A stretch of DNA of 39,400 nucleotides, from positions 1-39,400 of the forward strand of contig JAOUKV010000026.1 of assembly GCA_029882355.1 (NCBI GenBank). Direction: 5' to 3'. The notes beneath the pieces were generated by a model. That model had not been told where the DNA came from. It did no database searches and was given only the letters and a program-made list of their open reading frames with translations. Both the position numbers and the translations under genes were made by a program. The DNA is from Gammaproteobacteria bacterium. Its GTDB lineage: Bacteria; Pseudomonadota; Gammaproteobacteria; SZUA-229. Shown one piece after another: positions 1-39,400 of this stretch; within the stretch, counting starts at the first letter, position 1; each line of letters starts with the position of its first letter.

Positions 1-1185
1 ATTCCATTAACAGGTATATGGACTTTGCCGTTGATAAGTAAAAACCTGTTGCCGCTCTTAAATGAGAAGCACAGTGCAGTTTTGCTGGTTAGTCAACAGG
101 TCAGTAGTAATTTAAGACAGACATTTTTCAGGGACGGAAAAATGTTATCTAGTCGGCAGTCGGTAATTAATCTGGATGAAAAAGACTCTGGCAGTATAGG
201 GGAATACGCAGCGCCTGAAGTTGAGAGGACAGTTACATTTTTACGTAATCAAAGATTGATTGATGCTAACGAAATAGTGCATTTACACGTAATTGGTTCC
301 CAGCACCAGATGGCTTCACTGGATAATGCCTTCAAAACAAATGCGCTGAATAAAATAACGATACATACAATTACTGACCTTCAATCTAAAGCGGGTTTAA
401 CAGGGCTGTCAGGGAAATTTGCAGATGGGCTTTTTACATCGCTATGCGCAAAGCAGAATGCACTGCAAGCGCATTATGGTAAGGCCAAAGAGTATAGTCA
501 GTATTATTATTTACTGGCATCAAAGATATTAAAGGCGGTCAGTCTTATGCTGGCCTTGTCAGCGCTACTTATAACAGAGTCAAATTTGTCGAGTGCAATT
601 GAACATGAGCATTCAAAGGATTTATTGTCTGAGCAAAGTAAAAAATTTGAAAGTATATACAAAAATGATTTTGAGCAATATGAAGCAGTCTATGACCATG
701 CACGATTAACCAAGTCTGCAGTAGAGTTATCGGATCGAATTTACAAGCATGGTAAAACTTCACCGTTAGATTTTATGATTGAGCTTAGCAATATCTTGTC
801 GCAGCAGGGTTTAGGTGTTGATCGTATAGATAAAATCGAGTGGTCAGCTCAGCAGTATAACGATGCAGTAGATGGCCAGCAGGTCAAAACAGGAAGTCTG
901 GACGTCACCATTGAAAATCCAGTCAGGCATATTGGTATTGTTCATGGGCGAATCGCTGTATCTGACAAAGATTACCGAGGTTCAGTTTCTCAGGTCAACA
1001 GGATTGTTGCCGCATTAAGTCAGCACAAAAGAATTAAGAATGTAGAAGCAATTGAAATGCCGGTGGAAGTGCGCCCTGAAAAAGCATTTACGGATGAAAG
1101 CGGTCTGAGTGTAAATGATGTAACAAGGAAAGATACAGGTAAGTTTGCGTTGAAAGTGATAATGAAGGAGGTGGGTGATGAATAA
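1..1185 (+). CDS. MshI/PilM-N-like pilus assembly protein, 5' end outside window
   Basis: The reading frame is open from base 1, so the true start lies left of the window; a TTG at 25 is only an internal candidate. The visible part is about 394 residues. A soluble N-terminal part of about 170 residues is followed by one hydrophobic segment near residues 172-195 (KAVSLMLALSALLITES), then a coiled-coil-like stretch and a small alpha/beta C-terminal domain. This is the layout of GspL/MshI or fused PilM-PilN proteins, which form the inner-membrane platform of type IV pili and type II secretion. The next two genes fit MshJ/PilO and MshK/PilP roles, which supports the call. I infer the family from architecture and context; no catalytic motif is visible. 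Confidence 0.6.
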   Translation: MPLTGIWTLPLISKNLLPLLNEKHSAVLLVSQQVSSNLRQTFFRDGKMLSSRQSVINLDEKDSGSIGEYAAPEVERTVTFLRNQRLIDANEIVHLHVIGSQHQMASLDNAFKTNALNKITIHTITDLQSKAGLTGLSGKFADGLFTSLCAKQNALQAHYGKAKEYSQYYYLLASKILKAVSLMLALSALLITESNLSSAIEHEHSKDLLSEQSKKFESIYKNDFEQYEAVYDHARLTKSAVELSDRIYKHGKTSPLDFMIELSNILSQQGLGVDRIDKIEWSAQQYNDAVDGQQVKTGSLDVTIENPVRHIGIVHGRIAVSDKDYRGSVSQVNRIVAALSQHKRIKNVEAIEMPVEVRPEKAFTDESGLSVNDVTRKDTGKFALKVIMKEVGDE

Positions 1186-1786
1186 GCTGAATATTCATCC
1201 ATTAATAAAACTACCGCTGATTCTTTTTTCATTAGTCATGGTTTTCTCAATAATTATCATTGCAGTCTCAAGCTCCTATCTGGAACATGCTTATGATGCT
1301 CGTGAATCTGAAAAGAGAAGCATGAGAATATGGAAGAATAAGATTGATGCCGCAAAAGAAAGTAATGAAGTACTGGATGAGTACGAGAGTCGCTACAAAG
1401 CTTTGTTAAAGAAAAACATTGTTGGAGAAGAAAACAGATTGAACTGGCTGGAAACGATACAGTCAACAGCTAATGCGAGAGGCATGTCATCGGTAAAATA
1501 TAATGTGGCAAGCCAGCACCTTCTTGTAGATAAGACTGGCCAGCATCAGGCGCAGGGCTTAAAGGTCTTTCGTAGCAATATGATCATTGATATGAAAATG
1601 GCGCATGAAGGTGATTTGTTCGCAATCTTGAATGCTCTCGAAGATAAAGCACAAGGTCTTTTCACAGTTGATAAATGCAATATTGAAAAAACGGAAAAAA
1701 TATTAAAAAATGGCGAAAATATGAGTGCGCATTGTGAGCTGGGCTGGTACACCATAAGGTCGATAGTTAATGAGGCGAAAAAATAA
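1178..1786 (+). CDS. MshJ/PilO-like inner-membrane pilus assembly protein
   Basis: The start is ATG 1178, set by the strong ribosome site AAGGAGG at 1165-1171; it overlaps the previous gene by 8 bases, so translation is probably coupled. The product is about 202 residues. It has a short cytoplasmic N-terminus, one membrane span near residues 12-33 (LPLILFSLVMVFSIIIIAVS), a charged helical stretch of coiled-coil character to about residue 85, and a periplasmic alpha/beta domain ending in a Cys pair. PilO/GspM/MshJ proteins have this size and plan and pair with PilN/GspL/MshI in the alignment complex. The position directly behind the MshI-like gene fits. The call rests on architecture and synteny. 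Confidence 0.6.
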   Translation: MNKLNIHPLIKLPLILFSLVMVFSIIIIAVSSSYLEHAYDARESEKRSMRIWKNKIDAAKESNEVLDEYESRYKALLKKNIVGEENRLNWLETIQSTANARGMSSVKYNVASQHLLVDKTGQHQAQGLKVFRSNMIIDMKMAHEGDLFAILNALEDKAQGLFTVDKCNIEKTEKILKNGENMSAHCELGWYTIRSIVNEAKK

Positions 1787-1787
1787 A

Positions 1788-2195
1788 ATGAATAATTGGA
1801 AACAAGTATTATTTATTTTGTCTTTATGTGCACCATTAACATTAGCTGCACAGGAGTACAGTGAACAGTCAATGAGAACATTGTTTACCAGTCAGCAGGA
1901 AAGGCAAGATATAGAAGGCGTTCGACAGGGCAATATTTCATCAGGAGATCAGTCATTGAGTGCTCCATCCAGTATAGTGATCAATGGCATGGTAAAACGT
2001 ACTAATGGAAAAAGTGTGGTTTGGGTCAATGGTAAATCTACGCTTGATAACTCAATGGTAGATGGTGTCAAAGTTTATTCAAAATCAATCAAGTCAAACA
2101 ATAAAATCCCGGTGATGATTGATGGCCAGAAAATTAATCTCAAACCTGGTGAGATGTGGTCAGAAGATGCTGGGGTTTCTGATGTTGGCGATTAG
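1788..2195 (+). CDS. Small exported MshK/PilP-like protein
   Basis: An in-frame ATG at 1770 would put charged residues before the signal peptide and overlap the previous gene, so I take ATG 1788, one base after its stop. That start gives a clean signal peptide (MNNWKQVLFILSLCAPLTLAA) with cleavage near residue 21. The mature part is about 114 residues. A disordered, Gln/Arg-rich segment (SQQERQDIEGVR) leads into a compact beta-rich domain with the repeated pattern VWVNGK / VMIDGQK and a closing LKPGE. MshK and PilP/GspC-type proteins are small periplasmic connectors of this form between inner-membrane platform and secretin. This is the third gene in an I-J-K-like order. Sequence similarity to a named family could not be checked. 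Confidence 0.5.
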   Translation: MNNWKQVLFILSLCAPLTLAAQEYSEQSMRTLFTSQQERQDIEGVRQGNISSGDQSLSAPSSIVINGMVKRTNGKSVVWVNGKSTLDNSMVDGVKVYSKSIKSNNKIPVMIDGQKINLKPGEMWSEDAGVSDVGD

Positions 2196-2216
2196 TCCTC
2201 AACTATAGGCATAAGA

Positions 2217-3527
2217 ATGGCTGCCGGAGCTTTAGTTCAAACATCAAAAAATCAGCAGGGGTTGGCATTGCTGGTTCTGGTAATTCTTATTATTTTAGCG
2301 TTTGTTACTTATTCGTTGTCTGGGCTTTCGCTTAATCAGGTTAAAGCCGAGCAAGTAAAAAAAACTAGAATTGCACTCAAGAAAGCTAAGCAGGCATTGC
2401 TATCGTATGCAGTAAATTATCCAGAAATTACACCAGCAAATCGTGGGCCAGGATATTTGCCTTGTCCAGACTTGAATGATACAGGGGTGTCATTAGTAAA
2501 TAACTGTAAGACAGGAGGAGTGCCTAATGTGGGTCGACTACCTTGGGTAACATTGGGTGTAGGCGATTTAAGGGATAGTGATAATGAAAAGTTATGGTAT
2601 GCGGTCTCTGATAATTATGATTACAGCAATAGTCCCACAGTAAATAAAATAAATACTGCGACTACTGGTACGATAACAGTTAAAGATAGCAGTAATAATA
2701 TGATATATGATGGAACATCGCTAGATGCTATTGTTGCTGTCATTATTGCGCCTGGCGAGGCGCTTACGAGAGATGATGGTGTTGTTCAGAATAGATCTGC
2801 GGCGAATGTAAATGCTGCTATACATTATCTAGATATTCATGTGGCTAGCGCAGAAGATAATGCCTCATTTCAGCATGGCTCTTTAGATGGGTTTATTGAG
2901 GGTGAAATAACGGATGGGGCCGGTAATGTAATTGTTAATGATCAGTTCATTGTGATTACCTACGGTGAAATCATGGACCTGATACACAAACGTGTATCAG
3001 GAGAGATCGGTAACGTAATTAATAATTACTTTGCAATCTGCAATGATTACCCTGAGGCAGCGTTATTTGATGCTACTGGTGTTGGACCATTTAATAGCGT
3101 GGCATTATCTCAGCAAGGTGTTCTGCCAGTTGGTACGGCTTTGCCTGTAAATTGGAATACGGGATGTGCCGCTGGAATTAGTCTTCCATTATGGGTGCAG
3201 AGTGAGGGTTGGCACATGAATACCTACTATCAGTATTCTTATACTAAGGCAGTTCCATTACCACTGCCAGGGATTCCAGCTGCAAACTGCGTTACGCCTC
3301 CACCTGCTGTGGTAGCACCAGCTGTAGAATGTATGACGGTTAATAATACAGATCTGCCAATAGACAATAAAAGAGCTTTAATTATCTTTGCTGGTCGCGC
3401 TTTGGCGGGGCAGGTTAGAAATGCAGCAGCAGGTATGGCAGATTATTTTGAGAATGAAAATAATGATGGTGATTTTGTTTTTGATGCAGCTGAAACAGAG
3501 GATTATGTATGGGTAATTGCACCATGA
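2217..3527 (+). CDS. Minor-pilin-like protein with PilX-type N-terminus
   Basis: A 436-residue protein with a pilin-like start: a short basic/polar leader, then QQG and a long hydrophobic helix (LALLVLVILIILAFVTY). Position +5 after the Gly is not Glu, unlike canonical pilins but as in PilX/GspK-type minor pilins. The helix continues into a Lys-rich amphipathic part (KKTRIALKKAKQALLSYA). The ectodomain opens with LPCPDLND and LPWVTLG and closes with aromatic/acidic DYVWVIAP. The next gene carries the same LPCPD...PWVTLG...YAV pattern, so the two are diverged relatives. Weak ribosome site; ATG 2217 is the first start giving a short leader. It could cap or initiate a pilus or pseudopilus. Confidence 0.6.
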   Translation: MAAGALVQTSKNQQGLALLVLVILIILAFVTYSLSGLSLNQVKAEQVKKTRIALKKAKQALLSYAVNYPEITPANRGPGYLPCPDLNDTGVSLVNNCKTGGVPNVGRLPWVTLGVGDLRDSDNEKLWYAVSDNYDYSNSPTVNKINTATTGTITVKDSSNNMIYDGTSLDAIVAVIIAPGEALTRDDGVVQNRSAANVNAAIHYLDIHVASAEDNASFQHGSLDGFIEGEITDGAGNVIVNDQFIVITYGEIMDLIHKRVSGEIGNVINNYFAICNDYPEAALFDATGVGPFNSVALSQQGVLPVGTALPVNWNTGCAAGISLPLWVQSEGWHMNTYYQYSYTKAVPLPLPGIPAANCVTPPPAVVAPAVECMTVNNTDLPIDNKRALIIFAGRALAGQVRNAAAGMADYFENENNDGDFVFDAAETEDYVWVIAP

Positions 3528-4291
3528 TTATGAAAACTAGATATCAGCAACAAGGTTTCACCCTTGTTGAGCTAGCTATCGTGTTGGTTATTGTAGGTAT
3601 TTTATTAGGCGGTTTTATTGGTACGTTATCTTCACGAATTGAAAACACAAGAAAAAGTGAAACAGCTAATGAACTAGAAGATATAAAGCAAGCAATGATA
3701 GCCTATGCATTTGTGAACGGTAATTTGCCCTGCCCAGATTGTGATATAGCTGGGGGAGTAGGTACTTGTCTTGCAGCAGATCTAAATGATGGTGTGGCTG
3801 ATTTCATCGTTGGCGGTGCATGTAAAGAATCTCAAGCAGCAGGTAATGTGCCGTGGGTGACTTTAGGTCTGGGGCGTAGCGATGCCTGGGGTACACGGTA
3901 TCGTTATGCCGTACAAGATATCTATGCGAATTCGGGTGCACCGTTTACTCTAACAAGCGTGAATGGCTTTGCAGATATTCAAGAGCCAGACTTTCTAGCT
4001 AATGCAGATGGATCTGTATCAAAAATACTCGCAGATAATGTTGTTGCCATTATCTTGTCACAAGGCAAAAATGGCTACGGTGGTATTAGTGAAAATAATG
4101 TAGCACGAGTTGCTGTGCCCGCTGTAAATATTGATGAGGCAAATAATACTGATGATGATCAATTTTATTACACAAGGTCTGAGACTACAGTTGATTCAGG
4201 TATTGCAGGTGGTGAGTTCGACGACATCGTAATCTGGATTTCCGAATACGAACTAAAAGCCAAAATGGTTGAAGCAGGTGCACTTCCCTAG
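3524..4291 (+). CDS. Type IV prepilin / pseudopilin-like protein
   Basis: Canonical prepilin: leader ending QQQG, then FTLVELAIVLVIVGILLGG, with Glu at mature position 5, recognised and N-methylated by a PilD-type peptidase. I take ATG 3524, which overlaps the previous stop as ATGA (3524-3527), a typical coupling arrangement; ATG 3509 and ATG 3530 are alternatives and all keep the cleavage site. The mature ectodomain has LPCPDCDI and, further on, VPWVTLGLG, W-G-T-RYRYAVQD and a C-terminal DDIVIWIS, matching the neighbour pattern. Four Cys in the first part of the ectodomain (CPDC, GTC, AC) suggest disulfides or metal binding. The TAG stop shares the palindrome CTAG with the convergent kinase gene. 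Confidence 0.75.
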   Translation: MIMKTRYQQQGFTLVELAIVLVIVGILLGGFIGTLSSRIENTRKSETANELEDIKQAMIAYAFVNGNLPCPDCDIAGGVGTCLAADLNDGVADFIVGGACKESQAAGNVPWVTLGLGRSDAWGTRYRYAVQDIYANSGAPFTLTSVNGFADIQEPDFLANADGSVSKILADNVVAIILSQGKNGYGGISENNVARVAVPAVNIDEANNTDDDQFYYTRSETTVDSGIAGGEFDDIVIWISEYELKAKMVEAGALP

Positions 4292-5967
4292 CACGTCACC
4301 TGCTGCTCCAGCTTAAAACAAACATGCCTTTCCGCATTTTCATATAGCTCCAATTCAATGTTGTGACGTTTGGCTTGTTGCTGGCATTGATATAAGCCAA
4401 TACCAAAACCATTTTCTGAATCGAGAGGGGTGGTGAATATTATCGCTGCTATTTGTTCAGCTATAGCCTTGCCTGTATCGAGTACGGTTAGTCTTACGTG
4501 ATTATCACGGCATTCTAGTCGTACAATAATTTCAATATTGGGATCAAGTATGCGTTTGCTGCGGGCATTCTCCAGCAGGTTTTCGATGATGCTGTCATAA
4601 ACATCAGCAGGGATATTAAGGTCGCATTCCAGCTTGTCTATGAAATCGATGTTACGTCGGTTATAACGTACCTTGAGTTGGTTCCACCAGGTTGAGATAG
4701 ATGATGTTTTTGATTGCTCCTGAGTAGGGTCAGAAAGTTTATCAATGGTAGCTTTTAATCGTTGCGTTAAAAGTGGCAGTTGTTGCTGCAAAATAATTTG
4801 TACATCTTCAAGGCGTGTATCTTTGTCGAGCACAATTTGCGTCATGGTCTGTGTCGACTGTAAAATGTTTTTTACATCATGGGTAAGCTTGGAGCCTGTT
4901 TCATAAATAGCACGGAGATGTGCCTGTTTTATGAGTTGCTGTTCCTGAAGTTTTGCTTTGTAATAAAAACTTAATACACCCAATAATAGTTTTGTGTGTA
5001 GTAAAAGTGCAGGGCCGATAGGGCTGTGTGCGTATAAGGTAATATTGAGTTTGTCATCTGTAAAAACTGTAAAGTGAGGAGTTTTATTGCCAGATGAATG
5101 TGAGTGATTATTTTCATGCCAGTATATGCCGCTAATCCATGATCGTGCGATTAAATGGTTAATACTGGCTTGCAGAAAGTTTTCAGGTTTAATATCAGTA
5201 TTGGCTTCGATGGCAGCAAGTCTTGACAGCCATTCTTCAAATGGTCCGCCAATATTGAGTAAATATCTTTCCCATAATTGCGCGAAACCGGAGAAGCCTG
5301 CGCGTGGTCTCCATAGTATGGCAGTAGCATATAAAAACAGTGCAGCAATTAAAATTGTAATGACCAGCGATTGTAAGTAGGGAATTTTGGATGTAAATGT
5401 GGTGAGTACGCTTCCCATGCATAAAAACAGAGTAAGAATGACAATAGAAAAGCCGCGTATAAAATCAATGTGTGAAGGCTGTATTTTTCTAGAAGGAATA
5501 AATACAAGAAATAATGGTAGACATAGTAAGACAAGTTCGGTGAGTACTTTTAAATTTTTTGATAACCCAGATAAGTTGAATAACGTAGGATTAATAATAA
5601 GTACTAGTTCAAGAAAAAGAACGACAACAGCAAGACCATAAGCCGCTCTACCAATGCCACGAGCGAAGACTCGACCTGTGAGCAGGCTGAGTAATAACAG
5701 CATCCAGAATACGCTCAACCACAGGTTGAACCATATGATGAATGTGAGCACAAAGCCTGCTAGTAGCCCAAGATTAAGCCAGTTAAAACTTTGTTCCTGT
5801 TTTAAGATAGGCTGCCATAATAGAAACAGGCCAAAGTGGGTAATTAGAAAACTGTATGACAGGGTGTTTTCTGAGCCTATGAATATAGCCATCAATAAAC
5901 TGAATAACATTAATCCCAGTAATTGATGCTCGTAATTTGAAAGTTTTTTGGCGGATAGCAATGGCAT
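4288..5967 (-). CDS. Multi-span membrane sensor histidine kinase
   Basis: A 559-residue protein. Roughly the first 220 residues are a run of hydrophobic helices (about eight spans). Residues 250-335 look like a GAF-type sensor domain. A coiled helix leads to the H-box GSKLTHDVKNILQ with the phospho-acceptor His363, then an N-box (ENLLENARSKR), a D-box (VLDTGKAI) and a G-box (GFGIGLYQCQ). HDVKN with a preceding GAF recalls PrsK-type kinases. No response regulator is adjacent. It faces away from the ABC permease across a 64-base gap and lies within the pilus cluster, so a PilS-like role controlling the sigma-54 pilin promoter is possible but inferred. Its stop shares CTAG with the pilin gene stop. 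Confidence 0.75.
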   Translation of the reverse strand: MPLLSAKKLSNYEHQLLGLMLFSLLMAIFIGSENTLSYSFLITHFGLFLLWQPILKQEQSFNWLNLGLLAGFVLTFIIWFNLWLSVFWMLLLLSLLTGRVFARGIGRAAYGLAVVVLFLELVLIINPTLFNLSGLSKNLKVLTELVLLCLPLFLVFIPSRKIQPSHIDFIRGFSIVILTLFLCMGSVLTTFTSKIPYLQSLVITILIAALFLYATAILWRPRAGFSGFAQLWERYLLNIGGPFEEWLSRLAAIEANTDIKPENFLQASINHLIARSWISGIYWHENNHSHSSGNKTPHFTVFTDDKLNITLYAHSPIGPALLLHTKLLLGVLSFYYKAKLQEQQLIKQAHLRAIYETGSKLTHDVKNILQSTQTMTQIVLDKDTRLEDVQIILQQQLPLLTQRLKATIDKLSDPTQEQSKTSSISTWWNQLKVRYNRRNIDFIDKLECDLNIPADVYDSIIENLLENARSKRILDPNIEIIVRLECRDNHVRLTVLDTGKAIAEQIAAIIFTTPLDSENGFGIGLYQCQQQAKRHNIELELYENAERHVCFKLEQQVTC

Positions 5968-6031
5968 GGTGTTTTGCCTACAATTGCGCTAGAGATTGTT
6001 TATTGAAAATTATCATAAGGTATAGAGTTCC

Positions 6032-6802
6032 ATGTTTTCTCAAGTGCTAACCATATCGAAATTTACCATAATTGAGTCGATGCGTAATCGATTGTTGTGG
6101 TTATCCGTTTTAATGATGATTATAGGCTTTGTACTGGTTGAATTTGTCGGTGATTTGGCCATTGCTGAACACAAAGCGACACAATTAGCCGTGTTGGCAG
6201 TATTTCTTAGGTTGAGTGCGGTATTGTTAATTGCATTATTTGTGGTCTCTAGTAGTTTACGTGAGCTTCAGGATAAAACGCTGGAAATGATCCTGGCGAT
6301 GTCGATCAGGCGAAGTAGTTATTATTTAGGCAAATTATTGGGTTATATCCAGCTCGCAGTTTTAATGGCAATAGTTTTTGCTTTGTTGTTGATGATATAT
6401 GCGCCGTTTGAACAAGTTTTAATCTGGATGATATCGTTAATGCTCGAACTGGTTTTGGTGGTAGCTTTAGCTTTGGTCATGCTGTTTACTTTCAAACAAA
6501 CCCCGGCAGCATTAACTGGTGTGTTTCTTGTTTATCTTGCATCGCGTGTTATGAATACCTTATACCTAATGTCGCAACATCCCATTATTTCTAATGATGG
6601 GATTGGTCAAAAATTTATCGATGGATTTGTTGGCATGATGACATGGGTATTGCCAAATTTGAGCCGTTATACGCAAACCGAATGGCTGGTATATGGTTCT
6701 GCAGATTGGTCGCAGTTATTGCCTGTACTGGTTCAGACGATGATATACCTTGCTCTTTTGTCTTCAGTTGCCCTGTTTGATTTTTACCGGAAAAACTTTT
6801 GA
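6032..6802 (+). CDS. ABC-2-type transporter permease (PilI-like by context)
   Basis: A 256-residue integral membrane protein of about six hydrophobic spans. It starts with MFSQVLTISKFTIIESMRNR, the amphipathic start followed by SxRNRLL that is typical of ABC-2 permeases, and has the cytoplasmic loop LRELQDKTLEMILAMSIRRSSYYLGKLLGY, which is the coupling-helix region. The ATPase partner is probably the gene at 8489-9214; the two are split by the tether and pilin genes. Its stop TGA overlaps the next ATG as TGATG. In Myxococcus xanthus, pilG-pilH-pilI encode an ABC transporter needed for type IV pili, so a pilus-related role is a reasonable inference. Confidence 0.75.
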   Translation: MFSQVLTISKFTIIESMRNRLLWLSVLMMIIGFVLVEFVGDLAIAEHKATQLAVLAVFLRLSAVLLIALFVVSSSLRELQDKTLEMILAMSIRRSSYYLGKLLGYIQLAVLMAIVFALLLMIYAPFEQVLIWMISLMLELVLVVALALVMLFTFKQTPAALTGVFLVYLASRVMNTLYLMSQHPIISNDGIGQKFIDGFVGMMTWVLPNLSRYTQTEWLVYGSADWSQLLPVLVQTMIYLALLSSVALFDFYRKNF

Positions 6803-7527
6803 TGCTGGCTGGGCTGCTCAATAAAGACCGACCACTTAGGGATGTACCGGTATCCATAAGTCTGCTTGTGATAATTGCTTTGGTGCTGCAACTGCTTTGG
6901 CACAGCCAGCAGAAAGTAGAGGTAGCGCAGGCCGAAGATCTACCGATACCAATGTCAGTAGATGCCTACAAGATGGTTTCATTGAATGAGCCCATTACTA
7001 TGTCAAAATTATTGAATTTGTGGTTGCAGGCATTTGATAATCAGCCCGGTGTCAGTCTTTCGTTTCATCAGCTCGATTATGTCCGTATCACGCAGTGGCT
7101 GGACACCATCATGGAGCTTGATCCCAGAGGCTCTTATCCTTTGCTGGTCGCAGCCAGGGTTTATGGCCGCATTAGTGATAAACACAAGCAGCGTTTGATG
7201 ATGGATTACATCTACAAAAAATTCAACGAAGAACCGAACCGGCACTGGCGCTGGCTGGCGCATGCGGCGACCATCGCCAAACACAGCCTGAAAGATATGC
7301 CGCTGGCGCTCGAATATGCGCGTGCGCTGAATGAGAAAGCCACGGCAAAAAATGTGCCTTACTGGGCACGGGATATGCATTTTATCTTGCTGGAAGACAT
7401 GGGTGAAATTGAAACTGCTAAAGTACTGGTTGGTGCACTGCTTGAAGGCGGTGAAATAAGCGACCCCTACGAATTACGTTTTCTGGCAGAAAAAATACGT
7501 GAACTGGAGGAAAAATCGACAAAGTAG
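6802..7527 (+). CDS. Single-span membrane protein with helical-repeat domain
   Basis: The start is ATG 6802, overlapping the permease stop by one base; an in-frame TTG at 6799 adds one residue only. The product is 241 residues. One membrane span lies at about residues 17-34 (VSISLLVIIALVLQLLWHS). The rest is soluble and alpha-helical with TPR-like character: residues 65-225 contain paired helices with motifs such as DPRGSYPLLVAARVYG, MPLALEYARALNEK and GEIETAKVLVGALLEGG. I do not recognise a named family. The overlap with the permease argues that the two proteins act together, possibly as an accessory subunit analogous to PilG of Myxococcus. The second half is more GC-rich than the first. Confidence 0.65.
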   Translation: MLAGLLNKDRPLRDVPVSISLLVIIALVLQLLWHSQQKVEVAQAEDLPIPMSVDAYKMVSLNEPITMSKLLNLWLQAFDNQPGVSLSFHQLDYVRITQWLDTIMELDPRGSYPLLVAARVYGRISDKHKQRLMMDYIYKKFNEEPNRHWRWLAHAATIAKHSLKDMPLALEYARALNEKATAKNVPYWARDMHFILLEDMGEIETAKVLVGALLEGGEISDPYELRFLAEKIRELEEKSTK

Positions 7528-7559
7528 GTGTAAACTGTTGATATTTCGACAAAGAAGGT
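7516..7559 (+). promoter_or_regulatory. Pair of 14-bp direct repeats at enhancer distance from pilin promoter
   Basis: TCGACAAAGTAGGT at 7516-7529 and TCGACAAAGAAGGT at 7546-7559 differ at one base. Their starts are exactly 30 bp apart, about three helical turns. They are centred roughly 88 and 118 bp upstream of the transcription start expected from the sigma-54 promoter at 7613-7629. The first repeat contains the stop of the upstream gene. This is the layout of an activator-binding enhancer. The activator is unknown; GACA/TGTC cores occur in PilR sites but the match is only partial. Confidence 0.55.
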
Positions 7560-7612
7560 TAATTTAATCCGCTAATTATTGAAAAAACCGTATTCCAGCG
7601 CCACGCTGTTAC

Positions 7613-7629
7613 TTGGCACGACAATTGCA
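7613..7629 (+). promoter_or_regulatory. Sigma-54 promoter of the pilin gene
   Basis: TTGGCACGACAATTGCA matches the RpoN consensus TTGGCACG-N4-TTGCA without a mismatch, with GG and GC at the required spacing. The expected start of transcription is near 7640, giving a leader of about 40 bases before ATG 7681. RpoN control of the major pilin is known from PilS/PilR systems. Confidence 0.85.
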
Positions 7630-7680
7630 ATATTAGAAAGTAAGTTTAATTAAAATTATAAAATACAGAGAATCAGGGTT

Positions 7681-8403
7681 ATGAGTATGCACCAACAGAT
7701 GAGAAAGCAGTTAAACAGCCAGAAAGGTTTTACCTTGATAGAAATTGCTATTGTGTTGGTGATTATCGGTCTGTTGCTGGGTGGTGTTCTGAAAGGGCAG
7801 GAATTGATCAACACTGCACGTGTACGTTCTTTGAATAATAGTGTCGATGGTATTACGGCTGCCTGGTTTAGTTTTCAGGATCGTTATAGGGCTTTTCCTG
7901 GTGATTATCTAAATGCAAGATCGACGGTGAATTTGCCAGGAGCGCCTGCTGGTGGTGATGGTAATGGACGAGTAGGAGATGTTGCGGGAGCAGATAATCC
8001 AGCCGAAAGAGGGCTTGTATGGGTTCATCTGGAGGCAGCGGGATATATTACTGGCGGATATGATGGTGTAGCAATTGCGGCAGGTAATGAATATGTCTGT
8101 ACTGTTACAACATGTCCAGATAATGGCTTTGGTACCGGGATGAGTATTTTCCACGGCGCAGAAGGACAGGTTGCTGGAGCAGCGAATGCTCATGAGCTAA
8201 TCACAGGTCAAGGTATCCCTGTTGATGTGCTTGCTGAACTGGATAGAAAGATTGATGATGGCGCAGCAACTACAGGTTTGATGCAGATAGGTAATGGTGC
8301 TGCGATCTGGGATGCTGCGGCATCAGCTGCATGTATTAATGTTACGGCTTATCAATTACAAGTACCCAGTGACAATTGTGCGGCAGTGTTCAGAAACTTC
8401 TAA
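7681..8403 (+). CDS. Type IV pilin-like protein under sigma-54 control
   Basis: A 240-residue prepilin. Leader MSMHQQMRKQLNSQKG (or a shorter one from Met7), then FTLIEIAIVLVIIGLLLGG with Glu5 of the mature protein. After the N-terminal helix comes FQDRYRAFPGDY, a motif seen in many type IV pilins. The mature part is Gly/Ala-rich and acidic. Four Cys form two likely pairs: one near the middle (YVCTVTTC) and one closing the C-terminus (AACIN...DNCAAVF), the usual D-loop position. The dedicated promoter, leader and terminator make it a monocistronic, highly expressed type of gene, so it is the best candidate for a main pilus subunit. It lies between the tether gene and the ABC ATPase gene. Confidence 0.85.
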   Translation: MSMHQQMRKQLNSQKGFTLIEIAIVLVIIGLLLGGVLKGQELINTARVRSLNNSVDGITAAWFSFQDRYRAFPGDYLNARSTVNLPGAPAGGDGNGRVGDVAGADNPAERGLVWVHLEAAGYITGGYDGVAIAAGNEYVCTVTTCPDNGFGTGMSIFHGAEGQVAGAANAHELITGQGIPVDVLAELDRKIDDGAATTGLMQIGNGAAIWDAAASAACINVTAYQLQVPSDNCAAVFRNF

Positions 8404-8425
8404 TTGCATCACAACAATATGATAT

Positions 8426-8457
8426 AAAAAGAGCCCAGTTAACGGGCTCTTTTTTTG
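8426..8457 (+). terminator. Intrinsic terminator after the pilin gene
   Basis: GAGCCC (8431-8436) pairs with GGGCTC (8444-8449), extended by GTT/AAC near the loop, followed by a run of T. It separates the pilin gene from the ABC ATPase gene. Confidence 0.9.
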
Positions 8458-8488
8458 CCTATCTTTTAACAAAGTAGCATTATGGTTC

Positions 8489-9214
8489 ATGAACATGATC
8501 GAATGTAAAAATCTGTGTAAGTCGTACGCATCAAAAAAAGTGCTCGATGGCATCAACCTGTCAATAAATCAGGGGGAGTTTTTTGGACTTGTGGGCATGA
8601 ATGGCAGTGGCAAGTCCACCATGATTAAAGCTATGCTGGATCTTGTTGCTATTGATGGCGGTGAGATTGAAATATTTGGTGAAACGCATCGACAGGTTTC
8701 TTCAAGGAAAAATTTAGCGTATTTACCAGACCGATTCTCACCACCTCCACATCTTAAGGGAAAAGATTTTATATGTTATATGCTTGAACTACAGGGTGTG
8801 CAGTGTGATGAAACTGCGATCAATAATATGCTTGAGGTTCTGGAACTGGACAAAATAGCGATGCAGTCATCTGTCAGTAATCTATCTAAAGGTATGACAC
8901 AAAAACTGGGTCTAGCGGCATGTTTATTGAGTGATAAAAAGTTGCTTATGCTTGATGAGCCAATGAGTGGCCTGGATCCAAAAGCCAGAGTGTTGTTTAA
9001 AAAAGAATTGCAGAATAAAAAACGGCAGGGAGCTTCGGTTTTTTTTAGTTCGCATGTGCTCGCCGATGTCGATGAACTTGCAGATCGAATAGCTGTTTTG
9101 CATAACGGCAAACTGATGTATGTTGGTAGCACAGAAGAGTTAAAAGAAAAATATAAAACAGATGAGCTTGAAGATGCATATATGCAATGTATCGATCAAG
9201 TAATACCAGCTTAA
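8489..9214 (+). CDS. ABC transporter ATP-binding protein (PilH-like by context)
   Basis: A 241-residue ATPase. Walker A GMNGSGKS at residues 36-43, a Q-loop-equivalent region near LAYLPDRF at about 77-83, a signature variant NLSKGMTQKLGLA at 131-143 (LSKGM rather than LSGGQ), Walker B KLLMLDEP at 151-158 with Asp156/Glu157, D-loop SGLDPKA and a switch His in SSHVLADVDELADR. The LSKGM signature is common in ATPases paired with ABC-2 permeases, which fits the permease at 6032. It lies behind its own spacer after the pilin terminator. No strong ribosome site precedes ATG 8489; ATG 8495 is an alternative. The stop shares TTAA with the convergent ntrC stop. Confidence 0.85.
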   Translation: MNMIECKNLCKSYASKKVLDGINLSINQGEFFGLVGMNGSGKSTMIKAMLDLVAIDGGEIEIFGETHRQVSSRKNLAYLPDRFSPPPHLKGKDFICYMLELQGVQCDETAINNMLEVLELDKIAMQSSVSNLSKGMTQKLGLAACLLSDKKLLMLDEPMSGLDPKARVLFKKELQNKKRQGASVFFSSHVLADVDELADRIAVLHNGKLMYVGSTEELKEKYKTDELEDAYMQCIDQVIPA

Positions 9215-10605
9215 ATATTTAATTCCTTAATTTTTCGCGTCAGAGTATTTCTACCCCAGCCTAATAATATTGCTGCTTCCTGTTTTTTTCCGCGTGTTTG
9301 TTTTAGTGCAGCTTCAATCAATAGTCGTTCGACAGCAGGAATAATTTCATTAGCTATTTTTTCTTTGCCTGAGTTCATAGCATTTTCTGCATAGGATGAA
9401 ATACTTTGTTGCCAGCTGCTACTGGACGAAGATGTAGTTTGTTTATCAGCATGTAAGTCATCGGGTAAATCTGAAAGATGAATTATTTTGCCTGATGTCA
9501 TTACCGCTAACCAGTGACAGGTGTTTTCCAGCTGGCGTACGTTACCCGTCCACTCAAGTGTGGATAAATAGTCTTCGACTTCAGGTAACAGTTGTTTAGA
9601 TTCAATACCCAGATCTTTGGTAGCTCTGTGCAAAAAAAGATTGAGCAAAGCAGGAATATCTTCACGTCTTTCCCGCAGTGCGGGTAAATGAATGCGTATA
9701 ACATTGAGTCGATGATAAAGGTCTTCACGGAATAGGCCTTCTTTAACACGCTGCTCAAGATTTTGATGTGTGGCAGCGATAATACGTACATCAACTTTAA
9801 TTGGTGTGTGGCCACCGACCCGATAAAATATGCCATCGGCGAGTACGCGTAATAAACGCGTCTGTAACTCGGAAGGCATATCGCCAATTTCATCAAGAAA
9901 TAAAGTGCCACCATCAGCCTGTTCAAAACGGCCCTTGCGTTGTGCCTGTGCGCCGGTAAAAGCGCCGCGTTCATGGCCAAACAATTCTGATTCAAGCAGG
10001 TCTTTGGGAATAGCTGCGGTATTTAGAGCAATAAATTCGCGTTCAGAGCGGGGGCTGTGCTTGTGCAGGGAAAGTGCAACCAGTTCTTTACCGGTGCCAG
10101 ACTCGCCAGTAATTAATACATTAACGTTAGATTTTGAAAGTCGACCAATTGCACGAAATACTTCCTGCATAGCTGGTGCTTCACCAATAATTTCTGGAAG
10201 CGGTTGTGTTGCCAGTATTTCACTGTGTGATTCATGTCGTCGAGCACAGGCACGTTGTGCTAGTGAAATAGCATCATCGATATCAAAAGGCTTGGGCAGG
10301 TACTCAAATGCACCACCTTTAAAAGCTGAAACTGCACTGTCCAGATCAGAGTGTGCAGTCATAATAATGACAGGAATTTCAGGGTAAGATTCTGACAACG
10401 CTGAAAGTAATGTTAATCCATCCATACCCGGCATGCGCACATCAGTAATGATAGTGTCTGGTTCTGATTGTTTGAGTCGATCAAGAATTCCGTCAGCTTT
10501 ATTAAAACTGGTGACCTCCATGCCTGCTTGTTCGAGCGCCTTTTGCAATACCCATCGAATCGAGTCATCGTCATCAATAATCCATATCTGTTGTGCATTG
10601 GTCAT
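9211..10605 (-). CDS. ntrC: Nitrogen regulation response regulator NtrC
   Basis: A 464-residue sigma-54 activator with the full NtrC plan. The receiver domain has the acidic patch DDDD at 11-14 and phospho-acceptor Asp55 (TDVRMPG). The AAA+ domain has Walker A GESGTGKE at 167-174, GAFTGA at 214-219 for sigma-54 contact, and Walker B LFLDEIGDM. The C-terminal Fis-type helix-turn-helix ends in GWGRNTLTRKIKEL. NtrC, when phosphorylated by NtrB under nitrogen limitation, activates glnA and related promoters. The gene follows ntrB after only five bases, so they form an operon. Matching DNA sites are present at 11843-11857 and 19953-19992. Confidence 0.95.
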   Translation of the reverse strand: MTNAQQIWIIDDDDSIRWVLQKALEQAGMEVTSFNKADGILDRLKQSEPDTIITDVRMPGMDGLTLLSALSESYPEIPVIIMTAHSDLDSAVSAFKGGAFEYLPKPFDIDDAISLAQRACARRHESHSEILATQPLPEIIGEAPAMQEVFRAIGRLSKSNVNVLITGESGTGKELVALSLHKHSPRSEREFIALNTAAIPKDLLESELFGHERGAFTGAQAQRKGRFEQADGGTLFLDEIGDMPSELQTRLLRVLADGIFYRVGGHTPIKVDVRIIAATHQNLEQRVKEGLFREDLYHRLNVIRIHLPALRERREDIPALLNLFLHRATKDLGIESKQLLPEVEDYLSTLEWTGNVRQLENTCHWLAVMTSGKIIHLSDLPDDLHADKQTTSSSSSSWQQSISSYAENAMNSGKEKIANEIIPAVERLLIEAALKQTRGKKQEAAILLGWGRNTLTRKIKELNI

Positions 10606-10610
10606 AGTGC

Positions 10611-11678
10611 TTACTCGGTGCTGGTGTGGAGTGGTAATAATAAAGTGAAAACGGTGTGTCCTGGTGTACTGGTAAATTCAATCAGGCCGTTATGTTGATT
10701 GATCAATGTTTGAGCAATGGACAGGCCAAGACCAGTACCTTCTGCATGGCCGGTGACCATAGGCAGAAAAAGACTTTCCTTGAGATCGTCAGGAATGCCT
10801 GGGCCGTCATCGATGATGTCGATTTTTGCAATTAGAGGATAAGAGTTGTCACCAATGGTGTAATTTCTCAAAGGACGGGTTCGAAAAGTGATCTCACCAT
10901 CGTTTGATACCTCTTTGATGGCATTACGCGTAATGTTAAGAATGGCCTGAATAATCATCGACTCATCACCATAAATATCAGGCAGACTGGGATCGTAGTC
11001 TGCAGAAAATTTAATGGTGCTGGCTTCAACCTGCACCAGACTTCGAACGTGCTCCAATATTTGGTGAATATTGAGATCGCTTTTATTGGGTATGTCCCGT
11101 GGTCCCAGCATTCTGTCGACCAGCTTCTTCAAACGGTCGGCTTCACGAATGATAACGTGGGTGAATTCACGATCCTGATCATTACTGAACTTCCTTTCTA
11201 ATAACTGGGCAGCACCACGTATACCGCCTAAAGGATTTTTAATTTCGTGAGCGAGTCCTCTTAAAAGATTACGGCTGGCCTCGCTTTGATTGAGCAGGTG
11301 TTTTTCCTGCGCAAGTTTACGATGTCGGCCACGTCCGACGAATTCGAGTAACAGGAAATGTCCGCGTTTGTCGTATTCAATAGGCGATGCCATGTAGTCC
11401 ACGGGCAGTGATTGACCTGTTCGCACAGCAAGATCTTCTTCATAGGCAGAAAAAGGGTGCTGTGTTATTAATGCGCTGTTGATACGAGAAAAAAATTCGG
11501 ATTCATCAATAATCAACTCATGTAAGGGGCGCAGTTTTGCGCGGGCACGACTTATCTGGAACATCATTTCTGCGGACGGATTCATATATTCGATACATAG
11601 TTGCTGATTGATAACAAGCACGGCGGAATGCAAGTTTTCGAGAATAGTCTGGACTGATTGTTGTGTAATTTGAGTCAT
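10611..11678 (-). CDS. ntrB: Nitrogen regulation sensor kinase NtrB
   Basis: A 355-residue soluble kinase. The N-terminal PAS domain covers about residues 10-115 and has no membrane span, as expected for NtrB. The H-box GLAHEIKNPLGGIRGAAQLL places phospho-acceptor His144. The C-terminal ATPase domain has an N-box (ITRNAIKEV), a G1 motif (IIDDGPGIPDD) and G2 (GHAEGTGLGLSIAQTL). NtrB phosphorylates or dephosphorylates NtrC according to PII (GlnB) state; no PII gene is in the window. A sigma-54-like promoter almost touches the start codon, and an NtrC-type dyad lies about 170 bases upstream, which suggests autoregulation. Confidence 0.95.
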   Translation of the reverse strand: MTQITQQSVQTILENLHSAVLVINQQLCIEYMNPSAEMMFQISRARAKLRPLHELIIDESEFFSRINSALITQHPFSAYEEDLAVRTGQSLPVDYMASPIEYDKRGHFLLLEFVGRGRHRKLAQEKHLLNQSEASRNLLRGLAHEIKNPLGGIRGAAQLLERKFSNDQDREFTHVIIREADRLKKLVDRMLGPRDIPNKSDLNIHQILEHVRSLVQVEASTIKFSADYDPSLPDIYGDESMIIQAILNITRNAIKEVSNDGEITFRTRPLRNYTIGDNSYPLIAKIDIIDDGPGIPDDLKESLFLPMVTGHAEGTGLGLSIAQTLINQHNGLIEFTSTPGHTVFTLLLPLHTSTE

Positions 11679-11691
11679 TGTCTATAGGTTA

Positions 11692-11708
11692 AGCAAGTAT
11701 TGAACCAA
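11692..11708 (-). promoter_or_regulatory. Candidate sigma-54 promoter of ntrBC
   Basis: Read on the minus strand, TTGGTTCAATACTTGCT keeps the TTGG and TTGC blocks at the exact RpoN spacing. The predicted transcription start, near 11681, would leave only about three leader bases before the ntrB ATG, so either the transcript is nearly leaderless or the match is fortuitous. Confidence 0.45.
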
Positions 11709-11842
11709 TAATTAGCAGCGAGTAAAATAAATTACAGAATGATTATATCTAATAAAATCAGTATCTTAATGGGTTGGTATTGGATGGTGCTAAGTTGGCG
11801 CCCTGAATTTAAGGTAATACAGGCGAGTAGTTATAGCATGGC

Positions 11843-11857
11843 GCACCGACATGGTGC
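11843..11857. promoter_or_regulatory. NtrC-binding-type dyad upstream of ntrBC
   Basis: GCACCGACATGGTGC has perfect 5-base arms around a 5-base spacer and matches the NtrC consensus GCACY-N5-RGTGC. It is centred about 170 bases upstream of the ntrB start, in the gap between the DUF4124 gene and ntrB. The rest of that gap (11679-11906) shows no gene. Confidence 0.65.
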
Positions 11858-11906
11858 AATGCGGGATGGAAGGCGCTAGTTTGAATTTTTTACTATAGGT
11901 TTTGGC

Positions 11907-12419
11907 TTAAGGTGAATGGAGGATTGAAAAACGTTTCATATGAAACTTAACAGAGCTGCTCAGAAGGGTTTTTCCTGATTTACTCACTAACTCGGCCTTC
12001 AGTGAGTGGGTGCCGCGATCAACATTGGGAACTTGTGTAATTAGAGTGGTGGATTTAGCAATCACGACTCGATTATCGATGGAAAACCGGATATGGTCGC
12101 CTTTTTCAGTATTTAGATCAGGCTCAATTGACAGGCTGACTGTAAGGTTACCGGCGTTATCTTTAAAGGTGGCATCATTTGCCGGGCTCACAATACGAAA
12201 GGATTTATATTGGTTCTCTTGTTTTACTTCTGCTGCAGGCTTTTTGGGTTCAGGCTTGGGCATGCTAATGGCATTGGGTGTTGGTGTTGGTATCAGCTCA
12301 GAGTTAGGTAATTCTTTATCCGAATAGAAGACCTCGCCCTCTTCATCAACGCCACGGTAGATTTCGGCTTGAATAGAAAGTGAAACGAGCAGCAAAATAA
12401 GCGATATAAAATATTTCAT
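11907..12419 (-). CDS. Exported DUF4124-domain protein
   Basis: A 170-residue exported protein. The signal peptide MKYFISLILLLVSLSIQA is followed directly by EIYRGVDEEGEVFYSDKE, the DUF4124 pattern (YRWVDEDGNVHYSD-like). A Pro-rich linker (PTPTPNAISMPKPEPKKP) leads to a C-terminal beta-sandwich-like domain, about residues 75-160, resembling Ig-fold modules (FRIVSPANDATF...SIEPDL). DUF4124 proteins often neighbour glnA and ntrBC in gammaproteobacteria; their function is not established. It lies between glnA and ntrB on the same strand, separated from glnA by a terminator. Confidence 0.8.
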   Translation of the reverse strand: MKYFISLILLLVSLSIQAEIYRGVDEEGEVFYSDKELPNSELIPTPTPNAISMPKPEPKKPAAEVKQENQYKSFRIVSPANDATFKDNAGNLTVSLSIEPDLNTEKGDHIRFSIDNRVVIAKSTTLITQVPNVDRGTHSLKAELVSKSGKTLLSSSVKFHMKRFSILHSP

Positions 12420-12452
12420 GATCAGATCATAGACCTAAATACCTGTTTGCGC

Positions 12453-12489
12453 ACAAAAAAATACCCCATCCTGAGGATGAGGTATTTTT
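12453..12489 (-). terminator. Intrinsic terminator after glnA
   Basis: The arms 12461-12471 and 12475-12485 pair fully in the minus-strand RNA (one G-U), with a 3-base loop and a U run at 12454-12460. On the plus strand the stem has a C/A mismatch and there is no plus-strand gene to end, so it acts for glnA. Confidence 0.85.
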
Positions 12490-12511
12490 AAGATATAACT
12501 AGCTCTTTAAA

Positions 12512-13921
12512 TTAAACGCTGTAGTACATATCAAACTCACAAGGATGAACCGCACAACGGTAGCGCTGTACTTCCTCATTTTTAAGCGCGATAAATGCAT
12601 CGATAACATCATTATCGAATACACCACCAGCAGTTAAGAATTCACGGTCTTCATCTAGAGCTTTTAATGCTTCGTCAAAAGAGAAGGCAACCTGTGGGAT
12701 TTTTGCTTCTTCTTCAGGAGGAAGGTCGTACAGGTCTTTATCTCCAGCATCACCAGGGTGCATTTTCTTCTGGATGCCGTCGAGGCCTGCCATCAGAATT
12801 GCAGAAAAACACAAATAAGGGTTAGCAGTTGAGTCGGGGAAGCGAACTTCAACACGACGACCTTTAGGGCTGCTAACGTGAGGAATGCGAATAGACGCAG
12901 AGCGATTACGTGCTGAATAAGCCAGCATAACCGGTGCTTCAAAACCGGGAACCAGACGTTTGTAGCTGTTGGTTGATGCATTAGAAAAAGCGTTAATCGC
13001 TTTAGCGTGTTTGATTATGCCGCCGATGAAGAATAAAGCCGTTTCTGACAGGCCGCCGTACAGGTCGCCGGCAAAAATATTTTCACCATTTTTAGCAATA
13101 GAGGCATGAACGTGCATACCATTACCGTTGTCGCCTACCATTGGTTTGGGCATGAAGGTCGCGGTCTTGCCATAGGCGTGTGCCACGTTGTGTACCACGT
13201 ATTTGAAAATCTGGACTTCGTCAGCTTTCTTAACCAACGTGTTAAATACCGTGCCTATTTCACACTGACCCGCCGTGCCCACTTCGTGGTGATGAACTTC
13301 AGTGGGGCAACCCATTTCTTCGGCCGTCAGACACATGGTTGAGCGCAGGTCCTGCAATGAATCGATAGGAGGAACCGGGAAGTAACCGCCTTTGACGCCA
13401 GGGCGGTGTCCCATGTTGTTACCGTCGTATTCAGCGCCCGTGTTCCAGGCTGCTTCTTCAGAGCCGATCTTGTAAGAAACGCCGCCCATTTCATCTGTCC
13501 ACTGCACGCTGTCGAAGACGAAAAATTCATTTTCAGGACCAAAGTAAGCGGTGTCGCCGATACCAGTTGAGTTCAAATAAGCTTCAGCACGTTTAGCGAT
13601 AGAACGTGGGTCACGGTTGTAGCCTTGCATATCAGAAGGTTCGATAATGTCACAACGCAGGTTCATGGTCACTTCTTCGGTGAATGGGTCGATGACCTGT
13701 GTGTCGCAATCTGGCATCAAAATCATGTCCGATTCGTTAATGCCTTTCCAGCCAGCGATAGATGAACCGTCGAACATTTTACCTTCGAGTAGAACGTCTT
13801 CGTCGATGGTATGTGATGGTACAGAAACGTGTTGTTCTTTGCCCTGTGTATCAGTGAAGCGGAAATCAACGAATTTAACATCGTATTTCTCAATCATATT
13901 TAAAACGTCAGATGCAGACAT
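12512..13921 (-). CDS. glnA: Type I glutamine synthetase
   Basis: A 469-residue GS-I of the usual proteobacterial length. It makes glutamine from glutamate, ammonia and ATP in the cytoplasm. Visible signatures: the N-terminal [17 protein letters not shown], the catalytic block [10 protein letters not shown] at 128-137, the ATP-binding region [14 protein letters not shown] at 259-272, and the glutamate/arginine region NRSASIRIP at 339-347. Tyr398 in [10 protein letters not shown] is the adenylation site used by GlnE, so activity is probably controlled by covalent modification. The start ATG 13921 has AGGAGT shortly upstream. A sigma-54-like promoter and a long leader hairpin precede it. A second, unrelated-class GS is at 20304-22481. 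Confidence 0.97.
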
Positions 13922-13982
13922 GGTTTTACTCCTGGAATATTGGATTTGTGTCCGCCAATGGAGCTGGCGGTGATAGAAAGAA

Positions 13983-14031
13983 GGAACCTCTGGTTAAACG
14001 AGTAATACTCACAGGTTTAATCAGAGATACC
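13983..14031 (-). promoter_or_regulatory. Long hairpin in the glnA leader
   Basis: Arms 13983-13999 and 14015-14031 form a 17-position stem in the minus-strand RNA, with 15 pairs (one G-U) and two mismatches. The loop contains a further small palindrome, GAGTAATACTC (14000-14010). A second hairpin, CCGCCA/TGGCGG, lies at 13952-13970, nearer the start codon. If transcription starts near 14040, the long stem begins about nine bases into the RNA. It does not show the conserved bases of the known glnA glutamine riboswitch. Its role is unknown. Confidence 0.5.
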
Positions 14032-14050
14032 TGGGTTCAGCCTGGTATTC

Positions 14051-14067
14051 TGCATGATATGCGCCAA
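14051..14067 (-). promoter_or_regulatory. Sigma-54-type promoter of glnA
   Basis: On the minus strand, TTGGCGCATATCATGCA keeps GG and GC at -24/-12 spacing and TTGGC/TGCA flanks. The expected start is near 14040, with a leader of about 120 bases. No perfect NtrC dyad was found in the bases just upstream. Confidence 0.65.
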
Positions 14068-14130
14068 AAATGGAAAGGGGTACGTCAGTGAATTTATGCT
14101 GCAATTACAACTATAAGGAGGTGTATTAAC

Positions 14131-15273
14131 TCAGTGGAACCTTAAATCAGCTTCACCAACACAGCCAACCGCAAGACTAGCCTGTTTGAATTTGGCCTGA
14201 ATATTTTCAGCATCACTTAGAGATTTAAGGATAGATAATGGGATTGTCGCCTCAACCGTAATCTGGCCTTCCAGGTAATGCAGAGTAATATCATCAATAC
14301 CCTTAAGTTCAGGAATTTGAGACCATTCGCTGTTTAGTGCAATAATTAATTCGCTACGTAGCGGTAAGTTTCGACAACGAGCCTCCTGCTCATCGTTTTC
14401 AGGATCGATGTGTACGGTGACATCATTGATATCATCGAAAGAATTGATCAGTGATTTTTCGACATCCTCTGAAATATGATGACCCTCAGAAACGCTCAAT
14501 TTGGGTTGTACCAGAATATGTACATCGACAAGTGAAGTGTGACCCATACGGCGGGTACGCAGCATATGCATTTCAAGTACATCTTCATTTTCGAGAATTT
14601 TGGCTTTAATTTGTTCAACCATTTCAGGTTCAAGCGCGGTATCGACCAGTTCTCGAACACTGTGATAGCTAAGATCATAACCAATTTTAACGATCATTAG
14701 CGCAACGAGGATGGCAGCGATGGGGTCGAGAACGGGCACGCCCATCTGTGCACCGGCAATACCGGCGAGTACAACGATCGATGAGATAGCATCGGTACGG
14801 TGGTGCCAGGCATTGGCAATCAACATTTTCGAATTGATGCGCAGTCCTACACGGTGGGTAAAGTGGTACAGAGCCTCGTTGCTCAGAATAGAAAAAAGCG
14901 CAATAACCAGTGTGAAGTAGTGTGGGACGGCTTTGATCTCCTCATCAAAAACACGGTGCGCGGCGTCAAAGGCGATACCCAGTCCAACTAGGATTAAAAA
15001 AAGACCAAGACCAACTGTCGCGAGTGTTTCGAAGCGACCGTGCCCGTAAGGGTGGTCATCATCAGCCTCTTCGCCAGCGTGTTTAGCTGCAACCAGTACC
15101 ATCGCATCACTGGCAAGATCGGAAAGTGAATGTAAACCATCCGCAATCAGTGATTGAGATTGGCCGAGAGTGCCACCGATGAGCTTGGTAACAGCCAAAA
15201 TCAGATTAACGAAGATGCCCCACCAGGTAACTCGGTTAATTTCATTGGTGCGTTGTTCTAGGGATAATGACAT
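14131..15273 (-). CDS. Cation diffusion facilitator (Zn/Fe/Cd-type exporter)
   Basis: The frame is open to 15375, but that start would overlap mobA; ATG 15273 gives the typical start MSLSLEQRTNEINRVTWWG and 380 residues. The membrane domain has about six spans. Metal-site patterns H-x3-D occur in the second span (LIADGLHSLSDLASDA) and fifth span (NAWHHRTDAISS), and the loop has DDDHPYGHGRFE, all typical of the CDF family, which exchanges divalent metal for protons. The C-terminal half holds the cytoplasmic ferredoxin-like domain with HMLRTRRMG and VDVHILV, plus an additional domain of about 80 residues. Metal specificity cannot be told. It is transcribed in the same direction as glnA and mobA. 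Confidence 0.9.
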   Translation of the reverse strand: MSLSLEQRTNEINRVTWWGIFVNLILAVTKLIGGTLGQSQSLIADGLHSLSDLASDAMVLVAAKHAGEEADDDHPYGHGRFETLATVGLGLFLILVGLGIAFDAAHRVFDEEIKAVPHYFTLVIALFSILSNEALYHFTHRVGLRINSKMLIANAWHHRTDAISSIVVLAGIAGAQMGVPVLDPIAAILVALMIVKIGYDLSYHSVRELVDTALEPEMVEQIKAKILENEDVLEMHMLRTRRMGHTSLVDVHILVQPKLSVSEGHHISEDVEKSLINSFDDINDVTVHIDPENDEQEARCRNLPLRSELIIALNSEWSQIPELKGIDDITLHYLEGQITVEATIPLSILKSLSDAENIQAKFKQASLAVGCVGEADLRFH

Positions 15274-15328
15274 GCGCTGATTTTGATGCCCGCAGGGCGA
15301 ATGCGCAAGTAGGAAATGAACACGGTTT

Positions 15329-15892
15329 TTAAAGGTTATTAATATCCTGAATAGAATTGATATTGCGGAAGGCATCAGCAGAAGCAGTAAAATCTACAGT
15401 GGTATGAGAGCAATCGCCTACCCATTGCATGAGTTTATGTTTGCCAGAAGTAAGATGATCTTGCACTGAAGTGAGTAGTGATTTTTTCATCAAAAAAACC
15501 AGCTGTAAACGTTCTTGTACTTCAACAATGGCGATATCACTATGTTCAAAATTAGTGATTAGTGTCTTAACAAGGTCATAAGGTAAAAATGGCATATCAC
15601 AAGGAATCACCAGAACCTGTTCGTGTTTACAGGTGGAAAGAGCAGCCGCAATGCCAGAAAGTGGGCCGTGTTTTTCGCAGCCATCTGGAATCACATCTGG
15701 TGAAAACTGTTGGTAGTGCTCAACATTACGGTTAGCACTGATAACAAAATCATCGACCTGATTCTGTAATGAATTAATAACGTGGGCAATGAGAGGCTTG
15801 CTGTTGAATTCGATCAGGCCTTTGTCATTGCCATTCATGCGTTTACCTTCACCACCGGCAAGAATGATGCAGCTAATTTTATTTGTCTTCAT
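15329..15892 (-). CDS. mobA: Molybdenum cofactor guanylyltransferase MobA
   Basis: The start ATG 15892 (MKTNKISCIILAGGEGKRM) puts the nucleotide-binding loop close to the N-terminus as in the family; the longer frame to 15943 adds 17 unsupported residues. The product is 187 residues. The motifs are LAGGEGKRMNGNDKGL (GTP binding, residues about 10-25), a Lys in the following FNSKPL, GPLSGIAAAL, and IPCDMPFL with the Mg-binding Asp. MobA attaches GMP to molybdopterin to make MGD for DMSO-reductase-type enzymes. No molybdoenzyme is in the window. The CDF gene follows on the same strand after about 55 bases. Confidence 0.92.
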   Translation of the reverse strand: MKTNKISCIILAGGEGKRMNGNDKGLIEFNSKPLIAHVINSLQNQVDDFVISANRNVEHYQQFSPDVIPDGCEKHGPLSGIAAALSTCKHEQVLVIPCDMPFLPYDLVKTLITNFEHSDIAIVEVQERLQLVFLMKKSLLTSVQDHLTSGKHKLMQWVGDCSHTTVDFTASADAFRNINSIQDINNL

Positions 15893-16288
15893 ATTTGGGC
15901 TACAAATTATCAAATAAGAATAATACGTTGTTATTATCAACAAAGAGTGGGCTTAATTAAATATAGTTTAGAAAAATATAAGCAAAAAAAGCAGCAAGAA
16001 GGCTGCATAAAAAGGTGTTAATCAGGTGAAAGCAGTTTTGCTGCCTGGTTAGCAATGCATAGTTCCAGGCTCCCGCGTGGAGCGCTAGGTGAATAAACAC
16101 TTGCATTGGCTATGGTTATGAAGTCAAAATGCTTGTACATTAAAAAGCACAGGGTTATTGGGGAGGGTGCATTGTGGATGAGTCTAAAAAGTCGCTGTTT
16201 GGAAAAAAACAACCAGGCACGTTCTCGCCGAGTCTGAACCTATTTCTTTTCTGTTAAGGTCAAACTATCAACGCAAGAGGGACGAGCC
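15893..16288. other. 396-base gene-poor gap between mobA and amidase gene
   Basis: The gap holds the leaders of two diverging genes. A hairpin, GCAGC (15991-15995) and GCTGC (16002-16006), is followed on the minus strand by seven T (15984-15990) and looks like a terminator. The only frame ending just before it (64 codons, 16212 down to 16018, TTG start) has no ribosome site or recognisable product. I see no RNA gene. Confidence 0.5.
15984..16006 (-). terminator. Terminator-like hairpin without an obvious gene
   Basis: A 5-bp G/C-rich stem, 6-base loop and 7-base T run on the minus strand. No convincing minus-strand gene ends here, so it may end an unannotated small RNA or be a relic. Confidence 0.4.
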
Positions 16289-17734
16289 ATGTCAAAAAAT
16301 ATAGAAGATTTATACGCAACCGAAGATGCTTTGGGGTTAGGTAAGTTGGTACGCCAGGGTGAGGTCAGTGCACTTGAGCTTGTCGACGAATCAATACGCC
16401 GAATCGAACAGGTCAATCCACAACTTAACGCCGTAATTCACAAGGCCTACGATTTTGCACGCGAAACCGCGCAGGGGCCGCTGCCGGATGGCCTGTTCAA
16501 GGGTGTTCCTTATTTGGCAAAAGAATTAGCGACCATGTGGAATGGGCAGCCGACCACCAACAGCTGTGAGTATCTTAAAGACTTCGTTGCACCGCTCGAT
16601 CTCGAGATTGTCACCCGTATTAAAAAGGCCGGATTTATCCTGGTTGGCAAGAGTAATGCGCCGGAGTTTGGCTGGGCCATTACAACCGAACCGGAAATGT
16701 ACGGTGCCACTAATAATCCGTGGAAAGAAGGTATTACCGCAGGTGGTTCTTCGGGTGGATCATCGGTGGCGGTTGCCAGCCGCATGGTGCCATTGGCCGA
16801 GGGTTCAGATGGCGCAGGCTCGATACGCGTACCGGCATCGAATAATGGCCTGGTGGGTCTAAAACCCTCACGTGGTAGCTCCACTTTCGCCCCCGTCTGG
16901 GCTGACTACTGGCATGGTGCAGCACAGTTTCTCTGTGTCTCCCGCACCGTGCGCGATAGTGCCGCCTACTTTGATGCCATTTATGGCACGCTGCCAGGTG
17001 ACTCCTTTGCCGCACCCGAACGCGAGTCGGGCTTTTTTTTGGAGCAGACGAGAAAGAATCCGGGTAAATTACGCGTTGGTTTCACCACCCAGACACCCGA
17101 GGGACTACCGGTAGACCCAGAAGTCGTTGCTGCTGTCACACAAACCGCAGCACTTCTGGCAGAGCTGGGCCATGATGTCGAAGTCTATGACATGAGTTTT
17201 AATGCGACGCAGTTCTGGGAAAGCTATACCCGTATGACCGCTGTGGCCACCGCCGATAACTTCGACGTACTTAAGCAGTTTGTCGGCCACGAGGTAAGAG
17301 AGGATGAAGTCTCGGGCGTTATCTGGTCGATGCTGCAATACGGCGGTAGCCTTAGCGGGGTGCAACACTCCCAGGATATCGAGGCAGTAAAAATGGCCTC
17401 ACGACAGATAGCCTCAGAGATCGACCAGTATGATATCTATCTCACTCCCGTCATGCCCAACTTGCCACGCGCACTCGGCTACTACGACATGAACATGACC
17501 GATCACCTGGAATATAACCGCATCATGGGGGCCGATGCTGTCTTTATGTTCCCATTTAACATCTCCGGCCAACCGGCAATGACCGTGCCCATGCACTGGA
17601 CGCCTGACGGCATACCGGTAGGCGTACAAATGGTCGGGCGTAACAATGACGAAGCAACACTGATACAAGTGGCTGCCCAGCTAGAGCAGGCAAGACCGTG
17701 GAATGATAAACGTCCGCTGATTTGTAGTGTTTAA
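16289..17734 (+). CDS. Amidase-signature family hydrolase
   Basis: A 481-residue amidase of the usual family length. The Ser-cisSer-Lys triad is visible: Lys78 in GVPYLAKEL, the Gly/Ser-rich signature AGGSSGGSSVAVASR at 151-165 with the cis-Ser, and nucleophile Ser178 in SDGAGSIRVPAS. The C-terminus has the typical FNISGQPAMTVPMHW...GVPVGVQ-like block (GIPVGVQMVG). Such enzymes hydrolyse amides to acid and ammonia; the substrate is unknown. It is not GatA, because no gatB/gatC accompany it. The ammonia it may release would link it to the nitrogen genes, but that is inference. Its sequence is visibly richer in GC than the genes around it, which may mark transfer. The ribosome site is GAGGGACG before ATG. 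Confidence 0.9.
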   Translation: MSKNIEDLYATEDALGLGKLVRQGEVSALELVDESIRRIEQVNPQLNAVIHKAYDFARETAQGPLPDGLFKGVPYLAKELATMWNGQPTTNSCEYLKDFVAPLDLEIVTRIKKAGFILVGKSNAPEFGWAITTEPEMYGATNNPWKEGITAGGSSGGSSVAVASRMVPLAEGSDGAGSIRVPASNNGLVGLKPSRGSSTFAPVWADYWHGAAQFLCVSRTVRDSAAYFDAIYGTLPGDSFAAPERESGFFLEQTRKNPGKLRVGFTTQTPEGLPVDPEVVAAVTQTAALLAELGHDVEVYDMSFNATQFWESYTRMTAVATADNFDVLKQFVGHEVREDEVSGVIWSMLQYGGSLSGVQHSQDIEAVKMASRQIASEIDQYDIYLTPVMPNLPRALGYYDMNMTDHLEYNRIMGADAVFMFPFNISGQPAMTVPMHWTPDGIPVGVQMVGRNNDEATLIQVAAQLEQARPWNDKRPLICSV

Positions 17735-17777
17735 ATAAAACTGAGATTAATTTTGTGAGAAAAAGGAGACGATTACA

Positions 17778-18170
17778 ATGAAAAGAAGAAGCTTTATAAC
17801 TGCACTACTCGGTCTGGCTGGCAGCAGCACTGTTACCGCCAGTTATGCTCGCAGCCAGTCCAAACCCAAATCACTACTGATCCAGCAATCCAAAGTGTCA
17901 GGTTTCCAATATCACGTTGGAGTGCAGCTGTACTCCGAATTCAAACTCGGCGACACACTCACCTTGAAACGCGCACCACAAAACGCTTTTGATAAACATG
18001 CTGTTGAAGTTCACTGGCGTAGCCATATGATAGGCCACATCCCCAGCATTCAGAATACTGCCATCAGCCAAATGATGGATCGCGGTGAACAACTCACCGC
18101 TAATATTTCACAGCTGAATCAGTCAGATGTCCCATGGCAAAAATTACAACTAGCCGTGTTCTGTGGGTAG
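17778..18170 (+). CDS. Tat-exported HIRAN-domain protein
   Basis: A 130-residue protein. The N-terminus MKRRSFITALLGLAGSSTVTASYA is a twin-arginine signal peptide (KRRSFI followed by a moderately hydrophobic stretch). The rest, about residues 37-118, is a HIRAN domain: VSGFQYHVG, then GDTLTLKRAPQNAFDKHAVEVHW and MIGHIPSIQNTAISQMMD. HIRAN domains in eukaryotic and bacterial DNA-repair helicases bind single-stranded DNA 3' ends; a stand-alone exported one has no established role. The ribosome site AAGGAG precedes ATG 17778. The gene is 43 bases after the amidase on the same strand and may be co-transcribed. Confidence 0.85.
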   Translation: MKRRSFITALLGLAGSSTVTASYARSQSKPKSLLIQQSKVSGFQYHVGVQLYSEFKLGDTLTLKRAPQNAFDKHAVEVHWRSHMIGHIPSIQNTAISQMMDRGEQLTANISQLNQSDVPWQKLQLAVFCG

Positions 18171-18193
18171 CAACACACAGCAATAACTAATCA

Positions 18194-18224
18194 CCGCCTT
18201 TTCTCCAGTTGCGAGAGAGGGCGG
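18194..18224. other. Strong hairpin after the HIRAN gene
   Basis: CCGCCTTTTCTC (18194-18205) and GAGAGAGGGCGG (18213-18224) form a 12-position stem with two G-U pairs and a 7-base loop. No T run follows, so it is not a classical terminator; it may stabilise the 3' end. The rest of the gap to 18386 shows nothing else. Confidence 0.45.
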
Positions 18225-18386
18225 CAAATAAATCAAGAAAAACCAGCACCAGTCTCCATTATTAAATAACTTTATTACATAACATAAAAACTGTTCACGG
18301 GTTCCGTTTAATTTCATCTGGGCTACGGCATGGCCTTACACATTACCTCACAGGGACATTGGCTCAGCCGCAATCATTGTCATTAA

Positions 18387-19553
18387 TTAATCCTGACGAA
18401 GTGCCGAATCTCCAGCAATGGTCGTTGGGTGTTTCAGCACTACCCAATAAGTAGAAATAATGAACGAGACAATGGTGGCTATTTGAATCACCATGGCGCT
18501 GTCACCCGATAATACACCCATCGATAAAGCCGAGAAAACTATTAGCAGAGAGAATTCACTAGATTGAGCCAGACGTGCTGCAAGTTCAGTGGATAGTTTT
18601 TCAGATTCACCCGCGCGTTTGAAGGCGAAACGAAATAGTAGAGCTTTAAAGGGAACCAGGAGTGCGCCAAATAAAATTGCCGCAATCAGCAGCTTAATAT
18701 CCAGATTAAAATGAAGTGATGCACCAACAGCAAAAAAGAAAAGAATCAAAAAGAACTCTCTTAAAGGCTTGAGATGCTCGGCGATAGACCTGGCGACAAT
18801 GCATGAGCCGATAGAAATTCCAGCAACAAAAGCACCGAGCTCGTATGAAAGCCCAAGTGCGTAGGCAACCTCAGCCCACAACAAACACCAGGCCAGCGTC
18901 GCAACAAAAGTGTATTCCTGAATAACATCAAATTTCTGCAATAGAGGTGTCATAACAAAACGCACACCAAGAAAAGCTAGTAAACATAAAGCAGCAAGTT
19001 TGGCGATGAGAACAATAAAAGTAACCCAGACATTATTGCTGCTATCGCCTGTAATAAAAAGAATAACAAGGATGGCAAGAATGTCCTGAAGCAAAAGTAC
19101 GCTGGTCATAATCTCGCCAGTGCGTTTGTGATGAAGCGTTGTTGTGGGTATTAGCTTCAGCCCTATAACCGTGCTTGAAAACATCATAGCAGCGCCAAAA
19201 ATGAGTGAGCTATTCAGGTCAAAATCAATAAGCAGGCCGAACATAATAGAAACAAGTCCGAATGATAGAGAGGTGAAAAGTGTAAGCAGAGAAGTTTCCT
19301 TGAATAAACCTATCAGTCTTTCTGGTTGGAGATTAAGACCAATGAGGAAGAGTAGAAGAATAACGCCGAGATGAGATATTTGCTCAATATGACCAGTGGT
19401 CTGGATAAGAGCAAAGCCACTAGGTCCTGCAACAACACCAATGGCGATGTAGGCAATAATAATCGGCTGTTTAGCATACAGAAATAGTGTGCCAAGCACG
19501 GCGGCACCAATAATGATAACGCCAAGATCAAAAATGATGCTTTCAAGATTCAT
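18387..19553 (-). CDS. CPA2-family cation/proton antiporter, membrane domain only
   Basis: A 388-residue integral membrane protein with about 12-13 hydrophobic segments. Family marks are the N-terminal IIGAAVLGTLFLYAKQPIIIAYIAIG (Kef/CPA2), GPSGFAL, a hydrophobic block FLIGLNLQPERL, SSTVIGLKLIPTT and LLLQDILAILVILF, which contains the ion-path Gln-Asp. It stops after the exchanger domain and lacks the TrkA-N/RCK domain that regulates KefB/KefC. It probably exchanges K+ or Na+ for protons. The gene stands alone on the minus strand. The N-terminus has no separate signal peptide. Confidence 0.9.
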   Translation of the reverse strand: MNLESIIFDLGVIIIGAAVLGTLFLYAKQPIIIAYIAIGVVAGPSGFALIQTTGHIEQISHLGVILLLFLIGLNLQPERLIGLFKETSLLTLFTSLSFGLVSIMFGLLIDFDLNSSLIFGAAMMFSSTVIGLKLIPTTTLHHKRTGEIMTSVLLLQDILAILVILFITGDSSNNVWVTFIVLIAKLAALCLLAFLGVRFVMTPLLQKFDVIQEYTFVATLAWCLLWAEVAYALGLSYELGAFVAGISIGSCIVARSIAEHLKPLREFFLILFFFAVGASLHFNLDIKLLIAAILFGALLVPFKALLFRFAFKRAGESEKLSTELAARLAQSSEFSLLIVFSALSMGVLSGDSAMVIQIATIVSFIISTYWVVLKHPTTIAGDSALRQD

Positions 19554-19637
19554 TATAAAAGACAGCGAGAGTTGGGGGTATGTTTGATCAATTCATTGTA
19601 CCTTCTGGTTAATATCGTTTTTCCATAAAAACAAATT

Positions 19638-19913
19638 TTACGGCCTTGTGCGTTCGATCAGGCATTCATATGAACCGGTGGTAAATTCACGGCAGACCAG
19701 TGGGCGCTTCTGGTAAATCATACAATCCATGTTATTTCTATTAAGGGCAGCACACCAGCCATCATCCAGTCGCAGCATGGTTCTTCCGCCCCATTCATCG
19801 GTGGCGATAAAATGTTCAGGTACGCCCGTTTCAGTCAGTAAGAATACCTCAAGACGGCAGCAGCTCGCCTGGCAGGTTGAGCAGGTTACTTCGGTCAAAT
19901 CAGTTTGTGTCAT
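19638..19913 (-). CDS. YkgJ-family cysteine cluster protein
   Basis: A 91-residue soluble protein with eight Cys. The start has CSTCQASCCRLEVFL (four Cys), the middle has DGWCAALNRNNMDC and the end has RPLVCREFTTGSYEC. This is the YkgJ/CxxCxxxCC family, described as zinc- or iron-chelating, of uncertain function. It ends with a conserved RPLVCREF, where family members have RPxxCRxF. It is transcribed away from the type III glutamine synthetase; the 40-bp palindrome at 19953 lies 40 bases upstream of its start and could affect it too. Confidence 0.85.
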   Translation of the reverse strand: MTQTDLTEVTCSTCQASCCRLEVFLLTETGVPEHFIATDEWGGRTMLRLDDGWCAALNRNNMDCMIYQKRPLVCREFTTGSYECLIERTRP

Positions 19914-19952
19914 ACTGCACTCTTGTATAAGTCAAAAAACACACTTTTTTCC

Positions 19953-19992
19953 GCACTCAATTGGTGCGTGTGCGCACCAATTGAGTGCGGCG
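19953..19992. promoter_or_regulatory. Perfect 40-bp palindrome made of two NtrC enhancer sites
   Basis: The left arm, 19953-19970, is an exact 18-base reverse complement of the right arm, 19975-19992, around TGTG. Each arm contains a full NtrC-type dyad: GCACTCAATTGGTGC at 19955-19969 and GCACCAATTGAGTGC at 19976-19990, both matching GCACY-N5-RGTGC. Their centres are 21 bp apart, two helical turns, the spacing that lets two NtrC dimers cooperate. They lie about 157 and 178 bases upstream of the start expected from the sigma-54 promoter at 20113-20129. Confidence 0.85.
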
Positions 19993-20112
19993 TTTATAGG
20001 TGAAGCGTAACCAAAAAAATTAAAAAAGTGCGCTTTATGTCGAATAGCGGCCATTTGATGCTTTTTCTAATCAGTTTCAGCCTGGTTGTACAATATGAAA
20101 CCACAAAAAAAA

Positions 20113-20129
20113 CTGGTTCGATATTTGCA
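20113..20129 (+). promoter_or_regulatory. Sigma-54 promoter of the type III glutamine synthetase
   Basis: CTGGTTCGATATTTGCA matches RpoN promoters at TGG, CG and TTGCA with exact spacing. The expected start is near 20140, with a leader of about 160 bases. The rest of the gap 19914-20303 holds the NtrC palindrome and no gene. Confidence 0.7.
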
Positions 20130-20303
20130 TTGATCTGTTCTGACATATAATAACGCTATCATGAATCAACGTATTATTAGATATAACGTTTGAGAAACAA
20201 AGCTATTTTCCGGCAACGGCAGCTTATCATCGGTAGTTTTTTGTTAGACAAATAATACTGATAGTACATTTTAATTTAGTAATATAATTTTGAGGAAAAC
20301 GTA

Positions 20304-22481
20304 ATGAGTGGAAATGAATCTCGCGTGCAGGCAATTTATCAAATCACCAACCGCGAACCAACACCTGTAGAAACGCCTGAGCCACTTTCTAAGATCTGGG
20401 CATGCGACGTCTTCAACCTGGCAAAAATGGAAGAGTCGCTTTCCAAGAATGCCTTTAAGGCTATAAAAAATACAGTGCAGACAGGTGCGCAGTTGGATGC
20501 AGCTACTGCAGATATCGTTGCTGCGGCGATGAAGGAATGGGCTATTTCAAAAGGCGTTAAGTTCTTCTCACACATTTTCTACCCGATGACTAACATCACG
20601 GCTGAAAAGCATGATGGTTTTATGGTTACCAATTCTGATGGTGCTGCGATTACTGAATTCACCGGCAGTCTGCTGATTAAGGGCGAACCAGATGGCTCAT
20701 CATTCCCTAATGGCAGTATCCGTATGACTAATGCGGCGCGTGGTTACACTGCCTGGGATCCAACCAGCCCTGTTTACATCATGCACACTGATAACGGCTC
20801 AACATTGATGATCCCTTGTGTGTTTATGTCATGGACAGGCGAAGCGCTTGATAAAAAAATTCCACTATTACGTTCTAACGATGCCATGAACAAGGCAGGT
20901 CAGAGATTACTTTCTGTAATGGGCGAAACCGAAATTGCACCACTTAACTCAAGCTGTGGTGCTGAGCAGGAATATTTCCTGGTTGATTCTAACTTTGCCA
21001 ACAGTCGTCCAGACCTGTTATTGGCGGGACGTACCCTATTTGGTGCAGCACCTGCTAAAGGCCAGCAGTTTGATGACCATTACTTCGGCGCTATTCCGGC
21101 ACGTGTTCAGGTTTACATGCAGGATCTTGAAGATCAGTTGTACCGTCTAGGTATCCCTGCTAAAACACACCACAACGAAGTCGCACCAGGGCAGTTTGAA
21201 ATTGCACCTTACTTTGAGGCAGCCAATGTAGCAGCTGATCATCAACAAATGATGATGACTTTACTGAAATCTACAGCAAAGAAACATGGTTTCATCTGTC
21301 TGTTACATGAGAAACCATTTGCAGGTGTTAATGGCTCCGGCAAACACGTTAACTGGTCAGTCGGTAACTCAACACAGGGTAATTTGCTTGATCCAGGTAG
21401 CACACCGCATGACAATCTGAACTTCCTGTTATTCTGCGGTGCTGTTATTCGCGGCGTTCATTTGCACGGTCCTTTGTTGCGTGCTGTGATTGCATCTGCA
21501 TCAAATGACCACCGTCTGGGTGCTAACGAAGCGCCCCCAGCAATTCTTTCTGTTTATCTGGGCGATCAGCTGGAAAAAGTATTCCAGGATATCAAAGATG
21601 GCAAACTGGCTACCAGTAAAACTGGTGGTTTGATGAAATCTGGTCTTTCTCAGATTCTTCATTTTGAACGTGATCCTGGTGATCGTAACCGTACTTCACC
21701 CTTTGCCTTCACCGGTAATCGTTTTGAATTCCGTGCGGTAGGTTCATCGCAGTCTGTATCAGGTCCATTAGTTGCGATGAATACCATGCTAGCTGATTCG
21801 CTTAACTGGATTGCTGACAAACTGGAAGCAAAATTGAAGAAAAAAGGCGCAGATCAGGCTGATGCCGTATTTGCGGTTTTGAAAGAGCTTATGGGTGAAC
21901 ATGGTAATGCAGTATTTGGTGGTGATGGTTATTCAGAAGAATGGCACAAAGCCGCCGTTGAAGAACGTGGCTTAAAGAACATACCAACAACTGCAGATGC
22001 GCTACCAGCATTACGCGAAAAATCAGTAAAAGAACTTTTCAAAAAAACCGGTGTATTAACCCCTGTTGAACTGGAAAGTCGCTATGAAGTTTATGCAGAG
22101 CAATACATTCTTTCTATCGAAGTTGAAGCCAAGCTGGTTGTTGATATGGCTAAAACAACGATATACCCTGCTGCTGTTCAATATCTGTTCGAGCTATCGA
22201 GCACAAGTTCAAGTCTGGTAGAAATGGGTATTGAATTTGACAATTCAGTAGCGAAAAATGTTGCGGCTGAAGCCAATGCAATGATGGCAGCGGTTGAAAA
22301 ATTAAGTGCAGCTATGGAGAAAGAAAATTTCTCAAATACAGAAAAGCATATGCAGCACTGCGCTTATGTGATTCGTGGCCTGATGGATGAAGTGCGTGTA
22401 CATGCTGACGTACTGGAGACAGAAGTCGCTGATGAGCTATGGCCACTACCTAAGTACCGTGAAATGCTGTTTATTAAATAA
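20304..22481 (+). CDS. glnN: Type III glutamine synthetase
   Basis: A 725-residue protein, the length of GS-III and far longer than GS-I. Class marks: KGVKFFSHIFYPMTN and an N-terminal extension, then FTGSLLIKGEPDGSSFPNG, EQEYFLVD for the metal site, HHNEVAPGQFEIAP, the ATP/glutamate block NGSGKHVNWSV, and RNRTSPFAFTGNRFEFRAVGSSQS. GS-III is best known from Bacteroidetes and cyanobacteria and forms double-ring dodecamers. It lacks the adenylation Tyr loop of GlnA, so transcription control matters more. The tandem NtrC sites and sigma-54 promoter upstream predict strong induction under nitrogen limitation. ATG 20304 follows GAGGAAAA at a good distance. A terminator follows. Confidence 0.95.
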   Translation: MSGNESRVQAIYQITNREPTPVETPEPLSKIWACDVFNLAKMEESLSKNAFKAIKNTVQTGAQLDAATADIVAAAMKEWAISKGVKFFSHIFYPMTNITAEKHDGFMVTNSDGAAITEFTGSLLIKGEPDGSSFPNGSIRMTNAARGYTAWDPTSPVYIMHTDNGSTLMIPCVFMSWTGEALDKKIPLLRSNDAMNKAGQRLLSVMGETEIAPLNSSCGAEQEYFLVDSNFANSRPDLLLAGRTLFGAAPAKGQQFDDHYFGAIPARVQVYMQDLEDQLYRLGIPAKTHHNEVAPGQFEIAPYFEAANVAADHQQMMMTLLKSTAKKHGFICLLHEKPFAGVNGSGKHVNWSVGNSTQGNLLDPGSTPHDNLNFLLFCGAVIRGVHLHGPLLRAVIASASNDHRLGANEAPPAILSVYLGDQLEKVFQDIKDGKLATSKTGGLMKSGLSQILHFERDPGDRNRTSPFAFTGNRFEFRAVGSSQSVSGPLVAMNTMLADSLNWIADKLEAKLKKKGADQADAVFAVLKELMGEHGNAVFGGDGYSEEWHKAAVEERGLKNIPTTADALPALREKSVKELFKKTGVLTPVELESRYEVYAEQYILSIEVEAKLVVDMAKTTIYPAAVQYLFELSSTSSSLVEMGIEFDNSVAKNVAAEANAMMAAVEKLSAAMEKENFSNTEKHMQHCAYVIRGLMDEVRVHADVLETEVADELWPLPKYREMLFIK

Positions 22482-22511
22482 ACCTAATCGTTAATTTAAA
22501 ACAGATAAAAG

Positions 22512-22537
22512 GGCCGCTTTATTAGCGGCCTTTTTTT
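22512..22537 (+). terminator. Intrinsic terminator after the type III glutamine synthetase
   Basis: GGCCGCT (22512-22518) pairs with AGCGGCC (22524-22530) around a 5-base loop, followed by seven T. Confidence 0.92.
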
Positions 22538-22643
22538 ATTCATATTTGCCCTACCGTAAATAGAGCGATTTCAGTTATATTAGGTACAGTAGCACTCACA
22601 CGTTTCGCCTGCCTTACCCATACAAAAAATACTGGAGAATTAA

Positions 22644-22865
22644 ATGAGTAATAATCTAATGATACTGCCCGCAAACAAAGCTGCGGACATTCGCCTGATA
22701 CAAATACCAGAAGACATAGAGGAGCACGAAGCCTACCGTTACGTCACTGGCTTAATTGCAAAAGTCGAAGAGAGCTCAGACTATAGCTGGGATGACGTTT
22801 TAGATTTACTGGAAGAAAGAGGGTTCGAAGCGGTTGATTTTGTGTTGGGACCTTCGCTGGACTAA
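22644..22865 (+). CDS. Small acidic protein of unknown function
   Basis: A 73-residue soluble protein with a clear ribosome site (GGAGA) before ATG 22644. I do not recognise it. It is acidic, begins MSNNLMILPANKAADIRLIQIP, and has a helical centre (EEHEAYRYVTGLIAKVEES) followed by SWDDVLDLLEERGFEAVDFVLG. There are no Cys and no membrane span. It is separated from the glutamine synthetase by a terminator, so it has its own promoter in 22540-22640. A small regulator or adaptor is possible; nothing visible proves it. Confidence 0.65.
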   Translation: MSNNLMILPANKAADIRLIQIPEDIEEHEAYRYVTGLIAKVEESSDYSWDDVLDLLEERGFEAVDFVLGPSLD

Positions 22866-22995
22866 AGCTGACATTTATAAATCCTTCTATTTCACCAACA
22901 GATCTTTTTTTGATATGCATTAATCAACATCTAATAATCAGGGGGAGGCTTCAAAATCTAGCATGCTAGCTCAGGGTGTTATGTGAAGCGTTTTG

Positions 22996-23253
22996 TTAGG
23001 TCTGTGGTGGCTCATCTTGCTCTGTGGGATGAGAAGCACCAGTGTACTTAAAAATGAGTTTGCTAAAGGGTTTGTTCATTGGGCGAAAAACATAAGCTGC
23101 AGCAGCAGGCATTATGCCGTAGAAAAACATTTCTTCATTGTCCTGAGCGACAAATAGTACTAATACAACGATAATGATAACGGTGATCAGGCAATAAATA
23201 GCCCATGCCATCCTGGTATAGGAAATATACTTGTCATTTTGATTGTCTGTCAT
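22996..23253 (-). CDS. Small membrane protein of unknown function
   Basis: An 85-residue protein with a hydrophilic N-terminus, a strong span at about residues 17-38 (YCLITVIIIVVLVLFVAQ) and a second, weaker one at 44-58 (FYGIMPAAAAYVFRP), then a polar C-terminus rich in Pro and acidic residues. AGGAAT lies a little upstream of ATG 23253 on the minus strand. I recognise no family. It stands alone between gaps; the 272 bases on its left-hand promoter side (23254-23525) contain no other gene. Confidence 0.55.
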   Translation of the reverse strand: MTDNQNDKYISYTRMAWAIYCLITVIIIVVLVLFVAQDNEEMFFYGIMPAAAAYVFRPMNKPFSKLIFKYTGASHPTEQDEPPQT

Positions 23254-23525
23254 GTTCTTCGATTCCTGATAATTCTCATTGGAATTACATCATTATTGTT
23301 TATACATATTACGTAATTTGTAGATTGCCTTCTAAGTCTACCTATTTCAATATTTAAGCGCAAAAAACGATTAAATATAAGCAGTTATTAATGTACTAGC
23401 TAAAAGAACATAACAGAGGCAGTTTTGATTTTTGCCTATCTGCTTACCAATAAAAAACCCTCCAATTTTCAGTTTCAATTCACACTCGCTTTGTACTCTT
23501 ACCTCAAAGAATATGGGAGTACGAT

Positions 23526-24095
23526 ATGAACACTATAAATCAAATCAAGGTATGGGATCCACTAGTACGGATTTTTCACTGGTCGCTGGCGAGTGCATTT
23601 TTTATTGTTTATCTAACTGAAGATGACTGGCTGGATATTCATGTTTTTGCTGGTTACACGATCGCAGGGCTGATTGTATTTCGACTGCTCTGGGGATTGA
23701 TTGGTACGCGACATGCTCGCTTCAGCGACTTTGTGCGGCCGCCACGTGAGGTGTTAGCTTATATAAAGGATATGGCAAGTTTTCACCCTAAGCGTTACAT
23801 CGGGCATAACCCGGCCGGTGGTGCAATGGTGTTGGCTTTGTTGTTGAGTTTGGTGATGACGGTGCTGACCGGGCTGTCGGTTTATGGCGCTGAAGAAATG
23901 GCGGGGCCATTGGCTGGTTTGTTTGCCCATGCTCCTAAGTTTCTAGGCGATGTATTTGAAGAGCTGCATGAGTTCTTTGCCAATTTCACCTTGTTTCTGG
24001 TGGTGTTTCATGTGGTCGGTGTGGTGCTGGCTAGTTTGCAGCACGGTGAGAATCTGGTGCGCTCGATGATCAACGGCAAGAAGAAGGCTGAATAG
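23526..24095 (+). CDS. Cytochrome b561-type membrane subunit of the SHP/DHC operon
   Basis: A 189-residue cytochrome b of the Ni-Fe hydrogenase/b561 type with four main spans. The start KVWDPLVRIFHWSLASAFF gives a haem-ligand His18, IHVFAGYTIAG gives His39, and the fourth-span region (LFLVVFHVVGVVLAS) gives a further His. Such proteins pass electrons between the quinone pool and periplasmic cytochromes c. It heads an operon with an SHP-like and a diheme cytochrome, the gene set known from Rhodobacter and Shewanella for SHP, DHC and cytochrome b. ATG 23526 follows GGGAGTACG. Confidence 0.88.
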   Translation: MNTINQIKVWDPLVRIFHWSLASAFFIVYLTEDDWLDIHVFAGYTIAGLIVFRLLWGLIGTRHARFSDFVRPPREVLAYIKDMASFHPKRYIGHNPAGGAMVLALLLSLVMTVLTGLSVYGAEEMAGPLAGLFAHAPKFLGDVFEELHEFFANFTLFLVVFHVVGVVLASLQHGENLVRSMINGKKKAE

Positions 24096-24115
24096 AATTC
24101 AATAGAGAGGAATGA

Positions 24116-24529
24116 ATGATGAAAATATTAACAACAGTAATGACGGCTAGTGTGCTGTTACTTGCGCAGTCGGCCAGTGCCAGTCCGGCGGTGGATGCCA
24201 TGTTGAAAGTTTATAGCGATGCCGGTGCAGGGCCTTTTAGCGCTGAAGCTGGTCAGCGTATGTGGGCCGAAACTCATAACAATGCGCAGGCTCCAGTCGA
24301 GCGTCGTTGTAGCAGTTGTCACACGAATAATCTGAGAAGTGACGGGAAACACGTCAAAACTCAAAAGCCGATTAAGCCAATGGCACCGAGTATTAATGCT
24401 GAACGCTTAAGTGATACAAAAAAAATCGAGAAGTGGTTTATGCGTAATTGCAAGTGGACGCTTGGCCGTGAATGTAGTGCGCAGGAGAAAGGCGACTTTC
24501 TTCTTTATATACAGAAATCAGGAGTATAG
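24116..24529 (+). CDS. SHP-like oxygen-binding cytochrome c (DUF1924)
   Basis: A 137-residue exported monohaem cytochrome c. The signal peptide ends near ASVLLLAQSASA; the haem site is CSSCH at 65-69. The C-terminal block WFMRNCKWTLGRECSAQEKGDF (read as WFMRNC at 107-112, GREC at 117-120) has two Cys for a probable disulfide and an Asn111 placed where SHP, the sphaeroides haem protein, uses an Asn as a displaceable sixth haem ligand. SHP binds oxygen and nitric oxide; its physiological role is not settled. Family membership is from recalled signatures and operon context. The ribosome site AGAGAGG precedes ATG 24116/24119. Confidence 0.8.
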   Translation: MMKILTTVMTASVLLLAQSASASPAVDAMLKVYSDAGAGPFSAEAGQRMWAETHNNAQAPVERRCSSCHTNNLRSDGKHVKTQKPIKPMAPSINAERLSDTKKIEKWFMRNCKWTLGRECSAQEKGDFLLYIQKSGV

Positions 24530-25105
24530 ATGATGAATATTTACAAAAAATTAGTGACTGTAGTTGCTGTTGCCGCGGCATCGGCTGTGCTTTTTTCTGG
24601 CGCAGTTTATGGTGACGACGATGAGCATAAAGGTGTTCGTAGCTGGTTCAAACAATCAAAGCTGGATGTCGCGCCGGTAGCGAACCCGGTCTATCGTGAG
24701 GAATGTGGCAGTTGTCACTTTGCTTTTCAGCCGGGTTTGTTGCCGGAGAAATCATGGCGCAAAATGATGACGGGTCTGGAAGATCACTTTGGTGATAATG
24801 CCGAACTTGGCGCAGAGGCGAACAAAAAAATACTCGATTATCTGCTGGCCAATTCAGCCGATAAGAGTAACTATAAACGTTCGAAACGGATTATGGGTTC
24901 GCTGAGGCAGGGTGAAATTCCATTGCGTATTAGTGATACTCTATACTTTCAGCGTAAGCATGATGAGATTCCTCGACGTTACGTTGTGGGTAACAAGGAA
25001 GTAGGCAGTTATAGTAAATGTGAAGCCTGCCATACGCGCGCTGAAGCTGGTTCTTATAACGAACATGAGGTTACCATTCCCGGTGTTGGTCGCTGGGAAG
25101 ACTAG
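24530..25105 (+). CDS. Diheme cytochrome c (DHC family)
   Basis: A 191-residue exported protein starting at the base after the previous stop, with CAGGAG as ribosome site. The signal peptide ends near SGAVYGDDD. Two haem sites: CGSCH at 59-63 and CEACH at 164-168, near either end, as in DHC, the known electron-transfer partner of SHP. Between them lies WRKMMTGLEDHFGDNAEL, a conserved DHC block with a probable haem-ligand His. It probably carries electrons from the cytochrome b to the SHP-like protein in the periplasm. Confidence 0.88.
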   Translation: MMNIYKKLVTVVAVAAASAVLFSGAVYGDDDEHKGVRSWFKQSKLDVAPVANPVYREECGSCHFAFQPGLLPEKSWRKMMTGLEDHFGDNAELGAEANKKILDYLLANSADKSNYKRSKRIMGSLRQGEIPLRISDTLYFQRKHDEIPRRYVVGNKEVGSYSKCEACHTRAEAGSYNEHEVTIPGVGRWED

Positions 25106-25114
25106 AAAGTTGGA

Positions 25115-25417
25115 ATGAAATATTACCTGCAAACAGCACTATTGCTTAGCTTCTTCATCGGCTCAAATGTCTGGGCCGATGAAGATCACGAACGCGCGCG
25201 TGAGCTGGTGAAAAGTGGTGAGATCATTGCGCTGGAACAGTTGCTGCAAAAAATTGTCGCTGGCGAAAAGGGCAAGCTACGTTTGCTGGAAGCTGAGCTG
25301 GAAAAAAAGTCGGGGCGTTTAGTTTACGAACTGGAACTGGTCGATGAAAAGGGTCTGGTGCGGGAATTGCTGTTCGACGCAAAAACCGGTGAAGCTCTTA
25401 GGGATGAGGACGATTGA
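25115..25417 (+). CDS. Exported PepSY-like protein
   Basis: A 100-residue protein with signal peptide [21 protein letters not shown]. The mature part reads as one PepSY-like domain: an amphipathic helix ([20 protein letters not shown]), then [22 protein letters not shown] and [16 protein letters not shown], the usual helix, strand, strand with conserved D-xxTGE ending. PepSY domains act as small inhibitors or ligand-sensing modules; placed just before a two-component system, it may modulate the kinase. It is ten bases after the DHC gene and its stop overlaps the regulator start by one base. Confidence 0.85.
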
Positions 25418-26085
25418 TGCGACTGTTGCTGGTAGAGGATGACGCCATTCTAGGCCCTCGCTTGCGGCAGGATTTACGTCGTGCCGGTTATGCGGTCGAT
25501 TTAGTCGATAATGGCATCGACGGCCAGTTTCAGGGTGAAGAAGAGGCTTATGATGCGGTGATTCTCGATCTGGGTTTGCCGGGGCGGCCGGGCCTGGAAG
25601 TGTTGCAGAACTGGCGCAAGGCGGGCAGTACGCTGCCGGTTATTGTGCTCACCGCGCGTGATGCATGGCATGAACGAGTCGATGGCCTGAAAGCCGGTGC
25701 CGATGATTATCTGGGAAAACCTTTTCATCAGGAAGAGTTGCTCGCCCGCCTGGATGCGTTATTGCGTCGGGCACAGGAACGCAGTCAGCCGCAACTTTCT
25801 GTGGCCGGATTAATTCTCGACGAAGATCGCCAATGTGTGATGCTGGACAGTGGCGAAACCGTCGAGCTCACCGGCACCGAATTTCGATTGCTGCGCTACA
25901 TGATGATCAACCCCGGCAAGTTACTTTCCAAATCCCGACTCACCGAACACGTTTACGAAGGCGATGCCGATCGCGATAGCAATGTCATCGAAGCCTATAT
26001 AAAACGACTGCGGCAGAAGATTGGTAAAACACTGATAGAAACGCGCCGTGGGCAGGGTTATATTTTTGGTGGAGAGACACCGTGA
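25417..26085 (+). CDS. OmpR-family response regulator
   Basis: A 222-residue regulator from ATG 25417, which overlaps the PepSY stop (TGATG); a TTG at 25414 is less likely. The receiver domain has [13 protein letters not shown] and phospho-acceptor Asp51 (ILDLGLPG), Thr in VLTARD and Lys in LGKPF. The winged helix of the C-terminus has [13 protein letters not shown] and [15 protein letters not shown], the QseB/PhoP-like type. It probably controls the cytochrome operon that contains it. GC is higher than in the pilus region. Confidence 0.93.
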
Positions 26086-27404
26086 ACTCTTTAACGAAGC
26101 GACTCAATATTGGACTGGGCCTGAGCCTAATTCTATTGATGGCTTTGATCGGCTGGCTGATCGTTGATCAAAATCAGCGACTGGTCGATGATCTTGTAGT
26201 CTCGCGTCTGCAACACGATGGTGAAGGTTTATTAGCCGCGCTTCAATTCGATGCAGAAGGCAAAGCCACGATGGCCGAAGGTTCGATTGCAGCGATTTAT
26301 CGCCAACCACTATCCGGGCATTACTTTTATATAGCAACCGAAAAAGATGATGTTATACGTTCGCGATCACTCTGGGATGTTGAGCTAAGCAGTGAAAAAC
26401 TCGTCGCCGGTGAGCAGCGTGTACGTCGTATTACCGGCCCCTCCGAACAACCCTTATTACTCTGGGCGGGAGGCTATCGTAAGGCCGGGCAGAACATCAC
26501 CATAATGGTCGCCGAAGATCTTTCTTTATTACAACAACGACTTTTAGAAAACGCGATTTTGTTACTGATTTTGACGGTGATTTTTTTATTCCTAATTTTA
26601 TTTATTCAGCGCCGTATTGTGCGCGATTCATTTGCACCGCTGCGAAAACTCGGTCGCGAAATCGAACAACTGGAACGCGGCGATATCGATCAGCTCACCG
26701 AAGCCGTGCCACTGGAAGTGCAACCGTTGGTAGTAGAAGTGAATCGTTTGTTAATGGTCATGGGCAGACGACTTGATCGTTCGCGTAATGCTCTGGGCAA
26801 TCTCGCGCACGCATTAAAAGGCCCGCTGAATTTATTAACACAACTAGCCGATGATAAAGAAACGCCGGATACGTTGAAACAGGAGTTGCATCAACACACC
26901 ACCGCGCTGCAACAACAAATCGAACATGAACTGAGTCGCGCCCGACTGGCCGGTGCCGGCAGTGCTGGACAACGTTTTAATCCCGCCGAAGAATTGACCG
27001 TGTTGATTACAGTGTTAGAGCGCATCTACCACGACAAAAAAATTAAGTTTGATTGTGAATATCCAGAACAAAATTTAACAAATGTTGACCGACATGATTT
27101 GCTGGAATTGCTGGGTAACCTGCTCGACAATGCTGCCAAGTGGGCGCAGGCAAAGGTGCGCTGTTCAATAGAGAAAAACGATGCTATTCACATTGTTGTC
27201 GAAGATGATGGTGCTGGTGTTTCAGAACAGGAGCTGAACACGCTCACCGAACGTGGCCACCGTATAGATGAATCGTTGCCTGGGCATGGCCTGGGTTTAG
27301 CTATCGTCAAAGAAATTGTTGAGATTTATGATGGCAGCCTACTACTTGATCGTTCGCCTAAATTGGGCGGACTTCGTGTACAGGTTAGTCTGTCACTGAA
27401 TTAG
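26082..27404 (+). CDS. Membrane sensor histidine kinase, partner of the OmpR-type regulator
   Basis: A 440-residue kinase from GTG 26082, overlapping the regulator stop as GTGA, with GGAGAG as ribosome site. A span at about 11-28, a periplasmic sensor region of about 120 residues, a second span at about 157-176 and a HAMP domain precede the H-box [19 protein letters not shown] with His243. The ATPase domain shows [12 protein letters not shown] (N-box), [10 protein letters not shown] (G1) and [14 protein letters not shown] (G2). LAHALKxPL is the PhoQ-like type. The sensed signal is unknown; oxygen, nitric oxide or redox state would suit its operon. Confidence 0.93.
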
Positions 27405-27411
27405 TAAATTT

Positions 27412-27436
27412 ATGCTTATCGACTAAGCGTATTTTT
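27412..27436 (+). terminator. Weak terminator between convergent genes
   Basis: GCTTA (27414-27418) pairs with TAAGC (27424-27428), followed by GTATTTTT. It would end the SHP operon and overlaps the stop of the convergent YeeE gene. Confidence 0.4.
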
Positions 27437-28487
27437 CCATCCATTTAGTAGTAATACTGATGCCCGTTACCATACTAATAACAGCAAGTAATGATTCCAT
27501 TGAAAGGGTAGAGATACCACTCAAGCCCTGACCAATATTGCAACCATAAGCCATGATTGCGCCAAAGCCCATTAAGGCACCGCCGAGCAGCGCCACTTTA
27601 GTCATGCCTTGTCCTGGGGTAGTAATTTTAAATTCTCTGCTAGTTACCGCGAGCAGCAGGCAAACCACGGCCGTACTTATTACAAATAAAATAGAAAAAG
27701 ATAAATCCGATATACGACCTGAAATAAGCATATAACCAAAACGAGCTAAAGGCCCTGACATGGTTATCGACGAAGGTCTGCTGGAATTAAAAACATCTTG
27801 AGCTAAGACGCCGGTAACATACCAACTGCAAACAACTAACAGGCCAATGATGATGCCAACGATGAGCATGATCGCATCGGGGCTATGCTTCCAGCTGTTA
27901 ATAATAAAAACCAGTAAAACTGCAACAACGACAGCCAACACTAGCCATGGTGATAAAGATAATAGTGAGGCGATGCCCGCATCCGTGCTCAATTTAATGG
28001 CGGTGGCGTTGGTCAGCTCAATACGAAACGCCTCAAGAAAGCCAAACTGGGTAATGGCTGCGACGATAGTAAATGAAAGCAGGGCAATTAGTGAATGAAT
28101 ACTACCTTCCATTGTTCTGACAAGTGTACGTGCTACACAACCACCGGCTAATGTTGAGCCAATACCAAAAATAAAACCGCCAAAGGTTGCGCCAAACCAG
28201 TCCAGCGTATTGTTGCGATAGGTTGAGTCGGCAATGGCAGCAATGCCTGTGATTTCTAATAACTGGGTGCCGGTAATTGCCACAAGTAAGGCGGTAGCAA
28301 AAGCCATGGCCTGGCGATAATCTTTAATGAGTAATAAATTACTGGTTGCCGCAACTAAACAAAAACGGAAACGTTGAACAATGACGGCAAATACAGCACC
28401 CACTGCAAGGCCACCACCGACTAACCAAAAATTTAATTCATCCACATCATTGTCTTGTATTATTAATTTACTACCACGGGTATTCAA
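27423..28487 (-). CDS. YeeE/YedE (TsuA-like) thiosulfate-type transporter
   Basis: An integral membrane protein of up to 354 residues with about nine or ten spans. Two related halves each carry a conserved Cys motif: FGIGSTLAGGCVARTLVR in the first and MAYGCNIGQGLSG in the second. In TsuA/YeeE these Cys relay thiosulfate through the pore. The start is uncertain: TTG 28487 gives the full frame and overlaps the preceding gene by 17 bases; GTG 28445 would remove 14 residues and the overlap. No TusA/YeeD-like partner is next to it. It suggests uptake of thiosulfate or related sulfur species. Confidence 0.85.
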   Translation of the reverse strand: MNTRGSKLIIQDNDVDELNFWLVGGGLAVGAVFAVIVQRFRFCLVAATSNLLLIKDYRQAMAFATALLVAITGTQLLEITGIAAIADSTYRNNTLDWFGATFGGFIFGIGSTLAGGCVARTLVRTMEGSIHSLIALLSFTIVAAITQFGFLEAFRIELTNATAIKLSTDAGIASLLSLSPWLVLAVVVAVLLVFIINSWKHSPDAIMLIVGIIIGLLVVCSWYVTGVLAQDVFNSSRPSSITMSGPLARFGYMLISGRISDLSFSILFVISTAVVCLLLAVTSREFKITTPGQGMTKVALLGGALMGFGAIMAYGCNIGQGLSGISTLSMESLLAVISMVTGISITTKWMEKYA

Positions 28488-29754
28488 AAATCATAATCAG
28501 TTCAGTGCCCTCTTTACCGGTAGCAATATCGGCCCGATAGACGGCACCTGAAGCCGCGATTAAACGAAAACCTGTGCCGAAACTATACCGCGTCTCATCC
28601 CAAAGTTGTCCTGAAGTTTCGGATACGGTGCCAATCTCAGCGAAGAAAGCAATCTGTAAAGCAGTACGAACATCTTTCCAGATGTAATAATCAAATGGTT
28701 TGGCTTCCTGTTTGAAATTCCAGCGGTACTCCGCACCAACAAATGCGGTATGTGCGCCCTGATAGCGGCCCTGTGGAAAAGAACGTAGGCGTAAATCACC
28801 ACCAAGGTCTGATGAAGTGCCGTTTGTTCTGGCATTAATAAAATTATCGACCAGTTCCTGCTCAGCGGTTAAGCATGCAGTATCTGTAGGTAAGCAATTG
28901 AGAGCTAATTCTGTACGAATGCTGGTCGGGTCTATATTGCCCTGTCGCTGTACGTGTGCGTCCGACTGGTAATAATTCAATACCAGTGTGTCGAGTTTGC
29001 CCATAGGCACATAACCCAGAACATTATAATCAAGCGTATAAAAATCAGGTTCGTTGGGGTTGTCAGCTATATTATTCTGGTAAGCGATATCAAACCTGAA
29101 ACCTTTTCTGGGGTCGAGATAGTCATCAGTAAGATCGATGGAACCTCGCAAGCTATCACTGGAATCAGAGCCGGTAAAAGGCTGTCCAAAGTTGGTAATA
29201 ATGACACCGTTGTTATCCCTGATTGCATCAATCTGGTATTCAGAATTACTTTTGGAATAATATAAATTAAGCCTTCGTTCATAAAAAGTTAAATTGAGTT
29301 CAATATTTGTCGTATTGGCAACGCTGGCATCTAGAAGTGTGTAGTCATCTGCACTGGTATTACCAATTCCACGGATCGAGTAATTGTTGACCAGGGCTCG
29401 GTCAATATTCTGTAGATAAAAATCAAAAAATAATATATCAGAATACAATGGTATTTCAGAGCCATTGAGAATGCTTCCGCCTGCATCACCAGTAACTAAA
29501 AGGGCGGTAATGTCTGCCGTTGACCTGGCAACGTTTGAAGCCGTGGCTATTAAGAGTAAGCCTTCACCAATACCCGGTTTACTGTAGGGTAGCGGCACTA
29601 CCATGTAAGCAGGTTGTGAGGGGTTCTGGTCTTTGCGGCGGTCAGGTATCCATTCATAGGAAAAACACAGGCTAGTGTTGACCAGTAGTAAAAGGAATAG
29701 TAATAGTGGTTGCATATCAAGAGCCTGTCGTTCCATATTAGGTATCATCTGCAT
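28471..29754 (-). CDS. Omp85/BamA-type outer-membrane beta-barrel protein
   Basis: A 427-residue protein. A signal peptide (QPLLLFLLLLVNTSLCFS) lies after a short N-terminal tail, and any of three Met codons (29754, 29736, 29715) could be the start. The mature part has the strand pattern of a bacterial surface antigen barrel: alternating residues, YYSK, RGSIDLTDDYLDPRKGFRFDIAY, VGAEYRWNF, AFFAEIGTV, RYSFGTGFRL, and a terminal aromatic W. GGDLRLRSFPQGRYQG is the Omp85 loop-6 region with R-F/RF-like motif. No POTRA domain is seen, so it is a short barrel-only relative, not BamA itself. It overlaps the YeeE frame. Confidence 0.8.
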   Translation of the reverse strand: MQMIPNMERQALDMQPLLLFLLLLVNTSLCFSYEWIPDRRKDQNPSQPAYMVVPLPYSKPGIGEGLLLIATASNVARSTADITALLVTGDAGGSILNGSEIPLYSDILFFDFYLQNIDRALVNNYSIRGIGNTSADDYTLLDASVANTTNIELNLTFYERRLNLYYSKSNSEYQIDAIRDNNGVIITNFGQPFTGSDSSDSLRGSIDLTDDYLDPRKGFRFDIAYQNNIADNPNEPDFYTLDYNVLGYVPMGKLDTLVLNYYQSDAHVQRQGNIDPTSIRTELALNCLPTDTACLTAEQELVDNFINARTNGTSSDLGGDLRLRSFPQGRYQGAHTAFVGAEYRWNFKQEAKPFDYYIWKDVRTALQIAFFAEIGTVSETSGQLWDETRYSFGTGFRLIAASGAVYRADIATGKEGTELIMIFEYPW

Positions 29755-29875
29755 AGCTAGTGCTGTAACTCTACTCTCATGGTTTCTACATGTTAAGTAG
29801 GGCTGTAGTTTATACCGTATACTGAGGCAAAAATAAATAACACATTTGTCAGCTTTTCAGCTCTATAATAAAAAC

Positions 29876-31258
29876 ATGTCAAAAAAGAAAAATGATCTAA
29901 CTGATGTTGCTCGTGAGATGATGAACGGCGTGGTTCAAATTCAGGTAGAGGGCTACATCGAAGAAGATATACAGTCAGTGATGAACCCGGCAATTAAAAT
30001 ACCAGGTGTTTGGTTAGGTTCGGGTTTTTTTGTTAAATACAATGGAATTGAAGGTTATATTGTCACTAATGCACATGTGGTAAGAAACGCCAATAAGATT
30101 GAAGTAAGCTCAATGCTGACCAGTGAGGAAAGATTTGAAGCTGAACTGGTGGGGCTGGTAAAAAAACTTGAACCGGATGTCGCCTTAATCAAATTGACCG
30201 ATGAAGAGTTGCAGCGATTTAAAAAACTGGCAGTCAGAGATATTGAGTATCTGGAACTCTGGCAGGGTTCAAGTCCTGCACGTGGGGAAGAAATTAAAGC
30301 CATTGGCTATCCGATGGGTATGGTTGAACCCAATATGTCGGGTGGTGAAATCACCAACTTCATATCCGGCTCAGAATATACCACTGAACGATTTGTTACT
30401 AATGCGGCGATTAATCCTGGTAACTCAGGCGGACCTAGCGTTAGCAAAAATGGCAAGGTGGTTGGTCTGAATACGGCGGTAATGATCGATGCTGAAAATA
30501 TTGGATTTATAACGCCGGCTGGTTTTGTAAAAATCATTATTGAAAACTTGTTGAAACAAAATGAGCCGCATTTTGCGGGTATTGGCGGTAAGCTGCAAAA
30601 AAATTCTGATCATTTCAATGCGCTGTTAAAACAATCAGAAGCAAAAGGTTTGATCGTTGCGCAGGTGATGGCGAATGGCTTTCTAGAGGCCGCAGGTATT
30701 CGGGCGCGTGATGTTATTCTTTCAATTAACGGTGTTGAATTTGATCGACATGGTATCGTCATTGGCAAAGAGGGTCACTTCAGGCATAAAAATAATTATG
30801 ATGTAATGAAGCTAATCCCCATCGGAGACGATGTAGAGGTGGTTTATTTTAGAAATGGAGAAACCAGAACGACCTGCGCAAAGGCGATGCGCAATCCTGA
30901 AAAAGGAGTTATTTCTCGGCCCATCATTGATGAAAGAAAATACATTGAAGTTTTTGGCATGATCATTCAGGAATTGAGTTATGAAATTATTGAAGCCATG
31001 CGACAAATCGATGCCAATGCGCAAATTGATATGATACAAACCATTGAGCAGGAAAAACCGATGCTGGCGGTAACGCATATTCATCAGGGCACGCAGGCGG
31101 ATGAGATTGAATGGCCGGTCGGTGAGTTGATTGTAAAAGCAAACGAAGAAGAAGTGCATACACTCGACCAGCTACAAAATATACTAAGTAACAATAAAAC
31201 TGGCGCAGTACTGCTGGAATGTCGTAATGGCAGGATTGGATATTTTAATGTTGATTAA
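29876..31258 (+). CDS. HtrA/Deg-type serine protease without signal peptide
   Basis: I take ATG 29876 (MSKKKNDLTDVAREMM, 460 residues); the upstream in-frame start at 29846 adds ten unremarkable residues. The trypsin-like triad is complete: His67 in VTNAHVV, Asp101 in PDVALIKL and Ser184 in NPGNSGGPS. Two PDZ-like domains follow, at about 215-325 and 355-455. There is no signal peptide or membrane span, so it appears cytoplasmic, unlike DegP/DegQ/DegS. It may resemble the Deg types with C-terminal PDZ pairs found in plants and some bacteria. It is transcribed away from the barrel gene. Confidence 0.88.
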   Translation: MSKKKNDLTDVAREMMNGVVQIQVEGYIEEDIQSVMNPAIKIPGVWLGSGFFVKYNGIEGYIVTNAHVVRNANKIEVSSMLTSEERFEAELVGLVKKLEPDVALIKLTDEELQRFKKLAVRDIEYLELWQGSSPARGEEIKAIGYPMGMVEPNMSGGEITNFISGSEYTTERFVTNAAINPGNSGGPSVSKNGKVVGLNTAVMIDAENIGFITPAGFVKIIIENLLKQNEPHFAGIGGKLQKNSDHFNALLKQSEAKGLIVAQVMANGFLEAAGIRARDVILSINGVEFDRHGIVIGKEGHFRHKNNYDVMKLIPIGDDVEVVYFRNGETRTTCAKAMRNPEKGVISRPIIDERKYIEVFGMIIQELSYEIIEAMRQIDANAQIDMIQTIEQEKPMLAVTHIHQGTQADEIEWPVGELIVKANEEEVHTLDQLQNILSNNKTGAVLLECRNGRIGYFNVD

Positions 31259-31330
31259 GTTGGAAGAGATTTTTGATTGATCTGATATTTAATAGGCTGA
31301 TTGAAAATATTGACTTTAAGGAAGTTGTTT

Positions 31331-31927
31331 ATGAATGATAATATCCGCAGTGTGTTAAAAAAGATTGATGAGCTGGAACAGGAGCTTGGTACGCTTTTAT
31401 TAAAACAGAAGGCAGATGCGGCCTATAAAATTAATGGGAAACGCATAGAATTTGAACGCGCTGTGATGGAAGTGCACCGTAAATATAAAACAGGTCTACT
31501 GCGCTGGTTGATTAGTAGTCGTCCTCAGAATGTATTATCAGTACCATTTATTTATGGTGTTATACCTGTATGGTGTTTGCTTGATCTGAGTTTGGGGCTG
31601 TATCAGGCAGTCTGTTTCAGATTGTACGGTATACCACTTGTTTCACGGTCTAGCTATATTGTAATAGACAGACATAAGCTCGCTTATCTTAATGTCATAG
31701 AAAAATTCAATTGCGTGTACTGTGGATATGTGAGTGGTCTACTTGCTTATGCGCGCGAGATTGCGTCATCAACCGAGCAGTATTGGTGTCCGATAAAGCA
31801 TGCTCATAAGGTGCTTGATGCACATGATAAATATATTTATTTTTCTGAATACGGCGATGCCATTGCTTATCAGAATAATCTCGCCCAGGCGAGAAGAAAT
31901 ATTCGTTTTAAGAAAACGGATGAGTAA
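31331..31927 (+). CDS. Conserved unknown membrane-associated protein
   Basis: ATG 31331 follows AAGGAAG and gives 198 residues; the upstream in-frame start at 31301 has no support. N-terminal helix (MNDNIRSVLKKIDELEQEL) is of coiled-coil type. A hydrophobic stretch near residues 70-100 (FIYGVIPVWCLLDLSLGLYQ) can cross the membrane. The C-terminal half has the motif FNCVYCGYVSGLLAYAREIA and further on QYWCPIKHA, three Cys and a His in the pattern of a metal site. I recall this pattern from unnamed conserved proteins but cannot give a function. It lies in a possible operon with the protease before and the GDPD after. Confidence 0.7.
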   Translation: MNDNIRSVLKKIDELEQELGTLLLKQKADAAYKINGKRIEFERAVMEVHRKYKTGLLRWLISSRPQNVLSVPFIYGVIPVWCLLDLSLGLYQAVCFRLYGIPLVSRSSYIVIDRHKLAYLNVIEKFNCVYCGYVSGLLAYAREIASSTEQYWCPIKHAHKVLDAHDKYIYFSEYGDAIAYQNNLAQARRNIRFKKTDE

Positions 31928-31939
31928 TCGTAAATTAAC

Positions 31940-32695
31940 ATGGCAGATAAATTTTTTTTTGTAGGTCACCGAGGGCAGCCAGAGTCATTGCCTGAAAATA
32001 GTCTGGAGAGTTTTACCTATGTGCTTCAGTCTGGCGCGGTATATATAGAAGCGGATGTCCAGCTTACAGCTGATAGTGTTGTAGTACTAAGCCATGATGA
32101 AAATCTTCAAAAGATGACGGCTAAAAATATCACTGTAACTCACAGCACTTATGTTGCATTCAAAGATATACCTGCAGGTTATCCAGAAAAGTTCTCTGAT
32201 AGATTTGATCATTGTCGCATTGCGACTCTGTCACAGTTTTCTGATCTATTAAAAAACTGGCCAAAGGTTATTGCTTTCATTGAGATGAAACAGGAGAGTC
32301 TTGCCTGTTTTGGTAATAAGTTTGTCGATCTGGTAATGGGCTCATTAGGGCCAATTGAAGAGCAGTCAGTCTTGATATCCTTTGACTACGATGCCCTGGT
32401 GTATGCCCGCGAGAAATATAATATACCTCTCGGCTGGGTATTGCCTGATTGGTCCCATTCGAATCAAATTATGGCTGAGAGACTATCGCCTGAGTTTCTT
32501 TTTGTGGATACAGACTTTTGTCCTGATAATGAAGGTGCTTTATGGGTGGGTTCGTGGCAGTGGGTGGCGTATACCATTAACGCTGTCAAAGAGATAAAAA
32601 AATATACTGATATCGGCATTAAGATTATTGAAACTGATCGTTTCAGTGAAATTCAAAATGAATATGAGAAGTTGGCGATAGATAATAACGAATGA
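31940..32695 (+). CDS. Glycerophosphodiester phosphodiesterase
   Basis: A 251-residue GDPD. The active-site marks are GHRGQPESLPENSLESF (His10, Arg11, Glu19) and YIEADVQLTADSVVVLSHD (Glu37, Asp39, His52), then MKQE and a C-terminal GIKIIETDR in the barrel's last strands. The family hydrolyses glycerophosphodiesters to glycerol 3-phosphate and an alcohol. No signal peptide, so cytoplasmic like UgpQ. It is 12 bases behind the unknown membrane protein. No strong ribosome site before ATG 31940. Confidence 0.88.
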   Translation: MADKFFFVGHRGQPESLPENSLESFTYVLQSGAVYIEADVQLTADSVVVLSHDENLQKMTAKNITVTHSTYVAFKDIPAGYPEKFSDRFDHCRIATLSQFSDLLKNWPKVIAFIEMKQESLACFGNKFVDLVMGSLGPIEEQSVLISFDYDALVYAREKYNIPLGWVLPDWSHSNQIMAERLSPEFLFVDTDFCPDNEGALWVGSWQWVAYTINAVKEIKKYTDIGIKIIETDRFSEIQNEYEKLAIDNNE

Positions 32696-32841
32696 ACGCT
32701 GATAAATATGAGGTAGTAATTGTTGGTGGATTACGATGCCTGGAAAGTCTGGAATTCTTCTGGTACGAGATTGTTTAAAATAATGAGCTATTTTTATAAC
32801 GCCTTGTTTCATATTACGCTCAACTAATGTAAAAAGACGCC

Positions 32842-33687
32842 ATGAGATTCCCGAAACGAATACAGCCGCTGATTGATGATGGTCTGGTCGATGAAGTTCT
32901 TCGCCAACTGATGAGTGGCAAAGAAGCGACAGTCTATGTGGTGCGCTGTGGTAAAGAGATTCGCTGTGCCAAAATCTACAAGGAAGCGTACAAACGTAGT
33001 TTTAAAAAGGCGGTGCAGTATCAGGAAGGCCGCAAGGGGAAAAATAGTCGCCGTACCCGTGCCATAGAGAAAGGTTCCAAATTCGGCCGTGATCAGCAGG
33101 AAGAGGCATGGCAGAATACTGAAGTGGACGCGCTCTATCGTCTGGCCAATGCGGGTGTGCGTGTGCCCAAACCGTACGGCTGTTTTGATGGTGTTCTGCT
33201 CATGGAGTTAATTACCGATGATGAAGGTCAGGTTGCGCCGCGTTTGAATGATGTTTCCATGACGCCAGAGCTGGCGATTGAGGACCATGCCATCGTCATG
33301 AAATCCGTCATGCGTATGCTCTGCGCCGGGTTGGTGCATGGCGACCTGTCAGAATTTAATGTGCTGGTCGATGATTATGGTCCTGTGATTATCGACCTGC
33401 CTCAGGTGGTTGATGCTGCGGCCAATAACAATGCTTTCGCCATGCTTGAGCGTGACGTTAACAATATGACCAACTATTATGGTCAGTTCGCGCCAGAATT
33501 GTTGGGTAGCAAATATGCTAAAGAAATGTGGGCGCTGTATGAAGATGGTGAATTACACCCGGATGTTGAGTTAACAGGGCAGTTTGAAGAAAGCACCGAA
33601 GAGGCTGATATCGATGTGGTGATGCAGGAAATTAAAGCTGCTTTTGCTGAAGAGCAAGAGCGCTTGGAGCGCATACGCGAAGGTTAG
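32842..33687 (+). CDS. RIO1-like (PA4780-type) serine protein kinase
   Basis: A 281-residue atypical kinase. The nucleotide loop GKEATVYVV is at 26-34, the catalytic Lys44 is in CAKIYKEAYKRSF, the catalytic loop LVHGDLSEFNVLV has Asp168, and the metal motif IDLPQVVD has Asp185 in place of DFG. Residues 50-75 (KAVQYQEGRKGKNSRRTRA) form the Arg/Lys-rich loop of RIO kinases. The C-terminal tail (EESTEEADIDVVMQEI) is acidic. Bacterial PA4780-type kinases are present in many Pseudomonas-like genomes; substrates are unknown. It stands alone with a leader of about 145 bases. Confidence 0.9.
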   Translation: MRFPKRIQPLIDDGLVDEVLRQLMSGKEATVYVVRCGKEIRCAKIYKEAYKRSFKKAVQYQEGRKGKNSRRTRAIEKGSKFGRDQQEEAWQNTEVDALYRLANAGVRVPKPYGCFDGVLLMELITDDEGQVAPRLNDVSMTPELAIEDHAIVMKSVMRMLCAGLVHGDLSEFNVLVDDYGPVIIDLPQVVDAAANNNAFAMLERDVNNMTNYYGQFAPELLGSKYAKEMWALYEDGELHPDVELTGQFEESTEEADIDVVMQEIKAAFAEEQERLERIREG

Positions 33688-33702
33688 TTAATTGGCAGAA
33701 CA

Positions 33703-33730
33703 ATAAAAAAGGCCCTCTAAAAAGAGGGCC
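33703..33730 (-). terminator. Terminator of the repeat-protein gene
   Basis: GGCCCTCT (33711-33718) and AGAGGGCC (33723-33730) pair exactly around AAAA; on the minus strand it is followed by a six-T run (33705-33710). The stem also lies just after the RIO-like kinase gene on the plus strand but has no T run there. Confidence 0.85.
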
Positions 33731-33748
33731 TGTAGTCAGTCGATATTG

Positions 33749-34087
33749 TTACCATCCCCAGCCGGGATAACCACCACCGTAGCCGGGATAACCACCGTAG
33801 CCAGGATAACCACCGTAGCCAGGATAACCACCGTAGCCGGGATAACCACCGTAGCCGGGATAACCACCGTAGCCAGGATAACCACCGTAGCCAGGATAAC
33901 CACCGTAGCCGGGATAGCCGTAGTAATCATTGTTATCAAATACTTCTTCCGCCCAATACATAGGCGTCCACGCTGGCCAGCTATTCCAGCCATTGTTCCC
34001 CCAACCATTATTACCCCACCAGGCGAAACTAGATGATGAGAAGAGTAATAGTAGTCCTGCAATCAATAATTTCAATCGTGTGTTCAT
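33749..34087 (-). CDS. Secreted Gly/Tyr/Trp-rich repeat protein, sulfur-globule-protein-like
   Basis: A 112-residue secreted protein. The signal peptide MNTRLKLLIAGLLLLFSSSSFA is followed by WWGNNGWGNNGWNSWPAWTP, a short acidic part (YWAEEVFDNNDYY, to residue 56), then eight exact copies of the hexapeptide GYPGYG (residues 57-104) and GGYPGWGW. Sulfur globule proteins of purple sulfur bacteria share this make-up: signal peptide, a WWG/GWGN start, an acidic middle and GYG repeats, and they coat stored sulfur in the periplasm. The link is by composition only; other small Gly/Tyr-rich cell-surface proteins exist. The gene stands alone with its own terminator. Confidence 0.7.
   Translation of the reverse strand: MNTRLKLLIAGLLLLFSSSSFAWWGNNGWGNNGWNSWPAWTPMYWAEEVFDNNDYYGYPGYGGYPGYGGYPGYGGYPGYGGYPGYGGYPGYGGYPGYGGYPGYGGGYPGWGW
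33776..33919 (-). repeat. Eight 18-bp tandem repeats in coding sequence
   Basis: Eight in-phase 18-base units, each encoding GYPGYG. A single synonymous A/G variant splits them as G A A G G A A G along the plus strand, so the array is two copies of a 72-base block of four units. This suggests recent block duplication by slippage or recombination. Confidence 0.85.
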
Positions 34088-34266
34088 TGCTACTCCCTAA
34101 ATCTGAAATGATTAATAATTAATACCAGTAGGATTATACAAATTTTACGCGGTTATTTATAAAATAATTATTGACGGAGGTCAGTATCGTTTAATTTTAG
34201 GCGAATGTTCTGGTGATTGATTGCAGGGCAATTTTTCATACCATAAAAACCGTCATTCCAGATATC

Positions 34267-34878
34267 TTACTTTGGGTAGATTGAGTGCCTTATGGTTAGA
34301 TCATCAATCTTGTCCACGCTAGAAAGCTCGCGCATTAGAGTCGTGGCATTTGCCTGCATATCATTAAACATAGAGAATATTTCCTGATCAAATTCAGGAT
34401 GATTTTTTATTTCAATTTCCACCAGCTTAAGTTCATTCAATAAATTGTTGGTTATATGTTGTGCTCCATAAATTGTTGCCTGATATATGGCGTCTTTTTC
34501 CTGTTCGATTTTTTTCTGGAAAGAGTGTATTTCCTGTTCGTGTATCTTCCATTTCAAGACAAGGACTGCCGTTATCCAGATAGCAAATAATGCTAAAAAC
34601 CTGTTGAAAATAACCTGCCATAATTCACCGCCTGAAGGTGAATAATAAAAACCCAGCAAAGTCATCATTGAACAAATAATAGCCAGATAAATAACAAAAC
34701 GTAGTTGTGATGACCAGAGTGCAACTAAAATGACCACAATGTATGGCACGCCACCAGCTACGCCTAAGGGTATTTGTAAGTCGATGAAGAAAATAGTGAG
34801 TATGAGAAGGCCGCAGATTACATATAACTTAGGGTTAGACAGTGTGGGCTTATCTAAGTATTTATAGTCAGTGGTCAT
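34267..34878 (-). CDS. Membrane sensor-like protein without kinase domain
   Basis: A 203-residue protein. The first 110 residues contain four hydrophobic spans (YVICGLLILTIFFIDLQIP, YIVVILVALWSS, FVIYLAIICSMMTLLGFYYS, FLALFAIWITAVLVLK), as in the N-terminal sensor part of some kinases and cyclases. A charged coiled-coil helix (EQEIHSFQKKIEQEKDA) follows, then ATIYGAQHITNNLLNELKLVEIEI and a second helix, which looks like a dimerisation helix pair with His where kinases have their phospho-acceptor. No ATPase domain follows and the frame ends at 34267 with no sign of frameshift. It may be a decoy partner or a kinase-type remnant. The function is unknown. Confidence 0.6.
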   Translation of the reverse strand: MTTDYKYLDKPTLSNPKLYVICGLLILTIFFIDLQIPLGVAGGVPYIVVILVALWSSQLRFVIYLAIICSMMTLLGFYYSPSGGELWQVIFNRFLALFAIWITAVLVLKWKIHEQEIHSFQKKIEQEKDAIYQATIYGAQHITNNLLNELKLVEIEIKNHPEFDQEIFSMFNDMQANATTLMRELSSVDKIDDLTIRHSIYPK

Positions 34879-35061
34879 ATTTTTCTCATTTAATACAAAG
34901 TGCCCACCGCCTCCGTGGTAGAACTAGTGAAGTTAAGTGATTATAAGGCATACTCTGAATCTATTGTATTTATAATTGACTTACGCGCAAAGTATGGTGA
35001 TCCATGTAAACCACTTAATCGTATATAGTAGGGCGCACATTAAAATGTTTATTTTATTTTT

Positions 35062-36045
35062 ATGATTATACAAAGTCAGTTCCGACCGGCATCTGGTCTA
35101 TCTAATCCACATGTGCAAACCTTGTTGCCCTTTATATTGAAAAAAGCAGGTAATGACCAATGTCGTCAACAGACACTTGAGCTTGCTGATGGTGACTTTC
35201 TTGATCTAAGCTGGCTGGGAGAGCCGAAGGATGGGCGACCCATTATTGTTTTGTTTCATGGGCTGGAAGGTTCTATAGATTCTCATTATGCGAAAACAAT
35301 TATGCAGGCACTACATCAACAGGGCTGGGTCGCTTTGTTAATGCATTTCCGTGGTTGTTCACGTCGACCAAACCGATTGGCGCGCTCGTATCACAGTGGC
35401 GAAACAGAAGATGCGCGTTATTTACTGGGTTGGTTAAAACAAACCTATCCTGATTCAGCACTGGCTGCCGTAGGTATTTCATTAGGCGGAAATATGTTGT
35501 TAAAGCTACAGGCTGAATATGGTGACCAGTCACCGCTAAAAGCTGCTGTCAGTGTATGTGCGCCAGTGCAGCTAAATTTATGTGCAAAAAAATTAACTAA
35601 GGGGTTGTCGAGAATCTATCAATGGCATTTAATAAAACTGTTGAATCAAAAATTGCGGAATAAAGCTGAAAAATTTGATTTTGATAAATTAATAGGCCTC
35701 AGTAGAAATGAAATAAAAAATATAAAAACCTTCTGGCAATTTGATGATCGAGTTACTGCGCCACTGCATGGTTTTAAGGATGTGCATGATTATTATGCTA
35801 GAAGTAGTGCACGCCAGTATTTGAAAGACATAAAAAAACCAACCCTGATGATACACGCATTGGACGATCCATTTATGCAGCGGGATAGCGTGCCAGATGA
35901 ATCGGCACTGTCGGAGTCGGTAGAGCTGGAGCTAAGTGAGCATGGCGGACATATTGGTTTTATTGCTGGTAGCTTGCGTCAGCCGGTATTCTGGTTACCG
36001 CAGAGGATCTCAGAGTACCTTTATAAATATATAGAGACAGAGTAA
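35062..36045 (+). CDS. YheT-family alpha/beta hydrolase
   Basis: A 327-residue alpha/beta hydrolase. Family marks: FRPASGLSNPHVQTLLP near the N-terminus, the oxyanion-hole stretch VLFHGLEGS at 63-71, MHFRGCSRRPNRLARSYHSGETEDARY, the nucleophile elbow VGISLGGNML with Ser140, ALDDPF with the acid, and EHGGHIGF with the catalytic His. YheT and eukaryotic ABHD1/ABHD3 share this plan; the substrate of bacterial members is not established. No signal peptide. No ribosome site is visible before ATG 35062. The gene is monocistronic by spacing. Confidence 0.9.
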   Translation: MIIQSQFRPASGLSNPHVQTLLPFILKKAGNDQCRQQTLELADGDFLDLSWLGEPKDGRPIIVLFHGLEGSIDSHYAKTIMQALHQQGWVALLMHFRGCSRRPNRLARSYHSGETEDARYLLGWLKQTYPDSALAAVGISLGGNMLLKLQAEYGDQSPLKAAVSVCAPVQLNLCAKKLTKGLSRIYQWHLIKLLNQKLRNKAEKFDFDKLIGLSRNEIKNIKTFWQFDDRVTAPLHGFKDVHDYYARSSARQYLKDIKKPTLMIHALDDPFMQRDSVPDESALSESVELELSEHGGHIGFIAGSLRQPVFWLPQRISEYLYKYIETE

Positions 36046-36178
36046 GTATTTATACATTGAATTTTGTTTGAGTAGATCGTTGGACTTGATTTAGATAGGT
36101 ATATTTTATGTGTTTCCTGATAACATGAAGAGCGGTCAGATTCTTATATCTGATGTATAAATAATTAGAGGATTCCTC

Positions 36179-36634
36179 ATGTTAGTTAAAGACATAATGA
36201 CAACCAACCTACGTACAGTAACTTCCGATAAAAAACTGGGTGAAGTGGTTTCACTGATGTGTATCTATCGCTACAGCGGAATCCCTGTCGTTGATGATGG
36301 CAGGCTGGTAGGTACGGTATCTGAGAGCGATATTCTGGGTAAAATGTTTCCCAGGCTTGAAGATTTGATGGGTAATATGGCTGCGGTTAATTACGATGAG
36401 CAGATGAGTCAATATGGCAATGTCATACACGTGAGGGTAAAAGATGTCATGACTCCTACAGTGATTACGATTAAGCCAGATATGCATATCCTGCAGGCCG
36501 CTTCAATGATGTGCGGTAGAAAATTTCGTCGTATTCCTGTGGCAGTAGGTGATGAGCTGGTCGGTATGGTCAGCATGGGTGATGTGCATAAGGCAATTTA
36601 TCAATGTACTCTGGCAACCAAATTGGGTGCTTAG
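36179..36634 (+). CDS. Two-CBS-domain protein
   Basis: A 151-residue protein made of a CBS pair: MLVKDIMTTNLRTVTSDKKL...YSGIPVVDDGRLVGTVSESDIL for the first half, and VKDVMTPTVITIKPDMHILQAASMM...RRIPVAVGDELVGMVSMGDV for the second. Such stand-alone Bateman modules bind adenine nucleotides and regulate partners. The ribosome site AGAGGA is directly followed by TTCCTC before the ATG, which could fold with it. A small hairpin CAGAT/ATCTG at 36137-36152 lies upstream. Confidence 0.88.
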   Translation: MLVKDIMTTNLRTVTSDKKLGEVVSLMCIYRYSGIPVVDDGRLVGTVSESDILGKMFPRLEDLMGNMAAVNYDEQMSQYGNVIHVRVKDVMTPTVITIKPDMHILQAASMMCGRKFRRIPVAVGDELVGMVSMGDVHKAIYQCTLATKLGA

Positions 36635-36844
36635 GAAGGGATTAAACAGGGAAATATTCGTAGATTATAATTTAATAAAATTCTTATATTCTTTGCTGTT
36701 CTTATGTTGGCGCTTTGATGTGAAACGTATTTATTTGTTTGGGTATCTTTCTAAAAAATATTAGGTTCTCATAAAGTAGGATTTATCTGTTATTATTTGC
36801 GCGGTTTTTATTTAATAGCGTAATTCTACGGAAAGGAGTAGTAG

Positions 36845-36862
36845 ATTTGCATAAATGCAAAT
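36845..36862. promoter_or_regulatory. 8+2+8 palindrome in the leader of the sensor protein
   Basis: ATTTGCAT-AA-ATGCAAAT is a perfect dyad. It lies between a strong Shine-Dalgarno sequence, AAAGGAG (36832-36838), and the ATG of the next gene at 36872, and could be an operator or an RNA hairpin. The gap 36635-36871 holds no other recognised feature. Confidence 0.45.
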
Positions 36863-36871
36863 TAGTTTCAG

Positions 36872-39400
36872 ATGAAAGTGCAAGACTCAAAAACACCTTC
36901 GCAGTTAGTGGTGAAGGAACACGCAATAGAATCTAACCAGATAAGAATAAGTATTTGGATGTGGGTAATGATCGCTATCTGGTCATTGTCGATAGTTGCC
37001 TCGTTCTTCTGGAATGATCAGCAGGTTCGCTCTCTAATAATGGATCAGGCAGGTTCTGAGTTAAGAGCTAGCTTTTTCAAAGATTTAACCTTTCGCCAGT
37101 GGGCAACAAAACACGGCGGTGTCTATGTGCCGGTCACCGAAGAAACTCAGCCTGACCCCTATATCGATTATATTCCCGAGCGTGATGTAACCACGCCATC
37201 CGGACGCGTGCTTACGTTGATCAATCCTGCATTGATGGTGCGAATGTTCAATGAGATGGCACAAAAAAACAGTGAAACACAGGGGCATATCAGCAGTCTG
37301 CGGCCACTCAACCCCGGTAATGCGCCTGACCCATGGGAAGCACTGGCACTAAAATCATTTGAAGATGGTACAAAAGAAATTACAGAAGTTTCAGCCATTG
37401 ATGGTGAACCTTATTTACGTCTGATTCACGTGATGATAATGGGCGAAAAATGTCTTGCCTGTCATGAGCAGCAGGGTTACCAGAAAGGCGATGTTGCTGG
37501 TGGCGTTAGTGTGTCTGTGCCGCTATTAATACTTGAGCAGACTGCGGATAAAAAAATAACACAGATAGGCATAGGTCATGGTGTTTTATGGGCTCTTGGC
37601 ATAATGGGTATTCTGTTTGGTAGTCGTAAGTTAAGTCAGGGTGTTGAGGAAAGTAATTATGCCTATATGGCATTACGAGAAAATGAAACGCGCACAAGGG
37701 ACATTCTTAGTACCACGCTGGATGCTGTTATTACTATAGATGCAATGGATACAGTTACCGGCTGGAATCAACAGGCCGAGGTTATTTTTGGCTGGTCAGC
37801 GGCAGAGACTCTGGGTAAGAGCCTCGCAGACCTGATCATTCCGCAACAATATCGCAAGCAGCACCTGGAAGGTATGCAAAACTTTCTTAGTACAGGTGTG
37901 GGGAAAGTGTCGGGTACGCGCGTGGAAGTCTCTGCACTGAAAAAGGATGGTAGCGAATTTCCAGTAGAGCTTACGATAGCACCGATAACGGTTAATGGTG
38001 AACGGGCTTTTAGCTCGTTCATTCGGGACATGAGCGAGCAAAAGAAGGCGGCGGAACAGATCAATAACGACTATCATTCACAGCGTGTTATTTCTTCTGT
38101 GCTTGAGATCTCGACGCGTTCCGTAGCTTTCAAGGAAAAACTTGAGCAATCTCTGGATGTGATTCTGTCTACGCCATGGCTGACATTGCAGGGTACAGGC
38201 ATGATATTTACTGCTAATGAAGGCACAGAAAGTTTAACCATGGCAGCGCAGCGTGGTGTGTCAGATCAGATACAGGAAAAATGTGCGCAGGTAAAATATG
38301 GTGAGTGCCTGTGCGGAAAAGCCGCTATTTCAAAAGAGGTTTTATTCACTTCATGCCTTAATGAAGAGCACACGGTGAATTATGATGGCATGAAAGAGCA
38401 CGGTCATTATTGTATTCCGATTAATTCTGAAGGCAAACTGGTAGGTGTTCTTAATCTGTACCTGAATCATTGTCATGAACAGAATGACGAAGAAATATAT
38501 TTTCTGGGTATGATAGCTAATACTCTGGGTAATATGTTTAAGCAACATCAGAACGAAGAAAAACTTCAGCATTATGCGTATTTCGATGAATTGACAGGAC
38601 TGCCAAACAGGGCATTATTTATCGATCGTCTGGATCACTGCATCAAACATACAAAACGCCATCCCTCTTACGTGTACGCGGTACTGTTTCTTGATCTCGA
38701 CCGATTTAAAAATATTAATGATAGTCTTGGCCATGCGGTAGGTGATCAGGTGCTGAACCATGTGGCTGAGCGGCTGCAACATTGTGTACGTCAGATAGAT
38801 ACAGTAGCAAGACTGGGTGGCGATGAATTTGCAATTTTACTGGATGATATAGAGGATATTAGTGATGCCTATCATACCGCCAGTCGTATACATCAGGAAC
38901 TGGTTAATCCATTGCAATTAGAACGGCATGAAGTTTTTACATCAACCAGCATTGGAATTGTTCCCGGCCTGGTTACCTACGATTCACGCAGTGATTTACT
39001 GCGTGATGCGGATATCGCTATGTATCGGGCGAAACAAAAAGGCAATGGCCATACAGAAATTTTTGATGAAGCAATGCACGCGTTGGCGGTTAGGACATTA
39101 AGCATCGAAAATGAACTGCGCCGTGCCCTGGAACGGAAGGAGTTTTGCATTCACCTGCAACCTATCGTTTCAACAAAGCATAATCGGATTATTGGTTTTG
39201 AATCATTATTGCGCTGGAATAACCCGGAGAGGGGACTGGTGCCTCCGGATGAATTTGTGCCTATTGCAGAAGAAACTGGATTGATTAATGAAATTGGTTT
39301 CTGGGTGTTACAGGAGTCGTGCAGGCAGATAAAATTATTTAATGAACATTTTCCTGAGCACGAATCACTGTATATCAGCGTTAATCTGTCCCCGGTACAG
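36872..39400 (+). CDS. Haem-PAS-GAF-GGDEF-EAL signalling protein, 3' end outside window
   Basis: The frame starts at ATG 36872 (an in-frame stop lies at 36863) and is open to the right edge, 843 codons. The domains in order: a first span at about 28-45 (WMWVMIAIWSLSIVASFFW), a periplasmic DUF3365/Tll0287-like domain with the haem-binding motif CLACH at 194-198, a second span at about 232-248, a PAS domain at about 268-385, a GAF-type domain near 410-560, a GGDEF domain with an intact LGGDEFA at about 648-654, and the beginning of an EAL domain whose motif is ESLLRW at 777-782. It should make or break down cyclic di-GMP in response to a periplasmic redox or gas signal. No good ribosome site lies close to the ATG. 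Confidence 0.88.
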   Translation, partial: MKVQDSKTPSQLVVKEHAIESNQIRISIWMWVMIAIWSLSIVASFFWNDQQVRSLIMDQAGSELRASFFKDLTFRQWATKHGGVYVPVTEETQPDPYIDYIPERDVTTPSGRVLTLINPALMVRMFNEMAQKNSETQGHISSLRPLNPGNAPDPWEALALKSFEDGTKEITEVSAIDGEPYLRLIHVMIMGEKCLACHEQQGYQKGDVAGGVSVSVPLLILEQTADKKITQIGIGHGVLWALGIMGILFGSRKLSQGVEESNYAYMALRENETRTRDILSTTLDAVITIDAMDTVTGWNQQAEVIFGWSAAETLGKSLADLIIPQQYRKQHLEGMQNFLSTGVGKVSGTRVEVSALKKDGSEFPVELTIAPITVNGERAFSSFIRDMSEQKKAAEQINNDYHSQRVISSVLEISTRSVAFKEKLEQSLDVILSTPWLTLQGTGMIFTANEGTESLTMAAQRGVSDQIQEKCAQVKYGECLCGKAAISKEVLFTSCLNEEHTVNYDGMKEHGHYCIPINSEGKLVGVLNLYLNHCHEQNDEEIYFLGMIANTLGNMFKQHQNEEKLQHYAYFDELTGLPNRALFIDRLDHCIKHTKRHPSYVYAVLFLDLDRFKNINDSLGHAVGDQVLNHVAERLQHCVRQIDTVARLGGDEFAILLDDIEDISDAYHTASRIHQELVNPLQLERHEVFTSTSIGIVPGLVTYDSRSDLLRDADIAMYRAKQKGNGHTEIFDEAMHALAVRTLSIENELRRALERKEFCIHLQPIVSTKHNRIIGFESLLRWNNPERGLVPPDEFVPIAEETGLINEIGFWVLQESCRQIKLFNEHFPEHESLYISVNLSPVQ

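Follow-up and report, generated by a model that had tools for sequence, protein, structure and literature searches.

A composite inverted repeat formed by two predicted NtrC sites upstream of a gammaproteobacterial type III glutamine synthetase gene

Introduction

The window analysed here is the whole of a 39.4-kb contig (C31) from a 2.88 Mb gammaproteobacterial assembly estimated to be 98% complete. It contains a long inverted repeat between a type III glutamine synthetase (GS-III) gene and a divergent YkgJ-like gene, and each arm of the repeat carries an NtrC-type dyad (Table 1). This arrangement raises two questions: whether the repeat is an NtrC enhancer of the GS-III gene, and why its two sites should be mirror copies of each other. 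NtrC sites as such do not require mirror symmetry. The initial annotation of the locus had read the palindrome as two NtrC sites, a reading that is retained here, but it had not set the mirror symmetry apart from the sites themselves.

Table 1. Coordinates of the features discussed (strand "." where the feature is not oriented).
Feature	Position in window	Strand	Details
ntrC	9211-10605	-	TIGR01818, 720.7 bits
ntrB	10611-11678	-	NF008293, 342.5 bits
Third exact dyad of the window	11843-11857	.	upstream of ntrB
GS-I glnA	12512-13921	-	same contig as ntrC and ntrB
Divergent CxxCxxCC/YkgJ-like gene	19638-19913	-	91 aa; 35.6 bits
Composite inverted repeat	19951-19990	.	18-nt arms 19951-19968 and 19973-19990; loop TGTG 19969-19972
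Upstream NtrC-type dyad GCACTCAATTGGTGC	19953-19967	.	centre ~-180 from predicted start
Downstream NtrC-type dyad GCACCAATTGAGTGC	19974-19988	.	centre ~-159 from predicted start
Predicted sigma-54 -24/-12 element TGGTTCGATATTTGCA	20114-20129	+	predicted start near 20140
Type III glutamine synthetase (GS-III)	20304-22481	+	725 aa; Pfam GSIII_N PF12437, 224.7 bits

Materials and methods

Relatives of the GS-III protein were collected with a pattern-based search of one genome per species (84,980 species), and the best 80 of 329 matches were kept. The upstream survey covered 62 gammaproteobacterial GS-III upstream regions of at least 250 nt, the window and a few near-duplicates included.

The symmetry of dyad pairs was evaluated on pairs followed by a downstream sigma-54-like site and carrying at most two mismatches over both dyads, at spacings of 19-22 bp (short) or 28-34 bp (long; 82 pairs). 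Class-screen input to this test comprised fetched loci only, among the matches listed. Seven GS-I loci that were misoriented or too short (L131, L134, L209, L217, L233, L253 and L276), one short GS-III upstream region (L015), one duplicate GS-I upstream region and 18 non-gammaproteobacterial-type GS-III loci were left out. A first run, with the window removed, used 44 short pairs: the promoter sample supplied 17, and the class screens the other 27, of which many are probably chance matches. A clean run, again without the window, used 38 short pairs after removal of six pairs from loci that had been picked by eye, in part for their symmetric appearance; the figures relied on are those of the clean run. 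Locus L350 belongs to the eye-picked set and is counted only as a near-perfect example.

Results

Structure of the inverted repeat

The two arms of the repeat are 100% complementary (18/18 nt), and the TGTG loop between them lacks self-complementarity. The description of the element as a perfect 40-bp palindrome thus holds for its arms and slightly overstates the whole, in which 36 of 40 bases are paired and the four loop bases are not. No other perfect inverted repeat of the window with a loop of up to 10 nt is as long: the runner-up has 11-nt arms, and 11 nt was also the longest such repeat in 20 mononucleotide shuffles of the window. Folded as single-stranded DNA, positions 19951-19990 reach -24.9 kcal/mol (z -9).

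Both GCACTCAATTGGTGC and GCACCAATTGAGTGC are exact matches to GCACY-N5-RGTGC, and they lie 21 bp apart, as first reported. We take this pattern to be the NtrC site consensus, as did the initial annotation, an assumption with which the conservation in relatives agrees. The dyads stand 161 and 140 bp, respectively, upstream of the -24/-12 element. A repeat or mobile element was rejected as the source of the structure, neither dyad sequence recurring among the 11 dyad sites of the genome.

The predicted promoter and its neighbourhood

The -24/-12 element TGGTTCGATATTTGCA has two mismatches in 12 constrained positions, with GG and GC ten bases apart. The window contains 29 sigma-54-like sites with at most three mismatches on both strands, and TGGTTCGATATTTGCA taken alone is not significant; its weight as a promoter element derives from its conservation in relatives. 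A leader of about 160 bases separates the predicted start from the downstream gene, whose GSIII_N domain and length bear out its original designation as GS-III; the NCBIfam model TIGR03105, also named type III, scores 55.1 bits against it, below the cut-off of 469.6.

A sigma-70-like promoter (TTTGCA-16-TATAAT, 20124-20151, plus strand) overlaps TGGTTCGATATTTGCA, in a region where sigma-70-like boxes are no more frequent than in shuffles; in three of five genus members, the -12 is followed by TATAAT. The sole perfect sigma-54 consensus of the window, TGGCACGACAATTGCA, is located elsewhere (7614-7629, plus strand) and starts 67 bp upstream of a 240-aa pilin-like frame with an N_methyl domain (7681-8403).

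The repeat lies only 37 bp from the start codon of the YkgJ-like gene, and the same divergent gene is present in one other genus member (G002, locus L109), so control of this gene by the palindrome, alone or together with GS-III, has to be considered. We regard it as decidedly improbable: there is no sigma-54-like site 40-300 bp downstream on that strand, and no YkgJ-like motif was detected in the 727-900 bp preceding GS-III in the three remaining genus members, all of which retain the paired dyad positions.

Nitrogen-regulation genes and dyads across the genome

NtrC, NtrB, RpoN and P-II genes are all encoded in the genome. Exact GCACY-N5-RGTGC matches occur at 11 sites (10 loci) in the assembly, against seven for the reversed control pattern, so most dyad sites are expected by chance. 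At only three of the 10 loci does a sigma-54-like site (at most three mismatches) follow 40-300 bp downstream: GS-III, ntrB, where a sigma-54-like site starting at 11707 on the minus strand lies 150 bp downstream of the dyad, and torF-glnK (C4). All three adjoin nitrogen-assimilation genes, and the remaining seven loci have no sigma-54-like site in that interval. This confinement of the dyad and sigma-54 pairing to nitrogen loci is the strongest within-genome evidence that the sites are of NtrC type.

GS-III promoters in relatives

The nearest GS-III relatives (best 80 of 329) are from Gammaproteobacteria, with Methylophaga and others next. In the window's own family, a full-length GS-III match was obtained in nine of 54 genomes, some of them incomplete, and a partial one in a further genome. 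A dyad with at most one mismatch was present in 34 of the 62 gammaproteobacterial upstream regions (mean 2.1 in 60 shuffles) and a sigma-54 element in 47 (3.8 in shuffles). The two occurred in the correct order, with the dyad 70-260 bp before the predicted start, in 27 of 62, compared with 0.02 in shuffles (maximum one in 60). Conservation of the dyads in relatives, proposed at the outset as a check, is thereby borne out in the recurrence of the dyad-promoter layout. The combination was missing at these thresholds from the other 35 regions; among Methylophaga-labelled upstream regions, three of ten were without either a dyad or a sigma-54 element, and three other GS-III upstream regions had no dyad, no sigma-54 site and no combination of both (0/3).

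The GS-III promoters of five genus members can be aligned, and all keep two dyad positions 20-21 bp apart together with the -24/-12 element, whose GG and GC are retained in 5/5, while the sequence between dyads and element has diverged. Two exact dyads are found only in the window; in all four sisters one dyad is exact and the other has one to three mismatches, the three-mismatch case having been read by eye. When the upstream dyad is compared with the reverse complement of the downstream one, the window matches at 15/15 positions and the sisters at 9, 9, 11 and 9 of 15. The window's downstream dyad matches its equivalents in the sisters at 14, 12, 11 and 12 of 15 positions, and its upstream dyad at 8, 12, 7 and 7. 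Because of this closer match, the few sites available suggest that the downstream dyad is probably the older one and may have been copied onto the upstream position.

The GS-I glnA genes of the same organisms differ in their upstream regions (500 bp). In two genus members (G001 and G003), an exact dyad is accompanied by a weaker one and by a -24/-12 element. No dyad with at most two mismatches was found in the window genome or in G002, and only a two-mismatch remnant is left in G006. A -24/-12 element with at most four mismatches is absent from G002 and G006, and the window genome keeps a sigma-54-like -24/-12 site without a dyad (region 12512-14130, minus strand). An intact NtrC site is thus missing before GS-I in three of five genus members, while an exact dyad stands before GS-III in all five, which hints that nitrogen control may have passed to GS-III from GS-I in some genus members; this we consider no more than a reasonable guess.

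Recurrent mirror symmetry of short-spaced dyad pairs

Exact twin dyads separated by a gap of 4-8 bp occurred in eight of 370 sampled genomes of the class, the window's included, and two of the eight were perfect inverted repeats: the window and L160, which is located upstream of a GS-I glnA and has 18-nt arms and a 4-nt loop. The GS-III relatives contributed a third perfect repeat, in a Methylophaga GS-III promoter (L019; 23-nt arms, 1-nt loop), and the glnA sample, among the matches listed, a fourth, upstream of a GS-I glnA (L181; 19-nt arms, 1-nt loop). The class screens, among the matches listed, also yielded a near-perfect pair (14/15) at a GS-I glnA (L350). The four perfect cases, window included, thus comprise two glnA and two GS-III promoters, all with dyads 20-21 bp apart and with arm sequences that are unlike. 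A near-perfect composite dyad palindrome was also observed at L351 (G199:C5:200520); it was not counted as a further case, having neither a sigma-54 site nor an identified neighbour or target gene.

In the clean run of the pair test, three of the 38 short pairs were exact inverted copies, against a permuted mean of 0.11 (p 4e-5), and eight had at least four of five spacer bases matching in inverted sense, against 2.6 (p 0.001). Direct spacer similarity was not significant (5 vs 3.0 expected, p 0.16). The 82 long-spaced pairs included no exact inverted copy and a single pair at 14/15 (0.8 expected), and their inverted spacer similarity was not raised (5 vs 9.5 expected). The contrast between short and long pairs was modest (p 0.03 for exact copies, p 0.02 for spacer similarity). 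In the first run, three of 44 short pairs were exact copies (mean 0.09, p 6e-5), and the spacer similarity of 12/44 against 3.4 (p 6e-5) was inflated by the picked loci.

It could be argued that perfect symmetry is a coincidence among AT-rich sites, there being only four perfect cases with the window included, and the promoter sample on its own speaks in part for this: with the window and L160 removed, its 16 short pairs include two exact copies (0.13 expected, p 0.004), and their spacer similarity (5 vs 2.7) is not significant (p 0.09). The inverted excess in the clean run and the substitution pattern of two Methylophaga loci described below make coincidence improbable.

That the palindrome is instead a transcription terminator or a processed RNA hairpin appears extremely improbable. 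A repeat directly 3' of the stop codon of a co-directional upstream frame is indeed seen at two glnA loci (L181 and, by eye, L350); divergent frames flank it in the window and at L019 and L160. No terminator-like site was detected within 19600-20350, and on this and the divergent genes a terminator was rejected for the window. An RNA family was likewise rejected for the palindrome, no Rfam family matching anywhere in the window at gathering threshold.

Substitutions between two Methylophaga loci

The GS-III genes of L019 and L018, both Methylophaga, are identical at 94% of bases. Functional sites are expected to diverge less than their flanks, but here the sites diverge more: 19 of 47 columns differ in the palindrome of L019, compared with 79 of 844 elsewhere (p 6e-8). 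The substitution peak is centred on the palindrome, with the immediate flanks raised too, and the changes fall in both arms. The repeat pairs at 23/23 positions in L019 and at 11/23 in L018. Comparison of L019 with L018 and L021 gave a mixed picture with respect to one-way copying in Methylophaga, and no direction is claimed. The GS-III leader of L018 additionally carries a run of short ACTATT repeats that its sister L019 does not have.

Discussion

The palindrome is very probably a two-site NtrC enhancer of GS-III. The NtrC/sigma-54 control originally proposed for this gene is well supported, as a prediction, by the presence of Ntr and RpoN genes, by the restriction of the dyad-promoter pairing to nitrogen loci and by its recurrence in relatives. 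From these features we infer NtrC binding, looping and nitrogen induction: under nitrogen limitation, two NtrC-P dimers would bind side by side, at dyads that the 21-bp spacing places on one face of the helix, and would assemble into the active oligomer, which would contact sigma-54 RNA polymerase at TGGTTCGATATTTGCA through a DNA loop and switch GS-III on. On the promoter evidence from 27 of 62 GS-III loci, the Ntr regulon of Gammaproteobacteria would extend to a second glutamine synthetase.

The mirror symmetry would then serve no third function and would most likely be a trace of how the second strong site arose. Nearby dyads form a quasipalindrome, in which a template switch during replication could copy one site, inverted, over its weaker neighbour. 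Dyads with a gap of 5-6 bases would be natural quasipalindromes and those with a 15-base gap poorer ones, which would explain why exact symmetry was confined to short-spaced pairs and to the inverted sense. The window repeat, which is perfect, has a short loop and is imperfect in four relatives, fits the product of such an event. We give roughly even odds to the proposal that short-spaced NtrC pairs are homogenised by template switching, with a strong site overwriting its weak neighbour as an inverted copy in a single event. If true, a bacterial enhancer could gain a second strong site by a single mutation that leaves a perfect composite palindrome, and concerted evolution of short-spaced dyad-type operators would generally proceed through inverted rather than direct copies. 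The proposal would offer a mutational route, open to testing, for the gain or strengthening of sites in bacterial enhancers.

The main rival on origin is that the symmetry itself is selected, as a cruciform or hairpin or for symmetric packing of two NtrC dimers. The very stable single-strand fold and the recurrence of symmetry in other promoters despite unlike sequences are compatible with selection. It is nonetheless unlikely, considering that the four genus relatives retain paired sites without symmetry and that exact inverted copies are absent from the long-spaced pairs.

The nearest known system for the enhancer is E. coli glnAp2, in which two strong NtrC dyads likewise precede the sigma-54 promoter of a glutamine synthetase gene (PMC3870243). 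The two-turn spacing at our locus had been equated with the E. coli glnA layout, an equation that does not survive comparison with K-12, where the exact dyads are 32 bp apart, ~140 and ~108 bp ahead of the start that the -24/-12 site predicts, form no inverted repeat and serve a GS-I gene. The window pair, at 21 bp and ~-180/-159 with an exact inverted repeat and a GS-III gene, thus departs from the E. coli type of two strong sites three helical turns apart. Among 163 sampled GS-I glnA upstream regions, the commonest dyad spacings were 30 bp (42 pairs) and 31 bp (26 pairs); among GS-III dyad pairs spaced 15-60 bp, six of ten were at 20-21 bp.

Cyanobacterial glnN belongs to the same enzyme family (62-71% identity over the best segment, for the cyanobacterial-type proteins among the best 80 of 329). 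In Synechocystis, glnN is NtcA-controlled and induced by nitrogen starvation (PMC6316151). Unlike the window, all 15 cyanobacterial-type upstream regions (one labelled Gracilibacteria) were without an NtrC dyad, a sigma-54 site or the two combined. The NtcA box GTA-N8-TAC was found in three of these 15 and in none of 59 others (L012-L070, one labelled Ilumatobacter), too few boxes to argue a clean regulator swap. Among the matches listed from the open-licence literature, no paper dealt with GS-III of Proteobacteria as a target of NtrC or with NtrC site pairs that form a palindrome.

For the predicted mutational origin, the closest parallels are quasipalindromes in E. coli, described as mutation hotspots at which the polymerase copies the nascent strand and the repeat becomes more perfect (PMC7202029), and RNA hairpins, for which template switching has been proposed as a single-event source (PMC8794818). 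In these cases, as would apply here, one event perfects an imperfect inverted repeat. Our locus differs from them in that the evidence is an evolutionary pattern, and in that the copied units would be transcription-factor sites, so that each such event would change the strength of an enhancer.
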